Shown one piece after another: positions 1 through 64,000 of a DNA stretch of 64,000 bases. Numbering within the stretch: the first letter of the stretch is position 1; every line of letters begins with the position of its first letter. Position numbers and translations under genes: made by a program. This stretch comes from Cubamyces lactineus (taxonomy: Eukaryota > Basidiomycota > Agaricomycetes > Polyporales > Polyporaceae). The notes beneath the pieces are model-generated. The model did no database searches and was not told the origin of the DNA. It saw nothing but the letters and a program-made list of their open reading frames with translations. The DNA lies in assembly GCA_022376465.1 (NCBI GenBank), contig JACDTU010000010.1, positions 1,302,001 through 1,366,000 of the forward strand, read 5' to 3'.

Positions 1-2
1 TT

Positions 3-1617
3 GTCACGCTCTCTCTCGCCCTCCTCGCTTCTGCGAGACCAAGGTACTTCTCGCGTACCACCAGAATGGCCAAGCGGCTGTGGCACTAAAGTGAGTACCA
101 AGCATCATGCTTGATAACCACACTAATAAACTCGTTCCGCTGCGACAGCGCGCAATTCTCAACGTTGTCTGTGGACTCCCCATGCACAGCAGGCGATAAC
201 GCATGCGTAAACGGCCAATTCTCTCAGTGCGTGAACGGGAAATTCGTTCTTCAACCATGCGCAGGAGGCTTGATGTGCGTGCTTCCTTCTGATTTGCTGA
301 CTTACTCCGCCTCTGACACGGTACGGTCCTTCCGATAGCTGCGCTGCATTGCCTCTGGTCAACTCCCCGGGAACGAGCATCACTTGCACAACTGCTGCAG
401 ATCGTGATGCTCGTATTGCAGCCACCGGTGCCAGTGGCATTCAGCGGCGTAAACACGCACAAGAAAGAGGCGGGAGACGCCCGGGCCGACCAGCACAGGG
501 CAGCTTCGGGATTGTGGGGACTGCGGAGTTGACGCTCTCTAGCACCAAAACCGGAGAGACCGCGAGTTCTGCAATTTCTAGTGGCAAGCCTTCTGCAACC
601 AGTAGTTCGCCAGCTCGTTCCACGGGCACCTCCAAGGCGGCTAAAACCTCGACCAGCGGCAAAGCGGTTTCCTCAAGTGCGGCTGCAGCAAAATCCGTTA
701 GCGTCGCCTCAAGTAAAACTCAGGCCACCGTGCGTTGATTCCGAATTAGTCGTGATTTAACGCTCACTGGCGGCACGTACATAGGCTACTAGTAGCACGA
801 GTACCTCAACGGGCTCCAGCGCAGCCAGCGCAAGCGCTTCTGCTGGGAGCGGCGATGCACAGACCTCTCTGACTCTGGTCGAATCGGTCATAGCCAACGG
901 TTTTGCTCAGGATGGTCAAGCGCAGTATGTCGTTGTTATCCGGAACCCCTAGAGTCCTCGATTGACTTGCACAACAACTAGACAGGAAGCAGGCCAAGTA
1001 CCATCCTTGACATCGACGAACAACTTCATCAACTTTTGTGCAACGCTTCCAGGCGTACCCATCACAAACGGGCAGCAGATCATCGGGGGCTCTTGCAACC
1101 CTGCCCCGATGGGCGTCATCGCTTCGAAGTCCAACATGCCTTCGGCGAAGTTCGTGCAGCCGCAGAACCTCGATACCGTCCCCGCGAACCTCAACTTCAC
1201 GGTCAAGCTGGAGATCGCGCACCTCGAGACGGGACACTTTGTTAATGCGGCGACGAACTACTTCGCCGCGCCCCAGGTCGTGAACGCGCAGGGCGACATC
1301 CAAGGCCACTCGCACATCGTCATCGAGGAGCTCACGGACCTCAAGCAAGCTTCGCCGACTGATCCGACAAAGTTCGCGTACTTCAAGGGCCTGAACGCGG
1401 CTGCGGAGGGTGGCATCCTCACCGTCGAGGTCGGCGGTTTGCCTGCTGGAGTCTACCGCATGGCGTCGATCAACACAGCTGCCAACCACCAGCCTGCCCT
1501 CGTTGCTGTGGCACAGCACGGCGCGCTGGACGACATGATCTAGTGAGTGCTATCTTATTGTCCATATGCGTATGATCGGGTGTTGATGATGTGCAATGTA
1601 GCTTCACCGTCCAGTAA
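3..1617 (+). pseudogene. decayed tandem copy of the CBM19-like secreted protein (5' end outside window)
   Basis: This is the paralogue of the gene at 3208-5406 and shares its order: signal-peptide remnant (from base 3), cysteine-rich CBM19-like segment (about 150-285 and 345-435), short S/T-rich linker, and a conserved C-terminal domain (about 985-1617). Splice sites line up with the intact copy: introns at about 90-149, 283-341, 730-792, 930-983 and 1542-1601; the last joins ...DDMI to YFTVQ and stops at 1617. Two frame problems argue for decay. The signal-peptide frame (base 3, ending at TAA 87-89) does not continue into the frame needed by the second exon. After the linker intron, the acceptor at 790-792 is followed directly by TAG in the expected phase, while the S/T-rich frame resumes one base later. 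The C-terminal domain itself is open and well conserved. Alternative splicing could rescue it, so pseudogene status is an inference. Confidence 0.55.
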
Positions 1618-3207
1618 CTGCGACAACTGTAGCGCACGGATTAACGCGACGTGTAGTGACGTCAGAACCCGGTGTAGAGGCTGGGGTTAGGAAGTAGCTT
1701 GATTGGGCCAGTATAGAGTACTACTGTAATGATGCGAATATTGCTTGAAGATCTTACTGGAGCGAACAATTGCCTCCAACCCAAGAAGCCGTGTTATGGC
1801 ACTCTGTGTGCTGCTGTGAGGATACGGATTACGCTACTAGCTGGCAAAACTGCGAGCGAACTTTGAAAGGTTAACGTGCAGCCTAAGAGCCAGCTGGCGC
1901 CGCAAGCTGGAGCGGTGTTAGACGATCCGATAAAATCGGAGTTCAGAGATGCCAACGCTCCCACTCACGATCACTGTTCCTAGACATCCAACGGCCAACT
2001 AAGTTCCCGAGCCTCCGCCTATTTGTTTAATGAATAACTGGTATATCTTTCGAGCGTGACTCTAGTACCTCGTACTCGCATGAGAAGTGCGATCCTCCTG
2101 CAAATTCTCACTCAGGTACCCTCTCCAGAAGTACGAAGCTTGGCACGCCGTCCCTGATAGCCCAAGAAATATCATTTGGGTATACCAGTGACCACCTACG
2201 ATCTCTCATGGAGATATAATACTAGAATACGCGACATCGTTGGAGTTGCCTGGCCGCTCCAGGACTCTGTACATTGTTCTACAAGTGAGCGTATCGTCCG
2301 TTATTCTCTGATACTTGCACTGGCTCTCTCTTGCGAATGTGGAGTGGGATCTGCGGTTATCTGGATCACCATCTCAACAATATTAAATGGTGGATGGTCG
2401 CCACCTGACGTGCGTAGCCTTAAGTTGCTCCTCAACAACGACCCACCAGGGCCGTCGTTTTTGCGGCCGCTCGCCGTATACCGTTGACAAGAGCCCGAGC
2501 TCATGGCACTAGAGAAGAAGAACAGCCAAGGCCACAATACGACCAGATATCTTCATCATCTGTTACTACACACCGCATGTACAAGTACTACCAACACGGC
2601 GGCAGCCACATAGCGGCGGATGCGAATTCGCAATAGGTGAGCATCTGATATCCAATTCCTGCGCGTGCGTCCATCCGTTCCTGTTGGACCTGGTCTATCT
2701 GACGCTGTATTGTTACACAACAGACCTCTATGCAGTGAGAGGCTCAACGGGCCTCATGGACATCGAGTTTCCGAGATAGAATCATGCCGCCCTTGGATGG
2801 ACTCGGTCGTAGCGCCCGCCGGTGAAGACGGTTTGGCAGTGCAGCGCGCTGTCGCGATCGCCATGAGAGACACATCTTTGGGGGCCGCTACTGCCAGTGG
2901 GTAGGGATACCCAACCCTGTAGATGAGCACTCACAACCGTTGTAGGGTACACCCCCCTCGACGGCCTGATGGGACTGCCTTAGCTCTCCACCTCCGACGA
3001 ACGCGAGTCGAATGCGACCATGACCGGGCATTTATAAGCTCGCACGGAGCTCTCCTGCAGCCCCATCCAGTGGCCCTCTTCTGGACATTTACCTCGAATC
3101 CTTCGTAGCGATCTGGTATCGCCTCTCATTCCTGCTTTCGTTCACTAGGTCCTAGTGTCCGTATCTATACATTCAGTCTACGACTGCTGCCCGACTACTA
3201 CTCCGTC
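1618..3207. other. intergenic region between the tandem copies
   Basis: No convincing gene. Only short open frames without splice-supported extensions or recognisable motifs are present. The last 180 bases hold the promoter and leader of the downstream copy, including a TATA-like element near 3031. Confidence 0.5.
3031..3038 (+). promoter_or_regulatory. TATA-like box of the CBM19-like gene
   Basis: The sequence tttataag lies 177 bp upstream of the ATG at 3208. The intervening leader is pyrimidine-rich, as is usual for fungal promoters. The transcription start is not known. Confidence 0.4.
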
Positions 3208-5406
3208 ATGCAACTGCACGTCTTCGTTGCCCTCTCGGTGGCACTCGCTGCTTCGGCTAGTCCGAGCTACTACCGGCGTGCGTCGGACTCTTTCAGCCTC
3301 CAGAACGGCGCTGATGCTTTGCAACTCAGGTGGGTACTCTTGATTTGCCACAGCCTGTCTTTCCAGAGAGGTGATCCGCTGACGCGTGTCGACAGCCAAC
3401 AATACGAGACGCTGAGCGCCGACTCGCCGTGCACTGCTGGCGAGAACGCCTGTGTGGGCGGCCAGCTTGCCAAGTGCGCAGATGGCAAGTATGAGCTTCA
3501 GCCTTGCGGGGAGGGTTTGATGTGCGTACCAACTTCTGCTTCTTCTTATCCAGTTTCCCCGCGGCGTTCCCTGTTCCTAGAGTCCTGGACTGAAATGTTC
3601 TCTTCCTTTAACAGCTGTGCGGCGTTGCCGTTGGTGGGCTCGCCCGGCACGAACGTCACCTGCACCACCGCCGCCAATCGCGATGCGCTCATCTCAGCGA
3701 CGGGCGTCGACCTGCAGGCGTTCAAGCTGAAGCTGGGCGGAGGGAAGGCGCGGCCGTTGCCTCCGCCGAAGAAAGCGCCACCCCCGCCGCCGTCGAAGCC
3801 GAAGCCGTCCCCTCCGCCGGCGAAGTCGACGAAGGTGGTCGTGCCGCCGAAGAGCACGGCGGTGCGGAGCACTACGAGCGTGATTACGCATAGCGCTAGC
3901 GCTAGCACGTCTGCGAGGAGCACGAGCACGACAAGCGCGAAGGCGAGCTCGACAACTACGAGCGCAAGCTTGGCGCAGAGTACGACTGCGAGTTCTACGG
4001 CTGTCCAGAGCTCGAGCACTGGGACAGCCAGCTCAAGCGCGACGGTCGCGACAACAAGCCAGAGCACCATCGTTAGTTCAGCATCCACCAGCCTGGCAAG
4101 TGTCAGCGCTAGTACTAGCATCAGCTCTACGGCGACGGCTCAGAGCACTAGTCTGGCTTCTGCGAGCACGACCCTATCAGCTTCTGGTATTAGCTCTAGT
4201 GTCGCAACTAGTGCTTCAACGACCAGCACAGCGGCGGTAACAACAACCTCGACGGCGGCGGCGGCCTCGACGAGCGTCGCGAGCTCTGGCTCTACCAGCG
4301 CGGCAGGCTCGACCACGAGCATTGCTACAGAATCGACCACGAGCACCGCCACGAACACCACAACGACGGCAGCTGAATCGATCACGACTACCGCTAGCAC
4401 TAGTACCGAGGATTTGACGAGCAGCGCGGCGTCTACTGGTACGACCACGACGGCTCCGGACTCCACTAGCATCGCGACCTCCACAAGCATAGCGACTTCT
4501 ACCAGCATTGAGACCTCCACAACTGTCACGACGACTAGCAGCGCTGCTACGGTGAGCGGCCTCTTCTCTTGAAAAGGGGCCGAATTGACGATTCCTACTA
4601 TGCAGTCCACGAGCACCGCTGCGACGAACGGCACGGACCCTCAGAGCTCACTCACGCTGCTTCAGTCGGTGATCGCGACCGGCTTCGCCAACGATGGACA
4701 GGATCAGTGCGTCTCTTACCACTCTAGCTCTTCATGCATATTAACCCAACCTCGCGCCTCCTCCGCAGACCGACAGCGGGCCAAGTGCCCTCCCTGACGT
4801 CCACGAACAACTTCATCAACTTCTGCGCGACGCTGCCCAACCTGCCCATCACGAACGGCATGCAGATCCAGACCGGGTCCTGCAACCCCGCGCCGATGGG
4901 GATCCTCGCGTCCACCGCGAACATGCCCTCCGCCAAGTTCCTCGAGCCCGCGAACTTCGGGACGGTCCCCGCGCTCGCGAACTTCACCGTCTCGCTCGCC
5001 GTCGCGCACCTCGCCACGGGCCACTTCACGAACGCCGCGGAAACTTACTTTGCGGCGCCGCAGGTTGTGGACGCGCAGGGCGACGTGCAGGGCCACTCGC
5101 ACGTCGTGATCGAGCAGCTGACGGACCTCGCGCAGGCGGTGCCGACGGACCCGACGAAGTTCGCGTTCTTTAAAGGGCTGAACGACGTCGCGCAGGACGG
5201 GGTGCTCAGTGTGGTCGTGCCGGGCCTCCCGGCGGGCGTGTATCGGATGGCGACGATCAACTCGGCGGCGAACCACCAGCCTGCGCTCGTTGCGGTCGCG
5301 CAGCATGGCGCGTTGGACGATATGATCTAGTGAGTCGTCGTGCGCGGGCGCGGGAGAGTGTGTTGTTGCTGACTTGGATGTCTTTCATAGCTTCACTGTT
5401 CAGTAG
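3208..5406 (+). CDS. secreted CBM19-like protein with S/T-rich linker
   Basis: Spliced exons 3208-3329, 3396-3521, 3615-4551, 4606-4706, 4769-5329 and 5391-5406 give 620 residues and keep frame at every GT-AG junction. Residues 1-17 form a signal peptide. About residues 45-110 hold a cysteine-rich segment with the pattern SPCTAGENACVGG...AKC...GK...LQPCG and a later CTTAANRDA, which resembles CBM19 chitin-binding modules. A proline/lysine run is followed by a Ser/Thr/Ala-rich stretch of about 250 residues, probably heavily O-glycosylated. The C-terminal domain (about 430-620) starts GQVPSLTSTNNFINFC and ends with GLPAGVYRMATIN and NHQPALVAVAQHG. This combination is common in secreted basidiomycete proteins, but its biochemical role is unknown to me. 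A cell-wall or chitin-associated function is inferred from the module. It is a tandem duplicate of the copy at 3-1617. Confidence 0.8.
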
Positions 5407-6090
5407 ACGATATGGTCGACGCACGCTGTGGCGTGAGGCTCGTGCGGTTATCCATCCGCCCGGACCTAAGGCATTTCGTAGTCGTAAACGACTTGTATAG
5501 ATAAAGGCACGAACGAAATACATCGAGGCGCAGGCTGTCCTGTCGCTGCGTTGGGATCAATCGATACAGGGAATAGTGCCAAGCTACTGAGTGGACTGGG
5601 CCCGACGCAGGCCACAATCTGTGAAGCAGGGCTGCGCTCGGCCCGAGGTACGCGCGCGTTCATGCATTTTCGAGGAAAGTCCTATTGTCTCTGGCCCCGT
5701 TGCCGGAGTGAATGCGGAATCGGAGATGCGCGATGGATCACGCGCTTGGCATGAGTATGACGAAGCGTATAGAAAGTCCATCATTAGAAGGAGCTACTGT
5801 TACAAGAAGGGATACAGCGCATATACGTCGGAAGACCTTCCTAACTAAAGAGTGACACGGTAGTTATACGATACAGTACCGTAACAAATCGGGGGGTGGA
5901 GCAAAACGTCACAGTCGTAAGCACTGAGCAAAATGTTCGTTCAAAAGGGATGGCACTGTGGCGGGAAGGAGGTGAGGAATGGGCAAAGGTGGTATCCGAT
6001 GGCGAAACGATTTGAAACGAATCCACAACCTTTTAGGGAAGGGGAAAAGAACGAAGTGCTCATCCGAGGGAGAATTATCGGGCGAAACGC
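5407..6090. other. intergenic region (convergent 3' ends)
   Basis: Lies between the 3' ends of the CBM19-like gene (+) and the SUR7/PalI gene (-). Only small overlapping open frames in several phases were seen; no splice-consistent gene or RNA gene was recognised. Confidence 0.5.
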
Positions 6091-6832
6091 TTAATAGGCG
6101 GCACGCCTCCTACCGTAGCGACCGAAGACACCGCAGAGGCTGGCAAAGAAGCCGAGGAAGAGGGAGACGAGGGCGCCGAGGACGAGCCAGTTAGCGTTTC
6201 CCCAGGTGGCGTCAATGCCACGGTCGCGGATGTGGTCGCGGGCGACGCCAAAGAGAACCATCTCGAGGACCCATGCGACGAGGGTGACGAGGAAGGCGAG
6301 GGCGGAAAGGAGGGTCATGAGGACGGTGCCTACGCGGTGGTAGGCGGCACCGCAGAGGCCGAAGAGGACGGCGAGACCAGAGATACCAGCCGCTGTGGAG
6401 ACATGTCAGATGATGACGTCTTGTGCGGATAAGGCGTAAAGAGCGTACCGATGGGGATAAGGATGAGAGTGATGGTGAGGTTGTGGAAGAGATGGTCGTT
6501 AATCCGAGAATCACTGAAGACAATGGCAGTGTTTAGCGATGTTCGTACGAAGAGGTTCAGAGGCTGGAGACATACCCAAGCGTGCCAGGGAAGTACCAGC
6601 CGACGTGAGTGTCGGAGCCGGTGAAACCGAATACACCAAAGTGAGTTATTGATCCTCCTTCGGGGACGTTGAGGAAGGAGATGCGTTCCCATGTTGGTGA
6701 TGAGACGGATGCCTGGGAGAAGCGAGTGAGATATGGATGGGGAGGCTGGGAAGAAGGAAGACGTACGAAGATGAGGAGGACCATAGCGGCGAAAGCGAAG
6801 AAGAGGCCTGGTACAGCAGCGCCGGCAGCCAT
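6091..6832 (-). CDS. SUR7/PalI family four-helix membrane protein
   Basis: Spliced on the minus strand: 6832-6767, 6712-6576, 6513-6449 and 6392-6091, giving 189 residues with correct phase at all junctions. The protein has four hydrophobic segments: an N-terminal helix (GAAVPGLFFAFAAMVLLIF), one around DHLFHNLTITLILIPIAAG, one in VLMTLLSALAFLVTLVAWVLEMVLFG, and one near WLVLGALVSLFLGFFASLCG. Between the first two lies an extracellular loop ending GVFGFTGSDTHVGWYFPGTLG. This topology matches the fungal SUR7/PalI (Rim9-like) family, whose members act at the plasma membrane in eisosomes, wall integrity or ambient-pH signalling. Which of these applies cannot be decided from sequence. It ends with a basic RYGRRRAAY tail. 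Confidence 0.85.
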
Positions 6833-8650
6833 TGTGAAGTCGGAGTGGGTCGTGAAGGTGTCGTGACTTGAGAGATTGAGGCTGGGGAAGAGGTGGTAGA
6901 GAGGGAGGGAGTGCTGGAGGAGGAGACGGATGGGCGGGAGGTAATAAAGGCAGGGCGACGTCTGACGTCAGCCGAGCCACTCGATCACCTTTGATTTCCA
7001 TTTGCGTCATCTGGTCCACACAGGCGCCCGTGGTGTCTTGACCTCACAGGAACAAAACATAGGAATAACTCCCACAACATACGTCGCTAGCATCCGGTGT
7101 TCTCTAGCATTCTGCAGTGCTCGCCAGTTCCTGCAACTGTTCACCTGCCCAGCACTGCGCACGCCTGCCAAGTACGGCGGATGCGACTCTCGTGAACATC
7201 TCATGCACAGCTCGCAGCAGCCGTCATATCATATCCCGCATCCCCGGTGACTGCGCACCATCTGCATCGTCCCCTTCGGCCACCCTCCAGCCACCGCTCT
7301 CTTTGCTCTCGCCCTCTTCCCTCACCGCCTTGTGCTGCGCATGCGCATTCCTATGCCCCTTCGATTATTTACCACCTCTCTCTCTTCCCTCCTCGGTCCT
7401 CCAACCCCGTCCAGTCCATTCTACACTCAGGTCTTGTCTTGACATACTCAGTACACTCATGAACCTGACCTCAATGTCTCTTGCTTCCGACCATATTGAC
7501 ATCAGCACAGCGCCCAGACAGTGCCATTCGCCGTGCTCAAACCATGTGGAGTCACCCAAAACTTGCTAAAAGTTCCAACGTCATAGACGTAGTATCCGAC
7601 GTCCGTGCACGGCTCGCAATCCTGCGTCTAGTGCGGCTCAATCTCTACTGGTAACGCTTTGTTGGTCCTCCGTCTTTTTCTGCGTCCTAGACTTGCGGTC
7701 TCCTACTTTTCTGACTTGGCCTTGCCCTTGGGCCTATTACTCGATACCTACAACGTAGGTATCAACCTCTGCCAACGCTCTCCGCAGCAACACCAGAACC
7801 TCAGCTTTCCATTGCCTGTGTTACCGCTCGGCTATTGCTTTATCCTCGCGTAAAGTATCTACACAGCCTTTGTTCATCTAGCGCTGTTCTCCATATCCGC
7901 CCGGCTCACCGTCGCTCCCCTCTAAATAGTAGGTGTTAAAGCTACCTGGAGGCTACTAGCGATATGAATTACAAACTTCATCAACATCGCCGGTTCTGCC
8001 GACATCGTGTCATCCAGGGAACACACATGACGCCTACGACGGGACCATACCTAGATTTCCAAGACATGCGCTTTCATGTCTTTCGACTTCTTTGCGGCTG
8101 CCGCTTGTCGCCTCACAAACGGACCGACCCGCAAGACCCATTCTGTGCCCTACCTTGGATATTTTAGCTGCCTTCTTCACTCGCTTTGCCCGCAAGGCCA
8201 TGGCCACGCCACATGGCCTCCAGCATCCTCCGTCTAACGTACAATCGACCGCTTTCCTACGATCCCCTCGTGTCTTCACTCAAAGCGTCGCACCACGCCG
8301 CGGACACTCTCATGCCGCACACTCTGATTCCCCTCGCGCTTTGCTCTGCTGTCTCGTCTCGTCTCGCTGTCTCGTTCCCTTGCTCTCTCTCGCTCTGCGC
8401 TATCTGACTCTTGACTATTGCTATCGTCGCTCTCGCTGTCTACGTGGCCCGCACGCTTTGCTCTGTGCGGTGGCACCCGCTTTGACCTGGGTCAGGGAAC
8501 TCAGTATAATACCCTCGCCGGGTCGCAGGGAGATTGTTGGACCCACCGAACCGCCTTGGACGTACATCCGCAGAGGCTGCAATCTCCTAAAGGCGCCTCC
8601 TCTTCCCCGCTCATACTCGTTTGACTCTTCGTTCCTTCCGCGACATCGCT
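6833..8650. other. intergenic, divergent promoter region
   Basis: About 1.8 kb between two divergently transcribed genes. The right part (about 7250-8450) is strongly CT-rich on the + strand, consistent with a long fungal leader or promoter. Open frames here (for example 7117-7569) are low-complexity Ser/Pro/Leu strings without splice support. Confidence 0.45.
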
Positions 8651-10357
8651 ATGCAGCGCAGAACGTCGCAGACGTTCCAGAGGCTGAGGAAGCTATCGGA
8701 TTCACTCATGTGAGTACGCTTCGACCTGTGGGAAGACACGTGAGGATCGCTCACCCGCCTGGAATCTGGACTCGCCAGTCAAGCCATCGCGCCGACGTCA
8801 TCTAGCAAAGCTGCCGAGGAAAGCTCGTTCTTCGACTACGAACGGAAAGGATGGCACCCGCCACTGCACCATTCTCACTCTCAATCCTCCACGTCCCACA
8901 CCCGATGTACTAAGCCTCGGCAAGCCCGGCCACGGATCTCGAAAGAGGACATCAGGTATCCCTTGATCCCACACTCCGAGTCGCTCGACGTTTGGGCCTC
9001 GAACACGAGTGCGAGCACACGCTCGACGAAGCCCGTCAGGCCTAGCAGGCCGCGCGAAGAGGACTTGCCGTACGGGGCGAAGGGCAGCATTCCGAAGGCT
9101 CTGGCGCCGCCGTACGTCGCGCCACCGCCTGCCATCGGTCAATCTTCCAGGTCACATGGGAAGGGAAACAGCGTGCCGTTCCCGGAGTCGGATAAGGAAG
9201 TCAAGGCGAAACGGGCGAGAGACTATACGACGCGCGAGAAACCACTACCGGTCCCGCCAGGAGAGGCTTCTTCGGAGGCGTTCTTCAACCCTTTCCGTGC
9301 CGTCCCTCGCCATAGCGACATGCATAGGTCGGAGAGGCCGACCGGTGCCGGGAGGACGCGAGAAGAGGACTCACGCTCTCGACCGTCAGCGCGCGTACGA
9401 GAACCGGGCGTCCGACGTATCTCGTCCTCGGGAGACGTTCATCTCCCGAGTCAGCACGCGCGGTATCGCGCAGGGGAGGACAACGGGAGAGGACCGCCAG
9501 GCTCGCTGGCCCAGCAACACCGCCCGGATCTGCGCCAGGTTAGGTCGACGCCGCTTCGTCTGCAGGAGAATGGGGTGTCGGTATCCGGGCAGCCCGGACA
9601 GCCCGCGGCTCGACCACGAGGAAGCCCTCTGAAGCAACAAGTGGTACCTGTGAGCCCGGCATTCTCGAGTGTCGTCAAGCCACACCCGCGCAATGTTCCG
9701 CGCGACGTCTCCCCGGAGAACCCGCAGCGATTGCCGACACCGCGTCTCTCGGGAGAGGGTGTGCGCCCATATATACCTACGACATCGAGGCAGCAGCAGC
9801 AGCAGCTACCACTGGCTACGAACGCTCTCGTTGCCCAAGCGCAGTCCGCGATGAAGGTGCAGCAGAGTGCACCGCCGAGGAATGTAGAAATGGCCGCTGC
9901 CCCAGAACACCTGCGCGCGTTGTCGATGAAGGCGCAGGTCGTGCGTCCTGATCGCGTCCCGCGCGCTGACCGCGATCAAGGACGGCAACGACAAGCCCCA
10001 ACCCCAATCCCAACCCATCCATCTCATGAGCGCGAACGCCAGCAGCACGAGCGAGATCACCGAGTGCATACGAAAGACCGCGAGCGCGGTCGGACCCGCC
10101 CGACGCACACGCGCGCGATCGAGGTCGAGTACTACGGGATGTCCGATGCGTTCACGCAGGAGATCACGCTCGCGCTCGCGGAGCCCGAGCGCGCGCACCC
10201 GCTGCCGCTCGACTGGAAGGCGTACGTCGCGACGGGCCCGGAGTGCGGGCCCGTTGTGCGCCCGCTGGTCACCAAGAAGAGCCGGCTGGGGGCGAATGCG
10301 CTGGGTGGGGAGAGGCGGGTCCAAGCTGGGGTGGGTTCGGCTGCGGGTAGGCGGTGA
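8651..10357 (+). CDS. hypothetical low-complexity basic protein
   Basis: Two exons, 8651-8709 and 8779-10357 (GTGAGT donor, CAG acceptor), give 545 residues starting MQRRTSQTFQRLRKLSDSL. I do not recognise a family. The protein is predicted to be largely disordered, rich in Arg, Pro, Ser and Gln, with a short glutamine run (RQQQQQL) near the middle and many SP/TP-like sites. The C-terminal 90 residues look more conserved in style: after an arginine-rich stretch comes EVEYYGMSDAFTQEITLALA, then a segment ending VRPLVTKKSRLGANALGG, which could be a short folded or binding region. The long second exon stays open for more than 500 codons in a GC-rich context, which supports real coding. No signal peptide or membrane segment is evident. 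Confidence 0.6.
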
Positions 10358-10977
10358 GATGTTGAAGCCTTACGAGACCGCTTAGAATCCGTGAGGTTGT
10401 TCGAGGAGACTATAGAGTATAGAGTATGAGGTAAGAGTGTCCAGGTGAGTTCGGCCCACTTCTCATATGCGATGTTTCCTCTAACCCTTGACCTCTACAG
10501 TACGTTGTCGTTCGTTGCCTGTGCCCATGTGCCCACACGTTCATTATCTCGGCTTTTGTTTCTTTTTCATTCGTCGTCTTCGCCCATTCTCTATTCGTAC
10601 AGTACATCTCATCTCGCCCTCTTCGCGACATCATATTTTTCGGCGGGCCGCGGGCCCCGCATTGTATCTCTAGGTCCAGTTATATAGATCGCCCCCGCCT
10701 TGGCGCGGCACACCCTCCTTGTATCTCAGCCTACTATCTGCTCGTTCGTTCTCGTTGTTCGGCTCGTCTAGATATATAGTCCAAGCTTGCCTTTCCTTGT
10801 ATCATTATACTTTCTGCCGCACTTATATAGACGTTGTATAACTTACCTCTCATCTAATAAATATCACCTTTCGCAATTAGACACCTTTCTCGTACGCGAT
10901 GTTCGCGCACCTTGCGCGATCGCAGCTCTCGTAACAAGTCGTGAATAGCTCCAAATCGTCACTAAAAGTACATAAGA
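10358..10977. other. convergent 3' intergenic region
   Basis: Separates the 3' ends of the hypothetical gene (+) and the TAPT1-family gene (-). It is T-rich on the + strand, with an AATAAA-like signal at about 10856-10861 that could serve the + strand transcript. No gene seen. Confidence 0.4.
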
Positions 10978-13434
10978 TCACCAGATCCGCTTGACCATGG
11001 TGAAACGCGTGATCTCCTCCAAAGGCAGCCTCTTCCGCTTCCCTCCGTCCTTGTCGCCCTCCCCGGGCTTGCGCTCCCCGATTTCGGCAACGGGGAGCGC
11101 GTCGTCTCGTTTGTTGTCGAGGAGCGTCTTGAGCTCCTTGTTGTATGCCTGCAATGCACCTTCAGCGCAAAGTCAGGATGACTGGAGACGTAGAGACAAA
11201 CCTGCTCCTCCTTGCCTTCCCCGATGGGGTTCCGCCCGAAGTCGTTGATCTTGTCGGCCTCTTCGCGCGCCTCCATGCCTGCGCGCCGTCGAGTGGCGTA
11301 CGTGAGCAGGTATATGCCTAGGATGATCTTGATGACCAGGAAACTACGGAGAGAGAACACGTTCAATAGGTGAGAATCTCTCGTCAACGTCGGAGAGAGC
11401 TCACCAAGCCCAGAACAGCAGTGCGAGGGCGCCCCACTTGGCCATGTTGATCCAGTCGTCGGGCGTGTACTCCTCCCATGGACGGAGCCAAGGCGAGGAC
11501 TCGTCCGCGTGCATGGAGATGAGGAGGCCCACGGATTGGGAACCGATCAGGATGGCAAGGACTGCCAGCGGTAGGGAGGCGAAGCCCAGTCGCCGGGCGA
11601 CCAGTGGTGATTGATCAACGTATGTGTGCTACGACAAATGTCCATGAGGAATGTCCACGTATGCTAACGTAGAGGTCCGTACCTTGCGTGCTCCGCGGCG
11701 GCCTACGGCACTACCGCTCGCAAGGTCGCGGCATAGGACGTCCGTGTAGCGTTCGTATACCGACGGTCGAATGTGATTGAATTTAGTGATGAAAGCGTGC
11801 TTGAGCCAGTCCACCAGGGTCTCCGACGCTAGTACGGTCAGGACAGGCTGGTGCGAGTTAGCATTTGCGCACCATGCGACGGACTATTGAAGACTAACAT
11901 AGGAGATGGTCCATAGCACGTTGTTGCCACGGAACCACCCGAAGCTCTTCGGAAGCGTGAAACCCTCACTAAAGTCAAAGGTCGACCCAGATAGCTCGAT
12001 CAAGTTGCGGAAGGCAACGACGACAAGCATCAGGGCGAGGGTGAACCGTTCTACGATGTCTGCGTAACGTCGTAAGTTCCATCATCGCATTCCGTTCCAC
12101 AAGGCTGCGCCCTACCTGCGCAGGTGATCTGGAACAAGTTATCCTTTTCGAACTTCTTGAACACGCTGCCCTTAATTTCTACAAACTGGTTCGATACTAG
12201 CAGCGTCAAAAGAGCATTGTCGTACGAGTTGACGGCGACGTTCAGGGAGATCATCTGGTATATCATCACAAGTGCGTGGGCAACTGCGTCATGTTAACCA
12301 ACGCCGCAGACGTGGAATGCCATGACGACTCACCGGTATACACGACGGCCAATAAGAAGTAGAAGAAGGGGCGTAGAGTATCTGATGTGGGCCGTTTCCT
12401 GTGTGATATTACCTCCAAGGTGGATCGAGAGAAGAGACAATCTATGATGTCCTGCCCTATTGAGGCGCATAGACGATCCGCAATCTGTGTAGTAGTAGAT
12501 TAGACCACAGTTCTTGCAGCGCTGATAGGAAAGAATCGAGAGCGTACTTCCAACGCATTGAAGATCACATACAATTTGATGGTGTCTTGCCCTCGTATAA
12601 AGTGGTATAGCTTACTGGCATCGGTCAAAGGCGCGAGCAATACAACAGAGACGACCAAGAGCATTGTCCGCAAGATATCGGCCTTCTGAGAAGGCGGAAG
12701 GGGAGGAGAGCTGAATGAGAACGTGTTGGCCAACAGACGCCAGAACGCAAGCGCGAAGCGTATAGGCAGGATGGTAAACGTGTACATGAAAGAATCTAGA
12801 CAGACAACGAAACCGAAGAGGAATATCTGGACATTGGTGCCACTAGTCAGAGTAGAGTTCTTACAGGAATCTTGAGTGTACTGACCTTCTCTAGTGCAAT
12901 GGGCATGCTGAGGAAATTGCTGACACGTTCCCACTTGAGCTCCTGGTGCGAGTCGAAGTCCGTGGCAAGCAGCTCCTCACGCAGGTAGTCCCAGATCGAG
13001 AAAGGCGGTTCATAGAAGCTGTCAAGGCTTGGAAGTGAGGACAAAGGGGCAGAAAGCGACGGCGTGGGTGGCAAGGGTGGGGACGGAGATATAGGTGTCG
13101 GCGGGAGAGAAGCGTACGCTAGAGGTTGACGGGGTGGAGGCGGAGACTCTGCGCTCCGTGCAGAGGAAGGAGCAAAGGCAGTTGCAATCTCTGAGAATCT
13201 GAACATGTTCTCTTCCTCGTCCGGATGAAGTTCCGGGTGTGTATGCGCAGGGGAGAACTCATAGGCCTCGTCACTAGAGGCGGACGAGGCTCGCTTGCGA
13301 CTCCGGACGGTGGAGGACGTCCTGGAGGCGGACGAGGATTGCAACTTTGGATTCCATCGAGCCCCCGTAGCTGCAGATGCTGAGAAGTAGCGTCTAACGC
13401 GCTTCCGCTTCGGAGAACGCGAAACTTGAGGCAT
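10978..13434 (-). CDS. TAPT1-family multi-pass membrane protein
   Basis: Starts at the ATG at 13434 (MPQVSRSPKRKRVRRYFS) with a basic, Ser/Pro-rich N-terminal region of about 130 residues. It then enters the conserved block SIWDYLREELLATDFD followed by ELKWERVSNFLSMPIALEK. Later exons give hydrophobic helices including IFLFGFVVCLDSFMYTFTIL, and the family hallmark stretch with LYVIFNALEIADRLC, DALLTLLVSNQFVEIKGSVFKKF and NLFQI. The last exon ends EEITRFTMVKRIW and stops at 10978-10980. At least eight short introns interrupt it. The order and motifs match the eukaryotic TAPT1/Emp65 family (former DUF747). Yeast Emp65 acts in ER membrane-protein quality control, while animal TAPT1 is linked to cilia. 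Fungi of this type usually lack cilia, so an ER or Golgi role is more likely here. Confidence 0.85.
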
Positions 13435-18426
<4,992 letters not shown>

Positions 18427-18781
18427 GGTCGGCAAATACCAGCAGGAGCTACACCCCTTTGGAGCTCAGCTCAGGTGCGTGAGCGAACGTGCTTGAAAGC
18501 AGTATCTAGTCGAATCGATCGGGAGCGAGTACTTGATAGCAGGAAGATGTGGAAGGCAAGATGAGCGGTGAGACCTGGGGAGAGGCGCACCCCGCGTTGT
18601 GCTGGTTGGTGGCTGAAGCTCGAAGCTAGAGCACGCGTGACGCAGACGCGCTGGAGACGCGTCAGTCACAGTGACACTGTCACATTTACAAGATGTGTCA
18701 CGTGCTACTTTGCATGGGCGCTTGTTCGCTGCTTGGGCTGTTTCCAAAACGGAGGACAGAGATTGCTGTTAGCTGCTCAGG
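18427..18781. promoter_or_regulatory. divergent promoter of SMC3 and MTF1-type gene with two MCB-like boxes
   Basis: This 355-bp interval separates the SMC3 ATG (-) from the Mtf1-type ATG (+). Two perfect ACGCGT hexamers occur at 18633-18638 and 18657-18662, with a further ACGCG at 18646-18650. ACGCGT is the MluI cell-cycle box recognised by MBF-type factors at fungal G1/S genes. Use of the boxes here is an inference. Confidence 0.45.
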
Positions 18782-20300
18782 ATGTTCGCCTTGCGCATAC
18801 CACGCTGCTGTTGCTCAACTGCTAGAGCTCAATCTTCTCGGAAATACTCGACTCAGTCTGGGCTGCCTCCGCTACCTCCGGCGAAGCAGTGGAAGTCTAA
18901 GTTTCCTGTCCAAAACACTCAGCGAAGAGAACGTGTCTCTCTCTCCGATCCCGATACCGCTAGGGTGGTTGCTTCCTCATTTCTTTCCGAACCATCCGCG
19001 GGAGATGGAGGAAAGATAGTCATTGAAGCATTTCCTGGTGCGTTGCTCATGATATTCGACTAGTCGCACTTTGCTTAGACTTGCCAGGTCCGGGCGCGCT
19101 CTCGCGAGCAATGCTTGAGCTACCCAAGTCCAAGCTACGCAAACTCATCATCCTGGAGGATGAAGAGCTTTTCCTGTCTGCGTTGAAGGTACGCTTGCAT
19201 GGTCTCTGTCTCGACAGACGCAGCGATGACTGACATGCTCAGCCGCTCGAAGACGCGGATCCCCGCGTAACCGTTCTCCCTATGTCCGGGCACAGCTGGG
19301 ACACGTACAGCTATATCGAGGAACATGGACTGTTAGAAGGCCTCCAAACGCAACCTTGGGAAGGGCCGTGTAAGGCTTCATCAATCCCATACTATTGTGT
19401 CTTAGATTTCAAACATGTGTTTGCTATAGCCCCCAACCTGCACTTCGTCGCGCACCTGCCGCACAACGTCAAAGGGGAGCAGCTGATTGCACAACTCTTC
19501 CGTTGTATTCCGGAGCACTCCTGGCTGTTCCAGTATGGTCGAACACCCATGAGCATCCTGTTGAGCGAATATGTATACGGCGTGCGTTATAGTATCCTCG
19601 ACTGAGCTGATGAACTATTCACACACCAGCCTTCGCACAGCGTCTCACTGCATCAACTAAGGATTCTCAGCGGTGCAAGCTCGCGGTCATTGCTGAAGCG
19701 ACAGCAGATGTCAGGGAGCCTGTAGACCCTCGAGCACTCGCACCATACGCGGACAAATTTTATCCCCTTCCTGTGGCAGGCGGTGCCCCAAGGATCACCT
19801 CCAAACGAGTTGGACAACCAATACATGCAATTACTGCAACGCCGTATGCAGAGCAGGTACGTATAATTCCACTCTGTAAGCATGCCAGTATTCACAGTTC
19901 TGGCCAGGTCATTCGGCAGGGTGATATCGGAAAGTGGGACTTCTGTTTACGACGGCTGTTCGTGCTCAAGAGGACTCCTTTGAAAGATGCGCTAAGGTGA
20001 GCCTATTTCAACCTCCATGAGCGTTCACTGGATGAGCATTGCTGTTACAGCTCCTTGGCGCCCGGAGCGTCTTCAATGCTCAAGGATCTCACAGATACTA
20101 GACTTCCCCCGGCTCAGCGCGTCAACGTGACAAAGCCATGTCGAGACCTTACCTTGGCTGATTGGACATTGATAATGCGTGCTTTCGATAATTGGCCGTT
20201 CAAACCAGCGGTAGGTCTACTGTATCATTTACAAGCATCCCGCTAATGTACAGCCGCGTAGGACTTGATGATCACTGACGGCTTCCATAATGATCTGTAA
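18782..20300 (+). CDS. Mtf1/TFB1M-like mitochondrial transcription factor (rRNA dimethylase fold)
   Basis: The start MFALRIPRCCCSTARAQSSRKYSTQSG looks like a mitochondrial targeting presequence: basic, Ser-rich and free of acidic residues. Splicing joins ...GKIVIEAFPG to PGALSRAMLELPKSKLRKLIILEDEELF, a motif I-like EAFPGPGALSRA loop as in the rRNA adenine dimethylase fold, then HFVAHLPHNVKGEQLIAQLF, LFQYGRTPMSILLSEYVYG and a C-terminal helical part ending MITDGFHNDL (stop 20298-20300). Seven or so short introns keep frame. Proteins of this family act as the sigma-like partner of mitochondrial RNA polymerase (Mtf1) or as 12S/15S rRNA dimethylases. The classical NLPY-type catalytic motif is not evident (AHLPHNVKG is at its place), so a transcription-factor role is favoured. 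Convergent with CTF4, 131 bp apart. Confidence 0.8.
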
Positions 20301-20431
20301 CGAATGCCGCTCGACTAGGTTACCTTTAGCTGCGATGAGTTCTTACACTACTTTCATGCCAAACAGCGCTATTCTCAGTACTGTGTACACATGTACATTT
20401 TGGCGGTATCATGGTCATCGGCTGCGTCTCG

Positions 20432-23400
20432 TCACCCAGCCACCGCCAAATCCCTCTTCTGAGGCTCAGGAGACGGCGGCCATTCGATCGGGCTTTCAAG
20501 ATCCTGCATGCAAGGGTGAACATGTGCCAAAACAGATGAGAGCAATGAACGGACCTCCGCCTCCATTCCAGCCGTCTCTTGCGTTTCAATCTCAGTCGCG
20601 GTTTGTGACGGGTCGTCAATCTGTGTGTCTCCAACATCCTGGGTCTCCTCCATGATAGTATCTGGCTGGCTCTCATACTGCACCCCATTATCTGTCGTTG
20701 CAACGGTCTCCTGCGAGCCGTCTGCGGAGCTACCGGCTTTCTCCTTCCCTCGACTGGCTGTCTTTTTATCAGCAGGCTGCGGTGGAAGTAGGCCAAAGAG
20801 CGTCGTCTGCTTTCCACCATCCTTCTTCTCCTTGGGCTTCGGCTTAGATTGTGCAGGGCCTAGGACAACAAGTCGTTAGTGAAATCTACGACTGTTACTT
20901 AGCATACGAGACATACGTTTGCCCTTCTCCGCTTCAGCCGCATCAACCTTATTGAAGAAGCTCTCACTCTTATGAACAGATTTATAGGTATCTGCGCTTC
21001 TTGCGAAGGGGTTGCGGTTATTGTTGTCTGCGCCTGGCTTACGTGCGAACGGATTGCTCCCTGAGGAGGGTTCAAAGTCCATACGATGTGGAGAAAGCCG
21101 AAGACACTCACGAGCTTGTAGCATAGCGGGCTTGCCTGTTGGTTCGCCAAGGGCTCGTCGCTTTGCCCCCAGATCAGCGTCAGACGAATGTGATCGGTTC
21201 GGCTCCTCGTCCGGTAATCTCTTGCGCTTGCCGCCAGGAGATCCAAATGCGAAGTCGTTCTCCTGCATACCATCGACAAAGGAGCCAGTGTAGACGGCGT
21301 TGTCATCCGTCATCTGACTATCTTGCGTCCTAGCATCGACGACCGGCGTGGCGCGCTCTAGGCCCGGGCGATGCAATGCTGGAGGGGGCCTGAAGTCCTG
21401 GAATGCCTTTGGGCGCGAAGACTCTCCTACAGTAGGAAGGCGCATGGCTGGGACGGGGGCGAAATCCTCTGTAAACCCTCGCCGCCGCTCGCGGAGGTTC
21501 TCCAAGCGATCGTCCGACTCTCGCTCGGCTTTGAGCGCTTCCATCTTCTCCTGCAGACCAATGAGGTGGTAGAATCCCGCAACTTTGATGGCCATGTCGA
21601 ACGAGGGAGTGAGATGGAGTAACCTGGTGAGGTCAAGGGCACGAGCGAGCCGGTCGGTCTTGCATGCCTGCTGGATGAGCTGAATGAGTCCCTTGTCTAG
21701 CGCGAGTTCGCGAGCGGCGATATCGTCCGTAGTTAGCTCGTCTCCGAGGCCGTCCCTAAGGATGTCGAGAAGCATCGTTTCGCGCGCGAAGCTGTACCAC
21801 AGGTTAGCAATATAATGGAAGATACGATGGTTCGACAACACTCACTGTTCCTCAAGTGGCCCCTCCTTGGGATCTGTTCGCTTGAACGGTAGTCGGATAG
21901 GCAGTTCCTGTATGAGCGGTCTTGGGAAACCCGGATGCTCTTGTCGACCTTTGAGGATGAGACACATGAAGGCATCGCCTGCAACCCCAACAGGCCAGTA
22001 GGACTCGTCCTTTCCCTCGCGACGTTCAAGCTTGTTCGTGTCTAGGGCGCGGACCCAAGTGGCGGACAAGGGAATACGGAAGCGCGGCATGATATGCAGC
22101 ACGCCAGAGGAATCGTAAATTGCTGGTGCCTACGAGAAAAATTGACATCAGTAGAAAGCACAAGGCGTCAAATAGACTCACCCCTTCTTCCGTAATGCCG
22201 ACCCACTGCAGTGTATGACGTTTGGGTATTGGTAACGCGTCCTTTTGCAGGATGCAAAAATCGTCGAACTTGATCAGCCGCCCGGTAAGATTCTGCGAAC
22301 CTGCCACATTTATTTAGGAGAGGAGCTAGTCGGGTGATATCGGGAGGAACGTACCGTCCATGGTAGTACTACCATCACGAGTGACGACGAACACCCATTC
22401 GCTGCCGGCAACCATGGTCACGAAGTCACCGGGAAGACTTAGACACGCCCGCTCAATACCGCTCCCTGTGAGGAAGACGAGTTCACCCTCGCTTGTGGCG
22501 ACGACGACATTACCCTGTCCACCGATGTCGATGTCACTCTTCTCTCGAAGGGATTTGGACGGAGGAGGACCGCCGGCGGCGAGACCCAGCACGCGTGTGC
22601 CCTTGGGCATCTCGTACGTCCATTCGGACTGAGACGCCCAGGTTCCGTAGGGCTTGTAGATGATGTGTGCCGTGTGCTCAGCCTCCGGTTGACACGCGTA
22701 GAGGGCACCACGCTCGCCTAAAAAGACTGGTGAGGAATCGCGCGAAGTCAGTCAGCATCGTGATCCTTACCCAGGGAAGCAAGATCATAGCGGAAATGAT
22801 CAGTGAAGTGGTAGCTTTTACGGGCTGACCGGTCATGGAACTCTACGTTCACAATATGGTGCGTATCTTGGTCAGTGACCTCGATGACTCCGATCATATT
22901 ATATGCTATGGAGCATTTATGAGTAATGGATTTTGTCGAAGCACTATTGTATACATACCAAGATAACGTTTCTTCTTCTCCATCGGCGTGGAACCAGGTT
23001 GGAACGGAGGCTGCGCCTTCGTGACACTCACTTTCCATGAATCAACACTCAAGTCGGTTGAGCACCTGTGGAAACTCACCCATTTCCCTGATACCACCCT
23101 CGGCCGCTAAGCGTCTCGCCTCACCATCATCCTCCATCCCATCACCTAGGTCATCTAGTATCCAGTCATCGTTGTCCAAGTCGATCCCAAGATCTCCGTC
23201 AAGGTCTTCAGCGGTGGGCAGCTTGTCCGTAGTCGGACGAGCATCGTCAACGTTGTCATCATCAAACAAGGTGGGAGTGCCCTTGCGCTTTGTAGAAATT
23301 GTTACTGAACTGCTGCCTACGGAGAGCTTCACGGGGTCCGGAGAGGAAGATGGTATGGGATCTATCCAGCGCGTCAGGTCACCAGCAGCATCGGTCCAGG

Positions 23401-24669
23401 CTAACAGGTTCTTCGCTGGCGAGAACGCCATTTGGGTGATTGGAGCGTGAATTGCGCCCTGGTATCTGTTTTGTTATCAGTACTCGGGGCGGAGGGGGTA
23501 TGTTGGGGAGTACGTGCCGGAAAAGCATGCGTCTATTTTGCGTGGCCCAAATGAAGATACCAGACTTAGCAGCGGCAGCGAGGTATACCCCATTGTTCGA
23601 TAGAGCCAGAGCAGTGATGTCGCCCATGCAGGCATCGTCCGACAGCGTGGAGGTCTTGGACCAGTCTGTTCTAGATATGGTCGCAATTTCTGCATCTAGG
23701 ATGTAGCCCAGGGAGTACAATATCAATGACAAGAGACTGACCATGAGTGCGCGTCGCCACAAAGAAGTATTGCCCAGATGTGTGCCATACGGCCGAACAG
23801 TCGTAAGCAAACTCGGCAGCCCTGCACATAGGGTCAGAGCCATGTCTTAGAGGGTGGTTATGTTGCCTACTCTGCATCGGCAACAGCGGGCAATACGCCT
23901 TCTATGACTTTCTCCTGCTTTGCTTCAGCGCCAGATAAGTCCCATACAATAATCTTGCCATCTGCACCACATGTTGTCTACTCATATGTCAACAGAGGAG
24001 CTACGGAAGGTATGCAGTACACGTACCAAGAGAGCACCAGATGGATGCCAAGTTGCTTTGCGGACGGCCTTGGTATGGCCTTCCAGCTTGACTGTCTGGG
24101 TGATGTCGTCCAAACTGACAACTTTGACTGTCGGCTCGCTGTCACGGTTGTTGTTACCGTCAGTCTTACCGCGTCGCTGGAAGCTATGGAATACCCACTC
24201 GGATGTTACAGCGACTCTCTTCCCCTTGGGATCGATCGCGACACAGCGGATTGGTACGCCTGCTGCATTCGCCACAAGGCCTTGCAAGTTGGGCTTCGCA
24301 GATTCGTATCTTCTGACATCAGAGTCCTTGCTACCAGATACCCAACAATCGGACTGTACAGCGGGCGAAGGTGTTAAATCGAGAATAACAGTCACGAGGA
24401 TTGCGACCTACCCCTGCAGAAATCGTGGTAACCTCCTCGCTCGCCTCCATCGCAACTGGCGGTTCTTGGTCCTCTCCTAGTCCGGTGTCCCATATACGGA
24501 CCAACGTGTCGGCACCACCTGTATAAACGCGTCTATGGTCGCGTATGGTCGCGCACTGAGCGTCGCACTACAGCCAGAAAGACAGAAGAACTGACTGGCC
24601 ATCCCTAGAGAACGCAATGCATGTATTTCCAGGACCATGGGCGGGGTTCACGAGAGCCTTCGCAGGCAT
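20432..24669 (-). CDS. CTF4/Mcl1/WDHD1-type replisome adaptor (DNA polymerase alpha-binding)
   Basis: Starts [20 protein letters not shown] at 24669. The N-terminal half is a WD40 propeller ([47 protein letters not shown], then [10 protein letters not shown]). An acidic stretch rich in Asp/Glu (near 23100-23250) follows, then a second propeller-like middle domain (near 21900-22950) and a helical bundle region. The tail repeats RNPFA/NPFAR motifs and ends in a disordered segment with [12 protein letters not shown] (near 20800); stop 20432-20434. This order matches Ctf4/Mcl1/AND-1, a trimeric hub linking CMG helicase to polymerase alpha and to cohesion establishment. About ten introns are present. 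The upstream region has two ACGCGT boxes. Confidence 0.88.
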
Positions 24670-24787
24670 GCTGAGGATGAATAGGGTGATGGTGGGTGTG
24701 GATAGGGAGTGTGTGGCTAAGCCAGTCCCAGTCTAACTGCAGGTCGTCGTGGCTGAAGTGAACGCGCGGGGCGAGCGCCTGTCCTCA

Positions 24788-24805
24788 ACGCGTCTCGTCA
24801 CGCGT
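24788..24805 (-). promoter_or_regulatory. paired MCB-like boxes upstream of CTF4
   Basis: ACGCGT occurs at 24788-24793 and again at 24800-24805, 12 bp apart and about 120-135 bp upstream of the CTF4 ATG. The close pairing and position are typical of MBF-regulated replication genes. Function is inferred. Confidence 0.45.
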
Positions 24806-25614
24806 TTTACTGTCACGCTCTGCTTGAAGCTTCTGAGCAGTCAGCGAGGGGTCTAGTGACTCTAGTCGCAGTGACTACTGCCCCTTATTCGAGCCAAGTA
24901 TCCGCGAAGACTTCGCGGTTTAAAACTTCAGCTGCTTCGAGATTAACGTGTACACCCCTACCAAGTCCGAGCTTGCCAGCGTTGTACCGATGCGCACAAG
25001 TGCATATTCATGGCAGCAACGAGATAAAACGCCTACGAGTAGATCATGTCTGACGTCTCAACATTGACTCTCAAGGCGCCGCAGACGGTACGAAAAGATC
25101 TGCCACATTGTCGAAGCGTAGCATGGGATACTAACATGTGAACTGTAGTACATCGCTCACGATCTCTGGAAGTAAACCTGAAATGTCTAGGGAGAGTCAT
25201 CCTTGCGATCAAGTATGGCTAGGCCTAGAGAAGGGCGGATGAGACGCGCGCATCCACATAGCATGCACGGCCTGTTCTTCGGCGTGTTAGGATGGTAGGG
25301 GAGCTACAAATCGGTATATTATCAGCTACTCACCGAAGGGTGATCTGGGACGTGTAGCCCGACATACTATCACAACTTATCGCCCTCTGAACGTTTGACC
25401 CCGGGACCCAACACCCACTCAGCCCCTTCTGCGGCCTGACAAGGGCTATTTTGAGGTACGTTTCCTATACCAGAGCCTTGAATATGGTGCCAAAGTTGTA
25501 TGACACTGTCACATTCGTCAACCCTGCGAACCCTGGAGAGCCCGAAGAGGCGGAGTGATGGAATATACGCACCTGCAAGGCCAACTTTGACTAAGATTAA
25601 GTGCCTCCTGGAGG
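24806..25614. other. intergenic
   Basis: Upstream part of the CTF4 promoter region and the 3' flank of the small minus-strand gene. No gene, repeat or RNA was recognised. Confidence 0.35.
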
Positions 25615-25955
25615 TCAAAGGTCTCGGATGACATCGGCGAGATCCTGAACGGAGCTTTCGGGCACCGAAGGGGCATCTGGTTGTCGTGCCTCAGCCTAGC
25701 AAACATAACGCAAGTTCAATGCTTCTGCGTGGCCGTGCAGATTGACTTTGAACACCGTACCCTGACGTAGAAATTCTGTAGCTGAGCAAACTCCCCGTTG
25801 ATCTGCTCCGTCACGTCTGCCGCTTGACTCTTTGATATCCGAGAGTGGGCTTTGGCTCGTTTTCGTGCCACTTGCTGTTGTTTTGCTGCATCTTTGGCGG
25901 TCGCGCTGTAAGGCCGGGATTTCGGCTTCGACTGCTTGTTCGTTGTCTTGAGCAT
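25615..25955 (-). CDS. small basic helical protein, unrecognised (minimal model)
   Basis: Two exons, 25955-25761 and 25695-25615, give 91 residues with a GTACGG donor and CTAG acceptor in exact phase. The protein starts MLKTTNKQSKPKSRPYS, then has a Lys/Arg/Gln-rich helix (KDAAKQQQVARKRAKAHSR), an amphipathic part ending TEQINGEFAQLQNFYVR, and an acidic tail ending SVQDLADVIRDL. Charge pattern and the splice that extends the frame into a sensible acidic C-terminus support coding. I do not recognise the family. The reading frame continues upstream of this ATG (IPDLH-M), so the real start may lie in an exon beyond 25956. Confidence 0.45.
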
Positions 25956-26869
25956 ATGGAGGTCTGGAATTGCGCTGCAGGTTCAATATACTCAGGCAGG
26001 CAATGGGGCTGCAGAAAGCAGATATTAGAACTGGAAGGCGGAACTGAGCAAATCTCTCGCTGCTCCGGACAGACAAGCGCCAAGGCGCTAATTACGAATC
26101 TCAAGTCCGTTTCAGGCAATTGTTGTAGATCATGCTAGTGGCACGCCCATTCAACATGACCATGGTATGAATGGCGCAGAGGTATCACCACCCATACTCG
26201 CGGACAAACTGCATTAGTGAGCCCACGATGATCGGAACGCCGTATCGCCTCTCGTATACCCTTGATCATCAGGGCTCTGGTTGTAAGACGGAACCGCAAT
26301 TTACACGAAGAGTAACCAAGGTCACACCTGCATTTCTCCGGGCATCTACCTCAGAACGTATGCCCAACAATCGCGACTGAAGTATTTACAAACACCTCAA
26401 TTCATTAGAGCAGTAGGAACGGAAGAATTATATCCGTCTTCTGATACCAAGCCTTGTGCTAGCACCATCGAACGGGCCGGGAAGAACATCATGAGCTGCG
26501 TCAAGGGCCGCCGTTTAAGCTTTGGGGTGCGAGCAAGAGGCGATGAGCACACGGTATTGGCATTCATTCGCCAAGATAGGATATACAAGCGCATTGCGCC
26601 GAATGTCTTGGCAGTCCTATCGCCAGAAGCCTTGTGTCTGGTGGACAGCCTCACGATGCCCGGGTGACGACACACGGATTGCTGTAGATACACTATGTCG
26701 GTACAGTGACAGTGACTTGTACCAGATTACTGACCTTGTGTAGCATTGTACTCCTTGACACATGTTGGGCTTCTAGGAGTATATATAAGCACACCACTCA
26801 GCCGAGCAACTCTGTCCGAGTCCTCTACCCTCTTCGACAACCGTCTTGTTTTCAACATTTGTATTCTCA
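25956..26869. other. intergenic, LPMO promoter side
   Basis: May include an upstream exon of the small minus-strand gene (a stretch near 26010-26120 reads like protein on the minus strand but has no clear start). The right end is the AA9 promoter with a TATA box at about 26781. Nothing else recognised. Confidence 0.35.
26780..26789 (+). promoter_or_regulatory. TATA box of the AA9 gene
   Basis: The sequence tatatataag lies about 85 bp upstream of the ATG at 26870, a good position for a strongly regulated secreted-enzyme gene. Confidence 0.6.
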
Positions 26870-28056
26870 ATGATTTCTCCGATCTTGGCACTCTTCATAG
26901 CTGCTCTGACAGCAACCCGCGTCGACGCCCACGGTTATGTGCAAGAGGTAGTCATCGGTGATACACATTACACCGGTTACTTGCCCTACCAGGATCCCTA
27001 CTACCCCGTGCCCCCGGAGCGCATCATTAGACCCATCCCAGGCAATGGTGCGTAGCTATGTTGTCTTGTAGGGACACGCCATGTTTGTCATGCTAATCGC
27101 ATCTACGTAAATAGGACCTGTGACTGACCTCTCGCTCATTGAGTAAGCTTCTCAAATATTTGAGGTGACTTCCGACCTCACATCTCGGTCCCTGCCCTAG
27201 CGTTCAATGCAACGGTTACACTGATGGTGGTGTCGTCGGATCGAAACCGGCCCCTCTGTTCGCCCCTGTGGCCGCTGGCCAAGACATCAAGCTCAACTGG
27301 ACCACCTGGCCTGACAGGTAACGCACGTCATAGTGTCAAAAGCAGCGGTATCCTGACGTTAAACCCAGTCACGTCGGACCAATGATCACATACCTCGCAC
27401 GGGCTCCGACCGATATCACGCAGTGGATGCCTGGTGATGCGTGAGCTATCTATCCCTAGCCTTGTCTTCGGCATCGTGACTTACCGCCGTCATCCGTACG
27501 TTCAGCGCGGTGTGGTTCAAGGTCGCTGAGTCCGGAAAGACTGCAGACGGGAAATGGGCGGCCACTGACTTGCTCTCGGCGGCCAACTCGATCTACACGT
27601 TCACTATCCCACCTAAGCTCAAGCCTGGCCAGTACATCATTCGGCACGAGATGTTAGTGCGAGTCCCTAGCTCATGATGGGACGCTTCGCTCACTTTGCG
27701 AGACATTGCGTAGCATCGCCTTGCACGGCGCCTTCGAATACCCGGGTGCGCAGGACTACCCTTCTTGCATCCAGATCGAGGTCAGCGGCACCGGTAATGC
27801 CTTCCCCACCGATGGTTTGGTCTCTTTTCCTGGCGCATACACCGAGGATACGTGAGTGCCTTTGTACACATTAGTATCCCGATCACTAACTGTGTTCATT
27901 GGAAACACCTAGCCCCGGCATTGTGTTTGACGTCTATGACGATCCCAGCCTCCCGTACCCCATCCCTGGTCCGGCCGTGTACGTGACACCTCACCTCACT
28001 TTTGTGGGTTATGCTGTATACTCACAATCGTTATCAGCTGGACTGGCGGTAACTGA
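26870..28056 (+). CDS. AA9 lytic polysaccharide monooxygenase
   Basis: Eight exons (26870-27047, 27115-27142, 27201-27317, 27369-27440, 27506-27652, 27714-27851, 27913-27978, 28038-28056) encode 254 residues. Residues 1-20 are a signal peptide, leaving His21 (HGYVQEV) as the mature N-terminal histidine of the copper histidine brace. The second brace histidine is His109 (DSHVGPMITYL). The H-x8-Q-x-Y motif typical of AA9 is His185, Gln194 and Tyr196 in ALHGAFEYPGAQDYPSC. No CBM1 or GPI-anchor tail follows: the protein ends soon after PYPIPGPAVWTGGN. The enzyme is expected to be secreted and to cleave cellulose or related glucans oxidatively, using an electron donor with oxygen or peroxide. Regioselectivity cannot be read from the sequence. 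Confidence 0.92.
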
Positions 28057-28440
28057 GCAAGCCCCTCTCTTGTTAGTATGTATAGTGAGACGTTCCAGCC
28101 GTATTTTGATGATATGTGTACTGCCATTGGCGATGAGTCGCGTTTCGAAGAATGCTATGGTCTCGTGCGGCAACGCCGAATGAGTGATTATGTATCATTG
28201 AACTCACGAAGTGCGGGTGGTCTTCAAGGTTCATGCTACACTTCGTCGATTGCGGGTGAGTGCAGTGACACATGTGGAAGTGAAGCCGATACCTACGGCT
28301 ACCTACAACCTACCAACCTACCTACCTACCTAGAGGTTCCGCAGAACGCATCGTCACTCAGGAGCACAGTACATGAGGCGAGATACTATGGCATCTATTC
28401 TGACGCATGAGCATCAGGGGAATGCGCCGCCCCTAGGATC
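28057..28440. other. convergent 3' region
   Basis: Between the 3' ends of the AA9 gene and the TatD gene. It holds a short CTAC-type tandem repeat at about 28290-28335. No gene is supported. Confidence 0.45.
28291..28335 (+). repeat. imperfect (CTAC)n microsatellite
   Basis: Runs of ctac/cctac units repeat about ten times with small interruptions, directly visible in the sequence. Confidence 0.7.
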
Positions 28441-29837
28441 TCATACTCCATACATCTTCCAGGCATTTTCCCTCCCCGTAAGCATGATTTGGTCTAGATC
28501 CCAACTGGCACCCTGAGCGGCCGATTCGTTCGCTACGTCTGCTACGAACTCTGCTGTCCAGGGAATCATAGCTGAGTGGGATAGAGGGAGTCGGCCTTTC
28601 AAATCCTTCAGGCTGTTGTAGATGTTAGATGGGGTCATGAAAGGCGCGTCCGTTTCCAAGAGGATCCGGAATGGCGACTGCGGTGTTGCTGCCATTTGCC
28701 TGATTACGGCAGACGTGTTCAGGTTTGTCGCATACGTGATAACGCCTGCTCGAGCATCCGGTTATTATCGCAAGCAGCATGCGTGTTAATGGGACTACGG
28801 ACCTGTGATCCCGATATACAGATTGGGGAAGTGGTCGAGCATGCGCGACGCCCATTCGGGGGAATCTGTGTAGCAATGTATATGTATCTGACGGCCGGTA
28901 TGAGTACTGTTATTCGGATACATCTAGGGAAGGGAAGGCTCACCCGATGGTCCTTTGGCACGTATTGTTTCAATATACGCTCAGAATCCTCCTCGGCCTC
29001 ACGAGTATGAATCGTGAGCGGTTTCCCGAGTCGGACAGCGTGCTCGAGCTGACGAATGAAAACATCTTGCTGCTTTTCCCTCGGCGAGTTGTCATAGTGA
29101 TAGTCAAGGCCTATCTCTCCCCATCCAACGCAGCGCGGATGAGCCATCGCTTCTAAACTACGGAAGAATGAGTTGCAACGACGACGATTTTACGCAAGAG
29201 ACCATACATTTCGCGTTCCACTTCGTCGTTATATTCCTTGGCCTCGTGCCTAGCAATGCGGTTAGCAATGGTTAACTAGGCCTTGGTTCTTGCCAATTAC
29301 TCACGGATGGACGCCTAAGGTCGCTATGAGTAAGATCTATGATGACATATAGCATACTCACTCACCCATAACAAACCAGTACTCTAGTCCACCCCAGCGT
29401 GTCTTTCTGTCTTCCTCTGAGAGGGCGGAATCAGCCAGCTCCCGCCATTGGGCCTGCACTGGAGCTTCGCAGTAGACGTCGACAATGGCTTCCACGCTGC
29501 GATCTTTGTACATTTCGCGTACGAAGTCGTACACCGTCTCGCACTTCCCTTGCTTGTATTTACTGCGGTAGAAAGAGAAAGTAGATAGCAGGTGGGTGTG
29601 CGTGTCTACAATGGGCGTAGCTCGAGCATCTGGGCGAGCAGGATGCGGGGGGAGAAGGAGATGCTCTTCAGGCGGGGTATTCGACTTCTTCTTGCCCATC
29701 TTGCGTTGTGGCCTTGATTGATTTCCAGAGGAATACGCTCGAATAGAGCTTGGAAGGGAGGATGGATGGTGGACGGATGCAAGGGCTGCTACGGACCGGT
29801 GCCGAGGTAGCGAGAGCCTCACCAGATTTAGAGTCAT
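28441..29837 (-). CDS. TatD-family metal-dependent deoxyribonuclease
   Basis: Begins MTLNLVRLSLPRHRSVAALA, a basic N-terminus with a possible mitochondrial presequence, although a second in-frame Met (MGKKKSN, about residue 47) could give a shorter nuclear or cytosolic form. Metal-binding motifs of the TatD/amidohydrolase fold are all present in order: VDTHTHL, then VGWGEIGLDYHY, PLTIHTREAEED, HIHCYTDSPEWASRM and LLETDAPFM. The C-terminus ends WDLDQIMLTGRENAWKMYGV. About six short introns are spliced. Family members are 3'-5' exonucleases with roles in DNA repair or apoptosis-like DNA degradation. A 45-residue insertion-like segment (KYKQGKCETVYDFVREMY...) after the first motif is typical of fungal members. 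Confidence 0.88.
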
Positions 29838-31860
<2,023 letters not shown>

Positions 31861-32174
31861 AACAGACGAAATCGGAAGGGGAAATTTGTAACACTAGATA
31901 GCAGTAGATATCTCTTGTAATGCTCGGGATAAGGAAAGGTACCACTCACCGGAAAGCAGCATGAGGCCAAAGGCTATGAGTTGAATTCTGACTCTTGAGG
32001 GCGAGCCTTGTAACTGTTGCAGTAAGCGCTACTGGCACTGGTGGTGACCGCCATGGGCGTCTAATTGGAATTGTTCCTCTCGCTCTTCCTCCGAGTCCGC
32101 ACTGTATCAATCCTCTATCCTCTCCGCTTCATCCACAGACGCATATCTGCGCTCTCTGTCTGGGTGAACAAAAC
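31861..32174. other. short intergenic gap HEM2/CPSF73
   Basis: 314 bp with the HEM2 3' end and the CPSF73 promoter. No further feature recognised. Confidence 0.4.
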
Positions 32175-35100
32175 ATGGCTGACGTTCCAAAACTCAGTAT
32201 CACCCTGCTTGGAGCTGGACAGGAGGTCGGCCGCTCATGTTGCGTTCTGCAGTACCGTGGTCGGACAATCGTCTGCGATGCCGGTGTCCATCCCGCGTAC
32301 AGTGGTATTGCTTCCTTGCCCTTCATAGACGAATTGGATTGGAGCACCGTAGATGTCCTTCTCATAACACAGTAAGTCAACGAGGGCCTCAAGCTCTGTA
32401 TGCATCTGACCATTCTGCTGCAGCTTTCACCTCGACCACGCTGCGGCCCTCACTTACATCATGGAGAAGGTCTGTTCATGTTGCACACTGTGCTTACTCA
32501 ATCTCATACATGGTCAGACCAACTTTAGAGACGGTAAAGGGAAGGTTTACATGACCCACCCTACCAAGGCATTACACAAGTTCATGATGCAAGACTTTGT
32601 ACGCATGAGGTGTGTCGCCTCTCCTTTTCCGAGACCTGGGCTCGTTATCCATCATAATTTTCTAGCTCGTCAAATGCAGACACCTTGTTTACCCCTCTCG
32701 AGATGTCTATGTCGTTGGCTTCTATCATCCCCGTATCTGCTCACCAGGTCATCACACCCTGTCCTGGTATCACTTTCACTCCTTACCACGCTGGTCACGT
32801 TCTCGGGGCTTGCATGTATCTCATTGACATTGCTGGACTGAAGATCTTGTACACTGGCGACTACTCTCGGGAAGAGGACCGGCACTTAGTCAAGGCGGAA
32901 GTTCCTCCTATCCACCCGGACGTCCTCATCGTGGAAAGTACCTACGGTGTCCAGAGTCACGAACCAAGAGAGGATAAGGAGACGCGCTTCACGAACCTGG
33001 TTCACTCTATCATCCGCCGAGGTGGCCATGTTCTTCTCCCGACATTCGCTCTGGGCCGTGCTCAGGAGCTTCTACTGATTCTGGACGAGTACTGGACCAA
33101 ACATCCCGACTTGCACAACGTTCCGATATACTATGCCTCGAGTCTTGCCCGAAAGTGTATGGCTGTGTTCCAGACCTACATCCACACAATGAATGCCAAC
33201 GTACGCACGCGATTCGCCAAGCGCGATAACCCTTTTGTATTCAAGTGCGTAACACGTTCTCCTCTATAAATTATGGCTAACCGAGACGCTAGGCATATTA
33301 CGAATGTACCCACTACTCGCGGATGGGAGCGCAAGATTGCTGAAGGGCCCCCATGTGTTGTGCTCGCATCACCAGGTTTTATGGACTCAGGTCCTAGCCG
33401 TGAACTCCTCGAACTCTGGGCGCCGGACTCGCGGAATGGGTTGATCGTCACTGGGTACTCGATCGAAGGAACAATGGCGAGGGTGAGTGACTACCACAGG
33501 ATACGCCGACGCCTTCCATCATGTACCACCACCCGCCTGTTGTATGTACCATGCAGAGCAATGGACGTTTGCTACCTCTCATCTTTCAATGGCGTGGTTC
33601 GCTTGCCCGTGAGTGTGAGTCGGTATTCATGACGCTTTCCCTCTTCGTTACATAGGAAATCCTCACCGAGCCAGAAGAAATCACAACCGTGAAAGGCAAC
33701 ACGATTCCGAGAAAGCTGTCTGTCGACTATATCTCGTTTAGTGCGCACGTCGACTATTCGCAGAACTCTGAGTTCATGGAACTGGTCAAGCCCCAGCACA
33801 TTGTGAGTCGCCGCCCTTCATTAAGATTGGGAACCGCTCTTTGACAGATGGGCAGGTCCTTGTTCATGGTGAGGCGACCGGTATGGGTCGTCTAAAGGCT
33901 GCGATGCAGGACAGGTACAAGAGCCGGGACGAAGAAATCAAGATCCACACGCCGCGCAATCTGGAAACTCTGGAGCTTACATTCCGAAGTGAACGGGTTG
34001 CGAAGGTGCGTTTTTTTTTTACAAAGCTATAGAAATGCTTCAGCGTAACGTGTTCCTCCCAGGCTATCGGTACACTTGCGTCCAAACCTCCACAACCGAA
34101 CGACGTCATCTCTGGTTTGCTAGTCGCGAAGGATTACTCGTACACACTCCTAGACCCAAGGGATCTGCGAGACTTTGCTGGACTGACAACATGCGTTGTC
34201 ACGCAACGGCAGAAGGTCGCGCTAGGTGTTGGTTGGGACCTCGTGCGATGGCATCTGGAGGGTATGTTCGGGCAGATCGAGGAGGGTATGGACAAGGATG
34301 GTGTCCTTACTATGAGAGTAAGTCGTACCCTCTCCTAGGCTATGCCAGGCCACGATCCTGACGCATCTTGTGTTGTAGGTGATGGGTGCCGTGGATGTCA
34401 AGCACACGCAAGAACACGAGCTCACCCTGGAGTGGGATTCGAGCGCGAGCAATGACATGATCGCCGACTCTACTCTTGCCCTCATCGCTGGAATCGACAA
34501 GAGCCCTGCTTCTGTGAAATGTGAGTACGTCTTATGAATCTTGACAGCGCCGTGCTAATTTGTACCGCTGTAGTGACCACAAATCCCCATGCCCATACGC
34601 ACGCACCCAAGCATGCGCATCCTCATGCCGATGTGCTCGACCCGGTAACACGCATACAACGGTTAGCATGGTTCTTGGAGGAGCATTTCGACTCTGTCGA
34701 ACTGCACATGCCCGAAGAAATGGACGAGGCGGGACCCAGCGAAGATGCGCGGGAACCATCCTTGCTGGTGCAGATCTATGAAGCGGAGGCCGTGATCAAT
34801 TTGAAGACTCTGGTGAGTGACTTCGATCGTTATAGGCCTTCTGGTTTCTGATGTGGTGAGTTGCAGACGGTTACAAGCACAAGCGAATCGTTGAGGAAAC
34901 GAGTGGAGGCCGTCCTTGACATGGCGGTGACGACCACCAGTTCGCTCAGTGAGGCTTTCACTGCCGGCGTTCCCCTTCAGATGGAAGAGCACGCACACCC
35001 CGGAGAGGTGGACGCAGGATCGAGCCCTTCGGCGTCACCTCTGCCGCCCATAGCAGAGCACGCTGCAGAGAATGCGGAATCAAAACCTGAAGAGAATCTT

Positions 35101-35298
35101 GGCTCGGGGGATGCGATTCCCAAGGATGCTGAGGCGCCAGCAGAGGGGAAGGAAGAAGCTAGGGTTGAGACCGAGGTTGCCATGGACAGCGAGACGGGCG
35201 GCACGAAGCCAGAGAAGGTGAATGGTGAGGACGAGGAAGGAGACGGAGATGATGACGAGGACGATGAAGACGACTCGGTCTTGCAAGTGCACGCTTAG
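32175..35298 (+). CDS. YSH1: cleavage and polyadenylation endonuclease CPSF73/Ysh1
   Basis: Starts [20 protein letters not shown]. The metallo-beta-lactamase part carries ITHFHLDHAA (joined across an intron near 32371-32424), the [11 protein letters not shown] motif, the beta-CASP motifs VESTYG and [15 protein letters not shown], and then [11 protein letters not shown] and [14 protein letters not shown]. These are the residues that bind two zinc ions and cut pre-mRNA 3' ends. The long intron at about 33484-33656 joins EGTMAR to EILTEPEEI. The C-terminal domain follows. Two features are unusual: a histidine-rich insertion near 34578-34635 ([15 protein letters not shown]) and a long acidic tail of about 100 residues ending [10 protein letters not shown]. 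The protein is the nuclease of the CPF/CPSF complex and of snRNA or histone processing in other eukaryotes. Confidence 0.95.
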
Positions 35299-35522
35299 AT
35301 TCAGTCAGGCTTCGCTCCACTCTGTTTTCGTAGCACATTGTATCACTATGTTACGTTGTACCCTTTCCCTTAGTACCAACCCGCCTTTACTGTTCACATC
35401 GTGAGTTCGCCGCTGGCTCATGAAGACAATGGATGGGTTCGACGTCTCGTGTCTTTAGCACATACATACATTGTTTTACAACATGTAAGTTACTGCGACT
35501 ACTCCTATCATGAAGCTTGCGC

Positions 35523-37552
35523 CTAGGCCATGAGAGCGGCGATCTCTTGAGGGATGACAGGACGCTTCCTCCACTCAGCTTCCCACCCAGGAGCTGCGCC
35601 ATTTGCGCCATTCACGCTTGGCAGCCCGAACACGGCAGTGACCAACCAGATATCGCCCTCCTCCGGGTTATGCTCGTCCATGAGGGTCGGCATGACCGCA
35701 CGAGGGACCATGAGGTTCGTGTTCGCATCTGTCCTCATCGCCTTGCCCTTCCTGGTCGGCCGCTGGCGCAGCTCCGCAATACCAGACACGCCGGCCTTGG
35801 ATACGGCACGCGCCTCGCTGCCGTTCTCGAGCGTACCAAACGCTTCGCCGGTAGAAGGCTCCAACGCGCGGTCGTCGGGCCCCTGTCCGTAGATCGCCCA
35901 GCCACCTTCAGCGGAGAGGAGGCTGCGGCTTGACTTGATGCGGTGGATGCGGAGGTGCCAGAGCGGGGCGTCCGGAGTAGGTGGGACGAGCCAGGTCTCG
36001 ACGGAGACGTCCTTCCATGGGTACCACATGGAGTGGAGCCACTTGCCGTCCTCGATTCGCGCCTCTTTGGTCTCGCGGCGGACCTTCCACGTCTCACCCT
36101 CGTCTGCGCTGAGAGCGAGTGCGCTGTCGGCACCGAGTTCCTCGAGGGTGAGGCTGCCGACAGGGACGCTGTAGCCGAATGCGGACGAGTACGCGAACTT
36201 TCCGTACTTGGCGGCGCTCTGCTTCACCGGGTACGAGCACTGCTGTCCGGAAGAGAGGATGTAGGTGTGTCCGCCTAGGTTAGTCGCGATGTGCAGAGGC
36301 TTGTAGAGGGGCTTGACGGTGTTCTTGAGCGCGGCGGGGTAGGGCTCCTCGGGAGATGTCCAGAAGGGGTGGGATTCTGGGAGCGCGAGCGGAATGAAGG
36401 ATTTGCAGAACCAGTAGGGGCTTCCGGGGGAATTGTAGTTCTCAGTCATGTTGTGATTGGGGTAGCAATAGCCAATGGTGAAGGTCCCATCGGTATTGTA
36501 TGCACCGGGCTGGCGGGCCCAATAACGGAGGCTGCGAAGCAGCAGTCCCTTGACCGCTCCCCAGGTTAGAGGCGCGGGAGGTTCAACGTCGGCAAATGCG
36601 AGTGCGCCCCAGAAAGAAGACATGGCGGCACGGTAAGTTAAACTTCTGCCGAACGGAATGGCACGCCCTGATTTAGGCGTGTGAGTGGTGCTCACTCGTG
36701 ACGACGTTAGTGTGGGGGCGCCTCACCTTCTTCGTCGAAGTAGTGGACAAAGTCTAGCGCGAATTTGCGGGCGCGACTCCTGAATTCTTCGCAGCGCTCG
36801 GGGTCCTCTTTTTGGGCGAGTTTAGAGTAGACGAGCTGGGCGTACTGGATGGCAAACGAAGAGGAGTAGTAGTCGAGCTGGACAACGCCTTCTGGGCCAT
36901 CGCGAGACCAGCCTTCGCCGATGTAGAAGGTGTCGAGATGGTCAAGATCCGCTTTCATCCGCTTTGCGTCGAATCTGGGGGATCCCACTTTTGAGAGACC
37001 CAGGTTGGCGAAGACCTAATGTACGCCGTTAACATTCTATGAAACGACGTGTTTATACGCGTTACTCACTCTGAACCAGAGCCAGTTTGTGTTGGGCATT
37101 TCCTTGTCGTTCATTCCTCCGAGCCATTCCTCAAGATGACGCTGTCCCTCTGGAGGAAGCGGATCCCAGAGCTGCTCTCGCGCGACGGAGAGGGCAAAAC
37201 CGATAGCAGAGCATTCGACCATACGCTGGTCCTTGTTGCGCATGTTACCCCAGAACTCCTCGTGATCTGGGTTCGTACCGCTTGCGAAACCTCTAACCCA
37301 TCGTTCTGCACCAGGGTAGGAGCCACCGCCTGCAAGCAAAGAAGCAAGGCCCCATATCGGGCGGGAGAAGCCCTCGAGCTGCGCGGCGGCCTCATCGTAA
37401 TGTGTGCCCGTGAAACCGAGATGGATGCGGGCCCCGCCTGGAGAGGTGTGTGGGGCTAAAGGATCGAGGAGGCCGATGAGATACTGGGCGAGTTCTGACT
37501 TTGTGCTAACGGGGTTTGACGCGAAGGGGGTGGTGTACGCGAAGGAAGTCAT
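35523..37552 (-). CDS. DUF2264 domain protein
   Basis: Three exons on the minus strand, the last running from 36695 to 35523, give roughly 630-650 residues with ATG at 37552 ([20 protein letters not shown]) and stop at 35523-35525. The N-terminal two-thirds is an all-helical domain with [46 protein letters not shown] and a final block ending [17 protein letters not shown]. This matches the DUF2264 family, which has a fold related to alpha/alpha toroids of polysaccharide lyases or glycoside hydrolases. A beta-rich C-terminal part follows. No signal peptide is seen, so the protein may be intracellular. Enzymatic activity is unproven; the sugar-related role is an inference from the fold. Confidence 0.85.
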
Positions 37553-38095
37553 GGTTGAAGTCGCTGATTAGAGATGGCGGGGAGGCGGCGGGAGACGCGA
37601 TGAGCATGGCTGCGGTACTTATAGCGGCAGCGGAAAGATCTGGAGGAGAAGAGGGAGAGGCGGACGGTCAGGAGCTCTCCTCTTCCTCGAACGGCCGGAC
37701 CGTCTGCTGTTCCATGGCCAGCCACGGTCCGAGGCTCCTCCGTCCATCTTCATCGATCCTCCTTCGCTCTGGAAATCGCGATTTTTAGCTGCGGCAGATT
37801 ATTGACTATTAGTCGTATAGCTCTGATAGGGAATCATGTCGGGGGCCGTACTGCACCAACGGCGTAGGTGATCGCACTACCAAACACTGTAATGCCATCC
37901 GGGTGCTGCACTCGGCACTCGGAGACAGACGCGCCGGCTACTCCGGCCCGGTGTGGCGGGATGCCGACTCCGGCTGCTCCGTCTCCGCCTCTGCCTCCTC
38001 CGCATCCGCCGTCTGGCTGCCTCCAACGTTGACCGCGCTCGTCTTGGCTGGGGTATACAGCTCACAGTCTTTCTGGGCCTTTGTCAACGCAAGAG
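37553..38095. promoter_or_regulatory. divergent promoter region DUF2264 / RING gene
   Basis: 543 bp between two divergent start codons. No clear TATA box on either side and no gene in the interval. Confidence 0.35.
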
Positions 38096-39880
38096 ATGTC
38101 TTCGTATACCTACGTTGATACACCCAATGCCAACCTGGTGAGTAGTCCAGCACAAGTGACATATACTCCGTACTGACACGATCCAGGTATGTTGCATCTG
38201 CAGGTAAGCACAGATACTGCACACCCCCTCCAATAACACCTCACCTTTACTCTAGAGCTCCCTTTGTCGAACCATGCACTACGCAGACGTGCTACCATAC
38301 CTTCTGTTACGACTGCATCTCCCAAGCTATTGCCATCAACAGCCACTGTCCCATCGACCGAACCCCACTTTCTATCCAAGACCTCACCCCTGCTGATCCG
38401 GTCATCCGGAACGTGCGTTCCATCTCCTGTTCTCGAGCTCATGAGCTTACATCTGTCACAGTTGGTCGACGAGTTGCTTGTCAAATGCCCACACGAACCT
38501 CTCGGTTGTTCGTACACATGCCAGAGGCTCCTCATGCCAATCCATCTCAGGGATACCTGCCAATACGTCCAAGTAGACTGCCCTAAATCCGGATGCAACC
38601 AACGTCTTCTCAGAAAGGACGTCGCAGACCATTGCTGTGGGAACGCACAAGCCAAGGATACCAGCACCGAACCACAGCAACCTGCTGACGAACAACAGAC
38701 CAGTCGCGAGGTACGCCGGCTCGTGATCGTATAGACATTCTATCATGGACCTGACATTTTCACTCTATAGTCTCGAGGAGAACATGCCACAAGAGACATA
38801 CTGCAACAGCAGTGCTCGTCGTCATGTGCGACCCTGGCTGCAGAGAATGCTGTGTTGCGCCTTCGGCTTTCTGCATTGGAGAACGTCGTCCATTCGTTGC
38901 GCAACGAGATGTTTGCTGTCAAGCATGCCTTGGGCCCCTGGTATAGGCCCGAGGTCCAATACCAGTTACGTCAACAAGACGACGCTCAACATTCGCCTCA
39001 TGTTGCACCATTACAATCGCCAGAGAACCTTTCTCCCGATGAAGTGGCAACATATTTGCCGACGTCCGCTGCAGAGTCTAACCCATCTGCTCCAACCGGA
39101 GATCCTGCCGACATTGCATCTTACTTCCCACCTGCCGACGACGAAGGAAATGCTGATGTACGGACTCGACCGCGTCGAATCCGGGCCAGTACGGATGCGC
39201 GGCATCCGCATCCCGCAACGTCCACACCTCGCACGCAAACATCCACTTCCCCAAGCGCACAAACGGCATTGTATACTAGCACACCTGGCGCATACGCGCA
39301 CGGAGCGCTATATACCCCAGGCGGTGCATACGCTTCACCCGGGCTTGCCGCTGGTGCATCGTATACACCAGGATCAACTCTTCCAACAAGCACTCCAGCA
39401 ACCGTCAGCATTCCCCCGCTTGATCCTACAACGCCCTTGCCGGATACTCTCGCATCTCTCCATTCATCTCTTGTCACTCTCGCCGGGGCGCTGGGTGCGC
39501 TGGGTGCCGCTCGCGGATCCGAATCTCTACGGACGACGGAGGAGCTTCGAGGACTGCGTGGCGCGATGCACGCACTTCGGATGCAGGTGCGTTCTTGGGG
39601 ATGGGACGTCGGACGCCAATCGAGACTGACAGTTGGCCAATGACAGGTGCACGACATCCTCACGTCGAGGACCGTTCTCCCCAATCCGGGCTCCAACGCC
39701 GCAGTCGGTGGAGACTCGGATGCACCCGACGGCCAGCCAGGCGGGATGGGCACTCCCTCCTCCTCCTGGCCTGCCTACGCTCCCCGTCCGTACGGACATC
39801 TGCCCATGTATCCCCATCCGTTCCCTCCGCCTCACCTTGGCATGCCTCATGTGCCTCCCACTAATATCACCAAGCTCTGA
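38096..39880 (+). CDS. RING and TRAF-type zinc finger protein (putative E3 ubiquitin ligase)
   Basis: Six exons (38096-38137, 38187-38203, 38256-38412, 38462-38710, 38771-39586, 39647-39880) give 504 residues in consistent phase. The second exon is only 17 nt. Residues 16-60 form a C3HC3D RING finger: CCICRAPFVEPC, CYHTFCYDCI and CPIDRTPLS, where the last ligand is Asp as in TRAF proteins. A TRAF-type zinc finger region follows (CPHEPLGCSYTCQR, DTCQYVQVDCPKSGCNQ). A coiled coil comes next (AENAVLRLRLSALENVVHSL), then a long Pro/Ser/Thr/Tyr-rich disordered region and a proline-rich tail ending VPPTNITKL. It is likely a cytosolic or nuclear E3 ligase. The target is unknown. Confidence 0.85.
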
Positions 39881-42030
39881 ACTGTCACGAGTCCATGTTT
39901 CGGGCGATGGCCGACCTACAACTTGGACATATCAGCGAAGGGCGCGCTCAGTTCGTACGTCTGACGTACGTACTAGATAGTCGTCGCGCCGTGAGCCCCG
40001 AGCCCTGACTCGAGCCTGTGGTGGGAGGAGCGCTGCAGCTTACGCTCGGAAGACAGGGCGAGGACACGTCCGTCGACATACAGGTGATGGATGGAGGTAG
40101 AAGTCTAGATCCGCACAGTTCTCAACACCGTCATCTATCAGCGAAAGCCTCTTCCCGTCTATGGCCTTATTGCGACGCGTGCCGTGATACAGCCTCCTCT
40201 GCGATGGCTGAGCAGGCCCGCGTTCAGCGTCCTTGGGGCTCTTTGTCTCGCGGCTAGCGGGCTCTCCGGATAGACCGACCACTCACTATGCGGGGGATCC
40301 CGCCCGTGCAGCGGTCCCGCCGGATGCTTTCTCTGGGGGCCATCCCGTGCCGCCGTGGCCTCTGGTTGTACGTTGGTCAAATACGTTGAATCATGTAGGC
40401 TTAGCTCGTTACCATCCTTAATGCCACTACCGCTATCTTCTCCGTCCCGAATCTGGCGCGAGGGCGTGATACGGCCCTACCGGCCTCTCCCCAGCTCGCC
40501 ATCGCCTCTCGCATCAGCATCAAGAGTCATGAGCGATCTCGCGGTGCCGTCGAGAGCGGTGCACGCAGGCTTGCCGGGCCCTGGGGCCCTGGCAGGTGCT
40601 GATGATACTTACCATGACATACACGACACATAGGTATCTTCACAACGCACCATCCCCACCGAGGCCGGCGTCCCGTATCGACTCGCGAGTCGCGGCGGTG
40701 TGAACGTAGATCCGCACAGGGGCCGATTGAGATTCGAGCTCCAGCCTCTTGCTAATTCGCGAAGCTCCGGAGTTATCAACCCTTTGCGACGTTTGTCGTA
40801 TTGTTCGTCGACGGAGGCTCGGATACGGGTTGCTCCTCTGGGGGCACGTTTGAACTTGCTCGTTTCCTGATGTGGGTGCTCGCTCAGGGGCACTGTGGCG
40901 TGCAGGGGGAGGCAGTGTTGGCCGACGATCCCGTCTGACCAACAGACTATGATTGATAACGTCGAGAGAGAGTAAGGTGATACTCTACACAGTATGTACA
41001 GGCGACGACCTATATACAGCAATCGCCCGTGCCTGGGGGCCGTAGCAGGTCTGGCCAGGACGACGGGGTGGTGGGAACAATTACCAAGCGGACATAACGT
41101 CTCGCCCGGGAGATATAGAGAAGCGGTATAGCAGCAGTAGGTGCACCGGGAAACGACCGTAGGGGACGAGGGACGACGACAACGCAGCCAGGGTAGCCCA
41201 TGACGATCGACAAGCAACGAATGACGACGGACAGGCGGAGAGATGCGGACAGAGACGCGACTATACGGATTCTACAGTATGCTACGACATCGCCTTGGAC
41301 AGGGGGGATACGCGATGTGCGGACCAAAGAAGGGCGCGTGCGGCAACAAAATGAGGAAATAACTGTTAAGCGGGAGCACAAAAGGGTGACGGGTGAGGTG
41401 GTGACGAAGAGCGATAGCTGTACACTGCGACAGGCGGGCGAAAATGTATGATATGTCGAAGAAGATACGAGAGGAACAGTAAATAATTGCGAGATGGGAT
41501 CAAACAGAAGTCCATGGTTGCGCAGGAGTCAGAACAGGCCAAGGCGGGAGAGAAGAGAGCCGACAGGTGTAGGGTAGAGACGGTGGGGCAGTGACAGGTA
41601 CAGGTGCACCGCAAGGTACAGGTGGTGGTAGGGCGCGGATGTAAGGGGATAACGACAAGCAGGGGATAGGAAGGCGCGTTGGCTAGGGGACGATTAAACG
41701 CAGACGTATAGGGGAGCGTAGCTGTGCGAGGGCCGGGTTGACGAAAGTGTATGCGAGTGTACAAGTGCGGATGGATGGATGGACGGGGAGACAGACAGCG
41801 GCAGCGATGGCGATGGCGGTAAGGCGACAGAACGACAACAACAACAGCGACCAGCGAGAGAGAATACAACTCCATGACCGCGGCCGCCCCGGACCCTCAG
41901 GTGGATTAAGCGGGAGGGCGGCGGTAAGCACGACAGGGTCGAGGATATCCGTTCTGTCCGGAGAACGGTTGCGGTCCAGGAGGGATACAACGCCCTATGC
42001 TCGACAAAGGCAAGCGAGCACGCTGGCTGG
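39881..42030. other. long convergent intergenic region
   Basis: 2.15 kb between the 3' ends of the RING gene (+) and the homeodomain gene (-). Open frames are short, overlap in several phases and show no splice-consistent extension or motif. The part at 41100-41900 is purine-rich on the + strand and may be transcribed as the homeodomain gene's 3' UTR. Confidence 0.4.
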
Positions 42031-45000
42031 CTATGAGTACTGCATATACCCGCCCATGAAGTGCACGCCCTCTGATGCCGGTACGCACATATGCGAGAGC
42101 TCAATCGCGCCCGCGGCGTACGCTTCGTTCATCGCAGAAGCGTCCTCCTCTGGTATCTGATCGTTGGTGCTCCCATGAGGGTAGACATAGCCCTCGTATA
42201 AGGTGGGGAAATGCCCCATCTGTGCCTTCGCGTATTCGCGATGGCCGTGGTGCGCCTGCTCCTGTGCGTATGCGTACGCGGCCGCGTCACTCGCGTCCGC
42301 CTCGCCCGTCTCCTGAGAGACGTACATGGGGTATTGCAGCTCCTCCTTCGCGCTGACTTGCGGATGCTGCTGGTATCCATGGGCTGGCTCCGGTTCGCCC
42401 TGCAACGCGTATGCGAGCTCACTCGAGGAATGGTTTCGCATGGAGTTTGCGCCTTGCTGCTGGAGGTGACCCCCATTCCCGTTCCCGACGGTGGTATGCG
42501 ACGGTGTGGTATCGTGGGACATGGTATGCGGGTGGCTGCCGCCGTTCCCATGGTTGCTTCCCGCGGAAACCGTCGACGCAGACGAGGGCGAAGGGTATCC
42601 GTCTGTGTCCGAGGGAGCATGCATGTGAATATGCTGTTGCTGCTGCTGCTGCTGCTGGTCGAGTTCCACGGCATCGGAAGGAGAATGTGCGGGTGCTTGC
42701 ATGTGATGCGGGACGAACGCGTTGGGCGAGAGGTGGGAGGAGGATCTCGACTGCCGGAGGGTGTGCGGCTCTTGCATGCCATGTGGCGCGGGGGTTCCGC
42801 CGCTGCTGCCCACGTCCAAGCCAGAGAACATACCCAGGAACTCGGAGGCACTGAAGATGTGGGTGAGTATCGTTTGCCAAGTAGCTGGGAGTGATCCGCA
42901 CGGAAAGGCGCTCAAAGGGGACACTTACCAGCTCATCTTGCGGCTCGTGGAGCCATCACCTTCTTCGCCCTCTGCGGCGCTGTCGGAGACATACGCACTC
43001 GTCCAACTCGCCTCGCTGCCGTTGATGCTCGCAATACTACCAAATCTGGACAGAGGCGCGCCGCTGCTCTCCTCCGTGTCTCCATCTGACAATGCACTCT
43101 CGCTCGTACGCCGCAGGCTGAGCAATGGCGGCGAAGCGCCGTTGGGAGGCGTGCCCGACGCGGAATTGCTCATGGAAGAGCCAGAAGGCGAGTCGTTTGC
43201 GGCGGGTGCGAACGGATTGCCGAACGAGAAGTTGGGAGAGGGAAGCGGACCGGGTATGGTAGCGGGTAATGGACGCTGCGAAACGACGTAGTGGTTGCTC
43301 ATACCGAGACCCATGCTGAACGCGTCGCTGTCCATTCCCGCAACAGGCGCAGAGTGCAAGGGAGAAAGACCCATGCTCATCTGTGCGTGCGCTTGGGTCA
43401 GGCCAAGCGCGCTGCCGTCGATGGAATGTCGCGGCGCGAATAGATCGTAGCCGTGGCCGCCAGGATGATTCGGCGGCTGGTTGTACCCTTGCGAATGCGA
43501 GATGGACACCTGAATGGGCGAGATGTCGTAGTGCTGGCGCTGCTGTCCCAAGTGCTGCGCCCGCTGTTGCTGCGCCTGCGAGGGCAAGATCGGCTGAGAA
43601 TGCGCGTGCTGGGGATGCGCCTGCGGAGAGTGCATCGCTTGTGTCCCTTGCGAGTGGTTCGAAGCGTAGGGTGTGGTCATACGCTGCATGAGCATAGGAC
43701 GCCTGATAGGCGCAGCATCGTCGCCATCGGCATACATATGATGCGGGCCGTTGGCGCTCTGAGCGACAGAAACGTACGGATGGGCGACGATGCGGTGACC
43801 GCCCATGTCGGTCGAGCGTCGGCGGACGTTGGGGTCGTAGCCGCCGCGACGACGAAGGGTGCTCAACATGCCGAGAGCATTGCCGGGAGTGGATGAAAGG
43901 GAGGGCGGGAGAGAGGTGCGCCGTTGCGAGTAAATGTCGGTGGGCGCGAGATGGTTGTGCGAGTAGGAGGAGGTTGCCGAGGGCGGGTGAGTAGACAGGC
44001 GAACGTGGGAGTTGTTCGCATGATTCGCGGGATTGGGACTGCTAAGTGCGGACGAGGGTGCGGTGGAAGAGGGGGCAGGCGCCGTGGAGACCGAGGGAGA
44101 AGAAGTGAGCCAAGCAGGGGACCGAGGGAGGGGAGGGGCCATGGAGGAGCGGCGGCTATCAGGCGTGAGGTGGGACTGTTCGTTGTCCTGCTGTGCACTG
44201 GCGTTCGGGTTTGCGTTTGAGGAAGCGGCTACGGTGCCGTCAGCTGTTGCAGCGTTCTCCGGAGCTGTGTCCTCCGATTGCTTGGGAGAGGGAGGCGCCA
44301 GAGCGCATGGCTCATCTGGATCGTCGTTGTCGTCGTCTGGCGCGTCCTCGGTGGGACGCGGTGCTATCGGGGGATTCGAAGCAGCGGCAGCGGCGGTGGC
44401 CGACGTGGAAGGGTCGGACGGGGATCCCTTTGCGGCCTCTGCCTTCTTTGCCTGCTGTTTTGTTTTGGCACGGCGATTCTGGAACCAGACCTAGAGTGGG
44501 GATGGAGGACGAACGAGATGAGCACAGGACAAGGACGGAAGGCGAGGGGATGGGAGGGGACGCGTTTGCAGGGACGGCGTTCAAGGAGAAGGAAAGCAAG
44601 TACCTGGACGCCGCGCGGGGTCATGTCAAGCTCTGCCGCAAGCTTCTTGCGAAGGGAGGCGTTGGGTTTGGTGTCATACTTGTAAACCCCCTCGAGAACC
44701 TTGAGCTGAGCGCGAGTGGTGCGCTTTCGGTGCTTGACTTCGTTGGGTGTGTAGGGATAAAAGGTGCGGATGTCGACTTGGGAAGGGTCCATGCCTGGGG
44801 GGATGAGAGCGGGTACGCAAGTCTGGTTCTGCTGGAGGTGGTGAATGTGAGGGTGGTGTGGATGGGAATGAGGGAGAGCGGGATGCAGCTGTTGTGGATG
44901 GTGTTGTTGCTGCTGCTGATCAAAGGGAGCGTTCTGCGGGGGGACGGGATAAGGATGGTGGTGAACGGGGTTCTGTGGGAGGGAGTGGTGGGAGACGACG

Positions 45001-45107
45001 TGGTAGAGCGAGGGCTGGTGGTGGTGGTGGTGGTGGTTGTTGTGGGCGGAGGAGGAAGGATCGTGGGGCTGAGGGTCCTGGGAGGGGGGCGGGGGAAGAG
45101 GTAGCAT
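42031..45107 (-). CDS. homeodomain transcription factor
   Basis: Exons 45107-44604, 44490-42929 and 42850-42031 give 961 residues in frame. An N-terminal region of about 120 residues is rich in His, Pro and Gln, with an HHHHHH run. The homeodomain spans about residues 125-185: KHRKRTTRAQLKVLEGVYKY, then LRKKLAAELDMTPRGVQ, and after the first intron VWFQNRRAKTKQQ, with the recognition-helix W-F-x-N-R-R intact. The remaining 770 residues are disordered and rich in Ser, Pro, His and Gln, with a (CAG)n-encoded glutamine run near 42640. This architecture resembles the Agaricomycete hom-type regulators that influence fruiting-body development, but I cannot assign the exact orthologue. I chose the ATG at 45107 because the frame upstream to 45560 is only CT-rich low-complexity sequence. 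Confidence 0.85.
45017..45060 (-). repeat. (GGT)n / histidine-codon microsatellite in the homeodomain gene
   Basis: A run of ggtggt units on the + strand encodes the poly-His stretch on the minus strand. Confidence 0.6.
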
Positions 45108-46932
45108 TTGTATGGAAGAGGGCGGGATGAGCGGGGGGAAGACGGGGAGGGGAGACGAGGGGTGGCGGGAGGTGAGGGACGCGTCTCGAGAAGGAGTGGG
45201 CGACGATAAGTAGTAGTGGGTGGCAGGGGAGGAGGAGCGGAGGGAGGAGGCGGGGTGGGAGGAGAGGAGGGAAAGGGAGAGGGCGCGTTTGGGAGGAAAG
45301 GGTATTTGATGGGGAGATGGGGAAGGGGCGATCAGCGAGGAGCGATGGTGTGTGCACAGCCGTGACCGTCGCCTCGTCTGTCGCACTAGTCGCAGTCGCA
45401 CGGACAGACGCCCTTGGGTCTTTGCCGGCGCAGCGGGAGGAGGGGAAAGAGGGAAAGGGAGGAGGGAGGAGGAGGAGGAGGAGGAGGAGAAGAGGGCGAG
45501 GGACGGTGGGAGAGGGAGATTCTCACAGATCTGGATCGGGGAGGGGGCTTTCTCCCCCATGACCTCTCACATCCAGGTAATATTCACTCACCCACCGCGT
45601 TCAATCCCACCCTCCCTCCCAGCGTCCGTCCGTCCAAATCGGCCCTTCCTCTTTCGGCTGAGCCCCCCGCCCTCCTCTCCTCCTCCTCTGCAGACAGTCG
45701 CCGTGCAAATCCAGTCATATCGTCTTTCTTCGTGGCGTCGTCTCCAGCCACAACGGCACCCCCATCCGCCGTCTTCCAGAACCAGAGCGAGTGCTACAGC
45801 CAACGCAGCTTCTCGTTTACGTGACGACTTGCCCGCATCCGCCCTCGCACGCCCCCTTCATCATCATCTCCACGACAATCTCTCTGCCAAGCCCTCCGCA
45901 ACTCTCCCTATCCCAACTTATGTCTCCAGCGACCGCTCCTTCCCTGACCTATCCCTCTCCCGACATATCTCTCCTACGGAATCTGTACGTGATCTCCCTC
46001 TCCTCTCGCGCTATCCGTCCCCGTGCCTCGCCAAGTCCGTTCGCCCTCATATCCCATTCTCTTGGCTTCCGGGCTCTCTCTGCCCCGCCTCCCCCTACGG
46101 TCTCTCAACGGAACGCCCGTCCCCGCCATCCTCCCTCTTCCGCCTCCGGTACCGCCTTCCCCCCGCGCCCCCGACCCCCGACGCTAGCCCTATTTGGCTC
46201 CCAGCCATCACCCGACGTCACCTCTCATCTCGCACAGTGCGTCAAACTTCTTCTTTCGATCCTGCTAAAGACTAGATATTGTATGTAAACGAATCCATGC
46301 GGCATACATGTGCGGTGCTCGACGTATTGTATGTATGTAAGTATATCTGCACGACGTAACCAATCTGTTCATCTAATGTACCAACATTCGCCAAAATATA
46401 AAAGTCTCCGGCGATAAACAATGTACGTACGCAAGCGCTGTAACAACCGTTGAGAAAGACACGGACCGGTCAATGTGCGAGGAACATGCAAGGATCTCCG
46501 GGGTGGGGGAAAGGTATACGGGAAACATACGCCATGCCCAACGACCGTCGCGCTCACCTCGCAGCACAGTGTCGCCAGGCAGTCGCGATGGTATCGGGAA
46601 TGGTGAGGGGAACAAGCGAGGGGCATGCGAGTCAAGTGTACGTGTGTGTGTGGAGTGAAACGCGGTGACGATGAGAGCGGCATTCAACTTCGACTGTTGT
46701 TACATAGGGGATATTAGCCATATCGTAGCCACGACCGCCATCCAGCGGCCGTGGCTATCCAAACCAGCAAACGCATATAGGTAAACGTAAACGCAAGACA
46801 CAAGAACGAAGTCGGCATGGCAAATCAAGAAGAAAACCGGCAGTAGGCCAAGAAGAAAGCAATGACAAAGGAGAGAAAAAAAAGACATAGCTCGCACCAA
46901 CCACACGACGCGACGACCGGGAGCGCGACGAC
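45108..46932. other. intergenic with long homopurine tract
   Basis: The part at 45108-45560 is almost pure purine on the + strand (pyrimidine on the coding strand of the homeodomain gene) and is best read as its CT-rich leader and promoter. From 45560 to 46300 the + strand is pyrimidine-rich. No supported gene; open frames reflect low complexity. Confidence 0.45.
45421..45521. repeat. homopurine (GGA)n tract
   Basis: About 100 bases of nearly uninterrupted G and A including eight or more gga/agg units. It could form triplex or non-B DNA and lies in the homeodomain gene's upstream region. Confidence 0.6.
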
Positions 46933-49900
46933 TCATGCGCCAAGCTCCATCTCCCAGTCCTCGTCCTCCGCATCTTCATCCCCATCGTCGTCCATCCCGC
47001 TCCGACGTTTGCCGCGCCCGAGGATGTCGTCTAGGAACCCTCCAGGCACCGCGCCCAAGGGTGACGCTCCGAACACCGGCCCCCATTGCGCCCGCATGCG
47101 TTCCATCGCCCGCCGAGCGCGCACCACAACCGGATGCGTATCGACCAGCGCGATCCCAATCCGGAGCGCAGGCGCCGCCCGCATCATGCTCTTCAGCAAC
47201 TCCCACAGCTCCGCACTCGCCTCCAGTTCGACCTGGCTAAAGTCTTCACGACGCAGCCGGTGCCAAGCCTCGCCCCTTCGCAAACCCAGTCGTCAGCGTC
47301 TCAACTGCCGTCGTAACAAACAAGAACGCACTGATCAGGTACCACGATGTTCGACGCCGTCTCCAGCATCGTCAGCCCCAAGCTGAAAACGTCCGCAGCC
47401 TTGCCGTACCGCCCTTGCAGCACTTCGGGCGCCAGGTATAGCTTGTCGCCTTCGCGCTCAAACCCTGCAGGCTTCGCGCCCGCGATGAGCTGCGTCTCTC
47501 CTGCCGGTGTCGGCCGTGGCCATACAGACGCCATTCCAAAGTCCCCGATCTTGAACCGACCTTCGCCCGTGAGGAAGATGTTCGCCGGCTTCAGGTCCAG
47601 ATGGATGATACCCGCGTCGTGAATGAATCGCAGCCCTGAAGACAGTTCCGCCATGATCTTCCACACTCGCCCTTCGTCCAAACGAGGCCATGCACGTCCA
47701 TACTCCCACAGGAAGTGCGCGAAATTGCCGAGCTCGCACAACTCCGTCTGGATGTAAAGCGTCTCATCTTCCTCCCAGCTGTCAACGTACCCGAGGATAT
47801 TCGGATGTCGCCTCGCCGCGCGCATAGCTGGATCAGCAGACTGTGCAGCGCTTTCGGACAGCAGCTTTAGGATGTCGACCTCTTCGCGAAGGCGAAGTCT
47901 GTAGAGGAAAGTGAGCAATGGCTGCTCGCAGAAATGGCTAGCGATCGTAACGCACCGGTGCTTGACGCCTTCGAAGCGCTTCGACTTCTTGACCGCGAAA
48001 ACAGTGTCTCCACGGGAAGAGTCCTTGTATCGAACCTTCAGGACGCGGCCAAACTCACCGCTTCCAACCTCGTCGATCTCAACGAATTCACGCTCAAACC
48101 GGCCAGGCTTCTCCTCGTCAGATCGCTCCGGTAGGCGGCTTGAGCGCGAGATGGTATGAGGATGAGACTGCCGCGCAGGATGCGCATGCGTATGTGGTCG
48201 AGGTGCATGGAGGCCGGCGAAGAGACCGGCGGCAGGCGTGCGCAACGTCGGAGGGTTCTGGCTAATTCGCCTTTCTCTCGGCGCCGCGGGATGCTTCGCC
48301 GCCGCTTGGACGGTGGGCGAGTTCGTAGCCGTTGACGTAGCAGAGGATGAGCCTGATGTGGACCGACTGGACGGATCAATGCTGTGCTTGAGTGGCGAGG
48401 CTGGCGTAGGTACTCGGGGAGGTGGCAAAGCCCACTCTATTAGGCAGTGAGTGTATGAAGGCAAGAATGAGATACAAATGCATACCTTTCGGGGTGAGCC
48501 TGGTCGGGGTAGCGTTGACGGACGATGCCTCGCTTGAACTCGAGAACGCGCCACTACTGCTTCTGCGCATAAGCCAGTGCGCTCGTCCGACCCTACCGTC
48601 TCCAGAAGGTCGGGCGAAGGGAGGCAACGCCGACATTGGCCGCCCAAGCCCCAGGCCATCGTACTTGCCGTCCTTCCTAAGCGTAGGACTCTCTGCCTCG
48701 TCACCATCCGCATCCATCTCACCCGTAGGAGGGCCCATCGGTGCGCGCTCCTTGCGAACGGTCTTCACCTCTTTCATCCGGCCTAACCCGGGAAAGGCCG
48801 CTGGCAGGCTCTTTCGCGGCTTGCCCTTGGTCTTCCCAGCACCGGTTCCACTAGGTTCGTCGTCGAAGTCTTTGAAGCCAATCTTGTGGGCTACCGCGCT
48901 CTGCCAGGGACGCTGGACACCACCTACAAGGTGGGCTGTCTTGACCTTCTTCACAGGTGTGCCAGGGACGCGTTTGGGTTCTGCGTCTCCTCGCGTGGAG
49001 ACGGAGCCGCCAGCCGCTAGCGTCTTCAGAATGAACGCATCCACACTGCGACCCATGCCTGCATAGGTGCCAAGAGAGGTTCTGGCATGGTCATCGTCGT
49101 GGTTGACGATATTGACTGTAGGCCAGCCCGATGACGCAGAGGGCGCTAGACCTGGCGTAACCAACTCGTGATCATCGCTAGAAGAGCCCATCGTGCTGAC
49201 CGACGTGGACGCACGAGGCATAGCGGCGGTCAGGAAGTCGGTGCCATCGTCCAGTGGGATGTCCAATTCCTCGTCGCTGTCATCGAGGACGACGCCGGAG
49301 TCGCGAGGGCGGAACTTTTTGGGCAATGGCTCTAAGCTCTCGCGTTTCTGCTTCTTCTTGGGACTTGGCGTGCCCCCCTTCTGCAGGCTGATGGCAAACG
49401 AAGAGTCGGCCGGCCCACTGCTGAAGAAGAGATCCGCTTCGTCTTCGGAAGAGTCGGACTCTAAACGCTTGCGGCCCGTGGCGGGTGGCGGCGATGACGC
49501 GGTTGCTGCTGGGGAACGGCTAGCCCAGGCCCATTCCGGCATGGGATCTGACCCAGCATAACTATGCCGGTTGAGAACCTTCGGGCGTTGCGCGGATGCA
49601 GGAGGTTCGGGACGTAGGAACTGTGGTGGAGCAGGCGAGTTACTCACTGACGACGTCCTGTCGCCTCTCTTCGTGGAACTCCTTGTGGCGCGAGCACTGC
49701 TGTGCGTGATAGCCGGCCCAAAGAACAAAGTGGCCGAGCTCGAGCTTTGTAGGCGATTGAGGGTGCGACTCGTATGTGACTGGGTACGAGTCCTAGTTGT
49801 TGACCCGGCAGAGGGATGTAGCCGGCGACGCGGAGAGCCAGACTCGGAGGATGTCGTAGAGGAATTGGACTTTGTGCGTGTACGCATGTTGCGAGCGGAA

Positions 49901-51070
49901 GGGAAAGCGACGGTACTGGCGCTCTTGCTCTCATTTATGCGTGGGGTAGCTGTGGTCTATAGGCCGCGGCTATCAGCAACGTGTGGCTAATACGCCACAA
50001 AGGGAGTGGCTCACCTGGTTATGGTATACTGTGGGTGTATTGTTCACCGACTCGAGTAGTTCGGCGGAAACAGGGCGTGTACGAGCGCGCCGCTTGGTAA
50101 CGTGGCCACCTGGGGACACGGCCTCGGCCACTTCGTCTTCGTCGGTATGGCCTTCGCGCGCCAAAGACTCTAGCTCGGGTGGTCTGGCTTTCGCGGCGAG
50201 CTTGACATTCGACTTGGGCTTTATAGAGGACAACGGTGCTGCAGAGCCGCCGGGAATGTCCGAAAAGAGCCGCCGCTGGCCCTCTATTGTCCGCTTCGCA
50301 CCTGGGTCAGAGTCATAACCGCTCTCATCAGCGGACTGATCGAGATCGCGTATGCTGAGCATCGTCATCGTCTCTGCTTGCTTCTTGAGGTGTAACTCTG
50401 TCTCCGCCTTGCTATGCGGAGTACGAGAGCAAAAGCGAGGGGCAGAGATGGGTGCAAGACGGTCAAAGAGCAGTGCAGAGGAATCGCCGTGACTGCGGCT
50501 GGACACAGCTGAGGTAACGTTAAGCGGCGTCATTGCTCTGGTACGTGATGGCGTAGTGCAGATGGGTGTAGGTTTACGCTTGGTACCGGCGCTGGGAGCG
50601 GAGATGAGGGCAGGGGCAACGTTGATGTGCTTCACGGACAAAGCAGCGCGGTCGGGTGAGAAGTCAAGGGAGCCCTTGATTGGCGTCCTGAGAGGGGTGC
50701 GGAGCAGGACAGGGGATGATGGAGGAATGATATGAGAAGACGAGGAAGAAGAGGGTCCGAGGAAGAGATCGTCGTCGTCAACAGCCATCGAGGAGTCTTG
50801 GTCAAGACGAGGGCGGTGAGCATAGGTGCTGTACGCGCGCAAAGGGGACTGAAAGATGTCATCTGGATCTGCAGGAGCCGGGATAGGCAAGGCTTGACGC
50901 CTGAGTGGTGAAGGGGTGAGCATGGGAGGGTCGTATGAGAGTGAGGAGACGTTCTGGCGAGGAGGGGTACTGTGGAAGAGCGGCGTCGATGAACGGCAAG
51001 AAGGAGACATGCTAGAGTCGCGTTTTGATGGCCTGAAGGAGACGTATTCCGAGTTTGGAGAGAGGAGCAT
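46933..51070 (-). CDS. Wee1-family protein kinase (CDK inhibitory kinase)
   Basis: Five exons (51070-50015, 49956-48486, 48436-47956, 47898-47332, 47275-46933) sum to 1,305 residues in frame. The first 900 or so residues are disordered and full of SP/TP sites, which in Wee1 proteins are CDK phosphorylation sites. The kinase domain near the C-terminus shows the glycine loop DEVGSGEFGRVLKVRY, FAVKKSKR with the ATP-binding lysine, RHPNILGYVDSWEE, the catalytic loop IIHLDLKPANIF (the HLDLKPAN form is typical of Wee1) and KIGDFGMA. Members phosphorylate the Tyr15-equivalent of Cdk1 to delay mitosis. The ATG at 51070 is the first Met in frame. The tail is acidic (DDDGDEDAEDEDWEMELGA). Confidence 0.92.
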
Positions 51071-52327
51071 AGCGAGAATGGAGGACAAAGGAGAGTGAGA
51101 GTACGGATGAGGAGGGAGATTGATGTGAGGACGACGCTATTGTGTACGGTGAGGACGCGATGGGTGTCTAAGCGTCGGTCGCCGAGACACGTGTTGAGGG
51201 CGTCGGGCGTCGGGTGTCGGAGGGTGCGAGAGGGGGAAGAGGAAAGCGAGGAGGAGGGGGGGGAATATGGCGGACAAAGGAGGCTTTGAGCTGATTGGAG
51301 TGAGTAGTACGACTCTGCTGGCCGCCCACCGCGGGAATCCAATGTCAACATCGTCACGTGACCGCGCTACACACTCTTTTCCGTCTCCGCCCCGATTTAC
51401 GCCTGGCCTTTTCCGATTCCGTCCATCTCCGCTAGCCTTGGCCTCTGCCACGAGGCTACCGTCCACACTAAAACTTTATTTGCCCTCAGCCGTCCCCAGA
51501 GAGCATCCTCCGTGAATATTTGAATCCTCCAGCTCCTCCGCACACATCCGACTTTGCTCGTCTGACTAGAGTCCCTACCCCATTTTCAACCCGTCTCCAG
51601 GGCCCAAGCCGCGACGCGACGCGGCCTGACGCGACTCGACTCGGCGACCGTTGCGAGTCAATCAGAACATAATATTCAATTGATGTGTGCCTGTGTAAGC
51701 GTGTTTGGCCCAGTTGCTCTCTTCTCTTTTGCCGGCCCCAAGGGGCAACGGCTCTGTTCACGCACATTGGTTGCATATCGGAAGCAGTCTTGCTCAGCCC
51801 CTGCTTGGATGTTCATTGTTCAGTTCCTGCGCAGTGCTATCATAGCACTCAACTAAGCTTTACGCCCCAAACCTGAGGATATTTCTCTCCGTACTAGAGG
51901 CACTGTGGAAATCAGCCACATGTGCCTCACCGCTGCGTCATTGCATGTACACCACCATTTCTAGGACGTGCGCCTAGCTTTTCTCAGCCTCCAAGCGCCA
52001 ATGATGATGTCTATCCTTCCTATGTCATACTGGCGAACAATTATTGCTCAAAAGTAGGCCACTGAGCGGTTGCGAGGATCGCTAGGGTATGTTCTGGTAA
52101 CCCCCCCCCTCCTCCTCCTCCTCTTCCTCTTGTGAGACATAGTCGGAGTGAACTGGTCCGGCATAATCACCTAAGAGATGCGGTTGTTCCTCGCCGAGAG
52201 GTTTTCGTGGACGTCCCGTACCACGACATCGGTCCAGAGAATTGCTCACCAAACTATGTTGCTGTGCATTGATCTCACTCACACCCAGCTCGACGGTGAC
52301 TCAAATGGGAGAGAGCTCCAGGCAGTA
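51071..52327. other. intergenic upstream of Wee1 kinase gene and 3' of GOT1
   Basis: Contains the kinase promoter, a C/CCT-rich tract at 52101-52130, and no gene I can support. Confidence 0.4.
52101..52130. repeat. C-run and (CCT)n microsatellite
   Basis: Eight consecutive cytosines followed by several cct units; visible by eye. Confidence 0.8.
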
Positions 52328-53019
52328 TCATACGACAGACGTCCGTGACCCCGCAATCCGATCCGCCACCTGTGTCGAACAACCGAATAAGTACACAACG
52401 AGGATACTAGCAGGATTTCTCCGATATGCTTACGTCGCGAATATATGGTAGAGTCAGTAGATGTCCTATTCCCGGTAATTGACGGAGGAACGTCAAGATG
52501 ACAGGGAAGAAATCACTGGTTGCGCGGGACACAATGAGCGGGAGACCGCCGTCGAGGGATGAGATCGCACGCACCCGAATAGATTCAAAAACCCTATCGT
52601 CTCCACAATCACTCCAATGAACGGCCACTTGAAGAACACGAGCAGAATTCCGCCAATGAAGCACACGGTCCCCCGCAACTTTTGCTTTCGCGCGAAGAAG
52701 TAGAACGTCTTTTGTGGCCCAATGATGAGAGTCAGTCCGGACAAGAACAGGATCTACATGTCAGAGGATCATAGACGTCCCAGTATACATGGGAGTAGAA
52801 GGGTCAATAATTGGGAGCATACGAGTGAGTAGCCGACATACGTTACCGAGGGCCAAGAGCGCGCCGTCGAAGAACAGAATCACACCAAGAAGCATGAAGA
52901 GGCCTCCAAACGACGTCAAGGCCACGCCAATTTCTGTTGATGGTAGGTGGGATGGGTGAGTACTAGGCAGGTTACGCATTCGAGACAACAGAGCTACTCT
53001 GCGCATCCGTGAGCCACAT
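52328..53019 (-). CDS. GOT1: Got1 vesicle transport protein
   Basis: Spliced exons encode 138 residues, the same size as yeast Got1. The first exon is short (22 nt, MWLTDAQ) and joins KIGVALTSFGGLFMLLGVIL, then NILFLSGLTLIIGPQ, KTFYFFARKQKLRGTVCFIG, FFKWPFIGVIVETIGFLNL, FFPVILTFLRQLPGIGHLL and finally VADRIAGSRTSVV (stop 52328-52330). Four hydrophobic segments give the Got1/SFT2-like topology. The protein works in ER-Golgi and Golgi traffic. The first intron uses a GTAGCT donor, which is weak but still GT-AG. Confidence 0.93.
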
Positions 53020-54106
53020 GTTGGTCGTATGCCGTGTACGAGTTGCCAAGTGGTGAGACGACTAGGAGAGAACGGGGGAGAGACTCTCAAGCCCTTGATA
53101 TGGAGCACAACGTTCCGAGTGAAAGTACAGATACGACCGATGATGTCGCGGAATGGACGTACGAAACGAAACGGGAGGTACTGTCGTTGGACGGACGTGT
53201 CAGTACTGCAGGTCACGTGAACAATGTACTCGATATACTTTAGTATTACAGCGTTGGCTTCGAATTCAACTTACTCACAGTATCCTTGGAGGTGATTCCG
53301 TTGATTCCGTCTGGTATATATTAAGCCATCCAAATGTTCGCAGACGGACCAACCATAGGGCATACGTATCTCGTATACCTCAACCCCACACCTCACCATC
53401 GCTAGAATGCCATGTACATATTGATATTATGGTGCGAATATCGTGCTCGCCAGCAAGCACGGCCACGCCATACAGGTATAAGTACAGTACGTATGTATGG
53501 GCGTCATCTGTAGGCCAATGTACTGTGCGTAATTACTGCTACTGCTACATCGCTGCCGCATCCAGTTTGCAAATTCGCGATACGAGCTTGGTCATGACAA
53601 GTCCGAACGTGTCCTGACTCTCCCCATAGTGTACTTTCCCCCATACGCTCATCTTCTCCATCTCCGGCGTTCCCACCAGTGCTTTCAACTTCACCCACAA
53701 CTCTCCGCAACGTGCAGCTCACTAGAGACGTGTATATGGTGACACTGAACGCTGCTTCGGAGAGTCGGCCGGCCGCGAAACCCAACGCGCGCTGTGCCTT
53801 CGGAGAGAATGAGTTGAAGGCCTCCAGGAGATGGGCATCAGGAAGACATGAAGAGCCGGGGAAGGCATTGTCGTCCACGGCGCATGGCTAACGGCGAGCC
53901 TGAGTAACGTCCCGGCCTGGGTATAGGAGGGCGATGTGAAAGGGCAGAGAGCAGACAGGGAGATATTGATCCAAGGGCATGGAGGCACACTGTTGGACGC
54001 GGACAGCATGGAGAGGGCATTCATCAACGGCTGGGCTGCGAAGGCTAGTTGCATGGAGAGAAAGAGGTGGAAGAGCCAAAGCACGCCTGGCGAGAGGCAT
54101 GACAGA
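53020..54106. other. intergenic upstream of GOT1, 3' of MAPKK
   Basis: Only short, unsupported open frames. Minus-strand frames at 53500-54100 may represent 3' UTR of the MAPKK gene. No repeat or RNA gene recognised. Confidence 0.4.
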
Positions 54107-56074
54107 TCACGTCGAGCCGTTGTGGGCAGCCTGTAACTGCTGTTGCTGCTCCCGAACGCGAGCATCCCTCGCTTCGATAGCCTTTGCGACCCAACCAGGC
54201 ATGTCCACGTCACGTTTGCAATCTTCTACAAGGAAAGGATGTTCCTGAAGGGCAATGAACTATCAGCATCCGCCAGTCTGCATCTACACTAGGTATGAGT
54301 GAATGTCGAAAGCTTACGAGGAGCTCAGCGTATGTCGCCCTTCTTTCAGGGATCTTGTGCAGACAACGAGAGACAAAGTCCTTGGCTACATCTGAGAAGT
54401 GTTCGGGAAGCTCCGGAGGATCACCGTCCACGATAGCCGTCAACTGGGCAAAAACGTTGGCATACATCTCGGGTGGATATGGATAATGGCCAAGAGCCAT
54501 CTCGATCATCGAGAGGCCTAGAGACCAAACGTCCGAGGAGACCGTATACGTGCCGAGGTTGTTCTGAGATTCACCTCTGATACGCTCGGGCTGTTTATAG
54601 CTTATGATGAGATATATCGCTGGACGGGATGTGAACACGACTTACAGCCATGTAACTTTGGCATCCGATGTTCGTCTTGGCCAACGACTTCTCGAGTTGC
54701 CCAGAGACTCCGAAGTCGCACAACTTGACTTGCCCCTTGCGATTCATCAACACGTTTGTAGGCTTGACATCTGAGACTGCCTGTAAGCCCCCGAAAACGT
54801 CATTGTTATCTCTCTGCATCGCACCTCGATGAATTATCTGGAGGTCATCCTTAAGGAACTTCAATCCTCGAACCATGCTCCCCGTGATGCGGGCAAGCAC
54901 GTCTTCTGGTACGCCATCCCCTTGAAGCTTGTCTAGCGATCCAGCGTCCATGTACTCCATGCAATAATACACGCATCTGTCGAGCTAATGAGCACACACA
55001 GTGATGCGTAGGGATTACGCTGGAAACGAACGATTCAATGAAGAAGGCTCCGTAGAACTCGACAATTTCTGGTGCGACAGCACGATGAAGGATGTCTAAT
55101 TCCATGATGATACCGTTGAGTTTCGCTTCGTCTAGCTCGAGCCGGATTTCCTACGATGGGCAAAATGAGCGAGATCACCCATAGATCAACGTTGCACAAA
55201 CCTTCATGGCCATGGCGACCTTGGTAGGCTTGTGAAGTACTTTCTTGACTGTTCCATAATTACCCTTCCCCAGCTCTTCGTCCAGCTGTAGCTGATCCAT
55301 ATTGATCGCGAAGGATGACCCGTTTGAGAAGTCGACACCTTGGGCATGCAGCACAGCCTTGCCGCTGAAGTTCAATGCGCCGGACGGGTCGCTACGCAAG
55401 GAGATGTTGAGGAGAAACGAAGCAAGAATCTGGATGGAAGAACATACACGATCTTCCCAAAGTTGGAGAACGGAGTGGAGAAGGAGTTTGGAGGAATACG
55501 TCTCGGAGGCTCCTCATGTTCTTGGTTGGGACGGCCACTACCAAGTCCTGCGTTCTGCAGACCTATGTCCATCCCACTCAATTTGGGTAAGTTCTTGCCC
55601 ATGCGACGAGCAGCCAGGCCGCCGAGCGTTGGCGGGCCAGGACGTCCCGGGACAGGGGCCGAGGCCGGAGCACGTAAGGGTGGACCGGGAGGAGGGGGCA
55701 TGGACCTGTCCGATAGACCAGCATTCCTGAGGGCTGTTGTAGCAGCATCGACGGATACTGGGCTGCCGCTCGGGGCACGACTGGCGAACTGACGAAGGGG
55801 GGAAAAGCCAAGAAGGCGAAGGTAGGAAGACACATATGCCAAACGAAGGAGGAGATGAGGATATGACGAGACACGGTGATGATGCAGGGCTTACGGCAGC
55901 CATTTTGGCTTGAAGAGAAGGCGGGATGGGGGTTGCACCCAAGGGTTTATTCCGGTTGTTGAGTAGACCGCCTACGGAAGAGCGAGATGGATTTGCGGAG
56001 GACGCGCGAGTGGCAGGGATCGGGATGGGGGCGGGACGAGTAAATGCGCCATCTTGCTGAGATTGGTTGGACAT
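54107..56074 (-). CDS. PBS2: MAP kinase kinase, Pbs2/Wis1 type (HOG pathway)
   Basis: Starts MSNQSQQDGAFTRPAPIPIP at 56074 with a Pro/Ser-rich N-terminus of about 200 residues (including a run SMPPPPGPPLRAP) that could hold docking or SH3-binding sites. The kinase domain shows LDEELGKGNYGTVKKVLHK, AMKEIRLELDEAKLNGIIME, YYCMEYMDAGSLDKL, IIHRDVKPTNVLMN (joined across an intron) and CDFGVSGQLEKSLAKTNIGC. The activation-loop S-x3-T pattern (SLAKT) and QSYMAPERI match Pbs2-type kinases. The C-terminus reads WVAKAIEARDARVREQQQQL and ends AHNGST. The enzyme phosphorylates the Hog1/p38-type MAPK in osmotic and oxidative stress. The upstream leader (56190-56310) is a CT-rich tract on the coding strand. 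Confidence 0.92.
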
Positions 56075-56685
56075 GGCGAACAGGATATCGGGACAAGGAA
56101 GACGAGTGGGGAGGCGAGGGAAGGCGTAGCGGAGATTGGACGATGTAGGGAGGGGAGGGACGCGGATGAGGTGTTTCGGTGTGCGAAGGAAGAGACGGAG
56201 GACGAGAATGGAGGCGAGACGGAGGAGGAAGGGGAGGACGAGAAAGAGGGGAGAAGAGAGGAGGAGGGGGGAGGAGGAAGACAAGGAAGGGGCAGGGACG
56301 GAGGGAAACGAAAACGAATATAAGTATTATAACGCGCCGCTATCACAACTACACCCATCCTTTCAATTTTATCTAATGCACCCCTCTCCCATCAATGACA
56401 TCATTATAAACCACCCTAGTCTCGCGCGTATCCAAGTAACAATCCGTTTGCTTATCTTCTGAAACAGGCAGCTCCTTTCCACGCTAGCTAGCACGTCCTC
56501 CCGTCCTCGTCCTCGTCCAGTCCTCGTCCTCGTCCAGCCAGTACTCACTGCAGTCCTATCCTCTCGCCCTCGCCCGCCCCACCAGCAGCTGCGTCGGGGC
56601 TTGGTCTCACATCAGAGCACACTCCACATACAGCCCCCTTCCCCGTCTCGACGTGCTCGCCTCGCGCTGAGCACAGACACACAAC
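56075..56685. promoter_or_regulatory. divergent promoter MAPKK / BAG gene
   Basis: Contains a homopurine tract at about 56190-56300 (CT-rich on the MAPKK coding strand) and CT-rich sequence before the BAG gene. No additional gene. Confidence 0.4.
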
Positions 56686-57945
56686 GTGCTTTCCTTCAAG
56701 CGCAGCTTTGCGCAATCGTCGCCCACCCTGTTGTCCCCCGTCTATCTAGGTAAGGCACATCTCCGTGTACGCAATCATTTGTACTCACCCCTCACAGCAC
56801 TTGTTCCTCTCATACTCATACTTGCCCGAGTTGCCTACGTACAAGCTAAGCAAATCCTCGGACGAAACATCAAGAAAGGCAGACACATGGGTATCGTGGT
56901 CAAGTGGGGGCGAGAGAGGTCCGTTGCCTGTCGCGTCGTCCAGCCGGTCTTTACTGACAAGCGTTTGTCTTGTTTGTTTTCGACTCGACGTCTATGAAAT
57001 GCGTCCACCCTGTTGATGCGATCTCTTCCCATTTCTTCTGGCAGGTTGCACTTCCCTTTACCTCCGCCCAACTCGAAGATCGGTCAGCTGCGGCACGAGA
57101 TCGCGGAGTATACTCAACTACCTGAGCAGTCCTTTAAGCTCATCCACGCTGGTGCCGTCATGAAGGACGACAGTGCGCCCGGTATGTCTTCCCGTTCTCT
57201 GGTCTCTATGTTGTCTTTATTGCGTTCCGTGCCCTCAAACCTTCCGAACCAATCGATCGTCATCTCTGGCTTCCCGGTTCCATCTCTCCCACTACGCGCG
57301 TCTTTTACCGGGATCCTCCCCCGCTTACCCGTCCTCTTGTCCACGCCGTCATGTTGCGGGATCATACCATTGCCGTCACCTATTGGTCTTCTACCCTCCC
57401 TATTCACCTATGTCATGTCTTGTGACTTCGATTGTCTGACGTCATCTCAAGTCTCCGCCTACGGCATCAAGGCTGGAAGCACGATTGCTCTCGTAGGCGG
57501 CGGCGAACCCCTCCCACACGCGCCGTCAAAGGCTTCTTCCGGACGCAAAGACAGGGAGCCTCGCACCGAGCAAAGTACCATCCACCAGATTCGGACGGAG
57601 CTCGACAAAGTCCGGTCCACGTTGCGGCCTGACGTTGAGTCGTTCCTCCACGCCCTGACTCCGACCGCTACGCAAGCCCAAATCAACCCTTCGAATGCGG
57701 CTTCCGCGCCCTTACCCAAACCTGTGTCGACTGACACCGGCCGGTCCATGAGCCTTGGTGCTGATATGGAGCAAGAACATCTACGCCTTGGCGAGCTGTT
57801 GTTGCAGAGCCTGCTCCGTCTCGATGCTATCAATGCAGAAGGGGAGTGGGAGGATGCGCGACGTGAGCGCAAGGGAGCTGTGAAGGAAGTGCAAGGGCTA
57901 TTGGACAGATTGGACGGCGGCTGGCGAGGTCGCTTGCGTAGCTAG
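56686..57945 (+). CDS. membrane-anchored ubiquitin-like/BAG domain co-chaperone (Snl1-like); GTG at presumed start
   Basis: Exons 56686-56749, 56798-56918, 57045-57181 and 57452-57945 give 271 residues in exact phase. An N-terminal transmembrane helix lies in SPVYLALVPLILILARVAYV, followed by a basic segment and a ubiquitin-like domain (VVKWGRERLHFPLPPPNSKI, LRHEIAEYTQLPEQSFKLI, YGIKAGSTIALVGGG). The C-terminal BAG domain runs from IHQIRTELDKVRSTLRPDVE to LLDRLDGGWRGRLRS. BAG proteins stimulate nucleotide exchange on Hsp70. The membrane anchor recalls yeast Snl1 at the nuclear envelope and ER. The frame that encodes the anchor has no ATG: an in-frame TGA at 56668 precedes a GTG at 56686. The intron at 57182-57451 is unusually long (270 bp). 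Confidence 0.8.
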
Positions 57946-58679
57946 ATGCTGTTTCGTAGTGGGTAACCATAGCCATCTCAATTATGGTCATAACAGGTAC
58001 TATATGAACTTCCACATTGCAGGAGGCCGGAGTAAGCACCTACTCTGGGTCACAGCTAGGAACTTATTGCATACCACTACAGTAGTAATATCCGGAGCCT
58101 GCATCAAGCACCCTGAGCACTGTACATGGGGAGTTCATGCAGAAGCAAATATGATGTATTCTCATGATAGTGTTGCACATTGCACAATGTCCTATGTGTT
58201 GTACAATTGACTAGCAGACTCCTATGCCTCGGTCACGGTCCTTTTTTGAAGTGTGGATGTACCTCCGTCAAGGTGTTCTTTTCCTCCTGGGTACAGTGAC
58301 TTGCAAAACTATTGCCATGTTTCGTACTTTTTGAATGGAAAGGCTGTATCTCCACCATTTCTGATTCAATGACCATGATTCAACCACCAATAGAAAGGTG
58401 TTCATCCTGGCTTTCCCACAGCATGTCAATCACATGATTTGGAGCTCTGGAAGCGGAGATATTCCCTACTCTTTGGAGCAAGTGCATGGCAATAGTTTTG
58501 TTGCTGACCCTGCTTCAGCAACAAATGTCCCCTTAGAGCGGCCATTATCACATGACTGATAGAGGAGTATCATGTGACATTATCCTAGTTAATCTCCCAT
58601 CAAAATCTGCCAGCTCATCACCTGAACCTCTACCACCACCACCATGTGACCTCTCCCTTAGCAAAGTGTGGATGTAGGG
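57946..58679. other. AT-richer intergenic sequence of unknown origin
   Basis: Composition is visibly less GC-rich than the gene region to the left. It contains an 8-bp inverted repeat TCACATGA/TCATGTGA at 58548-58555 and 58570-58577. No gene seen; it may be old transposon debris. Confidence 0.35.
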
Positions 58680-59405
58680 AACTGCACGGGTAGGGTATAC
58701 CCGACGCAGGTCCGGGTCAGGTGACTGGCGGGTTGGGTAGGGGTAGGAAGTTGGCATACCCGTGCATGACCCGTACCCGTATTGATGTACCCGTGTACCC
58801 GTATGTAGAAACTGTACTGAACGTCAGCTGAAGTGCATCAATGAACAACCGCCAGCCCGACAGTGCTTAGTGATCAGGACAAACCCGGGACGGATACTGC
58901 CAAGTCCCTGCAAGCCACGCTGGCACCTTTTTCAGCAATGGCCGTCTCCTCCCTCACATGCGTCACCGTCTCAGCACGCATACAACACGCGCGCTGTTAT
59001 GCTTGGGTCCATGGAGCACCCATGGGTTTGTTCAGCACAATCATCTCACAGATGTGGCAAAGCTTCCCGAGCTTGCAGCAGAATCACTCTGATGTCGAAT
59101 CGATGGTGGTGGGCTGGGACGCCATTGACTTGGTGCGCGCGGAGTCAGACCGAAATGCAGATTAGTTTATGTTTCCAGCAGCGTTAAATTGAGGTTTTAA
59201 TAGCAGCTGATAACATTTGTAAGGTCCGGGAAACTGGCTACATAGCTAGGTAACCCGTACCCTGTATACCCCTACCCGTACCCTACTAAGCGCCACCCGT
59301 ACCTGTAAAGATATACCCTTGCCGGGTAGCAGACCCGCGGGCTGGGTAAATGCGCGGGTAGGGTAAGGGTAGTCCTCAAATTACCCGTACCCGACCCGTG
59401 CAGTT
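58680..59405. mobile_element. 726-bp non-autonomous TIR element (MITE-like)
   Basis: A perfect 12-bp terminal inverted repeat (AACTGCACGGGT) sits at 58680-58691 and, inverted, at 59394-59405. Inside both ends are subterminal arrays of CCCGTACCC/GGGTAGGGTA motifs in opposite orientation (58685-58805 and 59245-59390). The interior has no convincing transposase frame. The right end directly abuts the LTR at 59406. An imperfect 8-bp flank similarity (ggatgtag/gaatgtac) is present but too weak to call a target-site duplication. The superfamily is uncertain; hAT-like elements are one option. Confidence 0.6.
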
Positions 59406-59583
59406 TGTTACGAATGTACAATAGGTATTGCGACGTCTCGACGAACTGGTAACGGTTTCTAGTACTTACTCTGTACGATACAAGTATGGTAGGCTCTGGG
59501 ACTCCAGCTACGATTGTATATGGCGGATTCTATGGAACAGTCTCGTATTATCTAGGATGCTCTAGGACTTTCCATGCACAGTT

Positions 59584-59643
59584 ACTTCTGCACAGTGCAC
59601 AGTCGCTTCCGCGCAGTGCACAGCGCTTCTGCACAGTACACAG
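59584..59643 (+). repeat. three tandem 19-bp repeats in U3
   Basis: Units at 59584-59602, 59605-59623 and 59625-59643 follow RCTTCYGCRCAGTRCACAG with few differences. They may be enhancer-type elements of the LTR promoter. Confidence 0.7.
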
Positions 59644-59745
59644 CAGCACTGCCACAGTGTTACTAGGTTCGACTAGCGCTGACTACTACGCACCAGAAAG
59701 TCCTTGTATACGCTAGAACGTTCCGTCTACAGGCTGGTATACATG

Positions 59746-59753
59746 TATATAAG
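59746..59753 (+). promoter_or_regulatory. TATA box of the LTR promoter
   Basis: TATATAAG, 32 bp upstream of 59778, where the sequence complementary to the PBS begins. The spacing fits a transcription start at about 59778. Confidence 0.65.
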
Positions 59754-59927
59754 AGGCGACGCCATAGAGCGACCCTCAGCTTTCAGTCTCTTCGCGAAAT
59801 ACGACTTTGGTTGCTCGTTAACTCGCTCTCAACTGCAAACACTACTACGCGCTTATCTTCGACAAGCTAGGGCTAGTAGCTGAATAGATACAAGCTCTCT
59901 ATTCATTGACGTCTTAAGGCTTGATAG

Positions 59928-60857
59928 TTTAAGAGTCACGCTCGAAAGCGTAACATTAGACTGAAAGCTTTAACCCTCCACTTGTTAAAAGTGCAGAGGC
60001 CTACGTCGGAAGACAACGACTACGAAACGCATCAGAACTCTCTCTTGCTCGTAACGTACAGAGAGACGATAGTCAATACGGAGGGAACTACACAACCCCC
60101 ATTGCGACAATCACCCAGGGTACTAGGCGGAAGGAACAAAACACTGCCGAGCTTACCACCACTCGCGATCCCGGAGAATATAGTTGCTCTCCCAAGATCG
60201 CCAGGAGGATCCCCATTCCCCTTGATAAGAGGTTTTAGCTCGACAATCCCTTACGTAGAAAGTACCAGTTCGACATCGTCGGGTCGGAGCACTCGAGTAT
60301 CGGAACAAGAACCCGCGTTTCAGAGAACAGACGAGTGGAGAGAATATAGGAATTCTCTGGCCATTCAGGCGGAATCAGGAGTAGCAATAGGCGTACCCAT
60401 TCCAACCCGAGCGAGTCCAGGAACGGATAGTTCGGATCGATCGACTCCAGGAACAAGTGTTGAAGAAGCATCCTCAACGGACGGGATATTCTATCGGAGA
60501 ACACAGCTTCCGGTGCACGCGGTCGATACACTTCGAGTTATAGCAGATAACTTGGAAGTACTAGGACAGGAAGACTTCACGAGGAGATATCACGCGACTC
60601 TCGAACGGGCGCATCGATATATAACTCAGGTCATCCAGACACTCGAATTTATTCCAAGACAAGCTGTTACGCCTCCAACGAGGGTACGGAACTTTGCGGA
60701 ATATCTTCAGAACCAGATTGACTACCTGCGAGCAAAGGTTATCAATCCGGAGAACTACGCAGATATAGACCTCGAAGAAAATCTTAGGAAATTCCGTAGT
60801 TGCCTCCGAGCTAGGGAACTACATCAGGCTTTCCTACGACAAGCACAACGTGTATGA
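59928..60857 (+). CDS. retrotransposon ORF1 without any AUG
   Basis: A 310-codon open frame between TAG at 59925-59927 and TGA at 60855-60857. It contains no methionine codon, and no ATG occurs in any frame from 59778 to 60853. Near-cognate start candidates with purine at -3 are CTG 59961 (inside the PBS) and GTG 59991. From about 59991 the product reads VQRPTSEDNDYETHQN; it is Ser/Pro/Thr-rich at first and helical at the end (RRYHATLERAHRYITQVIQT, LQNQIDYLRAKV, LRARELHQAFLRQAQRV). I do not recognise a family; an N-terminal Gag (matrix-like) role is possible. The stop overlaps the ATG of the gag ORF as ATGA. Confidence 0.65.
   Translation, partial: FKSHARKRNIRLKALTLHLLKVQRPTSEDNDYETHQNSLLLVTYRETIVNTEGTTQPPLRQSPRVLGGRNKTLPSLPPLAIPENIVALPRSPGGSPFPLIRGFSSTIPYVESTSSTSSGRSTRVSEQEPAFQRTDEWREYRNSLAIQAESGVAIGVPIPTRASPGTDSSDRSTPGTSVEEASSTDGIFYRRTQLPVHAVDTLRVIADNLEVLGQEDFTRRYHATLERAHRYITQVIQTLEFIPRQAVTPPTRVRNFAEYLQNQIDYLRAKVINPENYADIDLEENLRKFRSCLRARELHQAFLRQAQRV
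59958..59969 (+). other. primer binding site, self-priming type
   Basis: AGACTGAAAGCT lies 2 nt after the LTR and is the exact reverse complement of AGCTTTCAGTCT at 59778-59789 in the LTR, the predicted 5' end of the transcript. No tRNA-like TGG start is present. This arrangement is that of Tf1/sushi elements, in which the mRNA 5' end primes reverse transcription. Confidence 0.7.
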
Positions 60858-62758
60858 GTTCAGCTGAACCATATAGTTGTTCAAGGTTATATCATCTCTA
60901 CAACTCCGACAAAGCTCGGGACGTATACTATCGAGAAAGCGTAGACAAGTGGAATTTTTGCACCAACGAAAGGTGTCCACTTCGGTACAACACTAAGGAG
61001 GTTCCAAACGTCAAGCACGCATCGGCTTTAATCCTAACACACTCCTCACAAGAGCGGGATATTACTAGTACCCACGGACGACAACCCGCGGTAGTCAAGA
61101 AACCACTACTTGCTGGAAAAGCTACTGGTCGGATTAATAGTCCGAGAGTTGCGTCAGGATCATTTCCGACTTCAAGAGTAGGAACCCCGAAACCTCAAGA
61201 ATCCGAATCACCTAAGGAATCAGGTCCATCCTTCAAGGAGAAAGGAAAGGAGACCGAACCGTCTAAGGTAGAGGACTCGGACAAGGAGGACGAGACTTTT
61301 CGGACAACGGTCGAAGCACCTGAACCGAAAATCGAAGAAACTGTTCGGATTAAGGTCATAGTACCTGCATCGAAGACAGAAGACACTCGGATCGAGGTAG
61401 ACACACCTGAACCGAGAGAAGAGCATATTCAGACAGAGGTCGAGGAGACTAAATCTGAATTGGAGTATACTAGTCGCAGCGCAACCCCAGAATTTGTACG
61501 AAAATCAGTACCATCGTACATGTCGGGAACAGCGACAGGAGAATCCATTTCTGGAGCCCATAGGTATGCGTTCACTCCGCAAGGGCAAAGCTCTGAAGGA
61601 GGAAGGTACGGGTCTTTATTCAGTGGACCAAACCCCCAGGCAACAGCAAGTTCTGGAGGAGTTATTAATCCTTCTGGAGGTGGAGGAGGAGGCGGACCAG
61701 GTAGGCCTGGAGGACGGCCTGACCCTGAGCCTTCAGATCCCCACTCCCCAGGAGGAGGACCACCAGGACCACCGGGACCACCAGGACCAGACCCAGACCC
61801 GGAACCGCAAGAAGCTCCAGGAAATGCGCCAGGAAATGTGCCGCAAGGACAAGGGAAAGGCAAGATCAAGGACCCTGAGGTCTTCAACGGAGACCGAGAC
61901 AAAACCAGGTCCTTCCTCAATCAACTGTTCCTGTTGTTCACGGCACGGCCCCACGACTTCGTTAATGACTACACGAAGGTGGCAACGGCCCTATCCTTCA
62001 TGGAAGGGGACAATATAAACTACTGGAAGGACATCACAATTCAGCGAGCTGAAGAGGAAATTAGACCGGGAGTCTATCGAGGATTTGACTCTTGGCCGGT
62101 CTTCAAAAGGAATTTCCTGCTCGCATTTGCCCCAGTAGACGAGGTGGACGACTCTATGGTTAATCTCACGACAATACAGCTCAAGGACTACTCTTCAGTT
62201 GATGAGTTCAATGCGAGGTTCATGGATCTAGCTCTCAAGGGAAAAATTCTGGACCCAGCAGCGCAACTGGCCCTGTACAGGAATGCGCTTCCAGAATATT
62301 TACTTAAGAAGATATCCATGTCGTACCCTCCGCCGACGACCATTGAAGAGTGGATGACTAGGACTAAGGAGATCGACCATAGCTATCACCTTACGGAGAA
62401 GATTTTGGCTAATCGCAGAGGACGCAAGGCCAAAACCTCGAAGACTAGGAAGAATGTCAAGACGGTTAATATCGAGGACGACTCGCTCGATATTAACAAG
62501 CTCTCTGTCAAGGAGAGACAGGAGCTGCAAGACAAGGGACTATGTTTCCGGTGCAGGAAGCCGGGACATATTTCCAGAGACTGTCCTTCTAAACCTAAGA
62601 AGCCCGGCAAACCCGTCAGTCGGAAGGTACGACAGGTTACCGACGAGGACTTAGAGGACGAGTCTGAGGAGATCTCAGACGAAGAGGACGAAGAGGACGA
62701 AGAGGACAATATTTCTATTAACGCACTCAGGGCTACAGATTTTGAGACGGGTTTTTAG
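60854..62758 (+). CDS. gag: Gag polyprotein with zinc knuckle
   Basis: 634 residues from the first ATG of the predicted transcript. The N-terminal third is charged and low-complexity, with repeated acidic segments (EAPEPKIEETV, DTPEPREEHIQ). A Gly/Pro-rich linker follows (GGGGGGGPGRPGG, GPPGPPGPPGP). The retrotransposon gag domain spans about residues 335-490, including DPEVFNGDRDKTRSFLNQLF, WPVFKRNFLLAFAPVDEVDD and EFNARFMDLALKGKILDPAA. A CCHC zinc knuckle CFRCRKPGHISRDC lies near 62550. The tail is acidic and ends DFETGF at TAG 62756-62758, directly after a slippery heptamer. Gag forms the particle and binds element RNA. Confidence 0.92.
   Translation: MSSAEPYSCSRLYHLYNSDKARDVYYRESVDKWNFCTNERCPLRYNTKEVPNVKHASALILTHSSQERDITSTHGRQPAVVKKPLLAGKATGRINSPRVASGSFPTSRVGTPKPQESESPKESGPSFKEKGKETEPSKVEDSDKEDETFRTTVEAPEPKIEETVRIKVIVPASKTEDTRIEVDTPEPREEHIQTEVEETKSELEYTSRSATPEFVRKSVPSYMSGTATGESISGAHRYAFTPQGQSSEGGRYGSLFSGPNPQATASSGGVINPSGGGGGGGPGRPGGRPDPEPSDPHSPGGGPPGPPGPPGPDPDPEPQEAPGNAPGNVPQGQGKGKIKDPEVFNGDRDKTRSFLNQLFLLFTARPHDFVNDYTKVATALSFMEGDNINYWKDITIQRAEEEIRPGVYRGFDSWPVFKRNFLLAFAPVDEVDDSMVNLTTIQLKDYSSVDEFNARFMDLALKGKILDPAAQLALYRNALPEYLLKKISMSYPPPTTIEEWMTRTKEIDHSYHLTEKILANRRGRKAKTSKTRKNVKTVNIEDDSLDINKLSVKERQELQDKGLCFRCRKPGHISRDCPSKPKKPGKPVSRKVRQVTDEDLEDESEEISDEEDEEDEEDNISINALRATDFETGF
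62749..62755 (+). other. -1 ribosomal frameshift slippery site
   Basis: G GGT TTT in the gag frame (canonical X XXY YYZ heptamer), followed at once by the gag stop TAG. After a -1 slip, decoding continues GGG TTT TTA GGC into pol. A 6-bp stem (GGCAAG 62762-62767 with CTTGCC 62784-62789, 16-nt loop) starts 6 nt downstream. Confidence 0.75.
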
Positions 62759-64000
62759 GCAGGCAAGCAGACTCGACGCCTGACTTGCCCAAGGAACTGC
62801 ATGTAACTATTGTAACCAATACAGAGCGGAGACGCAGTGCTCTGCTGATACCCGGTTACATGCAGGTTCAGGACAAAGCCGTCGAAATCAAGGGGCTCAT
62901 CGACACTGGTGCGGATGCCGTGATCGTCAATAAAAAGATTGTGGACAAGTACAATCTTCCGACAGTCAGACTACCGAAGACTCTGACTTTCCGGAACGCG
63001 GACGATAGCGTTAATAGCATGGGAACCATTACCCATCGGGTGGAGGGGACATTTAATCTACACGGGAAGAAGCTCCCAACAAATTGGTATGTGGCCGACA
63101 TTGGGCGGGACGATGTCTTATTCGGCATGCCATGGATCCGCAAGTACAATCCTAATATCGACTGGGAAAGTGGACGCATTACTTTCAAGTCAGATATTAT
63201 CAAGAAGCAGCAGCAGATCCATAAATACCAATGCGAGCACGACCCACCCGAAGGGATGCTGTGGAATTTCCCAGTAAAACCTCTAAATCAAGATCTGGTC
63301 GTATCGTTCGTACGTGCTATACCGGACGAGGACGACGCAGACCCAGACTCCGAAAGGCTTACATTTAATCCTTCGAGGGCCATCGAGCTATGGTACCGCA
63401 AGAAGAAAATCCGAAAGATTAATAAGTCTACGGAGATCGCTATAGCAGCGAAGAAAGACCAGAAGGAGAAGACCTTGGACGAAATCCTACCTGATTTTGT
63501 AAAGGACTATCGACAGGTCTTTGAGAAAAAGGCAGCAAGTAGATTTCCGCCCTCGAGACCATGGGACCATGCTATCGAATTCAAGAAGGACTTCGACCAT
63601 CATACCAAGGGGTCTTGGAGGAAAATCTACCCTCTGACCTATACGGAACGTATAGAACTCGACAAATTCATTGCGGAGAACCTCGAGAAGGGCTACATTC
63701 GAAAATCCAAGTCTCCACTAGCCTCGCCATTTTTCTTTGTCACCAAGAAGGATGGGAGTCTTCGACCTGTTCAAGACTACAGGGCTCTTAACGAGGGGAC
63801 TATCAAAAACGCATATCCCTTGCCGCTCATCAGCGACATCATTGACCGGCTGAAAGGGGCCACAATATTCACCAAGCTCGACGTGCGAGCAGGGTACAAT
63901 AATGTTCGCATCAAAGAGGGTGATGAGTGGAAAGCTGCGTTTATAACACCCAGCGGATTGTTCGAACCGACAGTCATGTTTTTTGGTTTGTGCAACGCAC
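62755..64000 (+). CDS. pol: Pol polyprotein (protease, reverse transcriptase; partial)
   Basis: Open in the -1 frame relative to gag through to the window end, with no start codon near its beginning. The retropepsin-like protease has the active site LIDTGADAVIVNKK and a later DVLFGMPWIRKYNPNIDW block. A linker leads into the reverse transcriptase: LDKFIAENLEKGYIRKSKSP, FFFVTKKDGSLRPVQDYRAL, NAYPLPLISDI, FTKLDVRAGYNNVRIKEGDE and FITPSGLFEPTVMFFGLCNA. The window ends before the YxDD catalytic motif. RNase H and integrase, if present, lie beyond. The frame relation implies expression as a Gag-Pol fusion. Confidence 0.9.

Follow-up and report, generated by a model that had tools for sequence, protein, structure and literature searches.

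The 64,000-nt stretch of DNA analysed here (the window) contained an LTR retrotransposon on the + strand, which spanned positions 59406 to 68355 and had its 3' part beyond the window end. The element was bounded by two 550-bp LTRs (TGTTACG...CGTAACA), the 5' LTR at 59406–59955 and the 3' LTR at 67806–68355 (locus L082, outside the window). A 5-bp target-site duplication, CAGTT, was located at 59401–59405 and repeated after the 3' LTR at 68356–68360, also outside the window. The two LTRs were identical at 550 of 550 positions, and this identity, together with the CAGTT duplication, indicated a recent insertion. The gag gene (60854–62758) encoded 634 aa, in which the CCHC knuckle scored above the Pfam cut-off and Retrotrans_gag just under it. 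The heptamer GGGTTTT (62749–62755), read from the sequence and presumably a canonical -1 slippery site, stood directly before the gag TAG (62756–62758). The pol gene occupied the -1 frame, from 62746 to 64000 in the window and open to 66405 beyond it, and was composed of protease, RT, RNase H, integrase, SH3_Tf2-1, and chromodomain, with the Pfam matches RVP_2, RVT_1, RT_RNaseH, Integrase_H2C2, rve, SH3_Tf2-1, and Chromo all above the cut-off. The LTRs, the PR-RT-RH-IN order, and the integrase with a chromodomain are those of a Ty3/Gypsy chromovirus. Past pol, ahead of the 3' LTR and in the position of env, an additional ATG-started ORF of ~430 aa was observed (66476–67768 in window coordinates; loci L081/L082), and no Pfam match above the cut-off was found in the part of it that was scanned.

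The element is an intact, recent, and complete Ty3/Gypsy chromovirus of the self-priming Tf1/sushi type. Its mRNA 5' end and self-primer, AGCTTTCAGTCT (59778–59789), was assigned from the alignment of copies and from a 12-bp pairing, in the RNA fold, with the primer binding site, AGACTGAAAGCT (59958–59969), located two bases past the LTR end. An mRNA 5' end complementary to a primer binding site adjoining the LTR characterizes the Tf1/sushi type. The duplex appears to fix the transcription start at 59778, the position given in the original prediction, which was supported independently in this way. The region 59778–60030 (253 nt) beat all 200 shuffles in fold stability, with a z of -3.0. A hairpin, CCTCCACTT-loop-AAGTG-CA-GAGG, was located at 59975–59999, upstream of or overlapping the putative ORF1 start zone. 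Its stem was kept across the copies and its loop was variable, and the 66-nt piece containing it had a z of only -1.1.

The leader between the transcription start and gag (59778–60853) contained no ATG in any of the three frames of the + strand, which was confirmed by a recount; the first ATG after it was that of gag at 60854. One frame, ORF1, was open from 59928 to 60854 for 309 codons without a Met, followed by TGA (60855–60857). The frame of 310 codons reported earlier (59928–60857) was exact as an open frame with its stop, although the coding part begins later. The leader would be expected to contain 16 ATGs from base composition and 6.6–7 from dinucleotides (P = 0.0012), and the chance expectation of ~15 in the original prediction has to be lowered to nearer 7 on the latter basis. 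Among the leader trinucleotides, ATG had the lowest observed/expected ratio. The ATG gap from 59743 to 60854 (1111 nt) was the longest in the window on both strands. Gap length by itself is not proof, because composition alone is able to produce gaps of this kind: the second-longest (917 nt, 3683–4600, + strand) falls within an S/T-rich frame that is open for 323 codons. When synonymous codons were shuffled in ORF1, 4.85 ATGs were expected against none observed (P = 0.0014), and with gag/pol codon usage the expectation was 3.99 (P = 0.0042). The same test gave no departure from chance in gag (15 seen, 18.3 expected) or pol (17 seen, 16.9 expected). The His, Asp, Asn, and Tyr codons standing before G ended in C in 8 of 8 cases in ORF1, and ended in T in 8 of 26 cases in gag and 8 of 21 in pol. 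The non-coding stretch ahead of ORF1 was likewise without ATG.

In the host genome, searched at the protein level, full-length copies of ORF1 numbered at least 61, with 39 at 97–100% (family A) and 22 at 94–95% (family B), and ORF1 was free of stops in 55 of the 61. Relatives freely carrying ATGs in the leader had been named beforehand as evidence against selection. Leader ATGs were absent from all 33 distinct A places read (39 found) and all 4 B places read (22 found), 37 of 37 in total, and also from the family C copy L061 ahead of its gag ATG. The A leaders read represented 19 different yet near-identical sequences, and the A and B copies were too alike to serve as independent evidence. Family C (66–72% protein identity) served as the independent test, with 16 C-type and decayed loci read. 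The leaders of the window copy and L061 showed 196 differences and no ATG in each; 196 random differences simulated on the A leader gave a mean of 8.1 ATGs, with none of 5000 runs at zero. Ahead of the gag ATG, two ATGs each were found in L062, L063, L064, L065, L067, and L068, and one in L066, with higher counts in L069 (9; unrelated sequence in its 5' part), L070 (7), L071 (8), and L072 (4). Three were found in L073, a deleted copy, and L074, L075, and L076, in which the gag site was lost, had 0, 14, and 5, respectively. The older copies contained 3–9 or more leader ATGs. In the seven better-preserved C copies, 10 of 11 ATGs were located at positions where the majority of the seven read ACG, as C-to-T decay after insertion would give. 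The ORF1 shuffle test gave P values of 0.0005–0.0015 in the C copies, with the exception of L064 (2 ATGs; P = 0.13), and 0.016–0.07 with gag/pol codon usage (L064, 0.34), several copies reaching only 0.03–0.07. Among the C-type or decayed copies, L062, L074, and L076 carried a 30-base insertion directly after the self-primer that altered its last bases. The gag of L062 was broken off at about codon 170 by sequence that, by eye, translates like the LTR/leader of the element itself, which resembles a nested or recombinant copy.

The gag start codon overlapped the ORF1 stop in an ATGA (60854–60857), retained by the copies of families A, B, and C in which the site survived, and its context was weak, with T at -3 and A at +4. 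A frameshift from ORF1 into gag was rejected, as no X XXY YYZ heptamer was seen by eye at the junction. The ATG-free zone, which had been thought to end at the gag AUG, was free of ATG in the leader as proposed but continued inside gag, from 60857 to 61519 in all frames. The next ATG (61520–61522) is in frame with gag, encodes Met223 within VPSYMSGT, and is a possible short-Gag start. Synonymous shuffles of this gag zone gave 2.8 expected ATGs (P = 0.02), and those of ORF1 and the gag zone together gave 7.7, with none of 20000 at zero. L063, L064, L066, and L067, four of the ten C-type copies examined in this zone, had a corresponding ATG-free stretch of 582 nt up to the matching Met, and the shuffle P values were 0.05, 0.02, and 0.02 in L063, L066, and L067, respectively. 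The remaining six contained earlier ATGs or rearrangements in the zone. These patterns suggest that 61520 may act as a third scanning station leading to a short Gag that would retain the capsid and zinc knuckle; this AUG has T at -3 and is not clearly a strong stop for scanning.

The selection acting on ORF1 was estimated by the Nei-Gojobori method, with the window copy compared with eight C-type copies, which together represent a single divergence. The dN/dS was 0.35–0.38 in the ORF1 frame and 0.79–1.12 in the two other frames, and 0.29–0.41 in the N-terminal part of gag. A value near 1, which had been held in advance to speak against ORF1 as a gene, was thus not found between A and C. Comparison of the window copy with two B copies (27–28 differences) gave ORF1 values of 0.51 and 0.64 and control-frame values of 0.64–1.04, a weak and unclear signal. 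Ten database proteins matched ORF1. Four of them (P0004, P0005, P0007, and P0009) were 47–57% identical over most of ORF1 without an internal Met, and P0002, P0003, and P0006 were also without Met beyond the first. One internal Met was found in P0001 and two each in P0008 and P0010, a hypothetical protein of Cerioporus squamosus, in N-terminal parts unlike ORF1. The match to a Cerioporus protein suggests that the element probably resides in a polypore. A non-coding ORF1 was rejected because the A–C dN/dS was frame-specific and homologues exist, and judged from these comparisons ORF1 is a real gene under purifying selection, with its conserved coding part at about 60009–60854. The AlphaFold2 model had a mean pLDDT of 52.6; the first ~170 residues were of low confidence, and residues ~175–285 were reasonably confident and helical, which tentatively points to a helical C-terminal part. 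No Foldseek hit of the model in PDB or BFVD reached E ≤ 0.001, searches against PDB sequences and Pfam gave nothing convincing and no Pfam match above the cut-off, and no relative was found among viral contigs.

The frame breaks of family C located the probable ORF1 start. A one-base indel in the hairpin past the primer binding site placed the first ~22 codons of family C out of frame, behind a TAA, and conservation of the ORF1 frame set in just past the hairpin. The start is therefore most likely a non-AUG codon near 59991–60008 (+ strand), ~63–80 nt downstream of 59928, with GTG at 59991 (A at -3) and ACG at 60003 as the main near-cognate candidates. The family C frame opened with TAA AGT GCA GAG GTG ACG TTG; its near-cognates were GTG, ACG, and TTG, those of family A were GTG and ACG, and only the ACG aligned across both. 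The aligned ACG was in poor context in A, and no start codon was clearly common to A and C. Later near-cognates at 60027, 60045, and 60054 are possible starts. The first M called in P0001 aligned at the GTG of the element copies, and the first M called in the database homologues could in principle be an ATG. No AUG occurred from the transcription start to 60854 while ORF1 was conserved as a gene, and the nearest upstream ATG (59743) preceded the transcription start and was out of the ORF1 frame.

Two further families of the same genome, E (L083) and F (L084), were each read in one copy. Family E, with an RT 59% identical, had a 10-bp self-priming duplex (1256–1265/1379–1388 of the reverse complement) and a leader of 653 nt without ATG (L083 reverse complement, 1256–1908). 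Its gag frame was open for 176 codons ahead of the gag ATG, and this extension contained a conserved DK-A-LVYY-GQQVFWK block. The extension was conserved at 72–74% in four Trametes cubensis proteins (P0011–P0014), which lacked Met in the shared region ahead of that of gag. The agreement was lost near the primer binding site. The N-terminal parts of these proteins differed, in the manner expected if gene prediction had introduced splices into the frame. Family E looks like a case of non-AUG, N-extended Gag. ATG avoidance was not significant in family E (extension, 0 observed, 0.43 expected, P = 0.61; leader Markov P = 0.065), so it was rejected as statistical proof and supports the reading by layout and conservation only. 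Family F (L084, 660–2096) had an 11-bp self-priming duplex and ATGs in the leader. Its ORF1-like frame began at an ATG (1329) and was interrupted by TGA in the copy read, and a splice-acceptor-like TTAG stood directly before both this ATG and the gag ATG. The AUG-free layout is not universal, and family F, as read, is a counter-example. A stretch of the LTR of the window element itself was observed upstream in L084, at ~291.

The AUG absence, the conservation of ORF1 as a gene, and the element anatomy, which were seen directly in the sequence, are probably best explained by near-cognate initiation of ORF1 and leaky scanning to Gag on a polycistronic mRNA. The genomic mRNA would be polycistronic, with ribosomes scanning from its 5' end at 59778. 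A minority of them would initiate just past the primer binding site and hairpin, at the GTG of 59991 or the ACG of 60003, and produce a Met-free accessory protein of ~285 aa. The remaining ribosomes would scan ~1 kb without AUG, as the main route to Gag, and start at the AUG of 60854, and Gag-Pol would be made by -1 frameshifting. Scanning ribosomes would be diverted by any AUG, and purifying selection would therefore clear it from every frame of the leader and ORF1. Some reinitiation may come about through the ATGA overlap. The original prediction had proposed just such selection, with scanning to the gag AUG and a non-AUG start of ORF1, and the ORF1 shuffle (P = 0.0014) and dN/dS (0.35–0.38) argue for it.

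Reinitiation could instead be the main route to Gag, with ribosomes mostly translating the non-AUG ORF1, stopping at its TGA, and restarting at the ATGA. The stop-start overlap is of the kind seen at TURBS-type sites and persisted in families A, B, and C where the site survived, and AUGA and UAAUG couplings are described for caliciviruses, influenza B, and the non-LTR element SART1 (PMC5902531, PMC5972666). However, TGGGA, the UGGGA core of TURBS, was absent from 60750–60857, and the whole Gag supply would hang on a non-AUG start. Such coupling also leaves unexplained the lack of ATG in the preceding leader and the avoidance of out-of-frame ATGs within ORF1. Out-of-frame ATGs would harm scanning rather than elongating ribosomes, so their avoidance favours leaky scanning over pure reinitiation, and we infer that most Gag-making ribosomes scanned through ORF1, past a weak non-AUG start. 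Reinitiation as the main route is unlikely. A frame without a protein, left open purely by gag-driven selection against upstream AUGs, would account for the ATG-free non-coding part ahead of ORF1, and leaders are generally constrained to avoid AUG. Purifying selection specific to the ORF1 frame, as seen between A and C, the 47–57% homologues across most of ORF1, and the 55 of 61 open copies make this the least probable of the alternatives.

ORF1 and Gag might also be translated from differently spliced or started mRNAs, as seems to be the case in family F, with the ORF1 AUG supplied from outside. This would fit the TTAG acceptor-like sites before both ATGs of L084, the Trametes cubensis and Cerioporus proteins that enter such frames from unrelated N-terminal parts as if spliced by gene callers, and 11 branch-plus-acceptor-like pairs in the leader and early gag, up to 61500. 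A search for donors of the form GTRNGT found none in 59778–61500, which also speaks against an intron removing ORF1, an objection foreseen at the outset. The ban on ATG would be pointless if ORF1 were spliced over, and the ATG at 59743 lies before the transcription start in another frame than ORF1; separate mRNAs are very unlikely, only slightly less so than the protein-less frame. Internal entry or shunting across the structured leader, landing at the ORF1 start, would be in keeping with the strong fold of 59778–60030 (z -3.0), which ends just ahead of the start zone. Self-priming already accounts for this fold, downstream entry would need no ATG-free first 200 bases, and shunting as described uses an AUG short ORF before the stem (PMC5902531), which the leader lacks. 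We regard this route as improbable, if less so than separate mRNAs. Near-cognate initiation with leaky scanning remains the preferred reading.

A wider reading, tentative and at somewhat short of an even chance, is that a polypore lineage of self-priming chromoviruses uses a scanning cascade from ORF1 (non-AUG) to long Gag (weak AUG) to short Gag (61520), with Pol made by -1 frameshifting, and that in the sister family E an AUG-free leader gives rise to an N-extended Gag with a non-AUG start. The programme would then have evolved in LTR retrotransposons in parallel to the tungro viruses and badnaviruses. If true, the expression strategy of rice tungro bacilliform virus (RTBV) would operate in a fungal Ty3 element, with a conserved AUG-less gene and a kilobase from which AUG is kept out in all three frames. 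The failure of gene callers to find such ORFs, or to splice them correctly, would be accounted for. The element would also provide a natural system, present in high copy in a fungus, in which to study near-cognate initiation and leaky scanning over long distances, and the purpose of avoiding AUG could be tested directly.

LTR retrotransposons are generally held to use one AUG with frameshifting or readthrough. The plant Ogre/Tat elements (Ty3/Gypsy) have an ORF1 between LTR and gag. The gammaretroviral glyco-Gag is an N-extended Gag started upstream at a non-AUG codon, CUG; the extended Gag proposed for family E resembles it, whereas ORF1 of family A encodes a distinct protein outside the gag frame and does not extend Gag. 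No report of an AUG-free leader or a non-AUG ORF in a Ty3 element was found among the open-licence papers listed in the literature searches, judged by title and the start of the abstract. The self-priming primer binding site, pol domains, SH3_Tf2-1, and chromodomain are shared with the fungal Tf1/sushi chromoviruses, which differ from the present element with its AUG-less ORF1 ahead of gag and a separate ORF past pol. LTR elements are described as usually encoding two ORFs, gag and pol (PMC3248453). The Drosophila MDG1 group is likewise described with accessory ORFs between LTR and gag, sORF1 and sORF2, with low non-synonymous/synonymous rates (PMC11952523). In contrast to the present element, no AUG-free leader or non-AUG start is described in the available part of that report, in which the search used canonical start codons.

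The closest parallel in expression is RTBV and the badnaviruses (Caulimoviridae). In RTBV, the AUU start of ORF I is described as used by ~10% of ribosomes, ORFs I and II are without internal AUG over about 900 nt, and the next AUGs are reached by leaky scanning (PMC5902531). An ORF without internal AUG ahead of the main ORF is also found here, and a non-AUG start of the first ORF and leaky scanning are proposed for the element. ORF1 had no convincing match in searches by profile or by structure. Unlike the long pararetroviral leader with its AUG short ORFs and shunt stem, the leader here has no ATG, and with it no short ORF before the stem of the kind used in RTBV-type shunting, and the element has LTRs and an integrase. 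The element would work like the RTBV leader but lacks its shunt stage, and it falls outside that virus family.
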